Source: Nostoc sp. MG11
Lineage (GTDB): Bacteria > Cyanobacteriota > Cyanobacteriia > Cyanobacteriales > Nostocaceae
DNA length: 64,000 nucleotides
Assembly: GCF_014904695.1 (NCBI RefSeq)
Contig: NZ_JACXXN010000020.1
Coordinates: 1-64,000, forward strand
Direction: 5' to 3'
The translations under genes and the position numbers were made by a program. The notes beneath the pieces were generated by a model. The model ran no database searches, was not told where the DNA came from, and worked only from the letters and a program-made list of their open reading frames with translations. Of the stretch, positions 1-64,000 are shown piece by piece; the first letter of the stretch is position 1; each line of letters begins with the position of its first letter.

Positions 1-38
1 CTTTCTCGGTCTATATCTTGAGGCAGGTTTTGGTTCAT
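1..38 (-). CDS. 5' end of an unidentified gene running off the window
   Basis: On the minus strand an ATG at 38-36 opens a frame starting MNQNLPQDIDRE that stays open to the window edge. A strong purine-rich ribosome binding site (GGGGGAG) lies about 10 bases upstream of the ATG, around 50-56. Only twelve residues are visible, so the product cannot be named. It is divergent from the broken toxin gene that follows. Confidence 0.45.
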   Translation of the reverse strand, partial: MNQNLPQDIDRE

Positions 39-67
39 ATTTGTGATACTCCCCCTGAAGTGTCCTC

Positions 68-274
68 TTGTCAATACTCTGCCACCTGAATCCTTACGTT
101 TTGGATCTTGTCAAAGAGACTTGCCGAGATCTTTTTAAGGGGAAAGGTAAGCCGGAACCTTTAAAATATTTATATCCTAATACTTGGTCTCGCCGTTTAA
201 CACAAGAACATAGAATTGTATATTTTGTAAAAGATGATGAAATAAATTTTTTACAAGCTCGTTATCATTATTAA
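68..274 (+). pseudogene. N-terminally truncated YoeB/Txe-type mRNA interferase toxin
   Basis: The C-terminal two thirds of a YoeB-family toxin is recognisable: FKGKGKPEPLK, then WSRRL..EHRIVY and the terminal RYHY that carries catalytic and substrate-binding residues in YoeB. YoeB is normally about 85 residues. Here the first 20-25 residues are absent: the frame opens at a TTG at 68 and upstream bases do not encode the usual IWSEESWDDY-like start. No partner antitoxin (YefM) is found upstream, where a divergent gene begins. I infer a decayed relic of a toxin-antitoxin pair. The C-terminus is intact, so residual activity cannot be excluded from sequence alone. Confidence 0.7.
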
Positions 275-545
275 CTATTAATTATCCCAAAATATAAGTA
301 GCATTATTTAGTTTTGCCTAGCTTGTCGCCGTAGGCATCGCCCAACACTTCCAACACTCCAAAAATATTTACTTGGTGATAAGCCGTCCTCAATATCCTA
401 GCTGCTGAGTTATAAGTGGGTATGCAAAAATATTTATATCCTTGCAATTGTCACGGCGATTAATTACAGCAACCAATAACCGAACCTGACTCCTTTCTGA
501 TTCTTCGTCAAACAAAAGCAGGATAGCTGTTACCGCAAACTGATG

Positions 546-866
546 CTACCTTAAAACAACAATTTGATTTACCATTACCGCCAGTGTCAGCATACCCAAA
601 ATAGTCATCAGTCCCGCAGGCATAAACTTACGTGTTTTAATCAGCCTGGAAGCAAAAACTACTACCAAAGTACTAGTAACTAACACTGCTAAAATTAAAG
701 CCCAGGTTTGTCCTTGGAGTTGAAAATAAGCGGCAAAAATTAGTAATAATCCACTAATACTGCCACTTATGAGTGAAACTTGACTATGAGCCTGAATGTA
801 GCCAATAATGCCACCAGCGATCGCTAAAATACCGTAAGCAAGAGTAGCAATTATACTTAAATGCAT
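546..866 (-). CDS. TMEM14 family small membrane protein
   Basis: This 106-residue protein is almost entirely hydrophobic, with about four membrane segments (roughly 3-23, 29-48, 53-72 and 84-104) and glycine-rich helices (LAIAGGIIGYIQA). Size and pattern match the TMEM14/UPF0136 family, whose plastid members (FAX) are linked to fatty-acid export. In cyanobacteria the role is unproven. The start codon is the ATG at 866. It stands alone between the toxin relic and the divergent DUF815 gene. Family assignment rests on size and glycine pattern. Confidence 0.7.
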   Translation of the reverse strand: MHLSIIATLAYGILAIAGGIIGYIQAHSQVSLISGSISGLLLIFAAYFQLQGQTWALILAVLVTSTLVVVFASRLIKTRKFMPAGLMTILGMLTLAVMVNQIVVLR

Positions 867-953
867 TGTTAAAACCTATGTAGATTTTGACTTTACTGCC
901 AGGGTCAGCAGACAATTTACCATAGCTGTTTAGCTATATCACCTAGTTGATTG

Positions 954-2315
954 ATGGATAATCAAGCGATGCCAACGGCAAGTACTTCCTCTTACACAAA
1001 GGTTCAATTTCTCCAGCGCCAAGCAGCGTCACTTTTACTGTACCAATCTGTCCTCCAAGGCGAAGTAGGGGTGGCATTTCTTGACCTGTTGCAAGCTATA
1101 CGTTACACTGATGCCGATGCGCGGGGTTGCCTCCAAGCCTACGGTACTTACTTCCACGCTTTGGCTGCTAGAAATCAAAATTGGGAAGACTACCTAATTA
1201 CTCAAATTCTCATCTCAGAGAACCCTTTTACAAGGATGGCTGAAGTGCGAGAATTTGAAGATTTGCCCCCAGCTTTAGTAACAGCTGTTCAACATGATTT
1301 ACAAGTATTGCAGAGTCTTTATGAATGTAGTAGCGCTTCTTTGAGTGAGTGGGTACAAACCGTAGCTCATCTGCCAATTTCACCAGTTGTTTGGTATCAA
1401 GACTTGAAAGAGGTAGGAGTAGGCACAAGATTCATTGCATTTCTACAACATTTAGAAAATTGGGGTAATGCTGTAGAAGATTTAGCAGCTTATTATCGAC
1501 AATTTGGCTCAGGTTTGTTTGCAGAATATCGCGCTCTGCGCTGGCAATCTGGGCAGCTTGTCGGTATTCGGTATTCAGATCCAGTTAAACTTAGCACACT
1601 TGTAGGTTACGAGTCTCAGCGAGATGCTTTGCTAAAAAATACAGAGTTTTTATTATCAGGAGAAATGGCACTACACGTATTACTTTACGGTAGTCGCGGT
1701 TCGGGAAAATCTTCTTTGGTGAAAGCTTTATTGAATGAATATAGCTATCACAACCTCCGTTTGTTAGAAGTGGCAAAATCTGATTTAAAAGATTTACCAA
1801 AAATTGTAGAACATCTGCGAGGAGTATCACAAAAATTTATTATCTTTGTCGATGACCTTTCTTTTGAAGAAGATGATGATGCCTTTAAAGCCCTCAAAGT
1901 AGTTTTAGAAGGTAATTTAACAGCACGACCTCAAAATGCAGTTGTGTACGCCACCTCCAACCGTCGTCACTTGATTCGAGAGTTTTTTGTCGATAGACCT
2001 GCTCCCAAAGACAATGAAGAGATCCATGCATGGGATACTATGCAAGAGAAGCTTTCATTTAGCGATCGCTTTGGTTTAACCTTAACCTTTGAACCAGCCG
2101 ATCAGAAAACTTATTTAAAAATTGTCGGGCATCTAGCAGCACAAGCTGAAATTAATATTAAGCCAGAAGATTTAGAATATCAAGCATTACAATGGGCAAC
2201 TCGTCACAACGGTCGTTCTGGTCGCACAGCACGGCAGTTTGTTGATTTTTTAAAAGCAGACTTAGTGCTATTTAGTGCAAATAACAATACGTCCGATACA
2301 CAACCTGAAAATTAA
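954..2315 (+). CDS. DUF815 family AAA+ ATPase
   Basis: A protein of about 453 residues with an alpha-helical N-terminal half (about 1-230) and a C-terminal P-loop ATPase. Walker A is LLYGSRGSGKSSLVKAL (about 242-258) and Walker B is KFIIFVDDLSFE (about 288-299), followed by the sensor-like YATSNRRHLIREFF. This order and the C-terminal NGRSGRTARQFVDFL match the DUF815 family of stand-alone AAA+ proteins; their substrate is unknown. I start at ATG 954 rather than the adjacent TTG 951. The next gene begins 150 bases downstream on the same strand, so they could share a transcript, but DUF815 genes are usually solitary. Confidence 0.8.
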   Translation: MDNQAMPTASTSSYTKVQFLQRQAASLLLYQSVLQGEVGVAFLDLLQAIRYTDADARGCLQAYGTYFHALAARNQNWEDYLITQILISENPFTRMAEVREFEDLPPALVTAVQHDLQVLQSLYECSSASLSEWVQTVAHLPISPVVWYQDLKEVGVGTRFIAFLQHLENWGNAVEDLAAYYRQFGSGLFAEYRALRWQSGQLVGIRYSDPVKLSTLVGYESQRDALLKNTEFLLSGEMALHVLLYGSRGSGKSSLVKALLNEYSYHNLRLLEVAKSDLKDLPKIVEHLRGVSQKFIIFVDDLSFEEDDDAFKALKVVLEGNLTARPQNAVVYATSNRRHLIREFFVDRPAPKDNEEIHAWDTMQEKLSFSDRFGLTLTFEPADQKTYLKIVGHLAAQAEINIKPEDLEYQALQWATRHNGRSGRTARQFVDFLKADLVLFSANNNTSDTQPEN

Positions 2316-2465
2316 TTTGCTGGTAATTTAACTTTTTTTTTGTTACTTATAAAACAGTCGTATGCACAAATACTTAAAATTTGAGATTTAAAAACAACTA
2401 TGTAAGGGGTAACGACTTTAATAACTACTTATTCTGATAACTTAACTACCTTAAAAATAAGCAAT

Positions 2466-3752
2466 ATGCAATCAGTAATGGTAAGCAATCGATTTATCTT
2501 AGGCATAGTAGCCTTCAGTGTGAGTTTTGGACTTAGCCTCGTCCCAAGCTGGGATTTAAATAAAGCCTTTCTCACAGGTGTAATTACCGTACTTGCTACA
2601 TATACAGCAGCATTATTTGTAGATAAGCGACGCAGAAATCATGAAATGCTTGTTTTAGGTTCTCTCCGCAAACGAATTAAAGAGATGGAGGGATTGAAGT
2701 TCCGTATTGTCAGAGAAATCAACCAAATAGAAGAACATCATAGTTTATTATACGCCGAATCGAAGCAACTGCAAAATCAAGTCACAGAATGCCGTAATCA
2801 AAGGGATAGTCTTAATCGAGAATTAAGCACTTTTGCAGGACAAAGAAAGCAGTTAGATGCTGAAATCAACAACCTGAAAACTGAACTTTATCATCTTGAT
2901 AAAAGTAGAACAGAACTGAACAATTCTTTTTCTACTCTGACATCTGAAAAACGCCGTTTAGAGTTGAATTATAATACATCTCGTGCTGAAATTACTCACT
3001 TACAAACTCAAATTTGTGAATTCCAGCAAGAAAAACAAGAACTTGAAAGCAATTTAACTCTGCTAGGTAGACTCAAACCTCAACTAGAAGAAAAATTGCA
3101 CGAACTGCGAATCAAAATTCAACAGCTAGAAACTGAAATAACTAAGGAAAATCAATTATTAGTAGCTACAACTAATGCCAGAGCAAATATAGAAGCTAGC
3201 CTGAATTCTTTTCAAACTCAAATTGCGTCTCAGAAAGTTGAACTCAATCATTTACAAGAGCAAATCACATTATTGCAAGAAGAACGAGATCTTTTGCAAA
3301 ATCAAGTTTGGGAACTACTCCAACAAGTAGAAACAATTGATCCGCCAGAAAGTTTGCCTGAAGACATACAGGGAGAGAATCTTGACTTATTTACTTTTTC
3401 TGGATTTGAACCCTTAGAACTAATAAATACTAAAGTCGATATTTCGGAAAATTTACCTGATGAATGGAATAATTTTCTGGAAAAACTACCAGGGCATGAA
3501 ATGCAAGTATTAAAAGCTATAGTTGAGCAAGATAATCCCAAAGTAGCTATTAAACAAATTGCCGAAGCAAATATTACCATGCCAAATCTATTAATCGATT
3601 CTATAAATGAGCGGGCAAGTGATACTATTGGTGAATTAATAATTGAACCTAATTTGGAAATTCCAGAAGTTTATCAAGAGCATATCACAAACGTCAGAAA
3701 AATGATCGCAATATATGAAATTCTCGTGGCTAGACACGCCTCATCAAATTGA
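2466..3752 (+). CDS. Membrane-anchored coiled-coil protein with TerB-C-like C-terminal domain
   Basis: 428 residues in three parts. Residues about 6-50 form two membrane segments ending in a DKRRRN basic stop. Residues about 55-300 are a long, nearly unbroken heptad-type coiled coil rich in E, Q, L, N and K. Residues about 335-425 form a globular tail with LPGHEMQVLKAIVEQ, a helical SINERASDTIGELII segment and a final IAIYEILV helix. This tail resembles the TerB-C domain found in proteins next to P-loop ATPases and helicases in Ter-type and DNA-processing loci. The following gene encodes such an ATPase 96 bases downstream. I infer a membrane-tethered scaffold for that ATPase. The TerB-C match is by eye and needs a profile search. 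Confidence 0.6.
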   Translation: MQSVMVSNRFILGIVAFSVSFGLSLVPSWDLNKAFLTGVITVLATYTAALFVDKRRRNHEMLVLGSLRKRIKEMEGLKFRIVREINQIEEHHSLLYAESKQLQNQVTECRNQRDSLNRELSTFAGQRKQLDAEINNLKTELYHLDKSRTELNNSFSTLTSEKRRLELNYNTSRAEITHLQTQICEFQQEKQELESNLTLLGRLKPQLEEKLHELRIKIQQLETEITKENQLLVATTNARANIEASLNSFQTQIASQKVELNHLQEQITLLQEERDLLQNQVWELLQQVETIDPPESLPEDIQGENLDLFTFSGFEPLELINTKVDISENLPDEWNNFLEKLPGHEMQVLKAIVEQDNPKVAIKQIAEANITMPNLLIDSINERASDTIGELIIEPNLEIPEVYQEHITNVRKMIAIYEILVARHASSN

Positions 3753-3848
3753 ATTATTCTCGCCGTTGTTAGGATATTAGTGAGGTGAGTATAAGCCCTA
3801 ACTTCTGGCTACGTGCCTCTGCGTTTTAAATAAAGTGAGGTGTAATAA

Positions 3849-5171
3849 ATGGCAAAGCTCAAACTCTCGAAAAAAATATCTACTGCTTTAATAAATTCTC
3901 TTGGTGCGGGAGTAGTACCAAGAGTGGGAGTTGAACACATAGCAGTAGGTCGAGAAAAGGAGCTTAAAAGCCTATTACAAAATCTTGACGACATTGCAGA
4001 AGGTATAGCGTCATTTCGTTTTATAATTGGTAACTACGGTTCAGGTAAAAGCTTCATGCTACAAATGATTCGTAACCGTGCTATGGAGCAAGGGTTTGTA
4101 GTAGCTGATGCTGATTTATCTTCCGAACGCCGATTGGCAGGAACTAATAATGAAGGTGTAGCAACCTATCGAGAACTAATGAGCCGCCTAGCTACAAAAA
4201 CTCGTCCTGATGGTGGTGCTTTAGTCTCAATTTTGGAAGGATGGATTAATAAAATTCAACAAGAAGTAGTTCAAGAAACTGGAATGCTTCCCAATGATGA
4301 TGGTTTTGATGACCAAGTTGAAGCAAAAATTAGGGAAGTAGTTCAGTATATTGAAGACTTAGTTCACGGATTTGATTTTGGCAGCGTTATTATTGCGTAT
4401 TGGCGTGGCTACCGATTAGATGATGATGAATTGAAAAACGCCGCAATGCGCTGGTTTCGTGGAGAATTTAGTACTAAGACTGAGGCAAAAGCAGCCTTGG
4501 GAGTGCGAGTGATTATTGATGATGATAGTTGGTATGACTACATTAAGCTATTCGCTAAGTTTGTGGCTGAGATTGGCTATAAAGGACTTTTAGTGTTGCT
4601 TGATGAAGCCGTACATATATATCAAATATCAACTACAGTTACTCGTGAAAAAAATTATAATAGACTACTGGCAATGTTTAATGACACTATGCAGTGCAAA
4701 GCAGAACATCTTGGCATTGTCATTGGTGGAACAACCAGATTTTTAGAAGATCCAAACCGGGGACTTTTTGCAGACCAAGCTTGGCGGAGGCGCACAAAAG
4801 AAAGCCGTTTTGTTACACAAGCTGGTGTTCAAGAATATTTAGGGCCAGTAATTCGGCTAAACCCGTTAAGTGAAGCAGAAATCCTGACGCTTTTGCAGCG
4901 CCTAACTGAGATTCATGCTGTCAATTTTGGGTATGACCAAGTTTTGACAAATCGTGAGTTAAAAGAGTTTGTCCAAGAAATTGTCAATCGCTTGGGTGCA
5001 GAAGCATTACTTACTCCAGGGGAAATTGTACGGGATTTTATGAGTTTGTTGAATATTATTCATCAAAATCCAGGAATTTCGTTTGGTGAATTAATTCATG
5101 GCTCTAAATTTAAACCTACTGCTGCGGGGAAAGATGTGGATGAAGATAATGCATCGGAGTTTAGTTTGTGA
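3849..5171 (+). CDS. BrxD-like (DUF2791) P-loop ATPase
   Basis: 440 residues. An N-terminal regulatory stretch (GVVPRVGVEHIAVGREKEL, 21-39) precedes Walker A GNYGSGKSFML (61-71). Walker B is KGLLVLLDEAVHI (about 245-257), and a sensor-like IVIGGTTRFLEDPNRGLF follows. This is the architecture of the DUF2791 family, which includes BrxD of BREX phage-defence systems and ATPases paired with SF2 helicases or TerB-N/TerB-C proteins. The start at ATG 3849 follows a GAGGTG purine run. The upstream neighbour carries the TerB-C-like tail. The stop codon overlaps the start of a very short downstream frame by four bases (GTGA). A full partner helicase or methylase is not present. Confidence 0.8.
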   Translation: MAKLKLSKKISTALINSLGAGVVPRVGVEHIAVGREKELKSLLQNLDDIAEGIASFRFIIGNYGSGKSFMLQMIRNRAMEQGFVVADADLSSERRLAGTNNEGVATYRELMSRLATKTRPDGGALVSILEGWINKIQQEVVQETGMLPNDDGFDDQVEAKIREVVQYIEDLVHGFDFGSVIIAYWRGYRLDDDELKNAAMRWFRGEFSTKTEAKAALGVRVIIDDDSWYDYIKLFAKFVAEIGYKGLLVLLDEAVHIYQISTTVTREKNYNRLLAMFNDTMQCKAEHLGIVIGGTTRFLEDPNRGLFADQAWRRRTKESRFVTQAGVQEYLGPVIRLNPLSEAEILTLLQRLTEIHAVNFGYDQVLTNRELKEFVQEIVNRLGAEALLTPGEIVRDFMSLLNIIHQNPGISFGELIHGSKFKPTAAGKDVDEDNASEFSL

Positions 5172-5239
5172 TTAATGAACTTGAAGACCTTTTAGATTTG
5201 CCATTTAACCAGCTGATCCCCTCAAAACTGTTATCTTGA
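5168..5239 (+). pseudogene. Truncated third cistron of the TerB-C / BrxD-like unit
   Basis: A GTG at 5168 overlaps the stop codon of the ATPase gene in a GTGA arrangement typical of translational coupling. It opens a frame of 23 residues starting MINELEDLLDLPFNQL and ending at TGA 5237-5239. The overlap suggests a real third cistron once began here. In related loci the gene after a DUF2791 ATPase is commonly an SF2 helicase or TerB-N protein, and the acidic opening followed by PFNQLIP could be its first residues. Identity is inference. Downstream sequence to 5347 shows no continuation in another frame that I recognise. Confidence 0.35.
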
Positions 5240-5347
5240 CATTACTTTAGGGAAAAATATACTTAGCCAAGGACTGAGTAAACAGCCATCTGAGCGGCCA
5301 AGTACAGTCCTGGAATTTTTGAGCTGCCTATATTTGAATTTAATTTT

Positions 5348-6319
5348 ATGGAGAAGTATCTAGTAGCGCAATGGCCCATCGCCAGACATTGCCTATTCCG
5401 TAATAGCGGAGTTCTGACTTTAGCAATGGTTGTAGCGCTACTAGGCGCAAGCTGTACTGGGAAAATATCTGGCAATCATCAGTCTATTAGGGATCGTGTC
5501 TCAGTTAGTAGCATAAATAACTTATCTACCTTAAAAATTGGCGTTTTGCCTACGCAAAGTCGGATAGAGCAAGAACGGATGATCAAACCATTGGATGAAT
5601 ACCTGGAAAAAGCGCTAAAGCGACAGGTCGATTTCCAAGTTGCCAAGGATTATCAAGAAGTAGTTGATTGGTTGGTGGAGGAAAAGGTAGATATGGCTTA
5701 TGTCGGAGCCGTGTCTTACTTTGAGGCTTTGGAGCGTGGTGCTGAAGTTGAACCGTTAATTGCGCCAATTGATAAGTACACAGGACGGCCGTGGTATCGA
5801 GCTGCAATTATCGTGGAAGCTAATAGTTCCATCAAAAAGTTGGAAGACTTAAAGGGGAAGCGAATTGCTTTTGTCAATAAATCATCAACCTCTGGCTATC
5901 TCATGCCGATCGCAGCATTTAAAAAGCTTAAGATTAACCCTGAGCAGGACTTTGCCCAAGTCATTTATCCTGGTACCCACGCTGAAAGTGAAGCGGCGCT
6001 GGAAAATAGACTCGTCGATGCAGTAGCAACAAATATCCCGTCATACATGAAACGGCAAAAAATCGGCAAGCTCACATCTGCTAACTCCAGAGTCCTTTGG
6101 GAGTCTGCTCCTGTTCCCCATTCGCCAATGCTGGTTTCCAAGAAACTCTCTCCTGAGTTGATCCAAGACTTGAAATGGGCATTTCTCAACATACCCGATG
6201 GCATGGAGGATATTGTAGGGACTGAAGTAGGCGGATATACCTTAGTTGAGGATGCAGACTATGCACTCATTAAGCAACTTCGAGTAGACCTTAACTTAAA
6301 CTTTGAGGCGGCGAAATGA
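5348..6319 (+). CDS. PhnD/PhoD-type periplasmic substrate-binding lipoprotein
   Basis: 323 residues. A signal peptide ends in a lipobox (LLGASC, Cys36), so the mature protein is a lipoprotein. From residue 58 (LKIGVLPTQSRIEQERMIKP) onward it follows the phosphate/phosphite/phosphonate-binding protein family: DMAYVGAVSYFEA, then LEDLKGKRIAFVNKSSTSGY and the FAQVIYPGTHAESEAAL hinge region. No permease or ATPase is adjacent. Instead the stop overlaps the start of a sensor histidine kinase by four bases (ATGA), so I infer that it presents a ligand, probably an oxyanion, to the kinase sensor domain rather than to a transporter. The ligand cannot be told from sequence. Confidence 0.85.
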   Translation: MEKYLVAQWPIARHCLFRNSGVLTLAMVVALLGASCTGKISGNHQSIRDRVSVSSINNLSTLKIGVLPTQSRIEQERMIKPLDEYLEKALKRQVDFQVAKDYQEVVDWLVEEKVDMAYVGAVSYFEALERGAEVEPLIAPIDKYTGRPWYRAAIIVEANSSIKKLEDLKGKRIAFVNKSSTSGYLMPIAAFKKLKINPEQDFAQVIYPGTHAESEAALENRLVDAVATNIPSYMKRQKIGKLTSANSRVLWESAPVPHSPMLVSKKLSPELIQDLKWAFLNIPDGMEDIVGTEVGGYTLVEDADYALIKQLRVDLNLNFEAAK

Positions 6320-8094
6320 AAATCTCAACTAAGTTTATTGCCTCTTCTGCTGTAGTTACTGCCTTAATTGCTGTTGTCGTGGGTGGGAGTACCGTCTTGC
6401 GGAATCAAGGTGATAAATCTATCCACCAAAAGTTTGAGAAAAGCAGTCGCATGATAGAAGTGGCACTTCAATCAGAGATTGATTTAACAAATGAAATTAT
6501 TATACTTAAAGACTATGTGTTATTAAAAGACCGATACATAGATATAGAAAAATATCAAACTAAGTTTATCACTGACCTCGACGAGCTAGAACGCTTGATG
6601 CCCCAGGCTCCAGAGCTAAATGCAATTCGTCGTCGTCATCAGTTTCTTATTCGCTTGGCAAGTGAGCTAGCAGATCCAATCCAGACTTCATCTGAAACTT
6701 ATCTGGCTGATTCTCAACAGGATTTCAGAGCAATCAATGCTTTTAACAGAGATATTGACTTCTTTTTAACCAAGCTGATTAATCGCGCTCGTCAGCAACA
6801 GTTGCTAGCTGAGCAGGAATTGGCACAACTTCAACGGACTTCACAAATGGTGTCCTATGCGATCGTAATTTTTATCCTTCTTGTTCCTGTCGGTAATTTT
6901 GTGCTGATCTTGCTTCCGGTCATCAGATCTCTAGGAAAGTTACAGCAAGGAGCTGAAATAATTGGTGCAGGTAACTTGGACTACTGTTTGAATTTGCAAA
7001 CGGGTGATGAAATTGAGCAACTGTCGCATGAATTCAATCGCATGGTAGTAAAACTGGCTAAATCCCACAGTGTATTAGTGGAGCGCAGCAGTGAATTAAG
7101 CAAACTAAATCAAAGTTTAGAAAACGAAATTAGCGATCGCGAACGCGTACTTCGTGAACGCGAACAAGCACAAACAGAACTCCAGCAAACTCTGCACGAA
7201 CTTCAAAGCACCCAATCGCAACTAATCCAAACTGAAAAAATGTCCAGTCTGGGTCAGCTTGTAGCAGGGGTAGCACACGAAATTAATAACCCCGTTAATT
7301 TTATTTATGGCAACATCACTCACGCTAGTCAATACACACAAGATTTACTAGATTTATTGCACCTTTACCAAGTAGAGTTTCCCAATCCAGGATATGAGAT
7401 TCAGGAAAAGCGTCAGGACATGGACTTGGATTTTCTGCTAGATGACCTGCCAAAAATTCTCAGTTCCATGAAAATGGGATCTGTGCGAATCCAACAGATT
7501 GTCTTGTCTTTACGCACCTTCTCTCGTCTGGATGAAGCAGATATGAAAGAGGTCGATATTCACGAAGGTATTGATAGTACTTTGCTGATTTTGCAAAATC
7601 GACTCAAAGCTAAGCCGGAGCATACCCAGATTGAAATTATCAAACAATATGGCCAACTGCCTTTGGTAGAGTGTTACGCAGGGCAGTTAAACCAGGTGTT
7701 TATGAACATTATTAATAACGCGATCGATGCCCTTGAAAGTCACAATGATCAGCGTTTTTCTGAAGAGATTCACACTCATCCCAGCAAGATTACAATTTGC
7801 ACCCAACTTATCAGCGATAACCGAGTGGTAGTGAGAATTGCTGACAATGGCCCAGGTATGGCTGGAGAGGTTCAGCAGAAGTTGTTTGACCCATTTTTCA
7901 CAACAAAAGCTGTCGGTCAGGGAACAGGTTTGGGTTTATCGATTAGCTACCAGATTATTGTGCAGAGACACTCTGGAGTGCTGCGGTGTGAGTCAGAACT
8001 GGGGAAAGGAACTGAGTTTTGGATTAATATTCCCTTGCGTCAGCAGAAGAAACAGCAAATCTGCAAAACTGAATTGGAAACAGTGCAAGCGTAG
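6316..8094 (+). CDS. Membrane sensor histidine kinase coupled to the PhnD-like protein
   Basis: 592 residues. TM1 about 8-28, a periplasmic helical sensor to about 175, TM2 about 177-200, then HAMP (LGKLQQGAEIIGAGNLDY region) and a coiled coil to about 300. The HisKA H-box is LVAGVAHEINNP with the phospho-accepting His at 321. The ATPase domain shows N-box FMNIINNAIDAL, G1 DNGPGM, F-box FDPFFTTK and G2 GTGLGLS. All kinase motifs look intact. No response regulator gene follows, so the output partner lies elsewhere. Translation is coupled to the upstream binding protein by an ATGA overlap, implying a fixed stoichiometry and a joint sensory role. Confidence 0.93.
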   Translation: MKISTKFIASSAVVTALIAVVVGGSTVLRNQGDKSIHQKFEKSSRMIEVALQSEIDLTNEIIILKDYVLLKDRYIDIEKYQTKFITDLDELERLMPQAPELNAIRRRHQFLIRLASELADPIQTSSETYLADSQQDFRAINAFNRDIDFFLTKLINRARQQQLLAEQELAQLQRTSQMVSYAIVIFILLVPVGNFVLILLPVIRSLGKLQQGAEIIGAGNLDYCLNLQTGDEIEQLSHEFNRMVVKLAKSHSVLVERSSELSKLNQSLENEISDRERVLREREQAQTELQQTLHELQSTQSQLIQTEKMSSLGQLVAGVAHEINNPVNFIYGNITHASQYTQDLLDLLHLYQVEFPNPGYEIQEKRQDMDLDFLLDDLPKILSSMKMGSVRIQQIVLSLRTFSRLDEADMKEVDIHEGIDSTLLILQNRLKAKPEHTQIEIIKQYGQLPLVECYAGQLNQVFMNIINNAIDALESHNDQRFSEEIHTHPSKITICTQLISDNRVVVRIADNGPGMAGEVQQKLFDPFFTTKAVGQGTGLGLSISYQIIVQRHSGVLRCESELGKGTEFWINIPLRQQKKQQICKTELETVQA

Positions 8095-8515
8095 ACATGA
8101 TGAAGAGGGAAAAGGGAAAAGGGAAAAGGGAAATTTATGTACAAGGATTTTTTTGCTAACGAACGCGAGTGCGTCTCGTAGATAGGGGCAAGGCTTTTAC
8201 CTTTCCCTCTTCTCACTCTGGGTAAACGTTAGAAGCGATTCTTGGAGAGTAGACCTTGTTGTCAGACATCGCTTACTATCCAAAGAGTTTAACGTTAGAT
8301 TTGGTAGGAGATTTATCTTCTTCGCCTGTTGGTGATTTCCAATTATGTTAGGTTTGAGACATGAAATCGAGATTTACTCGGATATTGTGATGTTTTGTCA
8401 ATTCAATCACAGATAAACTAACTTGCTGCGGTTGCAAATGAATATTAAAATTTATCACAACGATATTACCTAAGCACAAATAAAACTAGGGAAATCGCTC
8501 CTCAAAAAACAAGCC
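8095..8515. other. Intergenic region with GGGAAAA heptamer repeat
   Basis: There is no convincing gene in these 420 bases. About four tandem copies of the heptamer GGGAAAA lie at 8106-8132, and a GAACGCGAGTGCGTCTCG imperfect palindrome lies near 8160-8180. Both are types of short repeats common between cyanobacterial genes. The remainder looks unstructured. Confidence 0.5.
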
Positions 8516-9289
8516 ATGCAAAATTTCAATATATTCAACACTACAGGGCTGAGTTTAGAGTTGTTTCATGTGCAGACTAACACTTCTTTTGAGTTACCAC
8601 CAAATCTTGCTGTAATTCGCGTTGGTAAACCAAATGATCCAATTTTCCCAGATATTGATATTTCCAGTTTGCCAAATGCTGATTTAGTTTCTCGTATTCA
8701 TGCACAGATTCAGCTAGACGGAAGTAATTACTTCATTGAAGACTTGGAAAGCTCCAATGGCACATTTATCAACAACATCAGGCTAAAGCCTAGAACTCCT
8801 TATCAAGTGAATTTAGGAGATAGAATAGACCTTGGTCAAGGAAGTAAAGTAACATTTATACTTCAAGCTAAACCCCAATCTCAACCAAATCCTTCATTTA
8901 CCACAATTCAGTCTCAAAGCGCTGAAAATCAAAAAGCAACTTCGGTGGATAAGACAACCAAGCTTGTAGGTTTAGCTTTAATGGTTGCAGGTGTCGTAAT
9001 TTTAACTGCAAGTATTCGAGTTGGGATATTTTTTCGTATTCCTGGTATCTTGCTATGTTGTGCTGGGGTTTTTGTTCTACTACAACGACGTATAAACCCT
9101 AATTTAGGATGGATTTTAATAGCATTAGGAATTGCTGTAATAGCTTTTACTGGTAATGTATTCGCGTCAGTTAATCTTTTTGTGATTTTGGTATCATCTG
9201 CTTTATTATTTGCTGGATATCAACTTTTTACGACTGGGAAAATCTTGGATTATGATTTGCGATCGCTCCAAGCATTAATCAAGAAATAG
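8516..9289 (+). CDS. FHA domain membrane protein
   Basis: 257 residues. Residues about 30-120 form a forkhead-associated domain: VIRVGKP, then DLVSRIHAQIQL (the conserved S-R-I-H), then DLESSNGTFINN and LGDRIDLG. FHA domains bind phosphothreonine. A polar linker to about 145 is followed by about four membrane helices (roughly 147-235) and a short cytosolic tail. The protein therefore probably brings a phosphothreonine reader to the membrane, perhaps for a Ser/Thr kinase; the one at 17010-18290 is too far away to be an operon partner. The start is ATG 8516. It appears monocistronic. Confidence 0.85.
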   Translation: MQNFNIFNTTGLSLELFHVQTNTSFELPPNLAVIRVGKPNDPIFPDIDISSLPNADLVSRIHAQIQLDGSNYFIEDLESSNGTFINNIRLKPRTPYQVNLGDRIDLGQGSKVTFILQAKPQSQPNPSFTTIQSQSAENQKATSVDKTTKLVGLALMVAGVVILTASIRVGIFFRIPGILLCCAGVFVLLQRRINPNLGWILIALGIAVIAFTGNVFASVNLFVILVSSALLFAGYQLFTTGKILDYDLRSLQALIKK

Positions 9290-9749
9290 CTCGTTTTTGT
9301 ATATATACTTTTCCAATTTAAGTGAAAAATACTTGAGGTAGACTCTGTATTATAAGCCCAATCTTTATCAGTACCTTGATGATTTTTTACATTCTTGCAC
9401 CACTTTAAACCTGTCAAATCCATAATCAACACCTCTGAATATATAAGGGAAACTATCACAGTACAACTTTCCTATTTATATAGCAATACAGTTCAGTTAA
9501 GCCCAAAAAATTAAATTATGTAGGTTGGGTTGAGGAACGAAACCCAACGTTTGCAGGCCTTTGTTGGGTTTCACTGCGTTCAACCCAACCTACAATTATT
9601 CTTAACTGAACCGTATTGATTTATATAGTTCCCGTTTGTGCTCTTAAAGTAACAATATTTATTTGATAAAAGATTCAGTCAATTATTGGGCATTGACCAC
9701 CCTAATAATTGAAATGTTTTGATATATAAATCAGTTATTTGTAATAATG
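9290..9749. other. Intergenic region holding a palindromic repeat element
   Basis: No gene is seen in these 460 bases. The central 150 bases (9477-9626) are a nested inverted repeat described separately. The flanks are AT-rich. The region lies between the ends of the FHA gene and the convergent dacB-type gene. Confidence 0.6.
9477..9626. repeat. Nested inverted-repeat element (MITE-like)
   Basis: Two inverted repeats are nested. The outer arms are 9477-9500 (reading ATACAGTTCAGTTAAG) and 9601-9626 (reading CTTAACTGAACCGTAT). The inner arms are 9521-9548 (TAGGTTGGGTTGAGGAACG) and 9563-9592 (ending CAACCCAACCTA). No coding frame of note lies inside. A partial match to the right outer arm occurs at 51807-51825, which shows that the sequence is dispersed. 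The size, terminal inverted repeats and lack of coding capacity suggest a non-autonomous MITE. Confidence 0.75.
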
Positions 9750-11222
9750 TCAACAACGCTGTAGCTGCGTTAATAACACAACAATTTCATCAATTGCTTG
9801 CCGCACAACTGTTGCTGGCTGTTCCGATTGATTCACGATAATACTGAAAACCAACGGCTCATATCTAAGGGCATTCACATATCCAGATAGGGAAACCACA
9901 CCCGTCATAGTGCCTGTTTTTGCTTGCACAATGCCCTCAGCAGGTGTGTTACGAAAGCGATTTTTCAGAGTACCGCTTTTCCCAGCAACAGGTAAAGATG
10001 CACGATACACAAATGCTGCTGGTGTTCTCGCTATTCCTCGCAAGGTTTGTACAAAAGCTTCTGGAGTCGCTAAATAACGACGTGATAAACCAGAACCATC
10101 CACCAAAATGTAATTTGCCGGATCAACTCCCAATTGAGTTAAACTCGCTTTGACAACTTCTAAACCTACATCAGCACTAGTTTGATTTTGCACTCTTGGT
10201 TTTCTCACAGCTAATGCTCTCAACAGCGCTTCAGCATAAAGATTATTACTATTTACATTCGTCTCTAATAACAATTCAGATAAAGGTGGCGATTCCACCG
10301 CTGCTATTTCCTGTTGATTAGCGCCACCAGTTAGTACGAATGTCTGTCCCAAGGTAATTTTTTCTGTTGCTAAAGTATTACGGAAGTGCCGTAAGAAGTA
10401 ATAATTAGGATCAACTATAGGCAAATTGAGTAAATATGGTTCGGAATTGGCTGTTAGTTGTCCTTGTATTCGCAATACTGTTCCTGATAAATCGCGGGTA
10501 AAATTGATATTGGTTGGTTGATTTTTTTCAACTGTGATTGACTGATTAATTGTCCGCCATTGTTTCGCTTCGTTAATATCAGTCCACACCACTTGTGGAA
10601 CTTTACCTACAGTCTGCGGTACTAGTTTCAAGCTAAAAACATTTTGATTTAGAATAAAGCTGCTGACTGGTGCGCCATAATCTGATTGCAAATCCTCCCA
10701 TTGCCAGGTGGGGTTAACAATATCTCCTTGAATATAACTATCATCGGCAATCAACTGCTTAATTTGAATAATGCCCTTTTGTTTCAACTGCTTTGCTAAA
10801 TCTTGCAACTGAGTATCATTTAAACTGGGATCTCCCCTACCAACAACACGCAAAACGCCATTCCCATTGTCATAAATAGAGGTACGAAAACGAAAATTGC
10901 TACCAAGCTGTTGCAATGCGGCAGCTGTTGTTAGTAGCTTGGCATTAGAAGCTGGAGTAAAGTATTTCTGAGCATCTCGATTGTAAAGAGTTTGTGCGGT
11001 TGCAAGGGGCTGCACTAAAATACCCCAGCGGGCCCGGCTGAATAAAGGGCGATTGATTACAGCATCTATAGCTGTTCCTAGTTGGGCAGAGCAAATTGAT
11101 TTTGTGGTAGTTGTCGGCGCGATTTGAGTTTGTGCTTTAGCAACTCTAGAACTAAATGCTATTTGGATAGATAAAAATAGTAGCAATAAACCCAGTGGTT
11201 TATTAAATGCATTAAATCTCAC
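9750..11222 (-). CDS. dacB: D-Ala-D-Ala carboxypeptidase/endopeptidase, PBP4 (S13) family
   Basis: 490 residues with an N-terminal signal peptide (about 1-30). The three active-site motifs of penicillin-binding family S13 are present: SxxK as PASNAKLL with Ser92 and Lys95, SxN as VNSNNLYAEALL (about 327-338), and KTG as AKTGTMTG (about 443-450). The enzyme trims or cleaves peptidoglycan cross-links in the periplasm. The start is a GTG at 11222, supported by a GAGGAG site six bases upstream. A roughly 60-residue N-terminal segment and the long insertion between SxxK and SxN are usual for the family. It is monocistronic and divergent from the next gene. Confidence 0.93.
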   Translation of the reverse strand: MRFNAFNKPLGLLLLFLSIQIAFSSRVAKAQTQIAPTTTTKSICSAQLGTAIDAVINRPLFSRARWGILVQPLATAQTLYNRDAQKYFTPASNAKLLTTAAALQQLGSNFRFRTSIYDNGNGVLRVVGRGDPSLNDTQLQDLAKQLKQKGIIQIKQLIADDSYIQGDIVNPTWQWEDLQSDYGAPVSSFILNQNVFSLKLVPQTVGKVPQVVWTDINEAKQWRTINQSITVEKNQPTNINFTRDLSGTVLRIQGQLTANSEPYLLNLPIVDPNYYFLRHFRNTLATEKITLGQTFVLTGGANQQEIAAVESPPLSELLLETNVNSNNLYAEALLRALAVRKPRVQNQTSADVGLEVVKASLTQLGVDPANYILVDGSGLSRRYLATPEAFVQTLRGIARTPAAFVYRASLPVAGKSGTLKNRFRNTPAEGIVQAKTGTMTGVVSLSGYVNALRYEPLVFSIIVNQSEQPATVVRQAIDEIVVLLTQLQRC

Positions 11223-11370
11223 TCAATACTCCTCTTACCGATGATAGATTTTATCACCTTAACCTTGACTTATTTGTTAAAACAGAAGTTGCTAAGTATA
11301 CTGACTCAATTTGTCTAAGAAAGATGCCGACATATTCTAATACCTAAGCAGTCCATTATAAAATTAAAAG

Positions 11371-12027
11371 GTGAACAAACCTGCATTTATAAAAATACGA
11401 AATCGAGGCAACGGTGTGAGTACATTTCTGTCTGGTGTGGCTGTATTACTATCTAGTTTGGCTTTAGTATGTGGTGGCTATGCGGCTTACGAAGTTTTTG
11501 CACTGCGACAGACGCTAAATACTATTAACACTAACACGGGCAATAATACTGCTTCCGCGCCAACTTCTGCTGAAAAATCAATTTCCTCAGAACCAATAGC
11601 ATCCCCAGATCAAACGACATCACCAACCGCTACTACCTCATCACTTCAGCCTGGTCAATTTGTGCAGCCTGCTTTTGGCACTAAGGCAGAAGTGGAGTTA
11701 CTTTCAGCAAAACGAATTAAAGACCCAGAATCCGGAAATCGTGATGTGGTGAATGTGCAAATGCGTATCCGTCGCAAGGCGGCAGACAGAGTTGGTGGTG
11801 GTGATATTATATTGATCGCTAGTACGACAGCTCGTAACCCTGAAACTAGCGAAACCTACAAAGGAGTTGCCACAGATCGCTCAACAGGAAGCGTTGCTTT
11901 GTATCCACTACGTCCAAATGCCTCGGCTGATGCTTATATTTGGGTAAGAGTTCCCGATGGTGTCAAGAACCTGGATATTTTTGTACCAGACACAGCCGCA
12001 TTTAAAAATGTACCAATTTCTAACTGA
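11371..12027 (+). CDS. Conserved cyanobacterial membrane-anchored hypothetical protein
   Basis: 218 residues. A single N-terminal membrane segment (about 17-40, GVAVLLSSLALVCGGYAAYE) is followed by a Ser/Thr/Ala-rich linker (50-90) and a beta-rich extracytoplasmic domain (about 95-215) with VELLSAKRIKDPESGNRDVV and a VPDGVKNLDIFVPD ending. I do not recognise a named family. The last part resembles an immunoglobulin-like fold that handles surface contacts, but this is only a guess. The start is GTG 11371; the ribosome binding site is weak. Confidence 0.6.
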   Translation: MNKPAFIKIRNRGNGVSTFLSGVAVLLSSLALVCGGYAAYEVFALRQTLNTINTNTGNNTASAPTSAEKSISSEPIASPDQTTSPTATTSSLQPGQFVQPAFGTKAEVELLSAKRIKDPESGNRDVVNVQMRIRRKAADRVGGGDIILIASTTARNPETSETYKGVATDRSTGSVALYPLRPNASADAYIWVRVPDGVKNLDIFVPDTAAFKNVPISN

Positions 12028-12109
12028 ACAATGAAGTATGAGGGATAAAGTATTTAGCCTTTATCCTTCTTTAGAGCTAAGATTACTCCTCATCAACTCC
12101 ACAGTTTAG

Positions 12110-12345
12110 TCACAGGAATTTCGCTTGCAGTCGCCAGAAAGTGCTGACCGTTTACGCTAGTTACTCAGTGGATATTATGATAATCGCGATTTCAACGTCG
12201 TTAACGATACTGTAGAACCAACAGCGATCGCAGCCGCATTATTTGGCTTAACAGCAGTTAACGCCAAATTCTTTCTCAGTATGAAGGTGTAAAAGTTTTC
12301 TCTAATGTTCCTCATCAAATGCTTAATGAAAGCGATCGCAAATAG
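12110..12345 (+). pseudogene. Decayed fragment of an unidentified gene
   Basis: Between two intact genes a protein-like segment can be read only by crossing lesions. FRLQSPESADRLR is followed by an in-frame TAG at 12157-12159, then LLSGYYDNRDFNVVND and TVEPTAIAAALFGLTAVNA; after a frameshift near 12265 it continues ILSQYEGVKVFSNVPHQM and LNESDRK to a stop at 12343-12345. The continuity of plausible protein over both lesions argues for a former gene. I do not recognise the family. Confidence 0.45.
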
Positions 12346-12440
12346 ATTCCGCGTAACCAGTAGGGTAACGCGGAAATTTTAATAAAAACCTTCTACCAAA
12401 TTCAGCACTGTTACCTTAAATCAAGATTACCAGTGTAAAT

Positions 12441-13532
12441 TTAATTTACTAAATCAGGGAATACCTCTTGTACTGCGGGATGTACTAAGCGGTGATTTTG
12501 TACATTCAAGCCCTTAGCTAAGACTGGATTAATTCCCAGCGCCTTGATTCCCAAATTCGCCAACTGAACGACGTAAGGTAATGTACTGTTGTTGAGTGCT
12601 TGGGTTGCTGTCCAAGGTACTGCCCCTGGCATATTGGGAACGCCATAATGTACTACACCCTCTTCAACATATACCGGATTGGTGTGGGATGTGGCATGTA
12701 AGGTTTCAATGCAACCACCTTGGTCAACAGCAACATCAACTATTACAGAACCAGGACGCATTTGTTTGACCAATTCACGAGATACTAGTATTGGTGCTCT
12801 ACGTCCTGGCACTAAAACTGCACCAATCAGCAAATCGGCATCTTTAACGACAGCTTCAATATGGGCAGAGTTACTGTAAAGCAATTCGACTCTAGAGCCA
12901 AATAGGGTTTCTAGGTAGGATAAGCGCTCGACACTCACATCTAAAATCTGCACGGAAGCACCCATACCCACGGCAATTTTAGCTGCTTCTGTGCCGACAA
13001 CGCCGCCACCTAAAATTACTACTGTGCCTGGTTTGACTCCAGGTACTCCACCCAAAAGGACACCTCTGCCACCTTGTTGGCGTTCTAGGAATCTAGCCCC
13101 AAATTGTACTGCTAGCCGACCCGCAATCACACTCATGGGGGTGAGTAGGGGTAATTTGTTAGCGCCGGGTTGTTCTACAGTTTCGTAGGCGATCGCACAA
13201 GTGCCACAATCAATTAAATGTTCGGTCAATTTGCGATCGGCTGCTAGATGCAGATAAGTAAACAATATCTGTCCTTTTTGTAAAAATTTATACTCGCTTG
13301 CTAGTGGTTCTTTGACTTTGACAACTAGCTCCCGATTCCAAGCCGCTTCTGGTGTGGTAACAATCTCCGCTCCAGCGCTTGCGTAGTTATCATCTGTAAA
13401 TCCAGCACCACTACCTGCTAATGTCTGGACAAATATGGCATGGCCATTTTCTCGCAGCACCCGCACACTAGAAGGACTCAACCCTACCCGAAACTCTTGA
13501 TCCTTAGTTTCCTTCGGAACGCCAATTTCCAT
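12441..13532 (-). CDS. ald: Alanine dehydrogenase
   Basis: 363 residues, the usual length. The N-terminus MEIGVPKETKDQEFRVGL is diagnostic. The pyruvate-binding Lys and His regions (VKVKEP and YLHLAADR) and the NAD-binding Rossmann loop VILGGGVVGTEAAKIAVGMG are present, followed by VDQGGCIET and the VPNMPGAVPWTAT signature. The enzyme interconverts L-alanine with pyruvate and ammonia using NAD. In diazotrophic cyanobacteria alanine dehydrogenase supports nitrogen metabolism in heterocysts, which is background knowledge and not shown here. The start is ATG 13532. It is monocistronic. Confidence 0.97.
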   Translation of the reverse strand: MEIGVPKETKDQEFRVGLSPSSVRVLRENGHAIFVQTLAGSGAGFTDDNYASAGAEIVTTPEAAWNRELVVKVKEPLASEYKFLQKGQILFTYLHLAADRKLTEHLIDCGTCAIAYETVEQPGANKLPLLTPMSVIAGRLAVQFGARFLERQQGGRGVLLGGVPGVKPGTVVILGGGVVGTEAAKIAVGMGASVQILDVSVERLSYLETLFGSRVELLYSNSAHIEAVVKDADLLIGAVLVPGRRAPILVSRELVKQMRPGSVIVDVAVDQGGCIETLHATSHTNPVYVEEGVVHYGVPNMPGAVPWTATQALNNSTLPYVVQLANLGIKALGINPVLAKGLNVQNHRLVHPAVQEVFPDLVN

Positions 13533-13844
13533 GTAACGCCTCTGATATTTTTTTGTTTAACTTTAGCTTGCTAATCTCAAGCTTGTTACTTCAAGCTTGC
13601 TACTTCTGTATTATGGATAGCTGTATTAGGGATAGCTAATCTCTGTTCTAATTTTCTCAACTTTATCTGGGTAGCTCCAAACTCTACCCTTGACTATTAC
13701 CCCAGTATTTATACAATGTATAAAGATTAATTACATTTTGTTAACAAAGCTCCGCCCAATGGCAACCCCTGTGGGTAACGGAGGCTTACTTAAATCAGAT
13801 TTATCCTAGTCAAGTCACGTTTGCCGAAAAGAGGTTTCTGAAAA
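13533..13844. other. Divergent promoter region between ald and the hli gene
   Basis: These 312 bases separate two divergent genes and must hold both promoters. Near ald there is a short direct repeat of CAAGCTTG (around 13578-13602). Closer to the hli gene there is a TACAAT box (13712-13717) and an HLR1-like motif listed separately. Confidence 0.5.
13730..13748 (+). promoter_or_regulatory. HLR1-like site upstream of the hli gene
   Basis: ATTACATTTTGTTAACAAA resembles the HLR1 direct repeat bound by the response regulator RpaB at high-light genes: two TTACA-like hexamers about 11 bases apart. The second half has one extra base (GTTAACA). It lies about 100 bases upstream of the Hli start codon, where such control is expected. 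This is a by-eye match. Confidence 0.35.
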
Positions 13845-14015
13845 ATGACACAACCGCAACCAACAATTACACCCAAACTAGAAGAGCCTAAGTTTGGCTT
13901 TAATGAATATGCAGAGCGTTTGAATGGCCGAGCTGCAATGGTTGGCTTTGCCTTGATGGTGGTAATTGAATACGTTACCAATCAAGGTGTGCTATCATGG
14001 CTCGGTCTAAAGTAA
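13845..14015 (+). CDS. hli: High-light-inducible / small CAB-like protein (HLIP)
   Basis: 56 residues. The single transmembrane helix carries the chlorophyll-binding signature ExxNxRxAMxGF, seen as EYAERLNGRAAMVGFALM (21-38). HLIPs bind chlorophyll and carotenoids in thylakoids and protect photosystem assembly under excess light. The start ATG follows AAGAGG at a good distance. The short N-terminus and single helix are usual. A hairpin terminator follows at 14070, so the gene is probably monocistronic. A candidate HLR1 element lies upstream. Confidence 0.92.
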   Translation: MTQPQPTITPKLEEPKFGFNEYAERLNGRAAMVGFALMVVIEYVTNQGVLSWLGLK

Positions 14016-14358
14016 CGCCACGAGAAAGCACAGGTGTGCAAGTTGTAAGCTAATAATTAAAAGAGTTATAACCAGCTGGAACACTAGCTGGTTTGACTTT
14101 AACAATCTAGAGCGAAGTACTTCGCCCTAAGCGTTTTAATTAGACTTATCCGTAAATTGTTGCCGTAGAATGTAAGCATGGGAGGGACTGAAATATCCTA
14201 GACCCGCAATTAATACATTAAAGAGGGGTAATTACTACACTTCCCTCCCTACTGAATAAAATTATAATACTTTATGCCTTTGATTCAAACGGCAATTTGC
14301 GGGTGAGGTATTCTCGGTAAATGTACACAAAAGGTTAACTGGAACCAACCAAGCTGTG
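14016..14358. other. Intergenic region after hli
   Basis: This holds the hli terminator (14070-14100), then a small palindrome GCGAAGTACTTCGC at 14112-14125. The remaining AT-rich sequence up to 14358 shows no gene. Confidence 0.5.
14070..14100 (+). terminator. Rho-independent terminator of hli
   Basis: The stem AACCAGCT (14070-14077) pairs with AGCTGGTT (14086-14093) around an eight-base loop and is followed by a T-rich tail (TGACTTT). It lies 55 bases after the hli stop. Confidence 0.65.
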
Positions 14359-14652
14359 ATGAATGCTGTATTACCTCGTTTTTTAAAGTCAACCTACCGG
14401 AAAGAACCACTAATCAGTGTACTGATTACGATGGGCGTGGTGGATGCCCTGATTGGTGGATTTGATGATAGCTGGTCGTTATTCGCTTTTGGTTTGGGAT
14501 TAGCAGGGATAACGCTCGTCTTTAAGTTATGGCGTATCCAGCAGCGTCGTCCGATACCAGAGGAGCCTGTGGTGCAACACTATTTGCCCTCCCGCTCCTC
14601 TAGTGCTGCTTTACCAATGCTGAGCGTTTCTAAGAAAAAACCCCCTCTTTAG
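14359..14652 (+). CDS. Conserved cyanobacterial small membrane protein
   Basis: About 97 residues. Two hydrophobic segments (about 17-34 and 38-58) are followed by a basic, proline-rich cytosolic tail (WRIQQRRPIPEEPVV). I do not recognise a characterised family, but the composition is that of a real membrane protein and the frame is closed cleanly. ATG 14359 is preferred to the adjacent GTG 14356. No functional context is evident from neighbours. Confidence 0.55.
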   Translation: MNAVLPRFLKSTYRKEPLISVLITMGVVDALIGGFDDSWSLFAFGLGLAGITLVFKLWRIQQRRPIPEEPVVQHYLPSRSSSAALPMLSVSKKKPPL

Positions 14653-14667
14653 GGAGTGCTGAGTTAT

Positions 14668-14706
14668 GAGTTCTGAAGCGCGGTAGCGGGGCGTTTAGCC
14701 CGTGCT
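14668..14706. repeat. Dispersed 39-bp repeat, copy 1
   Basis: This 39-base segment, starting GAGTTCTGAAGCGCGGTAGC, is identical to 27918-27956. It contains an imperfect hairpin (AGCGCGG against CCCGTGCT). Both copies are intergenic and followed by short heptamer-type sequence. It is probably a small non-coding dispersed repeat. Confidence 0.8.
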
Positions 14707-14765
14707 GACTTACGACTCAGTTAGATTGATTGGTGTAACCATATCTAAAAAGTGAGGAAAATGTA

Positions 14766-15815
14766 GTGAGGAGTGAGGGAAGAGGTGGGGGTGGTTTTGT
14801 ACTTCGCCCGTATATTGTCTTGGCATTGATGGCAGCTGTTGCTGCGGCTACGATATCGAAAGAGTTTTATATTAATACTGCTAATGCTGCTGTTGAAGTA
14901 ACACCATCTCAAGTTACTAACAGTTTTGCTAATCCTCAACTACTTTACATACTCAATGGACATAGAGGAACCATTAAATCCTTAGCCTTTAGTCCAGATA
15001 GCAAAATTCTGGCCAGCGGTGGTGCAGAAAATGAGGGCGCAATTCGCCTGTGGAATCCAGAAAGAGGCAAAAAATTAGGTAATATTAACAGAGCGCATCA
15101 AACAGCTATAGAATCTTTGGTGATTTCGCCAGATGGCCAAACCCTCGCTAGCTGTAGTAATGACAACACAATTAACCTTTGGAACTTAAGAAATAATAAG
15201 TTTAGCCGCTCTTTTGTTGGACATACTAGTAATGTCTTATCTTTAGCAGTATCTCCTGATAGTAAAGTGCTAATCAGTGGCGCTTTAGATGGAATTCGCA
15301 TGTGGGATTTGCTACAGCAGCGCCCACTAGGTACTTTAGTACGCTTTGATAACTTGATTTATACCTTGGCTATTAGTCCTGATGGACAGACCTTAGCTAG
15401 TGGTGACAACAAAGGTGTAATTAAGCTGTGGAATTTGGGTACTGGAAAATTAATTCGTGGATTTGTGGCTCATTCTAATGCTGTTAACGCTGTAGTGTTT
15501 ACACGAGATGGGGAATTAGTTAGTGCTAGCCGCGATCGCACAATTAAAATTTGGAATATTAACAGTGGCAAACTAGTTCGTAGCCTTATAGGACATAACA
15601 ACTGGGTAAATGCTGTTGCTATTCACCCTGATGGACAAACCCTTGCCAGTGCTGGCAGAGATGGAATCAAGTTGTGGAATCTGACTACAGGTGAGTTAAG
15701 AAATACACTCAATGGACATACCGACTGGGTAAGTGCGATCGCTTTTAGTCCTGATGGGCGAACACTTGCCAGCGGTGGCTTTGACCAAAGGATAAATATT
15801 TGGCGAAGTCTATAA
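14766..15815 (+). CDS. WD40 repeat protein with N-terminal signal or anchor
   Basis: 349 residues. A hydrophobic N-terminal segment (about 14-31) is followed by seven WD40 blades from about residue 58 to the end. Each blade carries the usual GH...V..L..SPDG..LASG.....I..WN pattern, for example SPDGQTLASCSNDNTINLWN. Seven blades make a closed propeller with no other domain. Such proteins act as interaction platforms; the partner is unknown. The N-terminal segment suggests export or membrane anchoring. The start at GTG 14766 is uncertain because the first 13 residues are low-complexity and other GTG codons are near. Confidence 0.85.
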   Translation: MRSEGRGGGGFVLRPYIVLALMAAVAAATISKEFYINTANAAVEVTPSQVTNSFANPQLLYILNGHRGTIKSLAFSPDSKILASGGAENEGAIRLWNPERGKKLGNINRAHQTAIESLVISPDGQTLASCSNDNTINLWNLRNNKFSRSFVGHTSNVLSLAVSPDSKVLISGALDGIRMWDLLQQRPLGTLVRFDNLIYTLAISPDGQTLASGDNKGVIKLWNLGTGKLIRGFVAHSNAVNAVVFTRDGELVSASRDRTIKIWNINSGKLVRSLIGHNNWVNAVAIHPDGQTLASAGRDGIKLWNLTTGELRNTLNGHTDWVSAIAFSPDGRTLASGGFDQRINIWRSL

Positions 15816-15842
15816 ATCTCATTAAACTATCTCCCAAATCTC

Positions 15843-16913
15843 CTAGCGAACCCCCACAAAACCTGCTTGCTTAATCGCCTTTTGTCCTTGGTTGGTTAAT
15901 AAAAGATTGGCATAAGCCTCGCCAGCCTGCTGTTCCCGACCTTGGTTTTGCTTAATAATCACAAACAATTTAGCAGTAATTGGATAGCTACCATTTTTGA
16001 TGGCTTCAGTATTTAGTTGGTTGCGCTGACGTGGACACTGCTCAGATGAGATTAAGGGTTCGCGGTAGGGGGAAATTAGCTGAGTAGAAGTGCGACCCAC
16101 TGGTAGAGGCTTCACACTACACTGAGGTACTACCGCACGGGCAGAACCGTAATACACACCACCAGGGGTTTTACTGAGTTGACGAACTGCCTCTGTAGTG
16201 GAGTAGACATACTTGACATTGGGACTAAAGGCTTGCCCTTTCAAATCGCTGTTAGAGAATATTACTGTGTCTGCGTCTTCCGGTTTTTGCGAAAAAGGCG
16301 TGATGGGTATGTTTGGCCCGCCTACTTGTTGCCAGTTAGTAATTTGACCCAGATAAATCTGCTGCAACTGGTCAATAGTTAAACCCGGCACGTTAAGCGA
16401 TGGATTAACAATTACAGCTACCCCATCAATGCCAACTTGGCGTTGCTCAAGTGTGAAGCCTACCTGTTTAGCTGCGGCTCGTTCTTCATCTGTGAGGGGA
16501 CGGGAAGACTGAGCAAAGTCCAATTGCTCGTTCAGCAACATGCGAATACCTGAGCTAGAATTAGGGCTACCATCAGCAGATTGTACATAGCGCAATTGTA
16601 GTTCCGGGCGATCGCTCTGAATCTGAGAATCTACCAATTGGCGGATAGGTGCCCAAGTTGTACTACCACCATAGTTAAATGAGTTGGTTGGCACATTTGC
16701 AACTGTCTTAAATGTGGATGCATTACCAGAGGCAGTATTTAAACTTTGACTCGAAGATTCAGAACGGCTGCTAGTCAATAAGTTCGGCTTCAGTAACCAC
16801 CAGAGTAGCCCACCAATAACCAAAAGTGTTAGTACTTTGCCAATAATCAAACCTTTAAGAAATAGTGCAATTTCTCCGTTAATTAAAGTTTTCCTTTGAT
16901 TTGTATTATCCAT
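15843..16913 (-). CDS. PstS-like phosphate-binding family protein, membrane-anchored
   Basis: 356 residues. One N-terminal membrane anchor (about 21-41) and a Ser-rich linker lead into a periplasmic binding fold from about residue 77. The opening FNYGGSTTWAPIRQLVDS, the DFAQSSRPLTDEE strand and IDGVAVIVNPSLNVPGLT match the PstS-like (PBP_like_2) family. No PstCAB transporter genes are present. It lies 97 bases downstream of a Ser/Thr kinase gene on the same strand, so the two may be co-transcribed and work in signalling rather than transport. This functional link is inference. Confidence 0.85.
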   Translation of the reverse strand: MDNTNQRKTLINGEIALFLKGLIIGKVLTLLVIGGLLWWLLKPNLLTSSRSESSSQSLNTASGNASTFKTVANVPTNSFNYGGSTTWAPIRQLVDSQIQSDRPELQLRYVQSADGSPNSSSGIRMLLNEQLDFAQSSRPLTDEERAAAKQVGFTLEQRQVGIDGVAVIVNPSLNVPGLTIDQLQQIYLGQITNWQQVGGPNIPITPFSQKPEDADTVIFSNSDLKGQAFSPNVKYVYSTTEAVRQLSKTPGGVYYGSARAVVPQCSVKPLPVGRTSTQLISPYREPLISSEQCPRQRNQLNTEAIKNGSYPITAKLFVIIKQNQGREQQAGEAYANLLLTNQGQKAIKQAGFVGVR

Positions 16914-17009
16914 ATCAATAATTTTGTTTATTTTATTTATCCTACAGGAATATCTGAGTATTTAGGTTTAAAGCAAATCAATTAGAGCCAGTTGATAATA
17001 TTTAGCAGT

Positions 17010-18290
17010 TCATTGACTCTTTCTAATATGGTGAGATTTAATTTGTTCCTTGGTAGTTGTCTCAGTACAATTACTTTTGCAGGCTCCTGACGTGGTTGAT
17101 GATTTAGCTACTCGATCATCCACTTGAGCAAACGATGATTCACTAGATTTTTCTATAAAATTTTTGAATTGAGTAGGTCGGTTTGGAGGCGATGTACTAG
17201 TTTGCATAAATGTATAGATTAAAACTATTACAACTAGACTGGTGATAGTGCCAAGACCCATCCCTAACAGCAAAATAAAGTTTCTATAAGTTAGCAAATA
17301 ATTATTATCAGCGTTTTCATCTTTACTAGTAGATTGTGAAGAAGGTGGTAATTCCATAGCAGAAATTAGCGCTTGCAAAGCTTCCGCCGCAGATTGATAG
17401 CGCTGGCTATAGCGTTCACGAACCATAGTATCTAATACATCTGCAAGAGCATGACTTACCTGTGCTTTGTTCCGCCAAATAACCTCTCCAGTATTGGGAT
17501 CTTCTTGTAATTGGCTAGGCATTGAACCTGTCAAAGCTTGAATGCCAATCATACCTACTGCATAGATATCACTGCAAAGCTTTGGTTTTCCTTTAGCCTG
17601 TTCGCTGGGCATGTAGCCAGGAGTACCTACAGCAATTGTTAGACCTGCTCCCAGAGCACCGATTCTCTTGATGCTCCCAAAGTCAATTAACACAATTTTT
17701 TGATCAGAGTACCGCCGCATTAGATTTTGAGGCTTAATATCTCGATGAATGATATTGTTTTGGTGGACAAAGACTAAGACTTCCAGGATATCTTTCAATA
17801 AATTAAAGACTGTATTCTCACTAAGTGGCTGACCTGGTAAGATTTCCTGAGTCAAGTCATGACCACCAATGAATTCTTGAACTAGATAGAAATCTCCATC
17901 TTCATCAAAATGGGCAAATAGTCTAGGTATTTGGTCGTGGTCGTTGCCTAATTGATACAAAACTTCTGCCTCGCGAGCAAATAGGCTTCTAGCGATTGGT
18001 ACAACAGCAGGATTAGGATCTTTAGGATGGAAATGTTTGACGACACAATGAGGTTTCCCTGGTAAATCTAAATCAACAGCTAAATAAGTATCACCAGAGC
18101 CTCCGCTCCCCAACAATGTAACAATCTCGAAGCGGTTCCGAAGTTTTTTTCTGAGGACAGAGTGCTTATGTATGTTACGTCGTGTCCCACCTAATAACAA
18201 GTAGGTATTGCCAGATCCTCCACTCCCCAACATTGTGACAGTCTCGTAGCGATTCCGAAGTTTTTTTCTGAGGAGAGGGTACTGACGCAT
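17010..18290 (-). CDS. Membrane Ser/Thr protein kinase with duplicated glycine-rich loop
   Basis: 426 residues. The kinase domain runs from about residue 52 to 315: glycine loop LLGSGGSGDTYLA (59-71), Lys85 in VVKHF, catalytic loop HRDIKPQNLM, DFGSIKRIG and the APE-like GTPGYMPSEQ. A membrane helix follows at about 343-365, with a short basic extracytoplasmic tail. An extra copy of the N-terminal 25 residues, including a second loop MLGSGGSGNTYLL (20-32), lies before the kinase domain. The downstream gene is PstS-like. The start is ATG 18290. The kinase should be active, since every catalytic residue sits in the second, complete copy. Confidence 0.93.
   Translation of the reverse strand: MRQYPLLRKKLRNRYETVTMLGSGGSGNTYLLLGGTRRNIHKHSVLRKKLRNRFEIVTLLGSGGSGDTYLAVDLDLPGKPHCVVKHFHPKDPNPAVVPIARSLFAREAEVLYQLGNDHDQIPRLFAHFDEDGDFYLVQEFIGGHDLTQEILPGQPLSENTVFNLLKDILEVLVFVHQNNIIHRDIKPQNLMRRYSDQKIVLIDFGSIKRIGALGAGLTIAVGTPGYMPSEQAKGKPKLCSDIYAVGMIGIQALTGSMPSQLQEDPNTGEVIWRNKAQVSHALADVLDTMVRERYSQRYQSAAEALQALISAMELPPSSQSTSKDENADNNYLLTYRNFILLLGMGLGTITSLVVIVLIYTFMQTSTSPPNRPTQFKNFIEKSSESSFAQVDDRVAKSSTTSGACKSNCTETTTKEQIKSHHIRKSQ
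18081..18272. repeat. 117-bp-offset duplication inside the kinase gene
   Basis: Two segments of about 75 bases (18198-18272 and 18081-18155) encode the near-identical stretch LRKKLRNR(Y/F)E.VT.LGSG. The DNA is also close, sharing for example CCGAAGTTTTTTTCTGAGGA on the plus strand. The copies lie 117 bases apart, so the frame is preserved. Confidence 0.85.
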
Positions 18291-18709
18291 GTGGCGGATC
18301 TTAACCTGCTAAATTACTGACCAATCAGAGTTTAGTTGAAGGTACGTACGAATTACCTACCATTTGGTTTACTGAGTTCGAGGCAGCAGTTTTCCCCAGC
18401 TTCGTATTTGCTTCTAGTAGTTCTGTGGTCAGCCTTTTAATAGTTTTATTTGATACTTTTGTAAGCATCATTTCGTGGATTTTATACAATTACTTTAGCA
18501 AAAATTAGACTTTAAGTAAATTTAACATTAGTCTCAGCATATACGGAGATATAACGGGTTTTAGATACAAAAGTGCTTTCTCCAGATACCCGACTTCTTG
18601 AAGGATGCAGCTGGGAATTAGGAGGTCTGACCCCCCTAATAGAGCTGAGGTAGGCAAGTAAGAAGATACTAGAATATTATTCAAGCTATGTGTCGCTACC
18701 TGAAGTGTT
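18291..18709. other. Intergenic region upstream of the kinase gene
   Basis: 420 bases between two genes of the same strand. It should contain the promoter for the kinase/PstS-like pair. I see no gene, and only weak palindromes near 18600. Confidence 0.4.
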
Positions 18710-20441
<1,732 letters not shown>

Positions 20442-20474
20442 AACTACTGCTATCATTGTATATGCTTCGTAGTT

Positions 20475-20548
20475 GGGGCTGTAGCTCAGATGGATAGAGC
20501 GAGCGCCTCCTAAGCGCTAGGTCGTGCGTTCAAGTCGCACCAGTCCCG
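20475..20548 (+). tRNA. tRNA-Arg (anticodon CCT)
   Basis: Cloverleaf of 74 bases. The acceptor arms GGGGCTG and CAGTCCC pair with one G-U. The D-arm is GCTCAGATGGATAGAGC, the anticodon loop is CTCCTAA with stem AGCGC/GCGCT, and the T-arm contains GTTCAAGTC. The CCA end is not encoded. It reads AGG codons. Confidence 0.95.
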
Positions 20549-20778
20549 TCATTGAACCAACTAAATATATCAAGTGGTTGCATATCTTTTGCTGGATTGT
20601 CCGATAAAGGTTAGGATAATCCATCAATTAGAGGAAAAACTTCAAGCACGCTTAATCGCGCTGTAACAGGATTACCCCAATTTGGATTAGGGTATATTTT
20701 TGAGTAGTCTGCTACTCTACAATTGTTTTTCTTCTAATTAGAGAAAATTATGGACTCAGTAAACTAGGTTATCGAGCC

Positions 20779-21345
20779 TTGAATAAGCTATTGTTTACAG
20801 GTAAATCTTTTAGGTTTATAGCTCTTATCTTACCGCTAGCAATGTGGTGGGGATACAAAGAAGTACAAAACCAATTTGTACAACCGCAAGCAGTTTTAGT
20901 ATTGGGTGGTTCAACGAGGCGCTTAGAGCGAGAGAAGTTTACAGCCCAATTTGCTCGCAAGCATCCAAATATACCAATTTGGATTACTGGAGGTAGCCCA
21001 CCTAAATCTACTCAAAGAGTGTTTACTAAAGCTGGCATTGATCCCAAGCGTTTACACTTGGATTATCAAGCAGTGGATACAGTGACTAATTTTACTACGT
21101 TAGTAGATGATTTGCAAGCTCGTGGTATCAATAGCGTTTATTTGATTACTTCAGACTTTCATATGCGCCGGGCTTGTGTGATTGGCGAGATTATTTTGGG
21201 TAGTCGAGGTATTGAGTTAAAGCCAGTGCCAGTTCCTTCAGAAAAACCGCCTGAACCAATTGAAAAATCTATCCGCGATGGAGTTAGAGCCATAGTTTGG
21301 GTAGCAACTGGTTACACTGGTACTGATGAAGCTCAAAATAAATAA
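20779..21345 (+). CDS. YdcF-like (DUF218) protein
   Basis: 188 residues. A membrane segment (about 10-25) is followed by the DUF218 core: AVLVLGGSTRRLEREKF, then PIWITGGSP, the E/D-rich middle VDTVTNFTTLVDDL and YLITSDFHMRRA. The family contains YdcF, which binds S-adenosylmethionine, and SanA/ElyC-type envelope proteins; the exact job is unknown. The start is a TTG at 20779 because an in-frame TAG closes the ATG upstream. The gene is monocistronic. Confidence 0.85.
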   Translation: MNKLLFTGKSFRFIALILPLAMWWGYKEVQNQFVQPQAVLVLGGSTRRLEREKFTAQFARKHPNIPIWITGGSPPKSTQRVFTKAGIDPKRLHLDYQAVDTVTNFTTLVDDLQARGINSVYLITSDFHMRRACVIGEIILGSRGIELKPVPVPSEKPPEPIEKSIRDGVRAIVWVATGYTGTDEAQNK

Positions 21346-21683
21346 TGAATCATCTTTTTGAATTGACATGAACGCAATTTGACCCAACTCAGGCAAATTA
21401 GGAAAATTAATTCAAAAATGATGGTATTAACTAAAGTAATAACTGACACATCAAACTAGAGGTCTGAAAAAAAGACCCAAACAGCAACTCTTCACTTACA
21501 CAACATAAAAACTAATTAACAATGTTTTCTTATCTCTTCTCCTGAGTAAGTAGATGAAGTTCTAAGTGACAGTTTCTAACGCTCACAATTGTCTTTGCAT
21601 TCTCTGTAGTTTGTGGAAAAAACTACCCCAATCCCTCCACAATTTGATACCCTAGCTTAAACAGATTTGAGAAAAATTAAAGC
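21346..21683. other. Intergenic region upstream of guaB3
   Basis: 338 AT-rich bases. No gene or clear hairpin is seen. This probably holds the promoter of the guaB-family gene. Confidence 0.4.
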
Positions 21684-22847
21684 GTGGAAATTCAACTTGG
21701 GCGGGGAAAAACAGCTCGCAGAGCCTACGGAATAGATGAAATCGCTCTAGTCCCCGGTAACAGAACACTAGATCCGAGTTTGGCAGATACTAAGTGGCGT
21801 ATTGGCAGTATTGAGCGAGAAATCCCGATAATTGCCAGTGCAATGGACGGCGTAGTAGATGTTCGTATGGCCGTACGTTTGTCACAGTTAGGAGCATTGG
21901 GAGTCCTCAATTTAGAAGGCATCCAAACTCGCTATGCTGATCCAGAGCCGATTTTAGATCGAATTGCCTCCGTGGGGAAAGATGAATTTGTTGCCCTGAT
22001 GCAAGAACTCTATGCCGAACCAATCAAGCCGGAATTAATTGAACAACGGATTCAGGAAATTAAACAACAAGGTGGTATTGCAGCAGTGAGTACTACCCCA
22101 GCGGGCGCAAGCAAATATGGTGAAGTGGTGGCAAAAGCTGGGGCTGATTTATTTTTTGTGCAAGCTACGGTGGTTTCGACTGCACACCTATCGCCAGAGT
22201 CATTAGTACCGCTTGACTTGGCAGAATTTTGCCGTTCGATGCCTATCCCCGTAGTGTTGGGGAATTGTGTTACTTACGAAGTTACTTTGAATTTGTTGAA
22301 AGCTGGAGCAGCAGGGGTACTAGTGGGAATTGGCCCTGGCGCTGCTTGTACATCCCGTGGCGTGTTGGGTGTGGGTGTACCGCAGGCGAGTGCGATCGCC
22401 GATTGTGCCGCTGCACGAGATGATTACTACAAGGAGACTGGTAACTATATTCCCATCATTGCCGATGGCGGTTTAATCACTGGTGGCGACATTTGTAAGT
22501 GCATTGCTTGTGGTGCTGATGGTGTGATGATTGGTTCCCCCTTTGCTAGAGCCGCCGAAGCCCCAGGACGAGGTTATCATTGGGGTATGGCGACTCCCAG
22601 CCCTGTGTTGCCCCGTGGTACTCGCATTCGTGTTGCTACAACTGGTAGCCTAGAGCAAATACTCATCGGCCCAGCAGGACTAGATGATGGCACTCATAAT
22701 CTTGTCGGAGCCTTAAAGACAAGTATGGGAACATTGGGAGCCAAAAACATTAAAGAAATGCAGCAAGTAGAAGTTGTAATTGCTCCTTCACTGTTAACCG
22801 AAGGTAAAGTCTACCAAAAAGCTCAACAATTAGGCATGGGTAAATAA
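21684..22847 (+). CDS. guaB3: GuaB3 family IMP dehydrogenase-related protein
   Basis: 387 residues, TIM-barrel type. It lacks the CBS pair of classical GuaB and has the catalytic cysteine loop as GPGAACTSRG, preceded by GAAGVLVGIGPG and followed by ADGGLITGGDI and DGVMIGSPFARA. This matches the GuaB3 branch of the IMP dehydrogenase/GMP reductase family in cyanobacteria and actinobacteria. It is thought to oxidise IMP to XMP in purine synthesis. The start is GTG 21684. Yfr1 and trxA follow, the same order seen in other cyanobacteria. Confidence 0.92.
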   Translation: MEIQLGRGKTARRAYGIDEIALVPGNRTLDPSLADTKWRIGSIEREIPIIASAMDGVVDVRMAVRLSQLGALGVLNLEGIQTRYADPEPILDRIASVGKDEFVALMQELYAEPIKPELIEQRIQEIKQQGGIAAVSTTPAGASKYGEVVAKAGADLFFVQATVVSTAHLSPESLVPLDLAEFCRSMPIPVVLGNCVTYEVTLNLLKAGAAGVLVGIGPGAACTSRGVLGVGVPQASAIADCAAARDDYYKETGNYIPIIADGGLITGGDICKCIACGADGVMIGSPFARAAEAPGRGYHWGMATPSPVLPRGTRIRVATTGSLEQILIGPAGLDDGTHNLVGALKTSMGTLGAKNIKEMQQVEVVIAPSLLTEGKVYQKAQQLGMGK

Positions 22848-22979
22848 ATAGAGGGAATAGGTAATAGGGAATAGTAAAAAATAACAGACAATGCCCAATA
22901 CCCCATGCCCACTTCTTAATTCTTTAAGAAATTTTTCCAGCCATCTTAAACAATTACTGGAAAAATCCCATATCTAGCC

Positions 22980-22985
22980 TACAAT
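22980..22985 (+). promoter_or_regulatory. -10 box of the Yfr1 promoter
   Basis: TACAAT lies six bases before the inferred Yfr1 start and is a near-consensus -10 element. No convincing -35 was found. Confidence 0.5.
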
Positions 22986-22991
22986 AGAAAT

Positions 22992-23060
22992 AGCGGAGAC
23001 GCATGTTTCCGTTCACTCCTCACACCACACTCCGCCCGGACTACTGTTCGGGCGGTTCCT
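22992..23060 (+). ncRNA. yfr1: Yfr1 small regulatory RNA
   Basis: The unpaired core ACTCCTCACACCAC at 23014-23027 is the conserved signature of Yfr1. It sits between a 5' hairpin (CGGAGA against TTTCCG) and a strong 3' hairpin (CCGCCCG at 23032-23038 against CGGGCGG at 23049-23055) that ends in TTCCTT. Yfr1 is a cyanobacterial sRNA about 55-70 bases long, found near trxA or guaB, which uses its CU-rich loop to pair with the 5' ends of mRNAs, including those of outer-membrane porins. Coordinates are approximate by a few bases. Confidence 0.88.
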
Positions 23061-23180
23061 TATGTTTATGAATAAATTCTAGAGCTTCTTTGTAAATGTA
23101 TATCCTTTACTCCCAAGCAACTGTTTTTGCTATGGTAGAATTTTCACGAAGCTCAGATATAATTGGCGAAGGTTTTAGGC

Positions 23181-23504
23181 ATGTCAGCAGCCGCACAAGT
23201 TACAGACTCTACTTTTAAGCAAGAAGTACTCGACAGCGATGTACCCGTATTAGTTGACTTTTGGGCCCCCTGGTGCGGCCCTTGCCGGATGGTAGCTCCT
23301 GTTGTCGATGAAATCTCTTCTCAGTATGAAGGTCAACTAAAGGTCGTGAAAGTCAACACTGACGAGAATCCTCAAGTTGCCAGTCAGTATGGTATCCGTA
23401 GTATTCCCACATTAATGATTTTTAAAGGGGGGCAAAAAGTAGATATGGTGGTCGGCGCCGTACCTAAAACTACACTAGCTAGTACTTTGGAAAAGTATCT
23501 TTGA
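23181..23504 (+). CDS. trxA: Thioredoxin
   Basis: 107 residues from ATG 23181, which follows a GAAGG site; the longer frame from 23163 is a TTG start and unlikely. Active site [10 protein letters not shown], cis-Pro region [12 protein letters not shown] and [16 protein letters not shown] are all as expected for thioredoxin m-type/TrxA. It reduces disulfides in the cytosol and is fed by ferredoxin- or NADPH-dependent reductases. A hairpin terminator follows at 23581. Confidence 0.97.
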
Positions 23505-23580
23505 AACTCAATCGGCAACAAAATTCTTTTGAGTTGTTCATTTGCTTTAGCTTTAGGTGAATATTTGTAAATATGTTTTA

Positions 23581-23601
23581 GAGACGCGAACTTCGCGTCT
23601 C
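23581..23601 (+). terminator. Hairpin terminator after trxA
   Basis: GAGACGCGA (23581-23589) pairs with TCGCGTCTC (23593-23601) around a three-base loop; an AT-rich stretch with ACTTTTTAC follows. The same GACGCG hairpin type recurs at 51757. Confidence 0.65.
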
Positions 23602-23911
23602 CATAAAACTTTTTACTTCAAATAGTAAGAAAACTATTACTAAACCTGTACTCAGGTTAGTGATGATATGAATTGTGAGACAAAAACTAGATGTTCTCAC
23701 AAATTTTTTATGCGTAGCAAGAATAACCAAGAGGACAGTTGAGTTTTGTGAAGATGATAGAACTAAGTACCATATATTTGCCCTGCAACTATACTCCTAA
23801 TCAGGTTCAAGATACTATTGTGGGTTTGGTTTTAACTATCAGGACAATTATTAATTTACCCGTTCATCAGTTGTCTCAAGACATTTTCATTCATTCATAG
23901 CGTGTGGCAGC

Positions 23912-24018
23912 ATCCTCAGTGCGGCTGCTTATAAACGGGATAGCAACCTAGATAGTTAAATTGAAATAGAATTTAGATTAAAATCCTCAGTGCGGCTGCT
24001 TATAAACGGGATAGCAAC
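23912..24018. CRISPR. Orphan CRISPR-like locus: two 36-bp repeats, one 35-bp spacer
   Basis: Two identical 36-base direct repeats (23912-23947 and 23983-24018) begin ATCCTCAGTGCGGCTGCTTA and end GGGATAGCAAC. They flank a 35-base unique AT-rich sequence (23948-23982). Repeat and spacer sizes fit a CRISPR array, and the GGGATAGCAAC end resembles the GGGATTGAAAC handle of known repeats, suggesting plus-strand transcription. There are no cas genes in the window and only one spacer, so it may be a solitary or decayed array, or another direct repeat. Confidence 0.55.
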
Positions 24019-24189
24019 AACGTTTTAGTTGTTAATAAACCCCATGCAACTTGAAGATTGTTAGTCATAATAATACAGTTATTTATAATTTTCCGAGTAA
24101 GTCTATTTATTCGACTCTAGCTAACTTTTCTTTATAGACAATATTTTCACTGCCCTGAGTTTAACCCAGAGCAGTTTAGATTTGTCTTT

Positions 24190-25644
24190 TTAATTAGAAG
24201 GTCGGAACTCAGCTTTGATATTCTCGGCAATTGAAGTAGCTTCACGGCGAATACGTTCCGGGTCAACCGTGAGCATCTCGCGTTTATGCATTAGAACTCG
24301 CCCATTAACAATGACTGTATCAACATCTTGAGCATCGGCTGCATAAACCAAATGCGAAATGACATCGTAAAGCGGGAGCATATGAGGTTCTTCGAGATGG
24401 ACTTGAATTAGGTCTGCCTGAAGTCCCACCTTTATTGCGCCGATTTTATCTGATAGACCAAGTGCTTCTGCGCCGCCAAGTGTTGCCATACGCAAAACTA
24501 TCTTAGCAGGGACAGCAGTGGGGTCAAGGGTTGTGCCTTTATGGATGAGAGCAGTCAGACGGATTGCGTTCCACATATCAAGAACATTGTTCGATGCAGC
24601 TCCATCTGTACCCAAACCGACCTTAATTCCCGCTTTCAGCATCGCCGGAACTGGTGCAAAGCCAGAAGCCAACTTCAAATTTGAGTCAGGATTGTGGATC
24701 ACACCAACACCGCGTTTCGCCAAAAGTTCAATTTCACTAGGGTTAGGCCAGACAACGTGCGCGGCAAAAACTCGCGGGTCTAGGAAGCCGAGATTTTCCA
24801 GGTGTTGTACCGGGGTTGCGTTATAACGCTGCTGGATGTCTTTAACTTCGGTTTGTGTCTCTGCTAGGTGAATCGTAAGTGGCACATCATAATGGCGTGC
24901 AGCCCGAATAGCTTGGACAAGATGCTCTGGTGAAACGGTGTAGGGAGCGTGTGGAGCAATGGCTGGTGTAATACGCGGGTTCTTATCCTTCCAGCGTTTG
25001 ACAAAATCCACTGATGCGGCAAATGCATCATCCCATCCTTTGAAACCAGGACTGGGAAAATCTATTGATGACCCTGTAATAATAGCCCGCAAGCCACATT
25101 CATCAACCACTTTGGCAGCGACATCTGATTTGAAATACATATCAACAAACGTCGTTGTACCACCGCGTATCATCTCCCAGCAAGCAAGCTGCTCACCAAC
25201 ACGGACAAAATTTTCATCAACGAACTTTGCTTCTGCTGGAAAGATATAATTTTGCAGCCAATCTTCTAGCGCTAAGTCATCTGCAAGACCGCGAAACAGA
25301 ACCATTGCCGAGTGAGAGTGACCATTGATAAGACCTGGCATCAGCACCATATCTTTACCTGGCAATGTTCTGTTAGCTCTGTAAGATGCCATGATTTTGT
25401 CTTGTGTATCCACCGCAACAATTTTGCCATCCTTAATAGCGATCGCGCCATTAGCGATAACAGGTTGTGCTTCGTTCATAGTCACGACGAAATCACTGCT
25501 GACTATTAGTTGTACGTTCTGCTTTCCTTGAATGCCTAGATTGTAGTTACTTTGAGCAATAACTATCTGACCAAAAAAGACAACAAACATCGTACAAACG
25601 AAAAAAACTAACAGCCTATAATATTTTGTTAGCTGGCGTTTCAC
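24190..25644 (-). CDS. Exported amidohydrolase, MtaD/TRZ-ATZ type
   Basis: 484 residues. The metal-dependent hydrolase fold is clear: MPGLINGHSHSAMVLFRGL (metal HxH), the EMIRGGTTTFVDMY region, APHAPYTVSPE, LTIHLAETQTEV, and the GLGTDGAASNN metal aspartate. These are shared with 5-methylthioadenosine/S-adenosylhomocysteine deaminase and chlorohydrolases. Unusually, an N-terminal signal-like helix (LLVFFVCTMFVVFFGQIVIA, about 11-30) precedes the enzyme, so it probably works in the periplasm. The substrate is not certain. The start is ATG 25644. It lies beside a PEP-CTERM gene, but these are not obviously linked. Confidence 0.88.
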   Translation of the reverse strand: MKRQLTKYYRLLVFFVCTMFVVFFGQIVIAQSNYNLGIQGKQNVQLIVSSDFVVTMNEAQPVIANGAIAIKDGKIVAVDTQDKIMASYRANRTLPGKDMVLMPGLINGHSHSAMVLFRGLADDLALEDWLQNYIFPAEAKFVDENFVRVGEQLACWEMIRGGTTTFVDMYFKSDVAAKVVDECGLRAIITGSSIDFPSPGFKGWDDAFAASVDFVKRWKDKNPRITPAIAPHAPYTVSPEHLVQAIRAARHYDVPLTIHLAETQTEVKDIQQRYNATPVQHLENLGFLDPRVFAAHVVWPNPSEIELLAKRGVGVIHNPDSNLKLASGFAPVPAMLKAGIKVGLGTDGAASNNVLDMWNAIRLTALIHKGTTLDPTAVPAKIVLRMATLGGAEALGLSDKIGAIKVGLQADLIQVHLEEPHMLPLYDVISHLVYAADAQDVDTVIVNGRVLMHKREMLTVDPERIRREATSIAENIKAEFRPSN

Positions 25645-25837
25645 ATTATTATCCTTGACGAGATTTTTACTTGTAGCTTTATTATTCGTTTAATTGCTAC
25701 CAATTCCACAATTTTTAATTGTGGCTTATTCTTTCTGAACTCAGATAATTAATCAAAAGTTGATACTTTTGATTAGCTCAGGATAGATATAAATAGTTGA
25801 TCTTAATTGGCAGCTATGTTTGTAATCAGCCTAGTGA

Positions 25838-26398
25838 TTAAACTTTGGTTTGAGCATTAACTTGCTTACGCTTTATTAACCAGCCAATACCGCCAGCAAC
25901 TACTGTCCCACCCGTTGTAAGCGGTTCTGGAACTGGGGTTGTACTTGTCACATTAATCAAGCCATTATTTTGATCTATTGTTCCCTTGGTAGGATTTCTC
26001 AAACTAAGGCTTGAACCAACATTTCCGAACAGATAATAGTCTGTATTTTGGGCCTTATCCTGACCTACATCAAAAAAACCAAATAAATACTTAGTAGTAG
26101 TATCGTAGCTGAAGTCCAAAAAATCATAAGTAATACTCCCATTGATAATCGGAGCAAAACTATTTAATAATTTTTTACTTGGTTCAAAGAAATCAACTTT
26201 AATCGACTGAAGTTTTGATTCATCAATAGTTGCATAATCTTGAGTTTCATCGTAGGCAAACGTGCCTCTAGCTGAATACCCAGTATCACCAGTCCAGTCA
26301 AAGTTGAGTGTAACTGCTCCTGCTGGAACAGCTTCTAGTACACCCAAACTCATCGATACCGCAGCAATAGCGATACTTAGCTTTTGAGTTAATTTCAT
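25838..26398 (-). CDS. PEP-CTERM sorting-domain protein
   Basis: 186 residues. A signal peptide (about 1-28) and a beta-rich central domain lead to PVPEPLTTGGTVVAGGIGWL followed by KRK, the PEP-CTERM pattern of proline-glutamate-proline, one hydrophobic helix and a basic end. Such proteins are exported and trimmed by exosortase. The central part is a cyanobacterial PEP-CTERM-type beta-sandwich with no named function. The start at ATG 26398 gives a normal signal peptide. Confidence 0.85.
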   Translation of the reverse strand: MKLTQKLSIAIAAVSMSLGVLEAVPAGAVTLNFDWTGDTGYSARGTFAYDETQDYATIDESKLQSIKVDFFEPSKKLLNSFAPIINGSITYDFLDFSYDTTTKYLFGFFDVGQDKAQNTDYYLFGNVGSSLSLRNPTKGTIDQNNGLINVTSTTPVPEPLTTGGTVVAGGIGWLIKRKQVNAQTKV

Positions 26399-26820
26399 CA
26401 GAAGAGTTGTTCCAATTTTAATTGGATAATGAAGTGTGTTAACTCGGACGTCAACGATTAACAGATTACTACACCAACTCTCATTTGAAAAATTATTAGA
26501 TGAGTTTATTTAACCTTTCTTATTACTCTGAAGAAATAATAATCGCAACTAAATTCTGAGATTTTTATCTAATTAAGGTTTAAGGTTTTATTGTTTAACA
26601 GTAAGTAAAATTTTTAATCAAAAACTGAAAAGCGAATGCTCGCTGGAATTTATAACTACGAACTTCAGAAGGCGTAAATTTTTCCTCGATTTAGTCAGCC
26701 CTTAATATTACCATAAATTTTTTTTTGCAATATGTCTAATAAAAAATTTTGATATTTAAATTTTTGAAATGCGATCGCGCCCTCAAAATTTGGCAACGCG
26801 ATCACAAAATTGTACATTTC
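26399..26820. other. AT-rich intergenic region
   Basis: 422 bases with no gene. It carries AT-rich stretches and a HIP1-like site GCGATCGC at 26772-26779. Confidence 0.45.
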
Positions 26821-27774
26821 CTAACCAATAAAATGCAGTTGATTAATCACTGCACTAATTAGATGATGAGTAATAGGAAGACTATCCACTACCATACCTA
26901 GGCACAACAGCATCATGTAGGAAATGGAATAGAGAAACAACTCTTTAGCGACAGTGCGATCCTCTGGATTCTGCAACAACTGCCAAGATTTGTAGATAAA
27001 TAATCCTCCCAGACTTAGGGCGATCGCAGCATAGAGAATTCCACTTGCCCCCAAGGGATAAACTAACAACAGCGTTGCAGCTACCGTGACCAAGGTGTAA
27101 TACCAAATCTGCCGTACTGTTGCCGTATCGCCTACAACCACTGGTAGCATTGGTATCCCAACTTTTGCGTAGTCGTCCCGGATCATCAAAGCTAGCGCCC
27201 AGAAGTGGGGCGGTGTCCATAAAAAGACAATCGCAAAAATTAACCATGCTGACCAGCTTAAAGTGCCTGTGACAGCAGCCCATCCGACTAATGCCGGAAT
27301 TGCTCCAGCTGCTCCACCGACAACGATATTCTGGGTACTGTGGCGTTTTAGCCAGTGGGTATAGACCAAAATATAAAAGACGATGCCAGAGAATGCTAGC
27401 AGGGCGGCTAAGAGGTTGGCAAACACTGCTAGTAGTGTGAAGGAAATCGTAGCCAGTGCGATCGCAAAAATTAGAGCATCACGTGGCTGTACCTTACCGG
27501 AAGGCAGAGGACGATGGCGCGTTCGCTCCATTTCATAATCAATATCCCGGTCATAGATACAGTTAATCGTCTGGGCGCTTGCAGCAGCCAAAGTGCCACC
27601 AGTCAGAGTTACTAGCAACAACAATGGGTCTACTTCTCCCTTAGCAGCAATCCACATACTCCCAGCAGTAGTAATCAAAAGCAACGGGATAATCCGAGGC
27701 TTTGTTAACTGGTAGTAGCTTTGAATTACTTGTAGAAAGGTTCCGTGGTGGCGAGAGACATTAGTCTCAATCAT
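26821..27774 (-). CDS. ctaB: Protoheme IX farnesyltransferase (heme O synthase)
   Basis: 317 residues with about nine membrane helices of the UbiA prenyltransferase family. The two aspartate-rich motifs are seen as [20 protein letters not shown] and, later, [16 protein letters not shown]. It adds a farnesyl chain to protoheme to make heme O for cytochrome oxidase. It lies 269 bases downstream of ctaA on the same strand and divergent from coxBAC, the natural user. The start is ATG 27774. Confidence 0.96.
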
Positions 27775-27917
27775 GTTGGCTCTAGTCCTTATTTTTCAAC
27801 AACTTATATGCAGCCCCCGCTCAAGCTGGCTCTTTGAGTCAAACGAAAACTATAGATTTTCCACATCTGCGTGGGTCGCAATACTCGCCGTTGCAGCTTC
27901 CATCATTAATTAGTGCT

Positions 27918-27956
27918 GAGTTCTGAAGCGCGGTAGCGGGGCGTTTAGCCCGTGCT
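27918..27956. repeat. Dispersed 39-bp repeat, copy 2
   Basis: Identical to 14668-14706 (starts GAGTTCTGAAGCGCGGTAGC). Located between ctaA and ctaB, followed by pyrimidine-rich heptamer-like sequence. Confidence 0.8.
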
Positions 27957-28027
27957 AAGTGGAGAGTCAGTATTTATTCTCCCCCTGCTCCCCTACTCTC
28001 CCTACTCCCTCATCTCCCCCATTTCCT

Positions 28028-28066
28028 ACTCAGTACTCAGCACTCAGTACTCAGCACTGACTGAGT
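28028..28066. repeat. Tandem ACTCAGT/ACTCAGC heptamer repeat overlapping the 3' end of ctaA
   Basis: Five near-identical heptamers (ACTCAGT or ACTCAGC) run from 28028 to 28066. The ctaA stop codon is at 28044-28046, so the repeat supplies the final codons of that gene. Confidence 0.85.
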
Positions 28067-28961
28067 CACGCAGCGCTAGAACTGTGAAGACCACCAGAGT
28101 GCCCAGTAACGAGGCTCCAACAGTTTGGTGAGAGACGGTGAGAGGCTCGACTTGCAGATGTAATCGGAAAGTAGCAAATCCCAACAAGATTTGTAAGCTC
28201 AACAATCCACCAGCCATGTTTGCGAGTCGCCGTAAAGCTGGATGTAGTGCCGGTGTACGCCAACAGATAAATACCATTGCCAAGATTACCACCGTTGGTG
28301 GCATCAAACCAGCAATATGGCTGTACATCACAGTACAAAGTTGAGAACCACCAAAGCATTGGTGTACTGCCCAGCGAGATCCTACTAAAGCACCTAGTAG
28401 ACTTTGCAGGTAGACAAAAACAGTAGCTATTAAACCTACCCAAGGCAATTTACCAGCAGTTCCAGTGCCCTGGTAAGGTGTGAGTGCCGTGCCAATTATC
28501 AACAGGGTAGTAAAAAACAACAGTGCCATTCCTAAGTGAGCGGTAACAATATCAAACCGCAACAGTTCGGTAACGGTGAGTCCTCCTAAAATGCCTTGGA
28601 AGACGATTAAAAACAGGGCAAACGTTGATGCCCAAGGCAGCCAGACGGGTAAGAAACGACGATGCCACCAGGATAAACCACAGAGTGCGATCGCGCTTAC
28701 ACCAATCAAAGCTGCATCCAACCTGTGAAACCACTCCAAGAACACTTGGAGATTCATTTGCTTGGCTGGCACTAGTTCGCCGTAGCACAAGGGCCAGTCT
28801 GGGCAAGCAAGTCCAGCATTCATCACGCGGGTGGCACTGCCTATTGCCATCAAAATTAAGGTGGCTATGCATATTTTCCACACCAAGCGACGAATCACTT
28901 CCTTGGGCTTTTGCCGCTCAGCTGCCGCTTCATTTTGTTGTTGTAGGACAAATTCGCTCAT
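28044..28961 (-). CDS. ctaA: Heme A synthase (COX15/CtaA family)
   Basis: About 305 residues from ATG 28961 (MSEFVLQQQNEAAAERQ), which has GAAGG upstream; the longer frame from 29039 adds 26 residues of doubtful sequence. Eight membrane helices carry the conserved histidines: EWFHRLDAALIG, VTAHLGMAL, WAVHQCFGG and VSHQTVGAS. The enzyme oxidises heme O to heme A. Cysteine pairs typical of the cyanobacterial type lie in the loop CPDWPLCYG. Its last residues (DSVSAEY) come from a repeat. The gene is co-directional with ctaB. Confidence 0.95.
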   Translation of the reverse strand: MSEFVLQQQNEAAAERQKPKEVIRRLVWKICIATLILMAIGSATRVMNAGLACPDWPLCYGELVPAKQMNLQVFLEWFHRLDAALIGVSAIALCGLSWWHRRFLPVWLPWASTFALFLIVFQGILGGLTVTELLRFDIVTAHLGMALLFFTTLLIIGTALTPYQGTGTAGKLPWVGLIATVFVYLQSLLGALVGSRWAVHQCFGGSQLCTVMYSHIAGLMPPTVVILAMVFICWRTPALHPALRRLANMAGGLLSLQILLGFATFRLHLQVEPLTVSHQTVGASLLGTLVVFTVLALRDSVSAEY

Positions 28962-29442
28962 GAAGGATACCTTCTGCCCGCTCTTGGTAGTAGCTCTCTC
29001 AAAATTCTCAATTTTCAATACCGAACGGACACTTTGCAAAAGCGGGGGGAACTCCCCAAAGTTCTGTACGGAGGAAACCTCCGCTCAGACCTTTCTCCAC
29101 AAGCAAGTGTCCTCCCTATCTCTACCCTAGCGTATAGGCCAGGGTTTATAAATTGGCTTTTACTTATACTTTGAATCACTCTAGCTACTTTTAGCTATAA
29201 GCTTTAGGTATTTTTCAAGTTGTGAGAAATTGATTAATGGCAATTATTTTAATATTCTGAATTTTCCACTGAATTTTTATCTCTGTTCCGCAGTATCCAA
29301 TAAACCCCTTGTACCCAAAATTAGTAAAATAGTCAAAAAAATTAATGAAAATTTCAGACCTTCGGTCCCCATGTCTGGCAGCCTAGACTACCTTAGTAAG
29401 TGAGCAGCTTGAAGATAACGTAGTAAATTCAATTAGTAAGCC
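28962..29442. other. Divergent ctaA-coxB promoter region
   Basis: 480 bases between ctaA and coxB. Near ctaA an imperfect palindrome at 29061-29090 has the core CGGAGG-AAA-CCTCCG (29069-29083). Nearer to coxB there is a small hairpin AGACC-TTCG-GGTCC-like around 29356-29372. Both promoters must lie here. Confidence 0.5.
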
Positions 29443-30537
29443 GTGAAGATTCCAAGTTCCATCTGGACATTACTCATTGGCATCGTGCTAACGCTAGTCA
29501 GCCTTTGGTACGGTCAAAATCATGGTCTGTTGCCAGTAGCAGCAACGGATGAAGCCGTCTTAGTAGATGGTCTGTTCAATACGATGATGATCGTTTCTAC
29601 AGGTATATTTCTGCTCGTCGAAGGTATTTTGATTTACTCCGCATTTAAATATCGTCGGCGGGCAGGTGACAATGAAGACGGCCCACCAGTTGAAGGGAAT
29701 GTGCCTCTAGAAATTCTCTGGACGGCGATCCCAGCAATTATCGTGCTCGGCATTTCTGTTTACAGTTTTGATGTATACAACGAGATCGGTGGCTTTGATC
29801 CCCATGCTATCCATGAAGCCCCGATGTCTCAGGAATCGATGACAATGCCTGGGGCGGCAATTGCAGCAACTTTGAACGATACGCCTCCTAGCATAGAACC
29901 CAACCTCAATCAAGAAAAATCTGATGAGGCGATGCAAGACCCAGCTACCGCAGCAATTCGCAATGCTGACCAAATTCCCCAAAAGCGTGATGCTCCTGGC
30001 GTAGGCAGCGTTGCTCCCACCATTGGAGGCAGTCCTGATAAAGCAGGACAATCACCAGAATTGCGGGTCAACGTCACTGGTTTACAATACGCCTGGATTT
30101 TTACCTATCCTGAAACTGGCATAACTACAGGTGAAATGCACGTTCCCATTGGGAAAGAGGTGCAAATCAATATGACAGCCAACGATGTCATCCATGCATT
30201 CTGGGTTCCAGAGTTCCGCTTGAAACAAGATGCGATCCCCGGTAGGCAGAGCGAGATTCGCTTTACGCCCAAAAAAGCAGGCGATTATGCCCTAATCTGT
30301 GCTGAACTTTGTGGCCCCTACCACGGTGCAATGAGAGCATCAGTAATAGTTGAGACGCAGGAAGCGTTTGACAAATGGGTACAAGAGCAGCTAGTTGCTA
30401 GCAAAGAAACGCTAAATCAAGCCGTTGCCGTTAACCCGGCGAATTTATCCCCAAATGAATTTCTCGCTCCTTACACCAAGGACATGGGAATTCAGCCAGA
30501 AATTATCAATCAAATTCACCCTGCTCATCATCATTAG
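29443..30537 (+). CDS. coxB: Cytochrome c oxidase subunit II
   Basis: 364 residues. An N-terminal signal-like helix, two further membrane helices (about 43-70 and 86-105), then the periplasmic cupredoxin domain from about 206. The CuA ligands lie in HAFWVPEF and CAELCGPYHGAM. Between the last helix and the domain there is an acidic and proline-rich linker of about 85 residues that is longer than in most subunits II. The protein ends HPAHHH. It accepts electrons from cytochrome c or plastocyanin. GTG 29443 is the likely start. First gene of coxBAC. Confidence 0.96.
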   Translation: MKIPSSIWTLLIGIVLTLVSLWYGQNHGLLPVAATDEAVLVDGLFNTMMIVSTGIFLLVEGILIYSAFKYRRRAGDNEDGPPVEGNVPLEILWTAIPAIIVLGISVYSFDVYNEIGGFDPHAIHEAPMSQESMTMPGAAIAATLNDTPPSIEPNLNQEKSDEAMQDPATAAIRNADQIPQKRDAPGVGSVAPTIGGSPDKAGQSPELRVNVTGLQYAWIFTYPETGITTGEMHVPIGKEVQINMTANDVIHAFWVPEFRLKQDAIPGRQSEIRFTPKKAGDYALICAELCGPYHGAMRASVIVETQEAFDKWVQEQLVASKETLNQAVAVNPANLSPNEFLAPYTKDMGIQPEIINQIHPAHHH

Positions 30538-30603
30538 TTTAGTCATTGGTCATTAGTGAATGACCAATAACTAATGACAACTGACAACTGACAAAGGACT
30601 CCT

Positions 30604-32340
30604 ATGACACAAGCTCAGTTGCAAGAAACTGCCAATATCCCTGCTCTTAATGAGGAGCCAGGGATTAGAAAATGGCAAGACTACTTTGGTTTCAATACCG
30701 ACCATAAGGTAATTGGGATTCAATATCTGGTAACAACGTTCGTTTTCTACTGTATTGGTGGTGTTTTAGCTGACTTAGTTCGCACAGAATTGCGAACGCC
30801 AGAAGTAGATTTTGTGACGCCGGAAGTTTACAACAGCTTATTTACGCTGCACGCCACAATCATGATTTTCTTGTGGATTGTGCCAGCTGGTGCGGGTTTT
30901 GCTAACTTCTTGATCCCCTTGATGATTGGGGCAAAGGATATGGCATTCCCACGTCTCAATGCTGTTGCCTTTTGGATGATTCCGCCTGCTGGTTTATTGC
31001 TGATCGCTAGTTTGGTGGTAGGCGATGCACCCGATGCAGGTTGGACTTCCTACCCTCCTTTAAGCCTGGTAACAGGTCAAGTAGGTGAAGGAATTTGGAT
31101 TATGAGCGTCCTTCTCCTAGGTACATCATCGATTCTGGGGGCAATCAATTTCCTGGTGACTTTGCTCAGAATGCGTATCCCAGGTATGGGAGTCCATCAG
31201 ATGCCTTTGTTCTGCTGGGCAATGTTTGCTACCTCGGCACTGACTCTGGTATCTACGCCAGTACTAGCAGCAGGTTTAATTTTGCTGGCTTTTGACTTAT
31301 TGGCAGGAACAACATTTTTTAACCCAACTGGGGGTGGCGATCCAGTTGTTTACCAGCATATGTTCTGGTTTTATTCGCACCCAGCAGTTTACATCATGAT
31401 TTTGCCCTTTTTTGGGGCAATTTCTGAGGTGATCCCAGTACATTCTCGCAAGCCCATTTTTGGCTATAAAGCGATCGCCTACTCCTCTCTTGCTATCAGC
31501 TTTTTAGGGCTGATCGTCTGGGCGCACCACATGTTTACCAGCGGTATCCCCGGTTGGTTACGGATGTTTTTTATGATCACCACTATGATCATTGCCGTTC
31601 CCACCGGAATCAAAATTTTCAGCTGGTTAGCAACTATGTGGGGTGGAAAAATCCGGCTCAACAGTGCCATGCTCTTTGCAATGGGCTTTGTTGGCACTTT
31701 TGTGATTGGCGGGATCAGTGGCGTGATGTTGGCGGCGGTACCATTTGATATTCACGTTCACGATACCTATTTTGTAGTAGCACACTTGCACTACGTCCTT
31801 TTTGGTGGTAGTGTTCTCGGCATTTATTCAGCGATCTACCACTGGTTCCCGAAAATGACGGGGCGAATGCTAAACGAGTTTTGGGGTAAAGTGCATTTTG
31901 CCTTGACAATAGTTGGTCTAAACATGGCCTTCTTACCCATGCACAAGTTAGGAATGATGGGTATGAACCGCCGCGTTGCCCAATATGACCCCAAATTTAC
32001 GTCTCTCAACGAAATTTGCACCTATGGTGCTTATATACTGGCAATTTCGACATTTCCCTTCATTATCAATGCGATTTGGAGTTGGTTGTACGGAGAGAAA
32101 GCTAGTAATAATCCCTGGAGAGCACTAACCTTAGAGTGGATGACTACATCACCACCAGCGATCGAGAATTTCGACAAACTCCCAGTATTAGCCACAGGGC
32201 CTTACGACTACGGCTTGGAAAACGCTAAAGAAGGTGTACCCTTGTCTGACCCCAATCCAGTCCTGTCTGGCGGCCCGAACTCGGTGTTAAGAGCAGAACC
32301 CGACCCAGCGGTTGCTGCAAATCCCGAAGACCGCAAATAA
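30604..32340 (+). CDS. coxA: Cytochrome c oxidase subunit I (A2 type)
   Basis: 578 residues, twelve membrane helices. Heme ligand His in LFTLHATIMIFLW, CuB site WFYSHPAVYIMIL with YSHP in place of the proton-channel glutamate, HH in IVWAHHMFTSG and heme pair in HVHDTYFVVAHLHYVL. The YSHP motif marks A2-type heme-copper oxidases. It reduces oxygen to water and pumps protons in thylakoid or plasma membrane. 66 bases separate it from coxB; the spacer has repeated TGACAACTGACAA. In Anabaena the cox cluster beside ctaA and ctaB serves vegetative cells; that this is its equivalent is inference. Confidence 0.97.
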   Translation: MTQAQLQETANIPALNEEPGIRKWQDYFGFNTDHKVIGIQYLVTTFVFYCIGGVLADLVRTELRTPEVDFVTPEVYNSLFTLHATIMIFLWIVPAGAGFANFLIPLMIGAKDMAFPRLNAVAFWMIPPAGLLLIASLVVGDAPDAGWTSYPPLSLVTGQVGEGIWIMSVLLLGTSSILGAINFLVTLLRMRIPGMGVHQMPLFCWAMFATSALTLVSTPVLAAGLILLAFDLLAGTTFFNPTGGGDPVVYQHMFWFYSHPAVYIMILPFFGAISEVIPVHSRKPIFGYKAIAYSSLAISFLGLIVWAHHMFTSGIPGWLRMFFMITTMIIAVPTGIKIFSWLATMWGGKIRLNSAMLFAMGFVGTFVIGGISGVMLAAVPFDIHVHDTYFVVAHLHYVLFGGSVLGIYSAIYHWFPKMTGRMLNEFWGKVHFALTIVGLNMAFLPMHKLGMMGMNRRVAQYDPKFTSLNEICTYGAYILAISTFPFIINAIWSWLYGEKASNNPWRALTLEWMTTSPPAIENFDKLPVLATGPYDYGLENAKEGVPLSDPNPVLSGGPNSVLRAEPDPAVAANPEDRK

Positions 32341-32432
32341 TACTGATGGGTTAGGAGTTATGAGTCTAATGAAGTTGTTAGTTCAAAACTCCTGACCCTG
32401 ACTCCTGACTTGTCCTCTAGGCATTAAGATTC

Positions 32433-33059
32433 ATGCAAAGTCAAACTATTGACCCAGCTAAAACTGAATTAAATCATCACCACGCAGCGGAAGCGGTAGA
32501 TGCTCATCACGAAGAACATCCAGACCATCGCCTGTTTGGGCTAATTGTCTTCTTGATTGCGGAGGGGATGATTTTTATGGGGTTGTTCGGAGCCTACCTG
32601 GCTTTCCGTTCTACTATACCTGTGTGGCCTCCAGCAGGTACACCAGAGTTAGAACTATTGCTACCCGGTGTTAACACCGTTAATCTGATTGCTAGCAGTT
32701 TTGTGATGCACAATGCCGATACTGCAATTAAAAAGAATGATACGCGGGGTATGCGAACTTGGTTGGCAATTACTGCGGCGATGGGTGCTATTTTCTTGGT
32801 GGGACAAGTATATGAGTATACCCATTTAGAATTTGGTCTGACTACTAACTTGTTTGCTAGTGCATTTTACGTTTTGACTGGCTTCCACGGATTGCACGTT
32901 ACTATCGGCGTTTTGGCGATTGTTGCCGTATTGTGGCGATCGCGCGTTAAGGGTCACTATAGTAGCGAAAAACACTTTGGTATCGAAGCTGCCGAAATTT
33001 ATTGGCACTTTGTTGACGTGATTTGGATTATTCTGTTCGGATTGCTGTATCTACTGTAA
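32433..33059 (+). CDS. coxC: Cytochrome c oxidase subunit III
   Basis: 208 residues with five membrane helices, the short bacterial form. Signature GLIVFLIAEGMIFMGLFGAY and the conserved FYVLTGFHGLHVTIG followed by AAEIYWHFVDVIWIILF. The cytosolic N-terminus is His-rich (HHHAAEAVDAHHEEH). It stabilises subunit I. The start is ATG 32433. A strong terminator follows, so coxBAC is one transcription unit. Confidence 0.97.
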   Translation: MQSQTIDPAKTELNHHHAAEAVDAHHEEHPDHRLFGLIVFLIAEGMIFMGLFGAYLAFRSTIPVWPPAGTPELELLLPGVNTVNLIASSFVMHNADTAIKKNDTRGMRTWLAITAAMGAIFLVGQVYEYTHLEFGLTTNLFASAFYVLTGFHGLHVTIGVLAIVAVLWRSRVKGHYSSEKHFGIEAAEIYWHFVDVIWIILFGLLYLL

Positions 33060-33104
33060 GTATCTAATTATTTAGTGTTCATTCCACGCGAATAACTTAA
33101 CAAG

Positions 33105-33124
33105 CCCCCTTTTGGGGGTTTTTT
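33105..33124 (+). terminator. Rho-independent terminator of coxBAC
   Basis: CCCCC-TTTT-GGGGG hairpin followed by six T residues, 45 bases after the coxC stop. Confidence 0.9.
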
Positions 33125-33237
33125 CGCGATCACACTTTTCAGATACCCGATTTCTTGTTTTTATAACTTGCTGGACGCAAGCAAGCATCTACTTGATACT
33201 CTATGTGCCGGATTTGAAAAAATTGGCATAACTCATT

Positions 33238-33921
33238 TTACTGAATTTGGCTTTTAACCCATTTACGAAATTCCCTCACCAAATCTAAATAATCCTTTTG
33301 CCCCACTTGTTGTGAAAAATTAGAGATTTCTGAAATAGGCAAATTTGGAAATGATAAACTTTGCTCAACAGCTATATATTTCTTATCCTGTAAAATATTT
33401 ATACTAAAATAACTGCCATCGTATCGCCAGATTTCAGGTACACCCATATCAGCATAAACTTCAAAACGATTCTTAGAACTACTAGTAATATCAATTTATA
33501 TTACTAAATCAGGTGGCGGATCTTGCTGCAAATTGATTCTTTTTTTGCCTCTTATTACATTGATATTTTCAATGTAAAAACATTCATCTGGTTCAGCTCC
33601 ACTAAGTTCTGGACGTTTAAAAGTAGTAGAACCAAGAGGTTCAATTCTAACTTCTAATTCTTCAGCTATGGTTTCGACAAATCGACCCAGAATTTTTTTG
33701 TAACTTTCATATTCAGGTGAGGGAACCATGATTTCTAGAGTACCGCGATTGTAAGTAAGTCGGAGACGGCGACTAGCATTAAGCTCAGTGAGTAAGTTCT
33801 CATAAGTTTGCCAACTGATACCTGAGAGGTGAATGATTTCTGCGGGTTCAATCAGAGTGTTGCTAATCATCGCGATATGTGATGTATGCTCTCGCTGTAC
33901 AATAGCTGTTCTTACTTTCAC
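33238..33921 (-). pseudogene. Uma2 family (DUF820) endonuclease-like gene with premature stop
   Basis: Reading from ATG 33921 gives 141 residues of a Uma2/DUF820 protein (ISWQTYENLLTEL, NRGTLEIMVPSPEYESYKK, AEPDECFYI, PPPDLVI) and then TAA at 33498-33496. The same frame continues IDITSSSKNRFEVYADMGVP and EIWRYDGSYF to a stop at 33238. Uma2 proteins normally read DLVIEIDIT, so the TAA replaces the glutamate codon (GAA to TAA), probably a catalytic residue of the PD-(D/E)xK fold. The two halves together are about 228 residues, which is full length. These genes are abundant in cyanobacteria; their role is unclear. Confidence 0.85.
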
Positions 33922-34189
33922 TGTACTTTATAGCTTTTAGTCTCAGCTTGTGGATAGGTGCAACTATTCGCAAGTCATTACAGGCTTTACAGGCTTGGCG
34001 AACACTCATAGTAAATCCTTGATCCATCAATTAGCATCCTATCTCGCTCTTTCAAGCTTTGCCGCATAAAAGTATGGTAAAAGTATGTATATTGTATGGG
34101 TGTATTGGATATAATATAGCTAGGGAGCAATCCCGAATGTCTACAAAATTTGATCTAATGCTCTCCCATGAGGCATTTAGGAGTAACGT

Positions 34190-34423
34190 ATGATGTCTAC
34201 AGACAAAGAAAAATCTTCTCTTCAAAAGATAACCGTCAATCTTCCTCCAGAAACCATTGCGGTTCTTAAACGACTTGCTGATCAACAAGGGATTACAGCT
34301 ACAGCTGCCTTACGTAAAGCAATTGCAACAGAGGACTTTTTAAGAAGAGAAGCTGTTAACAAAGAAGCAAAAGTCCTTATTCAAGAACCAAATGGTACAA
34401 CCAAGCAAGTGGTTTTTATTTAG
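34190..34423 (+). CDS. Ribbon-helix-helix DNA-binding protein
   Basis: 77 residues. The segment QKITVNLPPETIAVLKRLA followed by GITATAALRKAIATEDFL is a CopG/Arc-like ribbon-helix-helix: a beta strand and two helices. The C-terminal tail ends with KQVVFI, a short strand seen in cyanobacterial homologues. RHH proteins often repress their own operon or act as antitoxins. The next gene starts 9 bases downstream, so the pair is likely an operon. ATG 34190 and 34193 are equally possible starts. Confidence 0.75.
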   Translation: MMSTDKEKSSLQKITVNLPPETIAVLKRLADQQGITATAALRKAIATEDFLRREAVNKEAKVLIQEPNGTTKQVVFI

Positions 34424-34432
34424 GTAAACTTT

Positions 34433-34912
34433 GTGGTTCCGAATCCAGGTGATTTAAATGAAAATTCAGGTACGAGTGCAGACTGTGGTTCTACCAATGT
34501 GCCAGATTTAGATTCAGTTACAAAAACTGAAGACAGACAAAGTGATTATCGTTCTCCCGAAACTAAAGTTTTCGATGGAGAACGCTGGCGAGAAAGCACT
34601 CGTACTTTTCTCTCTCTTGCACTATTACTAAGTATATGTCTAACCCAAATTTTAGTTTTAGCTTTCGTTTCTGCTCCTCTTTTACTTCCTTTCGTAGTGC
34701 CAGGTGAAAAGAGTAAAGAGCCAAATGAGGATAAAAACGTAGTTAAATTGGGTGATTCGGCCTTCATTTATGTTGTCAAAAATGAAGAAGAAGGAAAGGC
34801 CAGTAAAGAACTTATCACTTTAATTTGGACTTCTCAAGTTACTTTAATTGGTAGTGCTCTCGGTTTCTATTTTGCGGCTAACAGAGACAATAATAGTTCT
34901 AAGACTAAATGA
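34433..34912 (+). CDS. Small membrane protein paired with an RHH regulator
   Basis: 159 residues. A polar N-terminus (1-50) leads to a membrane helix (about 56-80, LALLLSICLTQILVLAFVSA), then a charged loop and a second helix at the end (LIWTSQVTLIGSALGFYFAA) before a polar tail ANRDNNSSKTK. I do not recognise a family. It starts at GTG 34433, nine bases after the RHH gene, so translation and regulation are likely linked. The two-helix hairpin with extracytoplasmic loop could fit a channel or holin-like role, but nothing shows it. Confidence 0.6.
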   Translation: MVPNPGDLNENSGTSADCGSTNVPDLDSVTKTEDRQSDYRSPETKVFDGERWRESTRTFLSLALLLSICLTQILVLAFVSAPLLLPFVVPGEKSKEPNEDKNVVKLGDSAFIYVVKNEEEGKASKELITLIWTSQVTLIGSALGFYFAANRDNNSSKTK

Positions 34913-35144
34913 CTTAACATCATCGATGATGCAAACGATGAGATTGTAGAGATAAAGCTCTCAGCAATTAAAATCGATACGCAAAGGACGGTACATACAT
35001 AAATAGAGATAAGTATCCAGTTGCTACACTCGGAGTAAAAACTACTAAGCTGGTAAATAGCACGTTTGAACTCTACCGGAAATTCTGAATCGCATTTATC
35101 TGTGATTCAGACTTTCTCACTGGCTAACTACCTGTAACTGAATT

Positions 35145-36611
35145 ATGTTTGATGCACTATCTGACCGTTTAGAAGCCGCCTGGAAGAAACTACGGGGACA
35201 GGACAAAATTTCTCAATCCAACATTCAAGACGCTTTGCGGGAAGTGCGCCGCGCCTTGTTGGAAGCAGATGTCAATCTCCAGGTAGTCAAAGATTTTATT
35301 ACCGAAGTTGAAACCAAGGCACAGGGAGCCGAAGTAATCTCTGGCGTGCGACCTGACCAACAATTCATCAAAATCGTTCATGATGAACTGGTGCAAGTAA
35401 TGGGGGAAGAGAATGTCCCCCTAGCACAAGCAGAGGAGCAACCCACTGTTGTGCTGATGGCTGGTTTACAGGGTACTGGTAAGACCACGGCTACCGCCAA
35501 GTTAGCCTTGCATCTGCGTAAACTGGATCGTAGTTGCTTATTGGTGGCAACAGACGTGTATCGTCCAGCAGCTATTGATCAGTTGGTGACATTAGGTAAG
35601 CAAATTGACGTGCCAGTATTTGAACTGGGAAGCGATGCTGACCCAGTAGAGATTGCTCGACAAGGTGTTGAGCGCGGCAGAGCAGAAGGCGTCAACACAG
35701 TAATTATAGATACCGCTGGTCGCCTGCAAATTGACGAAGACATGATGGCGGAATTAGCCAGCATCAAAGAAACCGTCCAACCCCACGAAACCCTGTTAGT
35801 AGTGGACTCTATGACAGGTCAAGAAGCAGCCAATCTTACCCGCACATTTCACGAGCAAATAGGAATTACTGGGGCGATTCTCACCAAGCTAGATGGTGAT
35901 AGCCGTGGTGGTGCAGCGCTATCAGTGCGTAAAATTTCGGGAGCGCCAATTAAATTTGTGGGCGTGGGTGAGAAAGTCGAAGCACTGCAACCGTTTTACC
36001 CCGATCGCATGGCGTCGCGGATTCTGGGAATGGGCGATGTTTTGACTCTGGTAGAAAAAGCTCAAGAAGAGATTGACCTAGCAGATGCCGAACAAATGCA
36101 GGAAAAAATCCTGTCAGCAAAATTTGACTTTACCGACTTTCTTAAGCAGTTGCGCTTGCTAAAGAATATGGGATCGCTGGGAGGCATCATGAAGATGATC
36201 CCAGGGATGAACAAGCTGTCAGATGACCAACTCAAGCAGGGAGAAACCCAGCTTAAGCGTTGTGAAGCGATGATTAATTCCATGACTCGCCAAGAACGCC
36301 AAGACCCTGATTTATTGTCGAGTTCTCCTAGTCGCAGACGGCGGATTGCTTCCGGTTCTGGTTATAAAGAAGCGGATGTCAGCAAACTCGTGGCTGATTT
36401 CCAAAAAATGCGATCGCTCATGCAGCAAATGGGTCAAGGTGGCTTTCCTGGAATGCCAGGAATGTTTGGCGGTGGCGGTATGAGCAACGCCTTCGCAGGA
36501 GGCGCAGGCAATCGCCCACCTGCCCCAGGATGGCGCGGTTACAATACTGGTGCAGCAGGCACGAAAAAGAAAAAGAAAGACAAAAAGAAAAAAGGCTTTG
36601 GCAATCTTTAG
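35145..36611 (+). CDS. ffh: Signal recognition particle protein Ffh
   Basis: 488 residues. NG domain: G1 GLQGTGKTTATAKLA, then DVYRPAAIDQL, DTAGRLQIDEDM, TKLDGDSRGGAALS. The M domain (about 300-488) has the methionine-rich RNA- and signal-binding helices (MKMIPGMNKL, MINSMTRQERQDPDLL) and the glycine-methionine tail (GMPGMFGGGGM), ending in a lysine-rich stretch. It binds signal sequences and 4.5S RNA and delivers ribosomes to FtsY. It leads the rpsP-KH-phoH run, all on the plus strand. Confidence 0.98.
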   Translation: MFDALSDRLEAAWKKLRGQDKISQSNIQDALREVRRALLEADVNLQVVKDFITEVETKAQGAEVISGVRPDQQFIKIVHDELVQVMGEENVPLAQAEEQPTVVLMAGLQGTGKTTATAKLALHLRKLDRSCLLVATDVYRPAAIDQLVTLGKQIDVPVFELGSDADPVEIARQGVERGRAEGVNTVIIDTAGRLQIDEDMMAELASIKETVQPHETLLVVDSMTGQEAANLTRTFHEQIGITGAILTKLDGDSRGGAALSVRKISGAPIKFVGVGEKVEALQPFYPDRMASRILGMGDVLTLVEKAQEEIDLADAEQMQEKILSAKFDFTDFLKQLRLLKNMGSLGGIMKMIPGMNKLSDDQLKQGETQLKRCEAMINSMTRQERQDPDLLSSSPSRRRRIASGSGYKEADVSKLVADFQKMRSLMQQMGQGGFPGMPGMFGGGGMSNAFAGGAGNRPPAPGWRGYNTGAAGTKKKKKDKKKKGFGNL

Positions 36612-36734
36612 TCATTAGTCATCGACTTTGGACAAAGGACAAATAGCAGTGAATGCTAGGCAAGTGCTAAAATTAGCATTTCAACATCAACTAGATGCTA
36701 ACTAAATTACCAATAGGAGAATGATTCTTTAACC

Positions 36735-36992
36735 ATGATCAAACTACGCTTGAAGCGATACGGTAAAAAACGGGAAGCAAGTTACCGCATTATCGCCATT
36801 AACAGTCTCGCACGCCGCGATGGTCGTCCCTTAGAAGAGTTGGGATTCTACAATCCCAGAACCGATGAAGTGCGATTAGACGTTCCCGGAATCGTCAAGC
36901 GACTCCAACAAGGCGCTCAACCCACTGACACCGTCCGTCGCATCCTAGTAAAAGCTAATGTTTTTGAACAGGTCAGTGCTACCGCATCCTAA
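36735..36992 (+). CDS. rpsP: 30S ribosomal protein S16
   Basis: 85 residues, the usual size: [20 protein letters not shown], then [16 protein letters not shown] and a C-terminal half with [12 protein letters not shown]. The start ATG 36735 follows AGGAGAATG-like spacing. The KH-domain gene overlaps its end, a conserved order. Confidence 0.98.
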
Positions 36993-37389
36993 CGTCGGAA
37001 CACAATCCCCAACAGATAGTCCCAACTACGTTGGACTAGTACGCTTCTTGATGCAGCCGTTTTTAGAATCTCCAAAGACTTTAAGCGTCGATTGTGAAAT
37101 TTCTCACACCCTCAAACGGGCTTGGGTTCGCATTGCTTTTGATAGCACAGATAAAGGAAAAGTTTTTGGTCGAGGGGGACGCAATATTCAGGCGATTCGT
37201 ACAGTAATTGCCGCAGCCGCAGAACTTGCTGGACAGTCAGTATACCTGGACATTTACGGCAGTACTACTCCTGGTCGGGAGGGTATGTCTTTTGATGAAG
37301 ACCAGGAAGACCGATCGCCACCGCTAAAAACGAGAGAAGAACGTGGAAACGGGCCTAGTAGACCTGTTGTTAAACCCCGTTCTCGCTAG
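36958..37389 (+). CDS. KH-domain RNA-binding protein (KhpA family)
   Basis: 143 residues. The KH core spans about 30-110: [27 protein letters not shown] and the GXXG-type loop [19 protein letters not shown] disordered acidic/basic tail (about 107-143) follows. KhpA-type proteins bind RNA and pair with KhpB. The frame opens at ATG 36958, overlapping rpsP by 35 bases; a GTG at 36976 is the alternative. Overlap with rpsP suggests translational coupling. Confidence 0.9.
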
Positions 37390-37646
37390 GTTAAAAATGC
37401 AAAAGAAGTCTGAGCGGTTGCGGATATTTCTCAGAACTTCTAAAGGTTTGAAAGCATTTTTAGATCAAACCTACACCAGGTAGAGGCGCAATTAATAGCG
37501 TCTCTATTTTTCCTAGTATACTAAGGAAATTATAATTTATACTAGTATAAATTGACTACAAAAGTTAAGTAAAAACGCGCTTGTGCGCCATATCGGAAAG
37601 ATATTCACCTTTGTCAAGAAATACAGCCAACGAATTAAAAAATACT

Positions 37647-38600
37647 ATGGCAGATGCCTTAACAATTCAGCTGCCTAACATTCCCAGTGCGATCGCTCTA
37701 GCGGGAGATGGAGAAGAAAATCTGAAAATGCTATCTCGGCAAACGGGAGCCAGCTTAGTACTACGCGGTCAAGAATTACTCATTTCAGGTAGCCAAAAGC
37801 AAATTGATTTGGCTTCTGAATTAGTGCGATCGCTTAAAGATATCTGGGTCAAAGGCAATACGATCTCCAGTGCTGATATTTTAACAGCCCGTCAAGCTTT
37901 AGATAGCGATCGGCAAGAAGAACTACAAGAGTTACAGCGAGATGTCCTTGCCAAAACTCGCCGAGGTGAAGAAGTTCGTGCCAAAACCTTTCGCCAACGT
38001 CAATATATCGACGCCATACGTAAGCGCGACCTTACATTTGGCGTTGGGCCCGCCGGTACTGGTAAGACATACCTTGCTGTTGTTGTCGCCGTGCAAGCAC
38101 TCTTAGCCAATCAATTTGAAAAGCTAATTTTAACTCGTCCTGCCGTCGAAGCTGGTGAAAAACTCGGTTTTTTGCCTGGAGACTTGCAGCAGAAAGTTAA
38201 TCCTTATCTGCGTCCACTATATGACGCCATCAATGAATTCATCGATCCTGAAAAAATCCCTAATTTAATAGAACGCGGTGTAATTGAAGTTGCACCACTC
38301 GCCTATATGCGGGGACGCACCCTTAATAATGCTTTTGTGATTGTGGATGAAGCTCAAAATACTACACCCGCCCAGATGAAAATGGTTTTGACTCGTTTGG
38401 GTTTCCGTTCTCGAATGGTGATTACGGGTGACATGACACAAACCGATTTGCCACTTCATCAGCAATCAGGCTTAGTAGTAGCTTTACAAATATTAAAACA
38501 CGTTGAAGGCATTACCTTTTGCGAATTTTCTCAAAAAGATGTCGTACGTCATCCTTTAGTTCAGCGTATTGTTGCTGCTTATGAACAGTACGAAAAATAG
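37647..38600 (+). CDS. phoH: PhoH family ATPase
   Basis: About 317 residues from ATG 37647 (MADALTIQLPNIPSAIALAG); the longer frame from 37581 adds an unlikely N-terminus. The C-terminal half has Walker A GPAGTGKTYLAVV, then ILTRPAVEAGEKLGFLPGDL, Walker B FVIVDEAQNTTPAQM, and VITGDMTQTDLP. PhoH is a putative RNA-helicase-type ATPase linked to RNA and ribosome metabolism. It is close to ffh, rpsP and the KH gene in the same direction. Confidence 0.95.
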   Translation: MADALTIQLPNIPSAIALAGDGEENLKMLSRQTGASLVLRGQELLISGSQKQIDLASELVRSLKDIWVKGNTISSADILTARQALDSDRQEELQELQRDVLAKTRRGEEVRAKTFRQRQYIDAIRKRDLTFGVGPAGTGKTYLAVVVAVQALLANQFEKLILTRPAVEAGEKLGFLPGDLQQKVNPYLRPLYDAINEFIDPEKIPNLIERGVIEVAPLAYMRGRTLNNAFVIVDEAQNTTPAQMKMVLTRLGFRSRMVITGDMTQTDLPLHQQSGLVVALQILKHVEGITFCEFSQKDVVRHPLVQRIVAAYEQYEK

Positions 38601-38607
38601 ATATTTA

Positions 38608-38649
38608 GTCATTGGTCATTGGTCATTGGTCATTGGTCATTGGTCATTA
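38608..38649. repeat. GTCATTG heptamer repeat, six copies
   Basis: Five perfect tandem heptamers GTCATTG followed by GTCATTA, directly after the phoH stop. Related GTCATTG or GTCATTA units occur after coxB (around 30540) and after ffh (around 36612). Such heptamer repeats are characteristic of filamentous cyanobacteria. Confidence 0.9.
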
Positions 38650-38698
38650 GTAAAAAACTAACAACCGACAATCTACAAACAACAAAGGACAACTAGTT

Positions 38699-39103
38699 AT
38701 GAGCAATACTTTGAAAGAATTTTTAGAAGCTTGTGAAAATCTTGGGACTTTACGTCTAATTGTCACCAGCAGCGCCGCTGTGTTAGAAGCACGAGGTAAA
38801 GTAGAAAAGTTATTTTATGCAGAGTTGCCTAAAGGTAAATATGCGAATATGCACACCGAAGGCTTTGAGTTTCACTTGAATATGGATAGAATTACCCAAG
38901 TGAAATTTGAAACAGGTGAAGCGAAAAGGGGGAACTTTACAACTTATGCCATTCGGTTTTTAGATGATAAACAAGAACCTGCTTTAAGCCTATTTTTGCA
39001 ATGGGGTAAACCAGGAGAATATGAACCAGGTCAGGTTGAAGCTTGGCAAGCTTTACAAGAGCAGTATGGGGAAGTTTGGCAACCTTTACCAGCAGAAATT
39101 TAA
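38699..39103 (+). CDS. ChuX/HutX-like (heme-utilisation type) protein
   Basis: 134 residues without signal peptide. The sequence TLRLIVTSSAAVLEARGKVEK, then FHLNMDRITQVKFETGEAKR and SLFLQWGKPGEYEPGQVE suggests the ChuX/HutX-like heme-binding fold that cyanobacterial annotation assigns to related proteins. It may bind heme or an iron-containing cofactor in the cytosol. Assignment is from recall of the pattern. The start ATG 38699 follows GGACAACTAGTT. It is monocistronic. Confidence 0.55.
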   Translation: MSNTLKEFLEACENLGTLRLIVTSSAAVLEARGKVEKLFYAELPKGKYANMHTEGFEFHLNMDRITQVKFETGEAKRGNFTTYAIRFLDDKQEPALSLFLQWGKPGEYEPGQVEAWQALQEQYGEVWQPLPAEI

Positions 39104-39198
39104 TGTAAGTAAGTTAGTAATTGGAAAAACTAAGTATTCATTACCAATTATATAGATCAATATCCTACTGATAAATTCCTTGCCTACAAAAAATGCAA

Positions 39199-39640
39199 TT
39201 ACTCGAATTCTTCATCTGCGATCGCTCTTGGGATGTTGGGAACCTGGTTTACTCCCCAATCTTCGGGATAAATTCCTTGTTTTACAAATCGATTAAAGCT
39301 AGAAAATTTCCAATTTTTCGAGGAATCGCACAAACCATGTTTGACGGAATTGTAATGAATATAACTACAATGCGCTTGGAAATCTTCCTCATCACGAATT
39401 AAATATTCCCAAAATCTCCTTTGCTATAGATTGCTTTCTTGACGCTTTTGCCGTGATTTGCTAATCGGATATTCTAAAGCGAGTTTATCCTCACAATGTT
39501 TTGTGACAAAGGTTTTAATCAGTCGCCAACGTGTGGAAAAATCGCGATCACCATTGGATAAAGTCCAAATACAATGTAAATGTTCGGGTAAAAGAATAAA
39601 AGCATCTATTTCACAATACCGTTGCCAAAATAAGAGGATG
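39199..39640 (-). pseudogene. C-terminal fragment of a REP-associated tyrosine transposase (RAYT/IS200-like)
   Basis: The minus frame reads FWQRYCEIDAFILLPEHLHC followed by IWTLSNGDRDFSTRWRLIKT, then an in-frame TAG at 39426-39424 (replacing a Gln codon), then RRFWEYLIRDEEDFQAHCSY and IHYNSVKHGLC to a TAA at 39199. The HLH of LPEHLHC is the metal-binding HUH-type motif of Y1 transposases. The 5' part is missing, and an IS701-like remnant lies beyond. This is clear gene decay. Confidence 0.85.
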
Positions 39641-39699
39641 AAGAGGCGTAGTAGAGTTATTGTCTCTCACAACGACAACTCAAAAACCACTCCCCGCCC

Positions 39700-40399
39700 A
39701 TGCCCGACATCTTAATCACTTTTACAAAGCCTGTTACCGCAGATAAACGCTACAACAATGCGGCAATTGAACCAGATAATCCTGGCAATGTTAGCAATGA
39801 GCAGTCGAGTCACCATTTTGGGAATCTCCCGTTGGACGGGCATTGGTGGTAGTTATCGGACAATGTTGAGATTCTTTCATACAGTAATACCTTGGGCAAC
39901 GTTGTTTTAGCTGTTTTTTCGTAAACATTTATGGCGAAAGAATGAAGTATATTTGCTTGCCGGAGATGAAGTTGTAGTCAGCAAATCGGGTAAACAGACT
40001 TATGGGTTGGATAGATTCTTTTTAGCCTCGTAAATCAACCTATATCGGGGCTATCTTTTTTTGTTTTGTCGTTAGTAAGTGTTGAGCAAAGGCAGTCATT
40101 TCCGATTCAAATAGAACAAGTAATCAAGAGTGATACTAAAACAAATATCAAGTTGTCAAGCGAAAAAGTAAAAATCGAAGAAAAACGTGGACGTGGACGA
40201 CCAAAAGGGAGTAAAAACAAAAACAAAACAGATAGCATTTTTTATGGTTAATTTATCTCATCATCTTCTTGCTGATTTTCGCCTCCTTAATCCTGGCTCA
40301 GGCATTATTGACCTTAAGGCTTATTATTGTGGCTTTCGATATATCCATGAAATCTTAAAAATGCTTCCAGAAATTCCTGAGCCTATTTTATTAACTTAG
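39700..40399 (+). mobile_element. Degraded IS701-like insertion sequence
   Basis: Transposase pieces appear in changing frames: MPDILITFTKPV from ATG 39700, then a frameshift into VTILGISRWTGIGGSYR, RKNEVYLLAGDEVVVSKSGK and QTYGLDRFF, then another into SLVSVEQRQSFPIQIEQVIK with a GRPKGSKNKNK basic stretch, and finally LADFRLLNPGSGIIDLKAYY near the C-terminus. A large middle portion is missing. The order matches IS701-type transposases. The frameshifts, stops and deletion show that it is dead. Confidence 0.75.
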
Positions 40400-40420
40400 A
40401 TTTTTGCCAAGCTTACTTCT

Positions 40421-40633
40421 CTAGGACGTATTCATCCCGGTTCTACGAGCGTTGAACCCTCGTAATTTGATAACGGTATTGATTTCAAAAGGGTACTTTT
40501 TGCGTACCTTCTCAATTCCTTCTCGAAGACTGGAACGAGCAATATCATCACACAACCAAGGAGAACGTTTGTAGGTGACAAGCGTAAAAAAGTATGTACC
40601 ACCTGAAACTCTAAATCTTCTATATTCAGGCAT
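40421..40633 (-). pseudogene. N-terminal fragment of a REP-associated transposase
   Basis: From ATG 40633 the frame reads MPEYRRFRVSGGTYFFTLVT then YKRSPWLCDD and REGIEKVRKKYPFEIN, the N-terminus of a RAYT (Y1) transposase. It then loses similarity at the boundary with the IS remnant. It could be the 5' end of the fragment at 39199-39640, split by the insertion; but both pieces cover the FEIN/CEID segment, so they may come from two copies. A TACGAG...CTCGTA inverted repeat lies at 40444-40464. Confidence 0.8.
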
Positions 40634-40927
40634 ATTTTGAAAAAATTATATTATTCTCCATCAAGATAACCCTGTAGGGTGTGTGACGGCTACGATTAAT
40701 TGTGAAGCGCAACAAAATAAATCACTTTTGCGGTCACGCACCAATTTATGATGGAAGCAATTATAAAGTATGGTGTAAGATATGGTGCGTTACGCTACGC
40801 TAACAGTACCCTACAAAATTTAAGATTGTGCGATTTTACTTACCTTTAAACTAAGCTTCCAAATGTCATTATTATCCTGTAAATGATTTTTTCCTAATAA
40901 AAAATAAACTTAAACAAAAAACGGCTA

Positions 40928-41725
40928 ATGCTTGCAATAAGGACAATTTGGAGTTTTTGCTTGGTTATTTTGTTCCTACTGTGGAGTGGCGAAGCTATTG
41001 CAGGAGAGCTGTCAGAACGGTTAGCAAATTTTCCTCGGTGGGAAAAATTAACTTCAGTAAAACGGGCTGTGGGAGACTTAGTTTACCCTGAATGGATGGC
41101 TGGTTATTGGCAGGTTACAAGTACCTTAGTGGATTTAGTAGCGCCTTTAGCACCAGATATCGTAACACCTGGGTTTGAAGGTAATCGCCGACAACTAAAT
41201 CGGCCTGTGAGTTTTCTAGTACGCTTTATTAGAGAGCAATCGCATATTACTGGCTTAAAATTCCTCCCACGGATAGATAACAAATCATCAATTTTGGTAG
41301 CAGATAGAGCATTTAATAGCCTGAATTTGGCACGGGCTGATTTAGGAGATGATGCTGTGCTATCAGTCAAGGTAGATCCAAATTCGCCTAATCGTCAGAT
41401 TACATTTTTGCGAGGAGAACGCCAACTAGTTTCTATCGTCACTGCACGCGCCACAGAAACTATACTCAATGACAAGTTCATCACCACAGAAGTATTTCAA
41501 CAACTGTTTAAAGGTGGTTCACGCCCCTATTTCAATTCTGTAGAATCTACCACCGCCTACCACAAGCTTCCTACATCTAATCCAGCAATTGAAGCAGATC
41601 AAGTTACTGCTGTCTACCTTTCACCTCAAGATCCAGATTACTTTGCGGCAGGTTCTCGACCAGTTGCACTTTATCGTTATCGCCTAGAATTTTTCCCCGC
41701 ACAATTACCTACTTCTAAAGAGTGA
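40928..41725 (+). CDS. Exported DUF6816-like protein
   Basis: 265 residues with a signal peptide cleaved near 25 (EAIAG). The mature part starts ELSERLANFPRWEKLTSVKR and has LVYPEWMAGYWQVTSTLVDL, a pattern shared by cyanobacterial and plant chloroplast proteins of unknown function (DUF6816). The fold appears to be a beta barrel of lipocalin type; this is inferred from strand pattern. It may sit in the thylakoid lumen or periplasm. Possibly co-transcribed with the ABC transporter 88 bases downstream. Confidence 0.65.
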   Translation: MLAIRTIWSFCLVILFLLWSGEAIAGELSERLANFPRWEKLTSVKRAVGDLVYPEWMAGYWQVTSTLVDLVAPLAPDIVTPGFEGNRRQLNRPVSFLVRFIREQSHITGLKFLPRIDNKSSILVADRAFNSLNLARADLGDDAVLSVKVDPNSPNRQITFLRGERQLVSIVTARATETILNDKFITTEVFQQLFKGGSRPYFNSVESTTAYHKLPTSNPAIEADQVTAVYLSPQDPDYFAAGSRPVALYRYRLEFFPAQLPTSKE

Positions 41726-41813
41726 TTTAGAAATTTCGCTGTTGACTACAATGTATTACACAAGTAGTATATAAATTCCAAGCTAACGCTCGTGCTCTTG
41801 GGCAGTGTGCATC

Positions 41814-43622
41814 ATGGCAAAATTTAGAGATATTCTCAAATACTACGATCGCTATCGAGCACTCGTGATTTTTAGTGTTACCGCAGCTAGCCTTTTTGAA
41901 ATAATTGATTTGGTAATACCTTATGTCACAGGGCAGATTTTAAATGTACTTTCAGGACAACCGCTAGATCGTCCAGTAGAGAATGCGATCGCCGCAATTA
42001 GCAACCTCACCCAACTACCACAAAACCGATTACTATCTTTAGGGGTGCTAATGAGTGTAATCTTTTTAGTAACAGTTGCCAGAGCGCCGATTCAAATATG
42101 GTCAACTTGGTGGTTTCATTGGGATATTGCTTTACGTAGCCGTCGAGATAACTTCAAAAAAACAGTAAGAAAAATACTCACTCTGCCTCTAGAATTTTAC
42201 GACGAAAATAATCCCGGTCGAATTGCCGGAAAAATTTCTAGAGGATTGGAGAATCATACCTGGACTTATCCAGAAATGGCCGGACAATTAATTCCCAAGC
42301 TATTTAGAGTATTGGGAATTTTTGTAGTTATTTTGTTGATTGAGTGGCGCATTGCTATATTATTTCTGATTTCGTTCGTAGTTATTCTCGGCTTCACTCT
42401 CAAAGATTTAAATAAGCTGATGGAACAAGAACGACGGCTAGATAAATACATGGAAAATACTCAAAGCCGTAACTCAGAAATTATTACCAATATCAAAACA
42501 GTTAAAGCATTTGCAACAGAAGCACTGGAATTAAAACGGCAAACACAAAGGCTGAACCGAGAGTTTAAAGTAGTAGATTATCGTATCCATCTTGGTTACA
42601 TTAAGCTGGGTACTTTAAGAACAGCAATCGTTCAGTTTTGTGTATTTGTAGTGCTAGGTTTGACCCTTGTGGCTACGCTAAAAGGTCAGATTTCCTTAGG
42701 ACATTTTGTCACCACTTTAACAGTTTCTAGCATGGCTTATGCAGAGTTGGAACCTATCAGCAACCTCGCTGAGATTTTTGCCCGTCGTTATGCCTCAATG
42801 TTGGGGTATCACGAATTTATGCAACAACCAATAGGGTTAGATGGAGTCAGTCTGGAAGATAGTACATCAACCTATAGTTTCACTGGCAAAGTTGAGTTTT
42901 CCAATGTGACTTTTGGGTATGATGCTAACCGTCAAGTTTTGCAAAATATCAACTTGTTAATTGAGCCATACCAAACAGTGGCGTTGGTTGGGCGTTCTGG
43001 TTCTGGTAAGTCTACCTTAGTAAAACTGCTATTGCGGTATTTTGAACCGCAACAAGGTCAAATTCTGATTGATGGTCAAGATATCCGCACCTTGGATGTG
43101 AGTAAGTATAGGCGGAGATTAGCGATCGTTCACCAAGAAGTAGACGTTTTCAACGGTACTGTCTTGGATAACCTCACCTATGGCAAGCCAAATACCAGTT
43201 TTGAGCAGGTTCAGGAAGCCTGTCGGATTGCCAGACTTGATGAAGTAGTACAGCAACTACCCCAAGGTTATTACACTGTTGTGGGAGAACGTGGTGTTAG
43301 GTTGTCTGGAGGACAAAGACAACGCTTGGGAATTGCTAGGGCGTTGCTAGTAGAACCAGATTTGCTGGTTTTTGACGAGGCTACTTCTAGTTTAGATTAC
43401 GAGTCTGAGCGCTCAATTCAGCGGGCGATGCGATCGCTCCAGGGAACTCGTACTACCATTGTTATTGCCCACCGTCTAAGTACAGTGCGGGAAGCAGATA
43501 AGATTGTGGTTCTAGATCAAGGAAGGATTGTCGAGGTAGGTAGCCATGATGAACTTTTGCGTCATGAGGGTATTTACCACCGCTTACACTCCTTACAAGA
43601 AACAGGAGAACTCCTAAGTTAG
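41814..43622 (+). CDS. ABC transporter, fused permease and ATPase (exporter type)
   Basis: About 602 residues from ATG 41814. A six-helix membrane domain (about 15-330) is followed by an ATPase: Walker A VGRSGSGKSTLVKLL, Q-loop IVHQEVDVF, signature LSGGQRQRLGIARALL, Walker B LLVFDEATSSLD, H-loop AHRLSTV. It forms a homodimeric or heterodimeric exporter of lipid, peptide or drug type; the substrate is unknown. GTG 41805 is a less likely start. A hairpin follows at 43631, so transcription probably ends there. Confidence 0.93.
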   Translation: MAKFRDILKYYDRYRALVIFSVTAASLFEIIDLVIPYVTGQILNVLSGQPLDRPVENAIAAISNLTQLPQNRLLSLGVLMSVIFLVTVARAPIQIWSTWWFHWDIALRSRRDNFKKTVRKILTLPLEFYDENNPGRIAGKISRGLENHTWTYPEMAGQLIPKLFRVLGIFVVILLIEWRIAILFLISFVVILGFTLKDLNKLMEQERRLDKYMENTQSRNSEIITNIKTVKAFATEALELKRQTQRLNREFKVVDYRIHLGYIKLGTLRTAIVQFCVFVVLGLTLVATLKGQISLGHFVTTLTVSSMAYAELEPISNLAEIFARRYASMLGYHEFMQQPIGLDGVSLEDSTSTYSFTGKVEFSNVTFGYDANRQVLQNINLLIEPYQTVALVGRSGSGKSTLVKLLLRYFEPQQGQILIDGQDIRTLDVSKYRRRLAIVHQEVDVFNGTVLDNLTYGKPNTSFEQVQEACRIARLDEVVQQLPQGYYTVVGERGVRLSGGQRQRLGIARALLVEPDLLVFDEATSSLDYESERSIQRAMRSLQGTRTTIVIAHRLSTVREADKIVVLDQGRIVEVGSHDELLRHEGIYHRLHSLQETGELLS

Positions 43623-43630
43623 AAGTTAGG

Positions 43631-43656
43631 AACTGGGTTTTGCAAGAAACCCAGTT
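43631..43656 (+). terminator. Hairpin after the ABC transporter gene
   Basis: AACTGGGTTT (43631-43640) pairs perfectly with AAACCCAGTT (43647-43656) around a six-base loop. The T-run follows only at 43671, so it may be an attenuated terminator. This hairpin type also occurs as a dispersed repeat in cyanobacteria. Confidence 0.55.
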
Positions 43657-43732
43657 TCTACAATCGGCATTTTTTTGGAAAAGCTTGAAATTTCCAAAAA
43701 CTGATGCTACTATTGTGAATCGTGAGACAAAT

Positions 43733-43815
43733 GGGTCGGTGTCCGAGTGGTTAATGGAGACGGACTGTAAATCCGTTGGCTAGCGCCTACGCTGGTTCAA
43801 ATCCAGCCCGGCCCA
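43733..43815 (+). tRNA. tRNA-Tyr (anticodon GTA)
   Basis: 83 bases with a long variable arm (class II). Acceptor arms GGGTCGG and CCGGCCC pair, the anticodon loop is CTGTAAA, the T-arm has GGTTCAAATCC. No CCA is encoded. Confidence 0.95.
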
Positions 43816-43891
43816 CCTCACGAACATTTCCGAGCGTTGTATTTTGAGCTAAAGATAGGTTAACATAGCTCATAGTTCAAGTTTATATTTT

Positions 43892-43963
43892 GCCCGTGTG
43901 GCTCAGTGGTAGAGCACACCCTTGGTAAGGGTGAGGTCACGAGTTCAATCCTCGTCACGGGCT
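43892..43963 (+). tRNA. tRNA-Thr (anticodon GGT)
   Basis: 72 bases. Acceptor arms GCCCGTG and CACGGGC pair fully, the D-arm has GCTCAGTGGTAGAGC, the anticodon loop is TTGGTAA, and the T-arm is GAGTTCAATCCTC. Confidence 0.95.
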
Positions 43964-44197
43964 TTTTAAAGTTTCTAGAAATTCAACGCAAAATTAATGG
44001 TCTTGGTCTTTCAAAGGGATTTAGAAGTTAAAAACTAAGTCCCTTATCTGCATTTATGGCTATGACTTGGCTACTGTCCTCAGAATTTTTGGATATACTA
44101 TTTATTTTTCTGTTCTTAACTAGAATGCCATAAAACTAACCCTCATTCTGAACTTACAACAATATATCAATGTTTGAGGGTTCATATTTAGTTAAAA

Positions 44198-44270
44198 CGA
44201 GCGCGGCAGGGTTCGAACCTGCGACCGATTGCTTAGAAGGCAATTGCTCTATCCACTGAGCTACGCGCCC
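44198..44270 (-). tRNA. tRNA-Arg (anticodon TCT)
   Basis: 73 bases on the minus strand. Acceptor GGGCGCG pairs with CGCGCTC, D-arm GCTCAGTGGATAGAGC, anticodon loop CTTCTAA, T-arm GCAGGTTCGAACCCTGC. It reads AGA, so with the tRNA at 20475 the window encodes both AGN-type arginine tRNAs. Confidence 0.95.
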
Positions 44271-44611
44271 AAGTTAATATACTGGCTCCCAAAGGAGTCA
44301 TCTATACGATTATATCGTTTTGTCCTACCAAGAAGCAATCGAAAATTGCAGATTTACTATTAGCAAGGCTAAGATCCAAGTCGCTAGTCACTCAATGTAC
44401 ATTAAAAACGAAGCAGATGGGCTATTGGTCAGATATATTGTGTTGTCAAGGGGTTATTTGCCCGTTAGTGTCAATGCCTTTTGGTGGGCGATCGCGATCG
44501 CTAAGCTTATTTCATCAGCATGTTAAGTAATTCTACTCTTGGCAATGCTGTCAAATGCGATTATTTATCCGATATTAAGAATGCCCCTGTGAGGAGTTAT
44601 TTGCTAGTGCC
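44271..44611. other. Intergenic region without a recognised gene
   Basis: 340 bases. A frame at 44320-44526 is open, but its product (FRFTISKAK-like, with a HIP1-rich segment) has no recognisable family and weak start context. I leave it uncalled. A double GCGATCGCGATCGC lies at 44488-44501. Confidence 0.4.
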
Positions 44612-45271
44612 ATGTTTATTCTCAAACGGCAGGATGTTGAAATATCAAGTATTCAGCACCCAAAACGGGATCAGCAAGTGCCGATCCTCCATTATCAGGG
44701 GCAGACCTTTCGCTTGATTAGTGTCTTTAAAGCTAGTCAAGAAGAAGAAGCTAGAGCCTTGTGGAGAGAATTAACCGATAATCGGGGTAAAGCCTGTGTC
44801 TTGCTGGAGGAACCAGAGCGTTTTAGCGTTTGGGGTAAAATCCGTTTAGATCAGCTAGGTAGTGATACAGGTGGTCATGGCAAAACGGAGATTTTGATCC
44901 AAGCCAGTATTTTGCTACTGCAAGCAGTTTATATCGACATTGAAGAGTTTTTAGGGACTCGGCAAGCAGCATTATTTGAAAAAGATATTGCAGAAGTACT
45001 ACAGCAGAAGCAATTTCCTCAACCATCTTCCCTAGAAGCAGTTAAACACTTGGTATCTACCAATCCTTTGCAAACAGCCAAACTGCCCACTTGGCAAGAA
45101 AATCATCTAGTTAGCCTCTTGCAAGAACTGCATCGATTAGGAAAAGTATATTTTGGCAACGCCAATTTTGCTCATCAAGCGCTCTATAGGTTAGAAGATA
45201 TGCCAGAAGCAGAGCGATCGCTGTTTATCAGTTGGCTAAATCAATCGTCACTGAGTAAACTGTGGCAGTAG
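44612..45271 (+). CDS. Conserved cyanobacterial hypothetical protein
   Basis: 219 residues, soluble, no signal peptide. It begins MFILKRQDVEISSIQHPKRD and has VCLLEEPERFSVWGKIRLDQ-like text (ACVLLEEPERFSVWGKI), a helical middle and a Leu-rich C-terminal half that ends SWLNQSSLSKLWQ. The helix LLQELHRLGKVYFGNANFAH is a likely interaction surface. The protein looks genuine (balanced composition, long frame), but I recognise no named family. The start ATG 44612 follows a GAGGAG site at 44592. Confidence 0.6.
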   Translation: MFILKRQDVEISSIQHPKRDQQVPILHYQGQTFRLISVFKASQEEEARALWRELTDNRGKACVLLEEPERFSVWGKIRLDQLGSDTGGHGKTEILIQASILLLQAVYIDIEEFLGTRQAALFEKDIAEVLQQKQFPQPSSLEAVKHLVSTNPLQTAKLPTWQENHLVSLLQELHRLGKVYFGNANFAHQALYRLEDMPEAERSLFISWLNQSSLSKLWQ

Positions 45272-45388
45272 CATGGAAAATATTTAATAAAATTCCTGCC
45301 ACTAGTACTTGCTTTTGGCGTTTGATTGTGCATTGCTTGGCGAATAGACTACTAGCCATACAGTCCCATCAGCCAAAAGACTGGCAGA

Positions 45389-46264
45389 GTGCATTTACAT
45401 AATCAAGTCCATATGAATAATTCTTACGACAATTCATTGCAATCCAAATCCCTTTTCAACACTGGGAACATTGTCATAGCTAGTGTGGGTTGGGCCGTAC
45501 TGGCACTGTTATACTTTTTGTTGTTTAGTGCCAAAATTCCCGCAGCAGATGGCATGGAAAGCCGTGCCGAGTGGTATGTGGTCGGGACAAATATTTTTGA
45601 AGCCTTAGCTTATCTGGGTGCCTGTATCTTATGCTTGAGGAACTGGCTTAGTCCGCAAATTGTCAGTGGTCGGAATGTATGGCTCTCAATTGGCTTAGGT
45701 ATGCTTTCTTATTTAGTAGGAGGGATAATTTTTGGTTATACAGAAATAGTCTTAAAAGAAGAACCAGATGTGTCTATAAGCGATATATTTTTTGTACTGA
45801 CTTATCTGTTCCTGGGCGCAGGCATGATTTTAGCTGTGGCTTCCAGACGAATTAATCTGGAAAGATGGCAGTGGCTAATTGTGTTGGCAATTGCAGTGTT
45901 TGGTAGTTTGTTAGCATGGTGGATTTCTATGCAACAGGCAACTTCCTCAGAGCCGCTAGTCGCTATTTTGAACTGGTTTTACGTAGTGAGCGATGTAGTT
46001 CTGTTAATTATTGCCACCACTCTGCTGCTAGCCTTTTGGGGAGGAAGAGTTTCCCAGTCTTGGCGAATGATTGCAGCGGCAGCATTTTCGCTCTACATTG
46101 CAGATATGTGGTTTAAATATGCTCAGGGACCCAATTATCAAAGTGGGGAGATATTAGAAGTGTTTTGGGTGTTTAGTGGAGTTTTATTTGGCATGGGAGC
46201 TGTTCTAGAATATGACGCATCATTAAGGCGATCGCGGCGTACCAGTGGACGAAAACGAGCTTAA
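45389..46264 (+). CDS. Polytopic membrane protein of unknown function
   Basis: 291 residues (283 if ATG 45413 is the start, as GTG 45389 has no clear ribosome site). About eight membrane helices (roughly 27-46, 66-84, 97-117, 130-150, 160-178, 194-216, 223-240, 254-270) and a basic tail RRSRRTSGRKRA. Helix spacing resembles the sensor membrane modules found in front of GGDEF or kinase domains, but no such output domain is attached. Its 3' neighbour encodes a DNA-binding HTH protein 12 bases away, suggesting an operon. Confidence 0.65.
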   Translation: MHLHNQVHMNNSYDNSLQSKSLFNTGNIVIASVGWAVLALLYFLLFSAKIPAADGMESRAEWYVVGTNIFEALAYLGACILCLRNWLSPQIVSGRNVWLSIGLGMLSYLVGGIIFGYTEIVLKEEPDVSISDIFFVLTYLFLGAGMILAVASRRINLERWQWLIVLAIAVFGSLLAWWISMQQATSSEPLVAILNWFYVVSDVVLLIIATTLLLAFWGGRVSQSWRMIAAAAFSLYIADMWFKYAQGPNYQSGEILEVFWVFSGVLFGMGAVLEYDASLRRSRRTSGRKRA

Positions 46265-46276
46265 CAAAGATTTTTG

Positions 46277-47287
46277 GTGTCTACCGTGAGAAAACTAACA
46301 GATTCCGACAAGCAAGAAATTCTCAAGTTATATCGAGAGACTGCCGAAACAACCTCAACTTTGGCAGATCGTTATGGTGTCAGTAATTCGACAATTAGCC
46401 GCCTGCTTAAAAGTACCTTGCAGGAAGAGGAGTACGAATATCTCGTTTCTTTAAAACGTGCTGCTAGAACTCCCGAAGGTAGAGCACAGGTAAACTACGA
46501 GCAGTTACCTTTGTTGATTCCGCCAGAGCCAGAGAAAGAACTCCCCCGCAGCGAAAGCCCTCGCTTGAAGTTGCCGGATATTGAACCACAGCCGCCTGTG
46601 GTCAAACAGGAAGCTGACTCAGAGGATTTTACGGAGGAGGCAGAATCAATTTCCGCTAGTAGACGAGTGCGGCGACGCTCCTCAGCAGAAGAAAAACCAC
46701 GGCTCAGAATAGCAGAGAAACTAGAACCTGTAGTACACAAGCCGCCGGAAGTAGCAAGCATCCCTAGCCCTATTCTAGAGAATGAACGTCCAGAAGCAAC
46801 CGTTATAGCCCAAATGCTGGGCGAAGACTTGCTAGATGAATCAGAGGAGTTGGACGATTTAGATGAGGACGATTTAGATGAAGACGATTTTGAGGAGGAA
46901 GACTTTGAGGATGAAGACTTCGACGAGCCAAGGCCTCTAGTTGCAAAACGAAGACCGGGTGAAGCACCAGTTGAAGTTTTACCACTGTCGGCAGCTCATT
47001 TGCCCAAAACTTGCTACTTGGTGATTGACCGTTCGTCAGAGCTAATTACGCGACCACTCAGGGACTTTGGCGACTTGGGACAAATTCCCAACCTCGAAAA
47101 CCAGCAAAAAACTTTGCCTGTGTTTGATAATCATCGAGTAGCAAAGCGCTTTTCTACCAAGCGCGATCGCGTAATTAAAGTCCCTGATAGTAAAATGCTG
47201 CACAAGGCTCGGACTCATCTGCAAGCCAAGGGGATCACACGACTGTTGATTGATGGTCAGGTCTATTCCTTGTCTGCCACGCTTTAG
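46277..47287 (+). CDS. HTH domain protein with acidic low-complexity middle
   Basis: About 336 residues. The N-terminal 55 residues form a helix-turn-helix of resolvase/transposase type: SDKQEILKLYRETAETTSTL, then ADRYGVSNSTISRLLKS. A disordered proline- and charge-rich region follows and contains a run of D and E (DLDEDDLDEDDFEEEDFEDE, about 195-214). The C-terminal 100 residues are folded, with LPKTCYLVIDRSSELITRPL. It is a probable DNA-binding regulator conserved in cyanobacteria; targets unknown. GTG 46277 or 46286 is the start. cutA starts 6 bases downstream of its stop. Confidence 0.7.
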   Translation: MSTVRKLTDSDKQEILKLYRETAETTSTLADRYGVSNSTISRLLKSTLQEEEYEYLVSLKRAARTPEGRAQVNYEQLPLLIPPEPEKELPRSESPRLKLPDIEPQPPVVKQEADSEDFTEEAESISASRRVRRRSSAEEKPRLRIAEKLEPVVHKPPEVASIPSPILENERPEATVIAQMLGEDLLDESEELDDLDEDDLDEDDFEEEDFEDEDFDEPRPLVAKRRPGEAPVEVLPLSAAHLPKTCYLVIDRSSELITRPLRDFGDLGQIPNLENQQKTLPVFDNHRVAKRFSTKRDRVIKVPDSKMLHKARTHLQAKGITRLLIDGQVYSLSATL

Positions 47288-47292
47288 ATGTT

Positions 47293-47619
47293 ATGGAGAC
47301 ATCTGCTGGCTATGGTGTGGTATTGGTGACAACTGGCAACCTACAAGAGGCAGAAGCGATCGCAAATGCCCTTGTAGAAGCTAGACTTGCTGCTTGCGTA
47401 AGTCTGTTACCAATCCATTCAATTTACACTTGGCAAGGAGAACTGCACAAAGAGCAAGAATGGCAATTGCTGATTAAAACTGATTTGGCGCAATTTCCGG
47501 CTTTGGAAGCCAAAATTAGAGAACTGCACTCCTATGAAGTGTCAGAAATTATTGCCTTACCAATTGTTGCCGGTTCTCAAGCTTACTTGCAGTGGATTTC
47601 TCAGCAAGTTAAAAGTTAA
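47293..47619 (+). CDS. cutA: CutA1 divalent cation tolerance protein
   Basis: 108 residues, the usual size. VVLVTTGNLQEAEAIANALVE, then ARLAACVSLLPIHSIYTWQG and SYEVSEIIALPIVAGSQAYL are all CutA1 landmarks. CutA1 is a very stable trimer, named for copper tolerance, with unclear mechanism. The start ATG 47293 lies 6 bases after the HTH gene stop. Confidence 0.95.
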   Translation: METSAGYGVVLVTTGNLQEAEAIANALVEARLAACVSLLPIHSIYTWQGELHKEQEWQLLIKTDLAQFPALEAKIRELHSYEVSEIIALPIVAGSQAYLQWISQQVKS

Positions 47620-47721
47620 GAGTGAGGAGTTAGGATTTCCATAACTTCTCATTCTTTACTGTCTAAATCCCCGTTACAAAACTTAATTACGAATTACGAA
47701 TTACAAACTCCAAACATTCGT

Positions 47722-50700
47722 TTAACGCCACTCACCTAGCAGGGTAAAGGCTGACCAAGAATAGGGGTTACGCCACTTTTCTTGTTCCCACATTTTTAGT
47801 TGTGCGGCTCTGAGGGCGGCAGCGGGAGTTTTCCCTTGCTGCAACATTTGGCTGTAAAATTGGCTCATCAATAACGATGTCGCTTCATCATCAACGTTCC
47901 ATAGAGACACTACCACCCGCGCTGCACCTGCATACATTAACCCTCTTGTCAACCCTACTAACCCTTCTCCTTTAACTTCCTTACCCAGCCCAGTTTTGCA
48001 GGCACTCAGCACAACCAACTCCGCCGGGAAGTTGAGGTTAAAGATATCAGTGAGGCGCAGAAAGCCTCTTTGGGACTTACCTTGTTTATCTATCAGAGAA
48101 AGGACAATTCCTGATAACTCTGGTTCAGTGCTGTCTAAGAAGCCGTGGGTAGCAAAATGCAGCATCTTGTATTGACTCAGTTGCTTATTGGTAGCCCAGT
48201 TATAGTTAGCGTCAAAACCAAAGGCTTGGATGTTCTCTGAGGGCGAGACAAGTTTGAGAATCTCCCGCGCCTCTTTTTCTGTGCCTTCGAGTCTTTGAAT
48301 TTCGCTGCGGTTGATGTTTCTAGTAGACCGCTTCAGGGCAGACTCTTCTAGTTGTTGGTAAATGTTATTATTAGCAACATTGGAGGATTTGCCAGTAAAT
48401 CGCTGATCATTAGCGCTAAACACTGGGTCTGCAAGGATGGAGAGGGTTTTCGCTGCTTTAGTGCGCCCTTTGGTTTGTTTCCTGAGAATGGCAATGGTGG
48501 AAGCGGAAGGTAGATTGATAATTTCATGGTTGACTACCAATGGTTGATAATTGACCTCTCCCCCAACCCCTCTCCTCTTAGGAGAGGGGAGTTTATCCTG
48601 CTCCCCCTTCCCTATCAAGGAAGGGGGCTGGGGGGTTAGGTCAGTTAATGCCGCAAAGGGAATGTATTGTAAAGCTTCATCACCAACAATTACGAGGCGT
48701 TTTTGCCCCAACTTATCAGCAACAGGTGCGAGGATAAGTTGACTCAGTTCATTAGCAGCTTTAGCGGTTTCTTCTGAGGAAACTCCCAGCATCCCAGGAT
48801 TTCTTAAATAATTGTTGTATAAATTTTTGGCTGCTTTGTCTATCTGTTCGCGTTTTGGGAGTTCATAGCTATAGAGAGAGTCGGGTGTGACAGCCCAAAG
48901 ATAGCTACGTTCATCACCTAAAGAATATTGCAATAGCAGTGTGTCTTTATCTAGTTGTTGCTGAATTTGTTTGAGAGTCAGAGGTTGGGGATATATTAAA
49001 TCGGCATATTCAGGGTTATTAGCGCGGATTTTGACCTCAAGTTCTCGCTGTTGTTTGAGTAAGTCTTGGATTTGTTGTTTGGTATTGGTTAAAAGTTGTT
49101 CTGGGGTTTCTTTTTTAGATGATAATTCTGATAATAATTTTTCCTTAGCATTAATTTGCAATTGTAGACGGCGTTCCTCTGCTAAAAGTGTTGGGTCAAT
49201 GCCTTTTTTGATGTCGATTTTAGCTTCGGTTAGTAGTTCAATTAGACCACGGGCGCGGGAGCGATCGCTAACTTCCAGTGCCAAAGCATCGTATCCTTTT
49301 GATGGGTCTTTTTTGTGCAGTTCCATCAGCAGGTCGGTGTAGAACTTGTAGTAGTCTTGGACTGAGGCAAAGTAAGAAGCGCGTAGTTCTTTGTTAGCTA
49401 TTTTGGTGCGTAAATCTTCAATGATTTCAATAACAGCTTGAATATGTGTTTGGGCTTGTTGTAAATTACCGCGATCGCGTTCTAGCAAAGCCATGTTAGA
49501 GAGGGTGGTGGCTTCCCCTTCCTTGTCCTCCACTGCACGGCGTATGGGTAAAGCTTGGTTGAAGTATTTGAGCGCTTCTTGCTTTTCTCCTAATGAGTTG
49601 TAGACAAAGCCAATATTATTGAGGGTGTTGGCTTCTCCTCCGCTATCCCCGACTGCACGGAGTATGGGTAAAGCTTGGTTGTAGTATTGAATTGCTTGTT
49701 GCTTTTCTCCTAATAAGTCGTAGACACTGCCAATATTGCTTAGGGTGATGGCTTCCACTTTTCTATCCCCCACTGCACGGAGTATGGGTAAAGCTTGGTT
49801 GAAGTATTTGAGTGCTTCTTGCTTTTCTCCTAAATCGCTGTAGACATTGCCAATATTGTTGAGGGTGGTGGCTTCTCCTCCCCTATCCCCCACTGCACGG
49901 AGTATGGGTAAAGCTTGGTTGAAGTATTTGAGTGCTTCTTGCTTTTCTCCTAAATCGCTGTAGACATTGCCAATATTGTTGAGGGTGGTGGCTTCTCCTC
50001 CCCTATCCCCCACTGCATGGCGTATGGGTAAAGCTTGGTTGAAGTATTTGAGTGCTTCTTGCTTTTCTCCTAATGACTTGTAGACAACACCAATATTGTT
50101 GAAGATGGTGGCTTCTCCTCCCCTATCCCCCACTGCACGGAGTATGGGTAAAGCTTGGTTGAAGTATTTGAGTGCTTCTTGCTTTTCTCCTAATGAGTCG
50201 TAGACAGCGCCAATATTGCTGAGGGTGGTGGCTTCCCCTGCCTTGTACCCCACTGCACGGAATATGGGTAAAGCTTGGTTGAAGTATTTGAGTGCTTCTT
50301 GCTTTTCTCCTAATGAGTCGTAGACACTGCCAATATTGCTTAGGGTGATGGCTTCCACTTTTCTGTCCCCCACTGCACGGAGTATGGGTAAAGCTTGGTT
50401 GTAGTATTTAATTGCTTGTTGCTTTTCTCCTAATGACTTGTAGACAACACCAATATTGTTGAAAATGGTGGCTTCTCCTCCTCTGTTTCCCACTGCACGG
50501 AGTATGGGTAAAGCTTGGTTGAAGTATTGAATTGCTTCTTGCTTTTCTCCTAATGAGTCGTAGACAGCGCCAATATTGCTGAGGGTGGTGGCTTCCCAGT
50601 GTTTATCATTAACTTGTTGCCAAAGCTTCAGCGCTTCTTGCCATTTCCCGATCGCCTGTCGCAGTGATTCTGCTGTCCCTTGTTGATAAAGCTGCATTCC

Positions 50701-50913
50701 CTCTTCATAAACCTGTTCCGCAGCAGCGCGAGTGGCATTTTGTTGAGTGGTTCCTGTTCCTGGCTGCTGTGCTATCTGGAACCCTCGGTTTCTCGGTGTC
50801 GCCCCCACAGCATCAAACAGCAAAACCGCACTCAGCAAGAAAGTTAAACTGTAGCGGGTCAATTTTGGTAGAAACCACCAGCAAATCCGTTGAGACTTTG
50901 CACTTCTCTTCAT
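47722..50913 (-). CDS. Exported TPR-CHAT protein
   Basis: 1063 residues. A signal peptide (about 20-37) leads into eleven or so TPRs (about 75-490) spaced by 40 residues: the motif [17 protein letters not shown] repeats almost word for word. A coiled helical spacer (490-640) precedes a CHAT caspase-like domain at the end, with catalytic His in [11 protein letters not shown] and Cys in [11 protein letters not shown]. Inside the domain a 30-residue insert (about 756-786) is encoded by a palindromic repeat. CHAT proteases with TPR are scaffolds that may cut partners in response to signals; export to the periplasm is inferred from the N-terminus. The downstream partner is not seen. Confidence 0.92.
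48556..48648. repeat. Palindromic repeat inside the CHAT coding sequence
   Basis: 93 bases with outer arms GACCTCTCCCCCAACCCC and GGGGGGTTAGGTC and two inner hairpins (CCTCTCCT-CTT-AGGAGAGG and CCCCCTTCCCT-ATCA-AGGAAGGGGG). Cyanobacterial genomes carry such pieces mostly between genes. Here it reads through in frame. Confidence 0.85.
49505..50590. repeat. Tandem 120-bp TPR-coding repeats
   Basis: Nine or so 120-base units inside the CHAT gene share blocks such as GGGTAAAGCTTGGTTGAAGT (plus strand) almost without change. Two units near 49800-50000 are virtually identical. Repeat identity is higher at DNA level than function requires, indicating recent expansion or gene conversion. Confidence 0.85.
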
Positions 50914-51312
50914 TATTTAGCCTCACAGCCGCAATCAGTGATTATTTACAGCCCTATCCCGTCGGCATCAATTCCGATTATTAGTAAATTATTTAATTGT
51001 CGCCAGTAATATTGCTGAAACTTTATGTTGATTTTACGGTTGCGGTTTAAGGTTGCAGTTGTGGTTTCTGTTTTTGTAACAGATTCTTTTAGGGGCTAGA
51101 GGCTAAAGACGAGGGAAGAGAGGGAATAAGAAGATTTGTTGTGAGGAACAAGAGCGATGAAGATGCGATCGCCTATTACTAAACTCAGTTTAAATGGAGA
51201 GTGGGAAGCGATCGCTCTTTATAGTAGATATTAAACAACTATAAGCAATTCTTTGTCTACATCCTAGCAAAATGCGACAATTTAAAATAAATAGTTACTA
51301 TTTATCAACCCC
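50914..51312. other. Intergenic region
   Basis: 400 bases between divergent genes, with two GCGATCGC-like sites (51165, 51208). No gene recognised. Confidence 0.4.
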
Positions 51313-51531
51313 ATGCAAGTCAAAGATTTGACTATTGAAGAACTCAAGCTACTAATCCAGGAAACTGTTGCTGAAACCATTCAATCCCTACTGATTGATC
51401 CCGACGAAGGTAAACAAGTAAACCCAGAAGTGAAACAGCAATTACTTGACTCTCTACAGCGCACTCAAGCGGGAGAAAGTGGAGTTCCGGCTAGGGAAAT
51501 AGCAAAAAAACTGGGTTTGCAGTGGGAATGA
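51313..51531 (+). CDS. Antitoxin-like protein, partner of a truncated RelE/ParE-type toxin
   Basis: 72 residues: MQVKDLTIEELKLLIQETVA, an acidic helical region with LLIDPDEGKQVNPEV, and a C-terminal ESGVPAREIAKKLGLQWE. Such small acidic proteins precede RelE-like toxin genes in cyanobacteria. The toxin gene begins within its stop codon (ATGA). The start ATG 51313 is preceded by a weak site. The partner is truncated, so this may be an orphan antitoxin. Confidence 0.75.
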   Translation: MQVKDLTIEELKLLIQETVAETIQSLLIDPDEGKQVNPEVKQQLLDSLQRTQAGESGVPAREIAKKLGLQWE

Positions 51532-51692
51532 GTTATGGCGTTGAATTCACGAAAGAAGCTGTTACCAATTTAGAAGTACTTGCATCAACCATCCAGGAAC
51601 GCATTCTGCGTAAAGTTCATTGGTTATCTGAGAATTTCGATGATGTAAGTCCCCAAGCTCTCAGCGCTGATCTTAAAATTACTAATTTCTAA
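51528..51692 (+). pseudogene. Truncated RelE/ParE-type toxin
   Basis: Starts at ATG 51528 in an ATGA overlap. MSYGVEFTKEAVTNLEVLAS followed by TIQERILRKVHWLSENFDDV and SPQALSADL matches the first half of a RelE/ParE-type toxin. After ADL the normal core (GFFKLRIGDYRVIYEF-like) is replaced by KITNF and a stop. The usual length is about 85-90 residues; 54 remain and the catalytic C-terminal part is gone. The toxin should be inactive. Confidence 0.8.
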
Positions 51693-51756
51693 TTTTGACA
51701 CCGCAAGATTTTTTAAGTCGCTACTTCTCAGATAAATAAGTAGAGAGCAATAACAA

Positions 51757-51781
51757 GAGACGCGATAAATCGCGTCTTTTA
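51757..51781 (+). terminator. GACGCG hairpin terminator
   Basis: AGACGCGA (51758-51765) pairs with TCGCGTCT (51770-51777) around TAAA, followed by TTT. Similar to the trxA terminator hairpin at 23581. Confidence 0.6.
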
Positions 51782-51894
51782 TGAGCTAGAATTTTTCTCA
51801 AAAAACCTTAACTGAATCGTATTGAGAATGGCGCTAGAAGAGAAAGCCAATCATTGACGGCGACTAGAACACAATTAGTAGCGTCAGGGGCAAT

Positions 51895-52836
51895 CTAGCT
51901 GTAAACAGCCCTTGCAAAACGCTCTGCTAAGTAGATAATGTCCTGTTTACGAGCAATCTGATTGACCCATTGTCGGGGAATATTTTCCATCCCGTAGTAA
52001 ATTCCTGCTAACCCACCAGTCACAGCAGCGGTAGTATCAGCATCTCCACCTAAGTTAACAGCTTTTAACACTGCCTCAGAGTAGGACGAGCTATTTAACA
52101 AACACCACAAGCATGACTCTAGTGTGTCAATCACATAGCCGCCTGAATTAATCTCTTCTACGGGTAGCTTGGCAATCTCACCATTCAAGACTCTACCAAA
52201 ATGCGGCTTCTCTAACAAAAATTCCCGCACAGAATAAATTGTTTGGATGTCTTGTAATGCTTGTAAGTAAGCTGTCTGGGGGTTAGCCCCTTCTAAGAGT
52301 GCTACTGCAATACTAATATAAATGCCACAGGCCATTTGCGATCGCGCGTGGGCATGAGTAATCGCAGAAACATCATGCACCTGCGCCAACAATTCGCCTA
52401 AAGTTAAGTTTCTGTGACAATAAGCCATCGGCAAAATTCTCATTAAAGAACCATTGCCATTACTATTTTCAACCTTGCCACCTGCCTGATGGGGTTGAAC
52501 TCCCTGTTTCAGGCGCATAATTGCTGTGTGGGTAGTTTGTCCAATATCAAATACGTCGCCACGGGGAGTCCAGTAAGCTTCCTTGTACCAGCGCCAAAAG
52601 GAGTTGGCTATAGCATCCAACGAATACCCTCTACAAAGACATTCTGCTAAGCAAAACGTCAGCGAACTATCATCAGACCAAGTTCCTGGTGGTTGATTCC
52701 ACGTGCCATAACCCAACATGGACGTTACTGGAGATTTGACTCGTTCAGCGCGGCTAGTAAACTCCACTGGCACACCCAACGCATCACCGACACATAAACC
52801 CATCAAACCAGACAACGTTTTTGCAGCGGTTAGCAT
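51895..52836 (-). CDS. ADP-ribosylglycohydrolase family protein (DraG-like)
   Basis: 313 residues. Family marks include GLMGLCVGDALGVPVEF, the metal-binding TWSDDSSLTFCLAECL and NLGGDADTTAAVTGGLAG, all present. Enzymes of this family remove ADP-ribose from proteins, or act on ADP-ribosylated small molecules, with two Mg ions. The target is not known. The start is ATG 52836. Monocistronic, terminates facing the truncated toxin region. Confidence 0.93.
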   Translation of the reverse strand: MLTAAKTLSGLMGLCVGDALGVPVEFTSRAERVKSPVTSMLGYGTWNQPPGTWSDDSSLTFCLAECLCRGYSLDAIANSFWRWYKEAYWTPRGDVFDIGQTTHTAIMRLKQGVQPHQAGGKVENSNGNGSLMRILPMAYCHRNLTLGELLAQVHDVSAITHAHARSQMACGIYISIAVALLEGANPQTAYLQALQDIQTIYSVREFLLEKPHFGRVLNGEIAKLPVEEINSGGYVIDTLESCLWCLLNSSSYSEAVLKAVNLGGDADTTAAVTGGLAGIYYGMENIPRQWVNQIARKQDIIYLAERFARAVYS

Positions 52837-53230
52837 TATTCAATCTCCATGAGAATTACCAAAACTTAACTTAATAGATTCCCTCTATGGCTTATTGCAA
52901 TAGATGCTACAGCCTACTGTTTAATCCTATGTGAAAAGTGTGGTAAAAGAGTGTTAGTTAGACAGTTTATATACCATGTAATGACTAACTTTTAGTTCCA
53001 CCTTTTGTGCCAGTTTAAAAATCGTCTACTTTTGGCTTAATAACACAGTTGACAATAACTTGAAATGTAATTATAACAGCTTATTTATAAACTTGATGGA
53101 TAATTTAGCTACAACTACTTTGCATCAAGAGCAACAATCATTTAATGAAAAATAAGAATTATCTGGAACATTATCACCAAGGTTTCGACCTGAAATATAC
53201 AAGTAAAAACTATACATTTTGGTCAAGATT
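52837..53230. other. Intergenic divergent promoter region
   Basis: 394 AT-rich bases between divergent genes. No gene or clear hairpin recognised. Confidence 0.4.
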
Positions 53231-53770
53231 ATGAAACGCTTGCTCAAGTCTTTCCTGACAATTTCTGCATTGTCTTCATTAGTAATTGCTCCTATTTTTC
53301 TATCAGATAGTGAAGCTTCTGCTCAAACAAAAAATGGTACTGAAGCTAGTTATGTGGGTGCTGGTGTTGCAGCTGGCGTTACCAATGGCGGAGAATGGAA
53401 CAACAATGCTGCCACATTTGGTGGTAATGTCACAGGTCGCGTGAAATTGAGAAATACGCCATTTTCTGCACGCGGCAATGTTCTCTGGAGTGATAAGACG
53501 AGTGCTATCATCCCAGAAGTTTCCTTAGATGTACCCATCGCTAATGGAACTAATGCCTATTTAACTGGTGGTTATTCTTTTGTAGAGAAAGATGGCTCAC
53601 CAACTCCCATCGGTAACAGAGATGCTGTAGTCGTAGGTGCTGGTGTTGAATCGGAAGTTGCTAATAACTTTCTCGTCTACACCAATGCCAAAGTAGGACT
53701 TAGTGCCTACCAAAATAGTGATGCTTCCGCTGTTAGCATTAATGGTGGTATTGGCTATCGCTTCAAATAA
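53231..53770 (+). CDS. Exported beta-barrel-like protein
   Basis: About 179 residues from ATG 53231 (MKRLLKSFLTISALSSLVIA). A signal peptide ends around EASAQ. The mature part alternates polar and hydrophobic residues in strands (GAGVAAGVTNGG, NAYLTGGYSFVEK, NGGIGYRFK) and closes with an aromatic-containing strand, as in outer-membrane barrels with about 8 strands. The family is a cyanobacterial one of unknown role. The possible longer start at 53219 adds four residues. Monocistronic. Confidence 0.75.
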   Translation: MKRLLKSFLTISALSSLVIAPIFLSDSEASAQTKNGTEASYVGAGVAAGVTNGGEWNNNAATFGGNVTGRVKLRNTPFSARGNVLWSDKTSAIIPEVSLDVPIANGTNAYLTGGYSFVEKDGSPTPIGNRDAVVVGAGVESEVANNFLVYTNAKVGLSAYQNSDASAVSINGGIGYRFK

Positions 53771-53911
53771 AAGATTACTGAGTCCTAAGTCAATCTATAC
53801 TTTACTTAGGACTCAGCACTCAAAACGCACAACTACAACGATCTGGTTTTGTTAAGTGTTAGTTCACTGACAAAGCCAGCTTTTAGCGTGGTAAAATTAA
53901 AATATTCCCCA

Positions 53912-53938
53912 TTATCCCGGCCGGATTACCGGGGATAA
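53912..53938 (+). promoter_or_regulatory. Hairpin in the leader region of sir
   Basis: TTATCCCGG (53912-53920) pairs with CCGGGGATAA (53929-53938) with one bulge, about 85 bases before the sir start. It has no T-run, so it is either a leader structure or the terminator of the gene before it. Confidence 0.35.
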
Positions 53939-54022
53939 ACTAGCTGCAAGAATACTCATATTTTATTTTGCAGCTTTGCCGTTCACTGATGTCTTATTGA
54001 GAATACTATAACAACTTTACTA

Positions 54023-56068
54023 ATGATTAAATCTGCTCCCCCCATAGTCAATCGTAAGCCTTCCAAAGTAGAAGGCATCAAAGAAAAAAGTAACTTTTTG
54101 CGTGAACCTGTAGCAACCGAAATACTTCAGGACACAACCCACTTTACCGAAGATGCAGTACAACTTCTGAAGTTCCACGGTTCTTACCAGCAGGATAACC
54201 GTGACAATCGCGCTAAGGGTCAAGAGAAAGATTATCAATTTATGCTGCGGACAAAAAATCCAGGTGGTTTAGTACCACCGCAGCTGTATCTAGCTTTAGA
54301 CAAGCTAGCTGATGAATATGGTAATCACACATTGCGAACAACCACCCGTCAAGGGTTTCAAATGCACGGGATTTTAAAGAAGAATCTCAAAACAGCAATT
54401 GCCACCATTGTCAAAAACCTGGGTTCGACTTTAGGAGCTTGTGGCGACATCAATCGCAATGTGATGGCACCACCAGTCCCATATAAGAATCGCCCAGAGT
54501 ACCAATATGCTTGGAAATATGCTCAGAATATTGCTGACTTACTGTCAGGGCAAACGGGCGCTTATTACGAAATCTGGTTAGATGGGGAAAAGGCAATTAG
54601 TGCTGAAGAAGACCCAGAGGTGAAGGCAGCCCGACAGCGTAATGGCAATGGCACAATTATTCATGACACTGAAGAACCGATTTATGGCACGCACTACATG
54701 CCGCGTAAGTTCAAAATTTGCGTGACAGTGCCAGGAGATAATTCGGTTGATTTATATTCTCAAGACCTCACCTTGGTAGTAATTACCAATAAGCAGGGAG
54801 AATTGGAGGGATTTAATATCTTTGCTGGTGGTGGCTTAGGTAGGACACACAATAAAGAAGAAACATTCGCTAGGTTAGCAGATGCAATTGGCTATGTGGC
54901 GAAAGATGATGTTTATGACGCCGTGAAAGCGATTGTTGCTACCCAGAGAGATTATGGCGATCGCACTGACCGCCGTCACGCCAGATTAAAATATCTAATT
55001 AACGATTGGGGTGTGGATAAATTCCTCGCCAAAGTCGAAGAATACTTTGGTAAACCAGTGGAACCCTTCAAACCACTGCCAGAGTTTAAATATCAAGACT
55101 ACCTTGGCTGGGATGAACAAGGCGATGGCAAGTTATTTTTAGGAATTTCCATTGACAATGGCCGGATTAAAGATGAAGGCTCATTTCAATTGAAAACTGC
55201 CCTACGAGAAATTGTCGAGCAATTTAACTTGCCTATTCGCCTAACACCCAACCATAACCTGATTTTTTACGACATCGAACCAGAGAATAAGCAAGCCATT
55301 CAAGACATTCTCAACCGTCACGGCGTCGTCTCTGAACCTGAAAAAATCGAACCTTTAGTGCGTTATGCAATGGCTTGCCCGGCTTTGCCCACTTGCGGCT
55401 TAGCAATCACCGAATCGGAACGGGCAATACCAGGCATTTTGGAGCGAATTCGCAACCTACTAGATAAATTAGGTTTACAAAACGAGCATTTTGTGGTAAG
55501 GATGACAGGCTGTCCCAACGGTTGCGCTCGTCCCTACTTGGCAGAACTGGGCTTTGTCGGTAGTGCTCCAGAATCTTACCAATTATGGTTAGGAGGTTCG
55601 CCAGATCAAACCAGACTGGCGTTACCTTACATGGAACGCCTGCATCATAACGATTTGGAAACCCAGCTAGAACCCATTTTTAACTACTTCAAGCAGTCAC
55701 GGAAATCTGGGGAAAGCTTCGGTGATTTTTGTGATCGCGTTGGTTTTGATGCCATCCGCGAATTTGCTGCCAATTACGAATCTCAAACCGTTGCAACAGC
55801 AGAGATTACAGACGATGCTGATGGTTTAGTGGAAACAATGGCAGACTCGACTATTGCAGAAATTGCCGAGGATAGTGGGTATCAAGAGGTAGCGATCGCT
55901 AATACTACTATTGCTACCGGGAAATCGCGGCGGCGCGTCAGCCTGCAAGATGACATTTACATCAAGGTGAAGGAAGCCGCAACTCGCCAAGGTAAGCCGA
56001 TGACTCAGCTAGTTAACGAGGCGGTAGAGATTTACTTGAAAAATCTGTCGTCAGAACCTCATCCTTAA
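54023..56068 (+). CDS. sir: Ferredoxin-sulfite reductase with C-terminal ribbon-helix-helix extension
   Basis: 681 residues. Two nitrite/sulfite reductase half-domains are present. The siroheme-[4Fe-4S] cysteines are 452, 458 ([10 protein letters not shown]) and 497, 501 (GCPNGC). Arginine and lysine anion-binding residues appear in [14 protein letters not shown]. The enzyme reduces sulfite to sulfide with six electrons from ferredoxin. After residue 635 there is an added segment, [20 protein letters not shown] then [19 protein letters not shown], which looks like a CopG/Arc ribbon-helix-helix. The ATG at 54023 is the start. The rsmE gene follows 38 bases away, so an operon is possible. Confidence 0.93.
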
Positions 56069-56106
56069 TATCCTCGCTGTCAACAGTGAGCAGGGCAAAA
56101 AATCCC

Positions 56107-56835
56107 ATGTCTCAACTGCAACGAATTGCGATCGCTCCTTCCCAATTCCAACAAGGGCAAATTTTACTTACCAAAGAGCAGCAACATTATCTAGTACGTG
56201 TGTTGCGTTTGCGTGAGGGCGATCGCTTTATTGCAATGGATGGTAGGGGGAAATGGTGGTTGGCGCAGCTAGAAAAAGAGCAGGCACAGGTTTTAGAACC
56301 ACTTACAGTAGCAACTGAATTACCTGTATCGATTACGCTCATAGTGGCGTTGCCCAAAGGCAATGGATTTGATGAAGTTGTGCGGTGTTGTACTGAGTTG
56401 GGAGTAGCTTGTATTGCTCCTGTGCTGAGCGATCGCACTTTACTTTATCCCAGTCCCCAAAAACTCGAACGCTGGCGACGCATCGCCGCCGAAGCCGCCG
56501 AGCAATCAGAGCGCTCATTTGTGCCGACAATTTTAGAACCTGTTGCTTTTAATACTGGTTTATCATCAATCATGAGTGATTTGTCATTGACAAATAGCCA
56601 GAAATATATATGTGTAGCTCGTGGCGACTCTCCCCATTTAAAAGATTGCTTGCAGCACAAACAAGAAGGCACGATTATTGTTGCAACTGGCCCCGAAGGC
56701 GGATGGACAGCAAAAGAAATTGAGAGTGCGATCGCGGCTGGATTCCAACCTGTTTCTCTCGGTCGCCGCATTCTCAGAGCAGTTACAGCGCCAGTAGTAG
56801 CTTTATCCTTGATTACCGCAGCTTGTGAAGTATAA
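56107..56835 (+). CDS. rsmE: 16S rRNA m3U1498 methyltransferase RsmE
   Basis: About 242 residues from ATG 56107 (MSQLQRIAIAPSQFQ). The PUA-like N-terminal domain has EQQHYLVRVLRLREGDRF; the SPOUT methyltransferase domain has ALPKGNGFDEVVRCCTELGV, RSFVPTI and the SAM-knot GPEGGWTAKEIESAI with SLGRRILRAVTA. It methylates U1498 of 16S rRNA in the ribosome. The longer frame from 56086 is less likely. Confidence 0.96.
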   Translation: MSQLQRIAIAPSQFQQGQILLTKEQQHYLVRVLRLREGDRFIAMDGRGKWWLAQLEKEQAQVLEPLTVATELPVSITLIVALPKGNGFDEVVRCCTELGVACIAPVLSDRTLLYPSPQKLERWRRIAAEAAEQSERSFVPTILEPVAFNTGLSSIMSDLSLTNSQKYICVARGDSPHLKDCLQHKQEGTIIVATGPEGGWTAKEIESAIAAGFQPVSLGRRILRAVTAPVVALSLITAACEV

Positions 56836-56903
56836 ATGATTTATACCTCACGCAAAGTCACCTTTGTGCGAGACATCACTCCAGCGTGCATTTAAAGTAA
56901 GTG

Positions 56904-57992
56904 ATGATTGAGCAAGTTGCGATCGCCTTTGAGCGTAAAGACTATCAAACAGCTGCGAAATTACTCAAACAGCTGTTAGCAGAATCACCAGAAAATCCTT
57001 GGGTGCAATTTTACCTTGCAAGACTGCACGAAGTATCCCAAAAGCGCCAAGACGCAGAAAAAATTTATCGCCAACTGCTGCGAGATACAACCAATACCAA
57101 AATAGTCACACAAGCACGTCAAGGTTTGCGGCGACTCCAAGAACTTGAACAGGAAGAAAGACAAAGAGCCATTTCCCAAGCAATGGCCCAAGCCAGTAAC
57201 ACTGAACTTGGCGTACTAGTTTTAGAACCTTTGAGTAACGAACTGAAAACAGAAGCATCTCGAAAATTTGCCCAAATTATGCAGTTAGATCCCTACACTG
57301 CAAGGTTAATGCTACCAAGCCGTGGCTGGAGATTGTACCGCAGTGGACAAGTAGGAGAATTAAAATTTTATGGCGAACAACTACAGCAGGCTAGCATTCC
57401 CTGTTTCTGGACAACCATAGCTCAGATTCAGCAAATTCAAGTTTTTCAAGTCAAATACTTTCTAGAATCTGCCCAACAAGCTACTGTTGTTTGTTGTAAT
57501 CAGTTAAATCAACTTGGTTCTTTAACTTTTGACTGGTTAGAAGTTAAAGCACAAGTTATAGGACTATTACCCATATTTGAGGAAGTTGTAGATCGCGACG
57601 TGCGCGGTAAACTGGAACGGAAGACCCAAATCCAAGACTATGCCCAGTTTTGTGATTTACACTTACCTGGCAGACGTTGTATTCTGCGACTCTATGACAA
57701 TGGCTATGACTTCCAGCAAGGTGTAAAAATCATTACCCAAGCTAGCCAAAATACAATTAGGATTAATTGGAATAGTCTATTGAGTTGGGTTGAGCAGCAA
57801 CTACCCCAAGTCAAAATTTGGTCAGATTTCACACCGTTTGCAGACACAGTATTAGAGCAAACAGAAATGCTGGGTCAAATCCAATCTCACATTCACCTGC
57901 TTCGTAGGGAACAGACTAATTGGGACCCAGCTTTTCATTTATATAGTGGACTGGTATTTGTTAAAGATGTGATGATGAGTAATGGGTTATGA
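56904..57992 (+). CDS. Cyanobacterial TPR-containing protein
   Basis: About 362 residues. A TPR-like pair at the N-terminus (FERKDYQTAAKLLKQLLAES, NPWVQFYLARLHE) leads into a Gln-rich helix and a larger C-terminal domain with a beta-rich core and FCDLHLPGRRCILRLYDNGY. I recognise no enzyme motif. It is probably a scaffold or regulatory protein conserved in cyanobacteria. ATG 56904 is preferred over GTG 56901. rsmE ends 68 bases upstream, so they could be co-transcribed. Confidence 0.65.
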   Translation: MIEQVAIAFERKDYQTAAKLLKQLLAESPENPWVQFYLARLHEVSQKRQDAEKIYRQLLRDTTNTKIVTQARQGLRRLQELEQEERQRAISQAMAQASNTELGVLVLEPLSNELKTEASRKFAQIMQLDPYTARLMLPSRGWRLYRSGQVGELKFYGEQLQQASIPCFWTTIAQIQQIQVFQVKYFLESAQQATVVCCNQLNQLGSLTFDWLEVKAQVIGLLPIFEEVVDRDVRGKLERKTQIQDYAQFCDLHLPGRRCILRLYDNGYDFQQGVKIITQASQNTIRINWNSLLSWVEQQLPQVKIWSDFTPFADTVLEQTEMLGQIQSHIHLLRREQTNWDPAFHLYSGLVFVKDVMMSNGL

Positions 57993-58015
57993 CGCCCCAA
58001 TTACCAAACTTAACT

Positions 58016-58096
58016 AGGAGTTTTAACCTGATATGCCATTTCTCGCTGACATTTGATTACTTTTGCTGAGGAGTTTTAACCTGACGTGCCATTTCT
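58016..58096. repeat. 28-bp direct repeat at the 3' end of the next minus-strand gene
   Basis: Two copies (58016-58043 and 58069-58096), starting AGGAGTTTTAACCTGA and ending GCCATTTCT, differ at two bases. The second copy encodes the end of the minus-strand gene (MARQVKTP). The first lies just outside it and looks like a duplicated, non-coding 3' end. Confidence 0.75.
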
Positions 58097-58656
58097 AAAT
58101 AAGCACTCATATTTGCCCCTGGACGGCGACGACCGTTAGAGCTAGTAACCGAAGGAGCGAGATATTTGGGCGCAAAAGTGGTTTCAGTTGGCTGCTCTTT
58201 GACTACTTTAGCTGCCGCAGCTTTTGCATTTTTGCCAGGTTGAATCTGAAGACCCTCGGCAGTTTGGACTAACTCAACATCGGCTGGTTTTGCCTTTTTA
58301 GCTGATTTTGTCTCTTTAACTGCTTTTGCTTTAGTCTTAGCTGCGGCAGTTTTTGTTCCATTCAATGAATCTGATTGGGATGGTTCTGGTGTATCTGATA
58401 CAAATGTTTCCGTTGCTTTCTTAGCACTCGATGCAACTGTTTCCGTTGCTTTCTTAGCATTCGATGCAACTGTTTCCGCTGCTTTCTTAGCGTTTGATGC
58501 TACCTCTTTAGCTGCTTCTTTAGCTGCTTCTAGCGGCTTTGCATCCTTGGTTTCGTCTAATTCTAAGAAATAGCCATTGCTTTTTTTCTTTCCAGGTAAT
58601 AGCCCAGTAACGAAACCCAGAATACTGGTGATTAATTTTTTGATAAAACCGATCAT
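58057..58656 (-). CDS. Lys/Ala-rich histone-like repeat protein
   Basis: 199 residues. An N-terminal amphipathic or membrane helix (MIGFIKKLITSILGFVTGLL) is followed by alanine, lysine and threonine-rich text with repeated units such as KKATETVASNAKKAAETV (about 45-85), then a lysine-rich part and a basic C-terminus GRRRPGANMSAYLEM. The repeats recall histone-H1-like or LEA proteins, but may reflect low complexity. The N-terminal helix suggests membrane association. Function unknown. Confidence 0.6.
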   Translation of the reverse strand: MIGFIKKLITSILGFVTGLLPGKKKSNGYFLELDETKDAKPLEAAKEAAKEVASNAKKAAETVASNAKKATETVASSAKKATETFVSDTPEPSQSDSLNGTKTAAAKTKAKAVKETKSAKKAKPADVELVQTAEGLQIQPGKNAKAAAAKVVKEQPTETTFAPKYLAPSVTSSNGRRRPGANMSAYLEMARQVKTPQQK

Positions 58657-59047
58657 TACAATTGCTCCTGCCTCTTAACTATCTGGAGTTTGACCGCAAT
58701 TATTAAGAATTACGGCTAAATGTTACATTTTTTTACGCCACTCTATCCTGGTGACAACCCTTAACTTAAGGTTTGTGCTTAATTAACATTGTAGTAACAC
58801 TACAGGGCAAATGTTCTCAACTCTTTCTTGCAACCACTTGCAACCTGTATACACCGAGAACTAATTATGAAATTTTACTGTAACTAAGAGCAAGATTCTG
58901 AAAGTAGACTTAATAAGAATTAACATTTCTTTGTTTGGCAGATACTCAGTTTTGATTAACCAGTGGAAGTAGTGTCATAGCCTATTGGCGAATAACGATT
59001 GTACCCAGTTAAATTTTCTACAGACTCGATTGAGCCGAACTTTATAG
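58657..59047. other. Intergenic divergent region
   Basis: 391 AT-rich bases without recognised genes. A short palindrome GTAGTAACACTAC lies near 58792-58804. Confidence 0.4.
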
Positions 59048-59716
59048 ATGAATACTAAAAATCAACAGCGCAATCCCGTTGTATTGGCACATGGCATTGA
59101 TGACACGGGGGCAGTTTTCTATAGAATGGCAGACTATTTAAAACAACAGGGTTGGTCTGTATATACCCTAAACCTAGTGCCTAATAATGGTGATGTAGGT
59201 CTTGATGAGTTAGCAAAGCAGTTAGCCAATTACATTGCTGGCACCTTTGCCCCAGAACAACCACTAGATTTGGTAGGCTTCAGTATGGGGGGAATTGTCA
59301 GCCGTTACTATGTGCAACGACTGGAGGGAATTAAGCGCGTGCAGCGGTTTGTCACTATATCTTCGCCCCATTATGGAACCGTGACTGCGTATGCTTCCCA
59401 GCGTCCTGGATGCGTGCAAATGCGTCCCAACAGCATTTTTCTTAAAGATTTGAATTCTGATGCTGCCATGCTAAAGCAGCTAAATTTTACTTCTATCTGG
59501 ACGCCTTATGATTTGATGATTGTACCAGCAAGAAGTTCACAAATGCCCGTGGGAGGAGAAGTAATAGTGCCAGTGGCGATGCACCCCTGGATGCTGAGAG
59601 ACTCTAGAAGCTTAGCAGTAGTAGCAGAAGTACTAACAGAGCCTATTAAGTTCTATCCCCAATTTGAGCATGTTCGTAACTCCCAAAAATTGCCTCTGGG
59701 TGGCGGTAATACTTGA
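59048..59716 (+). CDS. Lipase-type alpha/beta hydrolase
   Basis: 222 residues. The oxyanion start PVVLAHGIDDTGAVFYRM, the nucleophile elbow DLVGFSMGGIVSRYY (Ser in GFSMGG), the Asp in TPYDLMIVPARSS and the His in VPVAMHPWMLRD make a full catalytic triad. This resembles bacterial triacylglycerol lipases and the plant LCAT-like group. No signal peptide, so a cytosolic or membrane-associated substrate. The 3' end overlaps the convergent VOC gene by 71 bases. Confidence 0.88.
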   Translation: MNTKNQQRNPVVLAHGIDDTGAVFYRMADYLKQQGWSVYTLNLVPNNGDVGLDELAKQLANYIAGTFAPEQPLDLVGFSMGGIVSRYYVQRLEGIKRVQRFVTISSPHYGTVTAYASQRPGCVQMRPNSIFLKDLNSDAAMLKQLNFTSIWTPYDLMIVPARSSQMPVGGEVIVPVAMHPWMLRDSRSLAVVAEVLTEPIKFYPQFEHVRNSQKLPLGGGNT

Positions 59717-60077
59717 ACTCCATCAAGTTATAAAAGGGATCTTCTAAAAAGAAAGTCCGATGTTCCAGAAGAGAACCAACAAAGCGATTTTTGGGTTCTT
59801 CTCTAAAAATAAGCTGTTGTAGTTGTGCCTTTTCTAGTAAGTCTTCCCAGTCACGTTCTTGGGTAAAAATTAGCCCAAAGTGTCTAGGATAAATAGTACG
59901 TTGAGGTGACAAGGGTTCTTTAGTGACATGGGCTACCAGTTGATGACCGTAGAGATTGAGAATTAGGGCATACTGACTTTCACGACCAGGAATGCAGCCC
60001 AAGCCTTCTACATAATATGCTTTTGTTTGGGCAATATCAGTCACGGGGAAGGCAAGATGAAATAAAGTTTGGTTCAT
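59646..60077 (-). CDS. VOC (glyoxalase/dioxygenase-type) family protein
   Basis: About 143 residues from ATG 60077 (MNQTLFHLAFPVTDIAQTKA). The betaalphabetabetabeta pattern with HLAFPVTDIAQTKAYYVEG and LEDPFYNLMEFKYYRHPEA is VOC-like; metal ligands are the His in the first strand and the Glu in MEFKYY. The substrate is unknown. The terminal 24 residues overlap the convergent lipase gene. Confidence 0.85.
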   Translation of the reverse strand: MNQTLFHLAFPVTDIAQTKAYYVEGLGCIPGRESQYALILNLYGHQLVAHVTKEPLSPQRTIYPRHFGLIFTQERDWEDLLEKAQLQQLIFREEPKNRFVGSLLEHRTFFLEDPFYNLMEFKYYRHPEAIFGSYEHAQIGDRT

Positions 60078-60543
60078 GGCTTGCACTGAGGAGACTGGTG
60101 GTTGAGACTATTTACAATTTATGTTAACGAGATTCAGTTACGGTCAATGTGAACACAGTTTTAATTGACCTTAGCTTATATTCTTATGGCCAAGTTTGGA
60201 TTTAAACGCTTTGTTTGCGACAAGCTTTTGGCTGTGATCAAAATTTGCACAGTTCCAATTTGCTCTTAGCCTGAGGTAAGCTGCTATCGACGTTCGTCGG
60301 TAGGAAGCTGAACCTTGAACTTTCTTATGCGTCTACTCTTGTGCAGCCATAGTAATTTATGTTTGCATGGACAAGAGTGTAAATATTCAGGCGGTGCAAT
60401 TACAAGATATTACCTGTATTTTGACACTAAGCTTTTAGAGCGATCGCTATTCAGTAAATAATATAAACATATTACATAGCTCGGGGGAGCTAAAGGTCAA
60501 ACAGTTAAGCTTTAAATGTAAAACTACTCGTGATTGATTAGTG
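60078..60543. other. Intergenic region
   Basis: 466 bases between divergent genes. No gene recognised; short AT-rich stretches and a GCGATCGC site at 60440. Confidence 0.4.
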
Positions 60544-61341
60544 ATGATATCTTTAATTAACTCTATGAATCCCTGGTTAGTTGGGATAAGTTTAAACACA
60601 ATTTTGTTGGGCATAGCTGCGATCGCTCTCAAAAAATTGCTGACCCCGGCTGGATTATTCCACGCTTGGTTATTAGGTGTACTAATTTGGGGAACTCTCG
60701 GCTGGCAAGGATATGTAGTAGTCATGTTCTATTTTATAGTCGGTTCTGGAGTTACCCGCATCGGCATGGCCCAAAAAGAAGCAGAAGGAATTGCCGAAAA
60801 ACGTTCTGGAGCAAGAGGTCCAGAAAATGTCTGGGGTTCAGCTTTGACGGGGGCGCTATGTGCCTTGGGAGTAGGGCTGATCAATTCAGGATTCATCTTA
60901 CCCAGTCCCCAGTACCTAGTTCCCAGCCCCCAATCCCTACTATTGTTAGGCTATGTGGCGAGTTTCAGTACCAAACTTTCTGATACTACTGCTAGCGAAG
61001 TCGGGAAAGCATATGGAAAACGCACCTTTTTGATTACCACACTGCAACCAGTATCTCGTGGAACAGAAGGAGCGGTTAGCTTAGAGGGAACTTTAGCTGG
61101 TGTAGTGGCATCAGTTGCGATCGCTTTTGTTGGCTGGGGAGTAGGTTTGATTGATCTATGGGGAGTCGCTTGGTGTGTGCTAGCAGCGTTTATTGCCACA
61201 AACTTAGAAAGTGTGATTGGGGCAACGCTGCAATCTAAATATACTTGGCTAACCAACGAAGTGGTAAATATCTTCAACACATTAATAGGTGCGATCGCTG
61301 CAATAATACTTGCCTGGACATGGACAAGTATCATTGCCTGA
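60544..61341 (+). CDS. DUF92 membrane protein (phytyl-phosphate kinase/VTE6-like)
   Basis: About 265 residues, six or seven membrane helices. Conserved DUF92 text includes AEKRSGARGPENVWGSA and FSTKLSDTTASEVGKAYGKR, and TRGTEGAVSLEGTLAG-like (SRGTEGAVSLEGTLAGV). Plant member VTE6 phosphorylates phytyl phosphate to phytyl diphosphate for tocopherol and chlorophyll. A proline- and serine-rich stretch (PSPQYLVPSPQSLL) between helices comes from a heptamer repeat. The start is ATG 60544 (GTG 60541 next to it). Confidence 0.88.
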   Translation: MISLINSMNPWLVGISLNTILLGIAAIALKKLLTPAGLFHAWLLGVLIWGTLGWQGYVVVMFYFIVGSGVTRIGMAQKEAEGIAEKRSGARGPENVWGSALTGALCALGVGLINSGFILPSPQYLVPSPQSLLLLGYVASFSTKLSDTTASEVGKAYGKRTFLITTLQPVSRGTEGAVSLEGTLAGVVASVAIAFVGWGVGLIDLWGVAWCVLAAFIATNLESVIGATLQSKYTWLTNEVVNIFNTLIGAIAAIILAWTWTSIIA

Positions 61342-61694
61342 GCATTTTGACATTTGTAAAGCTTTTTTACACAACCCGCTCTTGGCCAAAAACAAAAAAG
61401 TCTTAGAGGAAGTGGCTTTCAGTCGTGGTGGCAATACAAAATCGAATGACCTGGTTGCTTAGCTAATGTGCTATTGCCCAGATACACCATACTATCTACT
61501 ATCTTGCTCTTGCTAGACTGTACCAGTGATCAGACGAAATTATTTTATTTACTAGTCATATAAATTTGCACTCATTTTCTATGTAATTAGTTCACGAAAT
61601 CTTTATCATATTTATCCATAAATGACAAGCTGATTTCTATATGATTTAATTTGAAAGATGCTTAAGTGTTTAACCATTTCCACGTAATTAGTTC
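61342..61694. other. Intergenic region with a degenerate copy of the next gene's start
   Basis: 353 bases. The segment 61581-61647 resembles 61682-61748, which includes the PpiC start; see the repeat entry. The rest is AT-rich with no gene. Confidence 0.5.
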
Positions 61695-61748
61695 ATGGAA
61701 TCTTCATCCTTTTTAACCATCAATGACCAGCCGATTTCTTTAGAGGAA
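61581..61748. repeat. Degenerate 101-bp-offset duplication of the parvulin gene start
   Basis: 61581-61647 and 61682-61748 share GTAATTAGTTCA, then GAATCTT/AAATCTT and ATGACAAGCTGATTTCT against ATGACCAGCCGATTTCT. In the upstream copy the start codon ATG is ACG, so it is not translatable. Confidence 0.75.
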
Positions 61749-62453
61749 GTAGTAAAATACCTGCAAGCCTCTGGAAAATTGGGACAATTCATTGGGGACA
61801 TTCTCCGTCAGCGCGTAATTGAGCAGGAAATACAAACGCGAGATGATATTGAAATCAGTCCAGCATTAACTGAACAGACAATTATTGATTTTAGGCTGAA
61901 AAATCAACTGGCTGACCCTCAAAGTTTTCAAGAGTGGTTAAACAAAAACAACACAGACTACGCTACCTTTCACGCATCAGTCGTTTTTGGCTTCAAATTA
62001 GAAAAGCTGAAGGCTGTAATTACGGAACCAAAAATCCCAGAATATTTCATCGAACGTAAAATTTTTTTGGATCGGATAGTACTCTCTCGCATCTTGGTTG
62101 AAAATCGCGAACTGAGTGAAGAACTACAAACTCAAATCGAAGAAGGAGGTAGCTTTGAGCAATTAGCTAAAGAGTATTCAGTTGCAGATGACCGAATTGT
62201 ACACGGCATGATGGGGCCAATCAGTCGAGGAAGTCTACCAGATATACTACGGGCAGCTGTTGATGTGGCGAGTCCTGGACAATTAGTAGGGCCAGTAGAA
62301 CTTGAAGGACGCTATGGTTTGTTTCGAGTAGAACAATTTCTGCCAGCGTCTTTAGAAGATACTCAACTAAAGCAAGCACTACAAAATGAGTTATTTGAGA
62401 AATGGCTAGCAGAGAAAATTCAAAAGCTGACGGTGAAATTACAAGTGAGTTAA
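61695..62453 (+). CDS. Parvulin-type peptidyl-prolyl isomerase
   Basis: 252 residues. A helical N-terminal domain (about 1-110, SurA-like) precedes a parvulin domain (about 120-230): RIVLSRILVENRELSEELQT, FEQLAKEYSVADDR and MMGPISRGSLPDIL, GRYGLFRVEQFL. No signal peptide. It overlaps the start of an ABC exporter gene by 52 bases, so it is likely to assist folding or export of that transporter's substrate. Confidence 0.88.
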   Translation: MESSSFLTINDQPISLEEVVKYLQASGKLGQFIGDILRQRVIEQEIQTRDDIEISPALTEQTIIDFRLKNQLADPQSFQEWLNKNNTDYATFHASVVFGFKLEKLKAVITEPKIPEYFIERKIFLDRIVLSRILVENRELSEELQTQIEEGGSFEQLAKEYSVADDRIVHGMMGPISRGSLPDILRAAVDVASPGQLVGPVELEGRYGLFRVEQFLPASLEDTQLKQALQNELFEKWLAEKIQKLTVKLQVS

Positions 62454-64000
62454 AAATTCTGGATAATGAATCTCTACTAAGCGTGCTAGCCTCTTTACCT
62501 TGGAATCAGCCACCTCTAACTTGGCTCACGCCCGAACAAAAATCCCGATTACAAAATCAGTCCCAAATCCGTCAGTATCGTCTCGGAGAAAAAATTTGGT
62601 CAAATGAAATTGGAGGTTCCCAATTCTTTATTGTGGCTGGTAAAGTCCGCCTGCGTAAAGAACTCCGAGGAAACTTTGGAGAAGAAAATATTGGTAAGCC
62701 ATTAGCAGCTTTAGAGGCGGGGGATTGGTTTGGCGACTTACAAAAGCTTTCTGTAGATTGTAAAGCTGTAGCCGCTAGTAAAGAAGTAGTAATAGTGTGT
62801 TGGGAAACAGCACTGTGGGATGAAGTTTCTAACCCACAACTAGAGGAATTCTGGCAAGGGCCTTTAGAAGAAGGAGAAAAAGGCAAACAGACAGAGGGAG
62901 GGACATTTTCTCACTCCCCTACTTCTCCACTTCCTCACTCCTCCACTGCTTCACTTCCCCACTCTTCCACTCTGGTAATCCCAAATTATCCTTTTGTTGC
63001 TAGCTGGAATACGGCTGCTGCTTGTTTAACAATGGCGGCGCAACAGTTAGAAAATGGTGTGCAACTGGAATGGGTGCAACGCCAACTCAGAGGACAACGC
63101 CCAAAACATGTTGTGGAAGCAGGAGAAAAGTTAGGATTGCTGTTGCGACGGTTGCAAGTGAATTGGCGTGAGTTGCGCCAGTTGTCATTTCCAGCCTTAT
63201 TGCTGTGGAATCCTGACTCAGTTCAGACTCCCTCTTGGGTGGTGGCGTATGGAGTAAAGGGCGATCGCCTAATTATCGCTAATCCTCTAAATCCTGATCG
63301 GACTTGTGAAAGCTTGCCGCAGTCAGTAGTTGAGGCGTCCTGGGATGGGCAACTGTGGCAAGCAGAACTTATATCCAAGCAAGAAAAATTTAACCTCGGT
63401 TGGTTCACACCAGCAGTTTGGAAATATCGGGGATTGCTAGGAGAAGTATTACTAGCGTCTTTTACGTTACAGCTTTTAGGATTAACAACACCGCTAATTA
63501 CGCAAGTCGTTATTGATAAGGTGATGGTGCAGGAGAGCTTGGCAACATTGGATGTCATGGCGATCGCACTTTTATCGGTAGCCATATTTGAGGCCATACT
63601 CGGTACTCTGCGCCTATTCATATTTACTCATACAGCCCGTCGCTTAGATCTGAGTTTATCAGCACAGCTATTTCGCCACCTAATGCGTCTGCCTTTGGCT
63701 TATTTTGAGTCGCGGCGCGTCGGAGACACAGTAGCACGAGTCCAAGAACTCGAACAAATCCGCCAGTTTCTCACAGGTACAGCATTAACTGTGATTCTGG
63801 ATAGCATCTTTGCTGTGGTCTACCTGGCATTGATGTTTTACTATAACGTCCCACTTACCTTTGTGGCTTTAGGAGTACTGCCACTTTTTGCCATTTTGAC
63901 GATAGTTGCAACACCAATTCTTCGCAACTGGCTCAACGAAACATTTAACCGCAGTGCCGATAGTCAATCGTTTCTAGTGGAGACAATGACGGGAATTCAT
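62402..64000 (+). CDS. Peptidase-like ABC exporter with N-terminal cNMP-like domain (5' part)
   Basis: Open from ATG 62402 to the window end: 533 codons. Residues about 55-150 resemble a cyclic-nucleotide-binding-like fold (RLGEKIWSNEIGGSQFFIVA, LEAGDWFGDLQKL). A low-complexity Ser/Pro linker (152-192) follows. Residues about 193-320 form a C39 peptidase-like domain, but the usual catalytic DCGAAC reads NTAAAC and the histidine is changed, so it is probably inactive. The membrane domain follows (LGLTTPLITQVVIDKV, about 350-). It overlaps the parvulin gene by 52 bases. The ATPase part is beyond the window. Confidence 0.88.
   Translation, partial: MASRENSKADGEITSELKILDNESLLSVLASLPWNQPPLTWLTPEQKSRLQNQSQIRQYRLGEKIWSNEIGGSQFFIVAGKVRLRKELRGNFGEENIGKPLAALEAGDWFGDLQKLSVDCKAVAASKEVVIVCWETALWDEVSNPQLEEFWQGPLEEGEKGKQTEGGTFSHSPTSPLPHSSTASLPHSSTLVIPNYPFVASWNTAAACLTMAAQQLENGVQLEWVQRQLRGQRPKHVVEAGEKLGLLLRRLQVNWRELRQLSFPALLLWNPDSVQTPSWVVAYGVKGDRLIIANPLNPDRTCESLPQSVVEASWDGQLWQAELISKQEKFNLGWFTPAVWKYRGLLGEVLLASFTLQLLGLTTPLITQVVIDKVMVQESLATLDVMAIALLSVAIFEAILGTLRLFIFTHTARRLDLSLSAQLFRHLMRLPLAYFESRRVGDTVARVQELEQIRQFLTGTALTVILDSIFAVVYLALMFYYNVPLTFVALGVLPLFAILTIVATPILRNWLNETFNRSADSQSFLVETMTGIH

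What the first reader, a model, noticed from the sequence alone, without database searches (positions are those of the whole stretch)
2466..5239. Membrane TerB-C coiled-coil protein and BrxD-like ATPase with a truncated third cistron
Seen: a two-helix membrane anchor plus long coiled coil with a TerB-C-like tail, then a DUF2791/BrxD-type ATPase, then a GTGA-coupled frame that stops after 23 codons. Known: DUF2791 ATPases accompany SF2 helicases in BREX and TerB-N/TerB-C proteins in Ter-type loci. Inference: this is a conflict or DNA-processing system whose helicase was lost, or a minimal two-protein form. A membrane-tethered version with no methylase or nuclease would be unusual.
Basis: partly seen in the sequence, partly recalled or inferred. 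Interest (0 to 1): 0.72.

Follow-up and report, generated by a model that had tools for sequence, protein, structure and literature searches.

The report
Split, membrane-anchored Shango-type gene set
This cyanobacterium carries a complete but scattered version of the Shango anti-virus gene set, with its first protein rebuilt as a membrane-anchored arm and its helicase gene kept elsewhere in the genome, and its relatives pass the set on much like ordinary core genes, so tools that look only at neighbouring genes could miss it.

Summary
Both proteins are real. A (2466-3752) is a membrane hairpin, a long coiled coil and a TerB_C domain. B (3849-5171) is a PF10923 ATPase that fits PADLOC SngB (589 bits) far better than BrxD (178): Shango-type, not BREX. 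The "truncated third cistron" is not a gene remnant but upstream DNA of the next operon, abutting B in 2 of 5 genus genomes. The helicase is not lost: a full SngC (842 bits) lies on another contig, at least ~82 kb away. Of 60 relatives, 35 have intact B and 34 of these have SngC; none has SngC without B. Yet SngC is within 5 kb of B in only 9 of 34. A, B and C are under purifying selection, track RpoB divergence, and in the window genome sit among housekeeping genes as far as scanned. TerB_N, present in 4 of 4 canonical plasmid SngA, is undetected in 33 of 33 A orthologues. A usually stands beside a DUF815 ATPase gene, also in 7 genomes that lost B and C. Best reading: an intact, dispersed, vertically inherited Shango variant with a membrane-tethered SngA; a housekeeping DNA-processing role is the main rival. 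No activity was tested.

The parts
951..2315 (+). DUF815 AAA+ ATPase gene; usual upstream neighbour of A, present in most relatives with or without Shango; possible partner of A.
   Evidence: PF05673 7.3e-95; over the Pfam cut-off in 54 of 60 relatives, two of these (G045, G051) being fragments with stops; order D815-A-B in 59 of 80 named loci; beside A in 7 of 7 membrane-type A-only genomes. Exceptions are listed in the full report.
2466..3752 (+). A: SngA-type protein, 428 aa: membrane hairpin + coiled coil + TerB_C; no TerB_N detected.
   Evidence: TerB_C 7.1e-18; PADLOC SngA 2.7e-16 over the C-terminal part of the model; of 33 aligned members 33 match TerB_C and 33 match SngA, none TerB_N or TerB at E<=0.001.
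2466..2633 (+). A residues 1-56: two predicted membrane helices; the basic stretch VDKRRRN after the second suggests a cytoplasmic C-terminal part.
   Evidence: AlphaFold helices H2-28 and start of H31-284, pLDDT 52-81 here; two N-terminal hydrophobic segments in 60 of 60 membrane-type A of the named loci at a hydropathy threshold of 1.5; dN/dS of this part 0.06-0.14 in 4 pairs.
2634..3317 (+). A residues 57-284: one continuous helix, coiled coil; a disordered linker 285-331 follows.
   Evidence: pLDDT mostly above 80; below 50 in 284-325.
3459..3749 (+). A residues 332-428: core of TerB_C, modelled as a winged-helix-like domain; invariant M372 P373 L375 L376 I377 D378 N381 A384 in 33 sequences.
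   Evidence: LysR-type DNA-binding domains, best Z 8.6, rmsd 2.5, 84 residues aligned.
3849..5171 (+). B: SngB-type AAA+ ATPase, 440 aa, Walker A GNYGSGKS (61-68), Walker B ...DE (252-253).
   Evidence: PF10923 1.9e-167; PADLOC SngB 588.6 bits against BrxD 177.8; NCBIfam BrxD 178.9, below its cut-off of 350; G61, Y63, G64, G66-S68 and D252-E253 invariant in 20 of 20 sequences.
5168..5239 (+). GTGA-coupled 23-codon frame; not a cistron: upstream DNA of the 5348-8094 operon lying against B, most simply through a small deletion (inferred).
5348..6319 (+). Neighbour, not part of the system: phosphonate-type binding protein, overlapping a histidine kinase gene (6316-8094).
   Evidence: PF12974 3e-55; HATPase_c 4.8e-24.

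Best explanation
A and B are the SngA- and SngB-type members of a complete Shango-type set whose SngC helicase gene sits elsewhere in the same genome (G000:C172:376274-378442). The set is intact, inherited vertically, and works in trans. SngA here carries, in place of the TerB_N part, a membrane hairpin and a long coiled coil that ends in the shared TerB_C domain. Proposed mechanism (inferred): A is a membrane-tethered arm whose C-terminal TerB_C engages DNA or, more likely, the SngB/SngC pair; SngB, an ORC/Cdc6-like AAA+ ATPase, loads or gates the SF2 helicase SngC on incoming or abnormal DNA near the membrane and so stops its replication. The DUF815 ATPase encoded next to A may energise or regulate A. 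Shown: identity of the three proteins, co-occurrence, selection, dispersal. Inferred: topology, winged helix, helicase loading, antiviral outcome. Sub-estimates: complete dispersed Shango-type set 0.9; antiviral as main role 0.55; this particular mechanism 0.35.
For: SngB 589 bits; SngC 842 bits against BrxHI 464; TerB_C and PADLOC SngA matches in 33 of 33 orthologues. Among 60 relatives (window genome included) intact B and SngC are together in 34, B alone in 1 (G021, SngC decayed), SngC alone in 0 (tabulated). Among 386 genomes of the phylum SngC at E<=1e-140 is in 44, all of them among the 46 with SngB-grade B. SngC is within 5 kb of B in only 9 of 34 and yet retained. dN/dS in 5 genus pairs: A 0.10-0.24, B 0.03-0.14, C 0.10-0.13. 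Correlation of pairwise distances with RpoB in 29 genomes: A 0.77, B 0.81, C 0.79, DUF815 0.75. DE[IVL]H and motif VI in 30 of 30 SngC, Walker A in 31 of 31 B. Papers, passages only: Shango of PA14 (TerB-like protein, ATPase, DEAD/DEAH helicase) inhibits several phages (PMC10250203); SngC groups with BrxHI, DruE and DpdJ (PMC12278908); BrxD is classed as ORC-Cdc6-type AAA+ and suggested to load or activate BrxHI (PMC12839542).
Against: No activity was tested. Core-like, vertical inheritance and a housekeeping neighbourhood (10 other window ORFs and 8 neighbours of sngC scanned) are unlike the usual mobile defence island. In 7 genomes A persists intact without B and C, so A has, or recently had, another role. 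TerB_N, present in all four canonical plasmid SngA examined, was not detected. The winged-helix match is middling (Foldseek E 0.019 at best; best Z 8.6). Strict motif patterns miss some: helicase motif I 29 of 30 C, Walker B pattern 27 of 31 B, TerB_C pattern 24 of 31 A. Related genomes are not independent, so the Fisher values overstate significance.
Confidence: 0.6

Rival explanations
1. Domesticated housekeeping machine: DUF815, A, B and C form a membrane-linked DNA-maintenance or helicase-loading module of filamentous cyanobacteria (replication restart, segregation of many chromosome copies, or DNA uptake) that shares ancestry with Shango but is not mainly antiviral.
For: A, B and C in 34, 32 and 31 of 36 family genomes; vertical divergence; purifying selection; housekeeping neighbours as far as scanned; separation of SngC from B without loss; the DUF815-A pair outlives B and C.
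Against: B and C are dispensable: both absent from G017, G020 and G031 and from 7 of the 9 sampled genomes of genus g28. Outside the family the set is patchy: SngB-grade B in 33 of 43 listed family genomes but in 13 of the other 343. The nearest non-cyanobacterial relatives found are canonical-looking Shango operons of Paenibacillus.
Confidence: 0.35
2. Decayed Shango that lost its helicase, or a minimal two-protein system.
For: No helicase follows B in the window; the GTGA-coupled frame stops after 23 codons.
Against: Full-length SngC elsewhere in the genome; the short frame is upstream DNA of the next operon; purifying selection on A, B and C.
Confidence: 0.03
3. Fragment of a type 2 BREX system (BrxD plus BrxHI).
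For: PF10923 is shared with BrxC/BrxD; SngC scores 464 bits against a BrxHI model.
Against: SngB and SngC models score far higher (589 against 178; 842 against 464); BrxD is below the NCBIfam cut-off; the partner has TerB_C. Other BREX genes were not searched for genome-wide.
Confidence: 0.02

Closest known systems
Shango (SngABC) of P. aeruginosa PA14, E. coli and plasmids
   Same: Homologous SngB ATPase and SngC SF2 helicase; SngA ends in TerB_C.
   Different: Here SngA has a membrane hairpin and coiled coil and no detected TerB_N or TerB; SngC is unlinked; the set is core-like and vertical, beside DUF815 and not in a defence island.
Paenibacillus Shango (e.g. NZ_CP045296.1, L161)
   Same: Nearest non-cyanobacterial relatives found: B 55-57% identical (6 loci), C 45-48% (2 plasmids); TerB_C 31% over 123 residues.
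   Different: SngA has TerB_N (L161) and no N-terminal hydrophobic hairpin; the three genes overlap or adjoin.
BREX type 2 BrxD-BrxHI dyad
   Same: AAA+ ATPase plus SF2 helicase pair; the ATPase is suggested to load the helicase (PMC12839542, passages).
   Different: Clearly lower model scores for B and C; a TerB_C partner instead of PglZ, BrxX and PglW.
JetC/MukB-like and SMC coiled-coil proteins
   Same: PADLOC JetC3 (1.5e-10) and NCBIfam SMC (1.9e-12) hits to A.
   Different: These hits cover only the coiled coil; A has no ATPase head.

Membership tests
Shango | SngB, a PF10923-type ATPase | tested here: met
   PADLOC SngB 588.6 bits, residues 2-438 of 440.
Shango | SngC SF2 helicase in the same genome | tested here: met
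   PADLOC SngC 842 bits over model positions 5-715 of 720.
Shango | SngA with a TerB_C domain | tested here: met
   PF15615 7.1e-18; 33 of 33 orthologues.
Shango | SngA with a TerB_N (and/or TerB) part | tested here: not met
   No TerB_N or TerB match at E<=0.001 in 33 of 33 members; TerB_N in 4 of 4 and TerB in 2 of 4 canonical plasmid SngA.
Shango | three adjacent genes A-B-C | tested here: not met
   SngC is on another contig in the window genome; within 5 kb of B in 9 of 34 relatives with both.
Shango | anti-phage activity | not testable with these tools
   Needs phage challenge.
BREX (BrxD) | BrxD equivalog score | tested here: not met
   NF033438 178.9 bits, cut-off 350.
BREX (BrxD) | PglZ, BrxC and BrxX with it | not tested
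   No search was made for these genes.
winged-helix (LysR-type) domain for TerB_C of A | fold | tested here: inconclusive
   Best Z 8.6, rmsd 2.5, 84 residues aligned; Foldseek E 0.019 at best.

The most novel reading that the evidence does not exclude
In filamentous cyanobacteria a membrane coiled-coil protein paired with DUF815 carries the Shango TerB_C domain, so that a Shango helicase module became a resident, membrane-coupled, scattered, core-like system with DUF815 as a fourth component. Membrane coiled-coil homologues of A beside DUF815 in genomes without SngB or SngC (G052, G058, G059) and an A that stops before TerB_C in G020 hint that the membrane part belongs with DUF815 and that TerB_C is the plug into SngB/SngC.
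Probability: 0.3. Interest if true: 0.8.

Novelty: new variant of a known kind. Interest (0 to 1): 0.6.

Why it matters
It would also be a case of a system known from variable defence islands kept as a core-like, vertically inherited set with a swapped sensor arm. That gives a handle on what TerB_C does (couple different sensor arms to SngB/SngC) and on whether such machines have a cellular role.

Tried and rejected
The 23-codon frame as a sngC remnant: rejected. BREX fragment: rejected on scores. DUF815 as an obligate part: rejected, since it is over cut-off in 54 of 60 relatives while intact B is in 35 of 60; kept as a possible partner of A. Repeats around 5100-5420: none found. Solved structures by sequence: B only E 0.64 and 0.66, its profile none at E<=0.01; A only coiled-coil stretches of unrelated proteins. 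Fold of B: AAA+ ATPases, weak; best RdrA ring, E 6.2e-5, TMq 0.32, and ORC chains TMq 0.34-0.38. Phage records: no match to B. Plasmid records: 692 match B, all under 60% identity.

Literature: no paper describing Shango in cyanobacteria was seen in the listings (one open-licence library; searches list only 20 of 317, 25 of 124 and 10 of 2,011). Shango, cyanobacteria and 'defense systems' together gave two papers: in PMC11096173 (passages) Shango is in E. coli islands and the cyanobacteria concern ApsAB; PMC11291487 was seen in the listing only. PMC10952713: one passage. DUF815: 5 papers listed, none about its function by title.

Rows left out or qualified. The distance comparison used 29 genomes: of 31 with A and B entered, G024 had no DUF815 in its stretch and G013 was not in the SngC and RpoB sets; G018, G021, G046, G049 and G057 were not entered; RpoB of G034 is partial, 603 aa. 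SngC of G013 counts as present but holds one in-frame TAG. In one search, 46 of 50 genomes are SngB-grade (over 390 bits); four at 220-232 bits (G060, G064, G083, G088) were set aside as BrxD-like; the B of G018 among the 46 is broken. In one search the SngC of G404 is cut by a contig end and that of G091 is weaker (488 bits, on another contig than its B). The 33 rows of alignment A2 are the window and 32 of the 60 loci with a membrane-type A, chosen by me for spread. Hydropathy calls depend on the threshold: at 1.6, A of L172 and L180 shows one segment.
Full report
What is there. Window 2466-3752 encodes a 428-aa protein (A) and 3849-5171 a 440-aa ATPase (B); a DUF815 AAA+ gene (951-2315) precedes them, and a phosphonate-type binding protein/histidine kinase pair follows. 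A matches TerB_C (PF15615, 7.1e-18) and the C-terminal part of PADLOC SngA (2.7e-16). B matches PF10923 (1.9e-167) and PADLOC SngB at 588.6 bits against 177.8 for BrxD; NCBIfam BrxD is below its cut-off (178.9 against 350). The pair is Shango-type. The nearest named relative found is Komarekiella delphini-convector (B 97% identical).

The third cistron. The GTGA frame (5168-5239) reads MINELEDLLDLPFNQLIPSKLLS. A search of the 5 genus genomes with 120 bases found this DNA in 4. The frame is the same in G003. In G001 the DNA starts 31 bp after B, in register but behind a stop codon; in G004 it starts 432 bp after B and out of register; G002 gave no match. In these four genomes it runs on into the upstream region of the next operon. 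Most simply, a small deletion put it against B. The true SngC begins MTFSRLAPFIQEYIYNHNW, unlike this peptide.

The helicase. The window genome has one strong SngC match, G000:C172:376277-378418 (842 bits). The ORF is L100:8275-10443, 722 aa, with DEAD and Helicase_C domains and 842 bits to SngC against 464 to BrxHI. B lies 3.8 kb from one end of its 106-kb contig and sngC 78 kb from the nearer end of its 456-kb contig, so the genes are at least about 82 kb apart (contig lengths). Of 8 neighbours of sngC, 6 have Pfam matches (methyltransferase, MFS transporter, beta-propeller repeat, dihydroorotate dehydrogenase, oxidoreductase with 4Fe-4S domains, Ni-hydrogenase). Of 10 other window ORFs scanned, 9 have matches, among them alanine dehydrogenase, tocopherol cyclase, IMP dehydrogenase, an amidohydrolase, a protein kinase, a WD40 protein and cytochrome oxidase subunit 1. 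PADLOC was not run on these neighbours. As far as scanned, neither place looks like a defence island.

Co-occurrence. Over 60 relatives, window genome included, B is intact in 35 (broken in G018), SngC in 34 (one, G013, with an in-frame TAG) and TerB_C in 37. B with SngC: 34; B without: 1 (G021, SngC decayed); SngC without B: 0 (table). In the 36 family genomes: A 34, B 32, C 31, DUF815 35. Over 386 phylum genomes, 46 have SngB-grade B; SngC at E<=1e-140 is in 44, all among the 46; the two without are G018 and G021. By relatedness, SngB-grade B is in 33 of the 43 listed family genomes and in 13 of the other 343. TerB_C is in 53 of 386: 45 of the 46, plus 8 without B. Genomes are related, so the Fisher values are overstated.

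Dispersal. Of the 34 genomes with both, SngC is within 5 kb of B in 9, on the same contig but 15 kb to 3.3 Mb away in 7, and on another contig in 18 (places). Genes flanking unlinked sngC are shared only in small groups of genomes. In 80 named loci, SngC is in the fetched flank in 31 (25 cyanobacterial, 6 Paenibacillus), absent with a full flank in 40, and 9 flanks are cut. In L262 (Chroococcidiopsidaceae) B and C overlap by 4 bp, which looks like the older order (inferred).

Selection and inheritance. In 5 genus pairs dN/dS is 0.10-0.24 for A, 0.03-0.14 for B, 0.10-0.13 for C, 0.13-0.20 for DUF815 and 0.005-0.014 for RpoB. In 29 genomes pairwise distances correlate with RpoB at 0.77, 0.81, 0.79 and 0.75 for A, B, C and DUF815. 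This fits vertical inheritance within the family; no formal tree test was made.

The unusual SngA. Four canonical plasmid SngA have TerB_N in 4 of 4, TerB_C in 4 of 4 and TerB in 2 of 4. The 33 membrane-type proteins all match TerB_C; none matches TerB_N or TerB at E<=0.001. Two N-terminal hydrophobic segments are present in 60 of 60 membrane-type A of the named loci and in none of the Paenibacillus SngA pieces. Not all cyanobacterial SngA are of this type: in 7 of the 46 SngB-bearing phylum genomes (G071, G073, G091, G166, G335, G387, G404) the gene before B resembles canonical SngA, and two of these (G166, G387; 714 aa) have a single N-terminal hydrophobic segment, so membrane attachment may not be confined to this variant. 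The AlphaFold model of A has helices 2-28 and 31-284, a disordered linker and a mostly helical domain 332-427 (mean pLDDT 81.2, pTM 0.28). That domain aligns with LysR-type winged helices (best Z 8.6, rmsd 2.5, 84 residues); by the tool's own note this is only moderately informative.

DUF815. The gene is over cut-off in 54 of 60 relatives, with or without Shango. The order D815-A-B occurs in 59 of 80 named loci. Seven genomes keep a membrane-type A next to DUF815 without B and C (G031, G111, G147, G196, G198, G284, G323); A is intact there, with dN/dS 0.16-0.26 in 7 A-only pairs against 0.06 and 0.19 in two pairs with the full set. The eighth TerB_C genome without B, G103, has a canonical-like protein. 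A stays with DUF815 where B, or B and C, lie elsewhere (G021, G049). G020 (no B or C) has an A cut before TerB_C beside DUF815. Of 15 Shango-less order-level genomes whose DUF815 surroundings I read, 3 (G052, G058, G059) have a membrane coiled-coil homologue of A downstream; that of G052 ends before TerB_C, that of G058 aligns along most of A although TerB_C was not detected; the other 12 have none. Against a tight pairing: in G024, G136, G160, G226, G328 and L250 membrane-type A has no DUF815 in the stretch read, G057 has no DUF815 match, and in G108 DUF815 stands next to B with A elsewhere.

Mechanism. Shown: the parts, their coupling by co-occurrence, and constraint. Inferred: A is a membrane arm; SngB, whose relative BrxD is compared with replicative helicase loaders (PMC12839542, passages), loads or gates SngC, a helicase of the proposed SngC/BrxHI/DruE/DpdJ clade (PMC12278908, passages). 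Shango of PA14 inhibits several phages in PAO1 (PMC10250203, passages), so an antiviral role is likely; core-like inheritance leaves a housekeeping role open.

Verdict. Known kinds of enzymes in an unusual, scattered, core-like, membrane-anchored form. I call it a new variant of Shango and not a plain member, because the TerB_N part and gene adjacency were tested and not met.

Noticed in passing
window 5348-8094: Phosphonate-type periplasmic binding protein gene overlapping (ATGA) a HAMP histidine kinase gene: a probable binding-protein/kinase sensor pair.
   Followed up: no
window 8516-9289: FHA domain followed by a LiaF-type membrane domain.
   Followed up: no
G016:C8:6041-9445 (L066): A second, distant BrxD-like ATPase (24% identity to B) followed by an SngC/BrxHI-like helicase (474 bits).
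   Followed up: no
G020 (L303:6471-7436): A homologue of A that stops before TerB_C, beside DUF815, in a genome without B and C.
   Followed up: partly
G052, G058, G059 (L315, L319, L320): Membrane coiled-coil homologues of A downstream of DUF815 in genomes without SngB or SngC.
   Followed up: partly
G166 and G387 (L174:7623-9767, L175:4770-6914): Canonical-like 714-aa SngA with one N-terminal hydrophobic segment.
   Followed up: no
L179:1007-2269: HopA1-family protein (PF17914) encoded near DUF815 in a relative.
   Followed up: no
L242, L243, L245, L247, L255, L256: Loci, mostly Leptolyngbya-like, with linked B and C but no A in the fetched flank; in G049 A lies elsewhere beside DUF815.
   Followed up: partly
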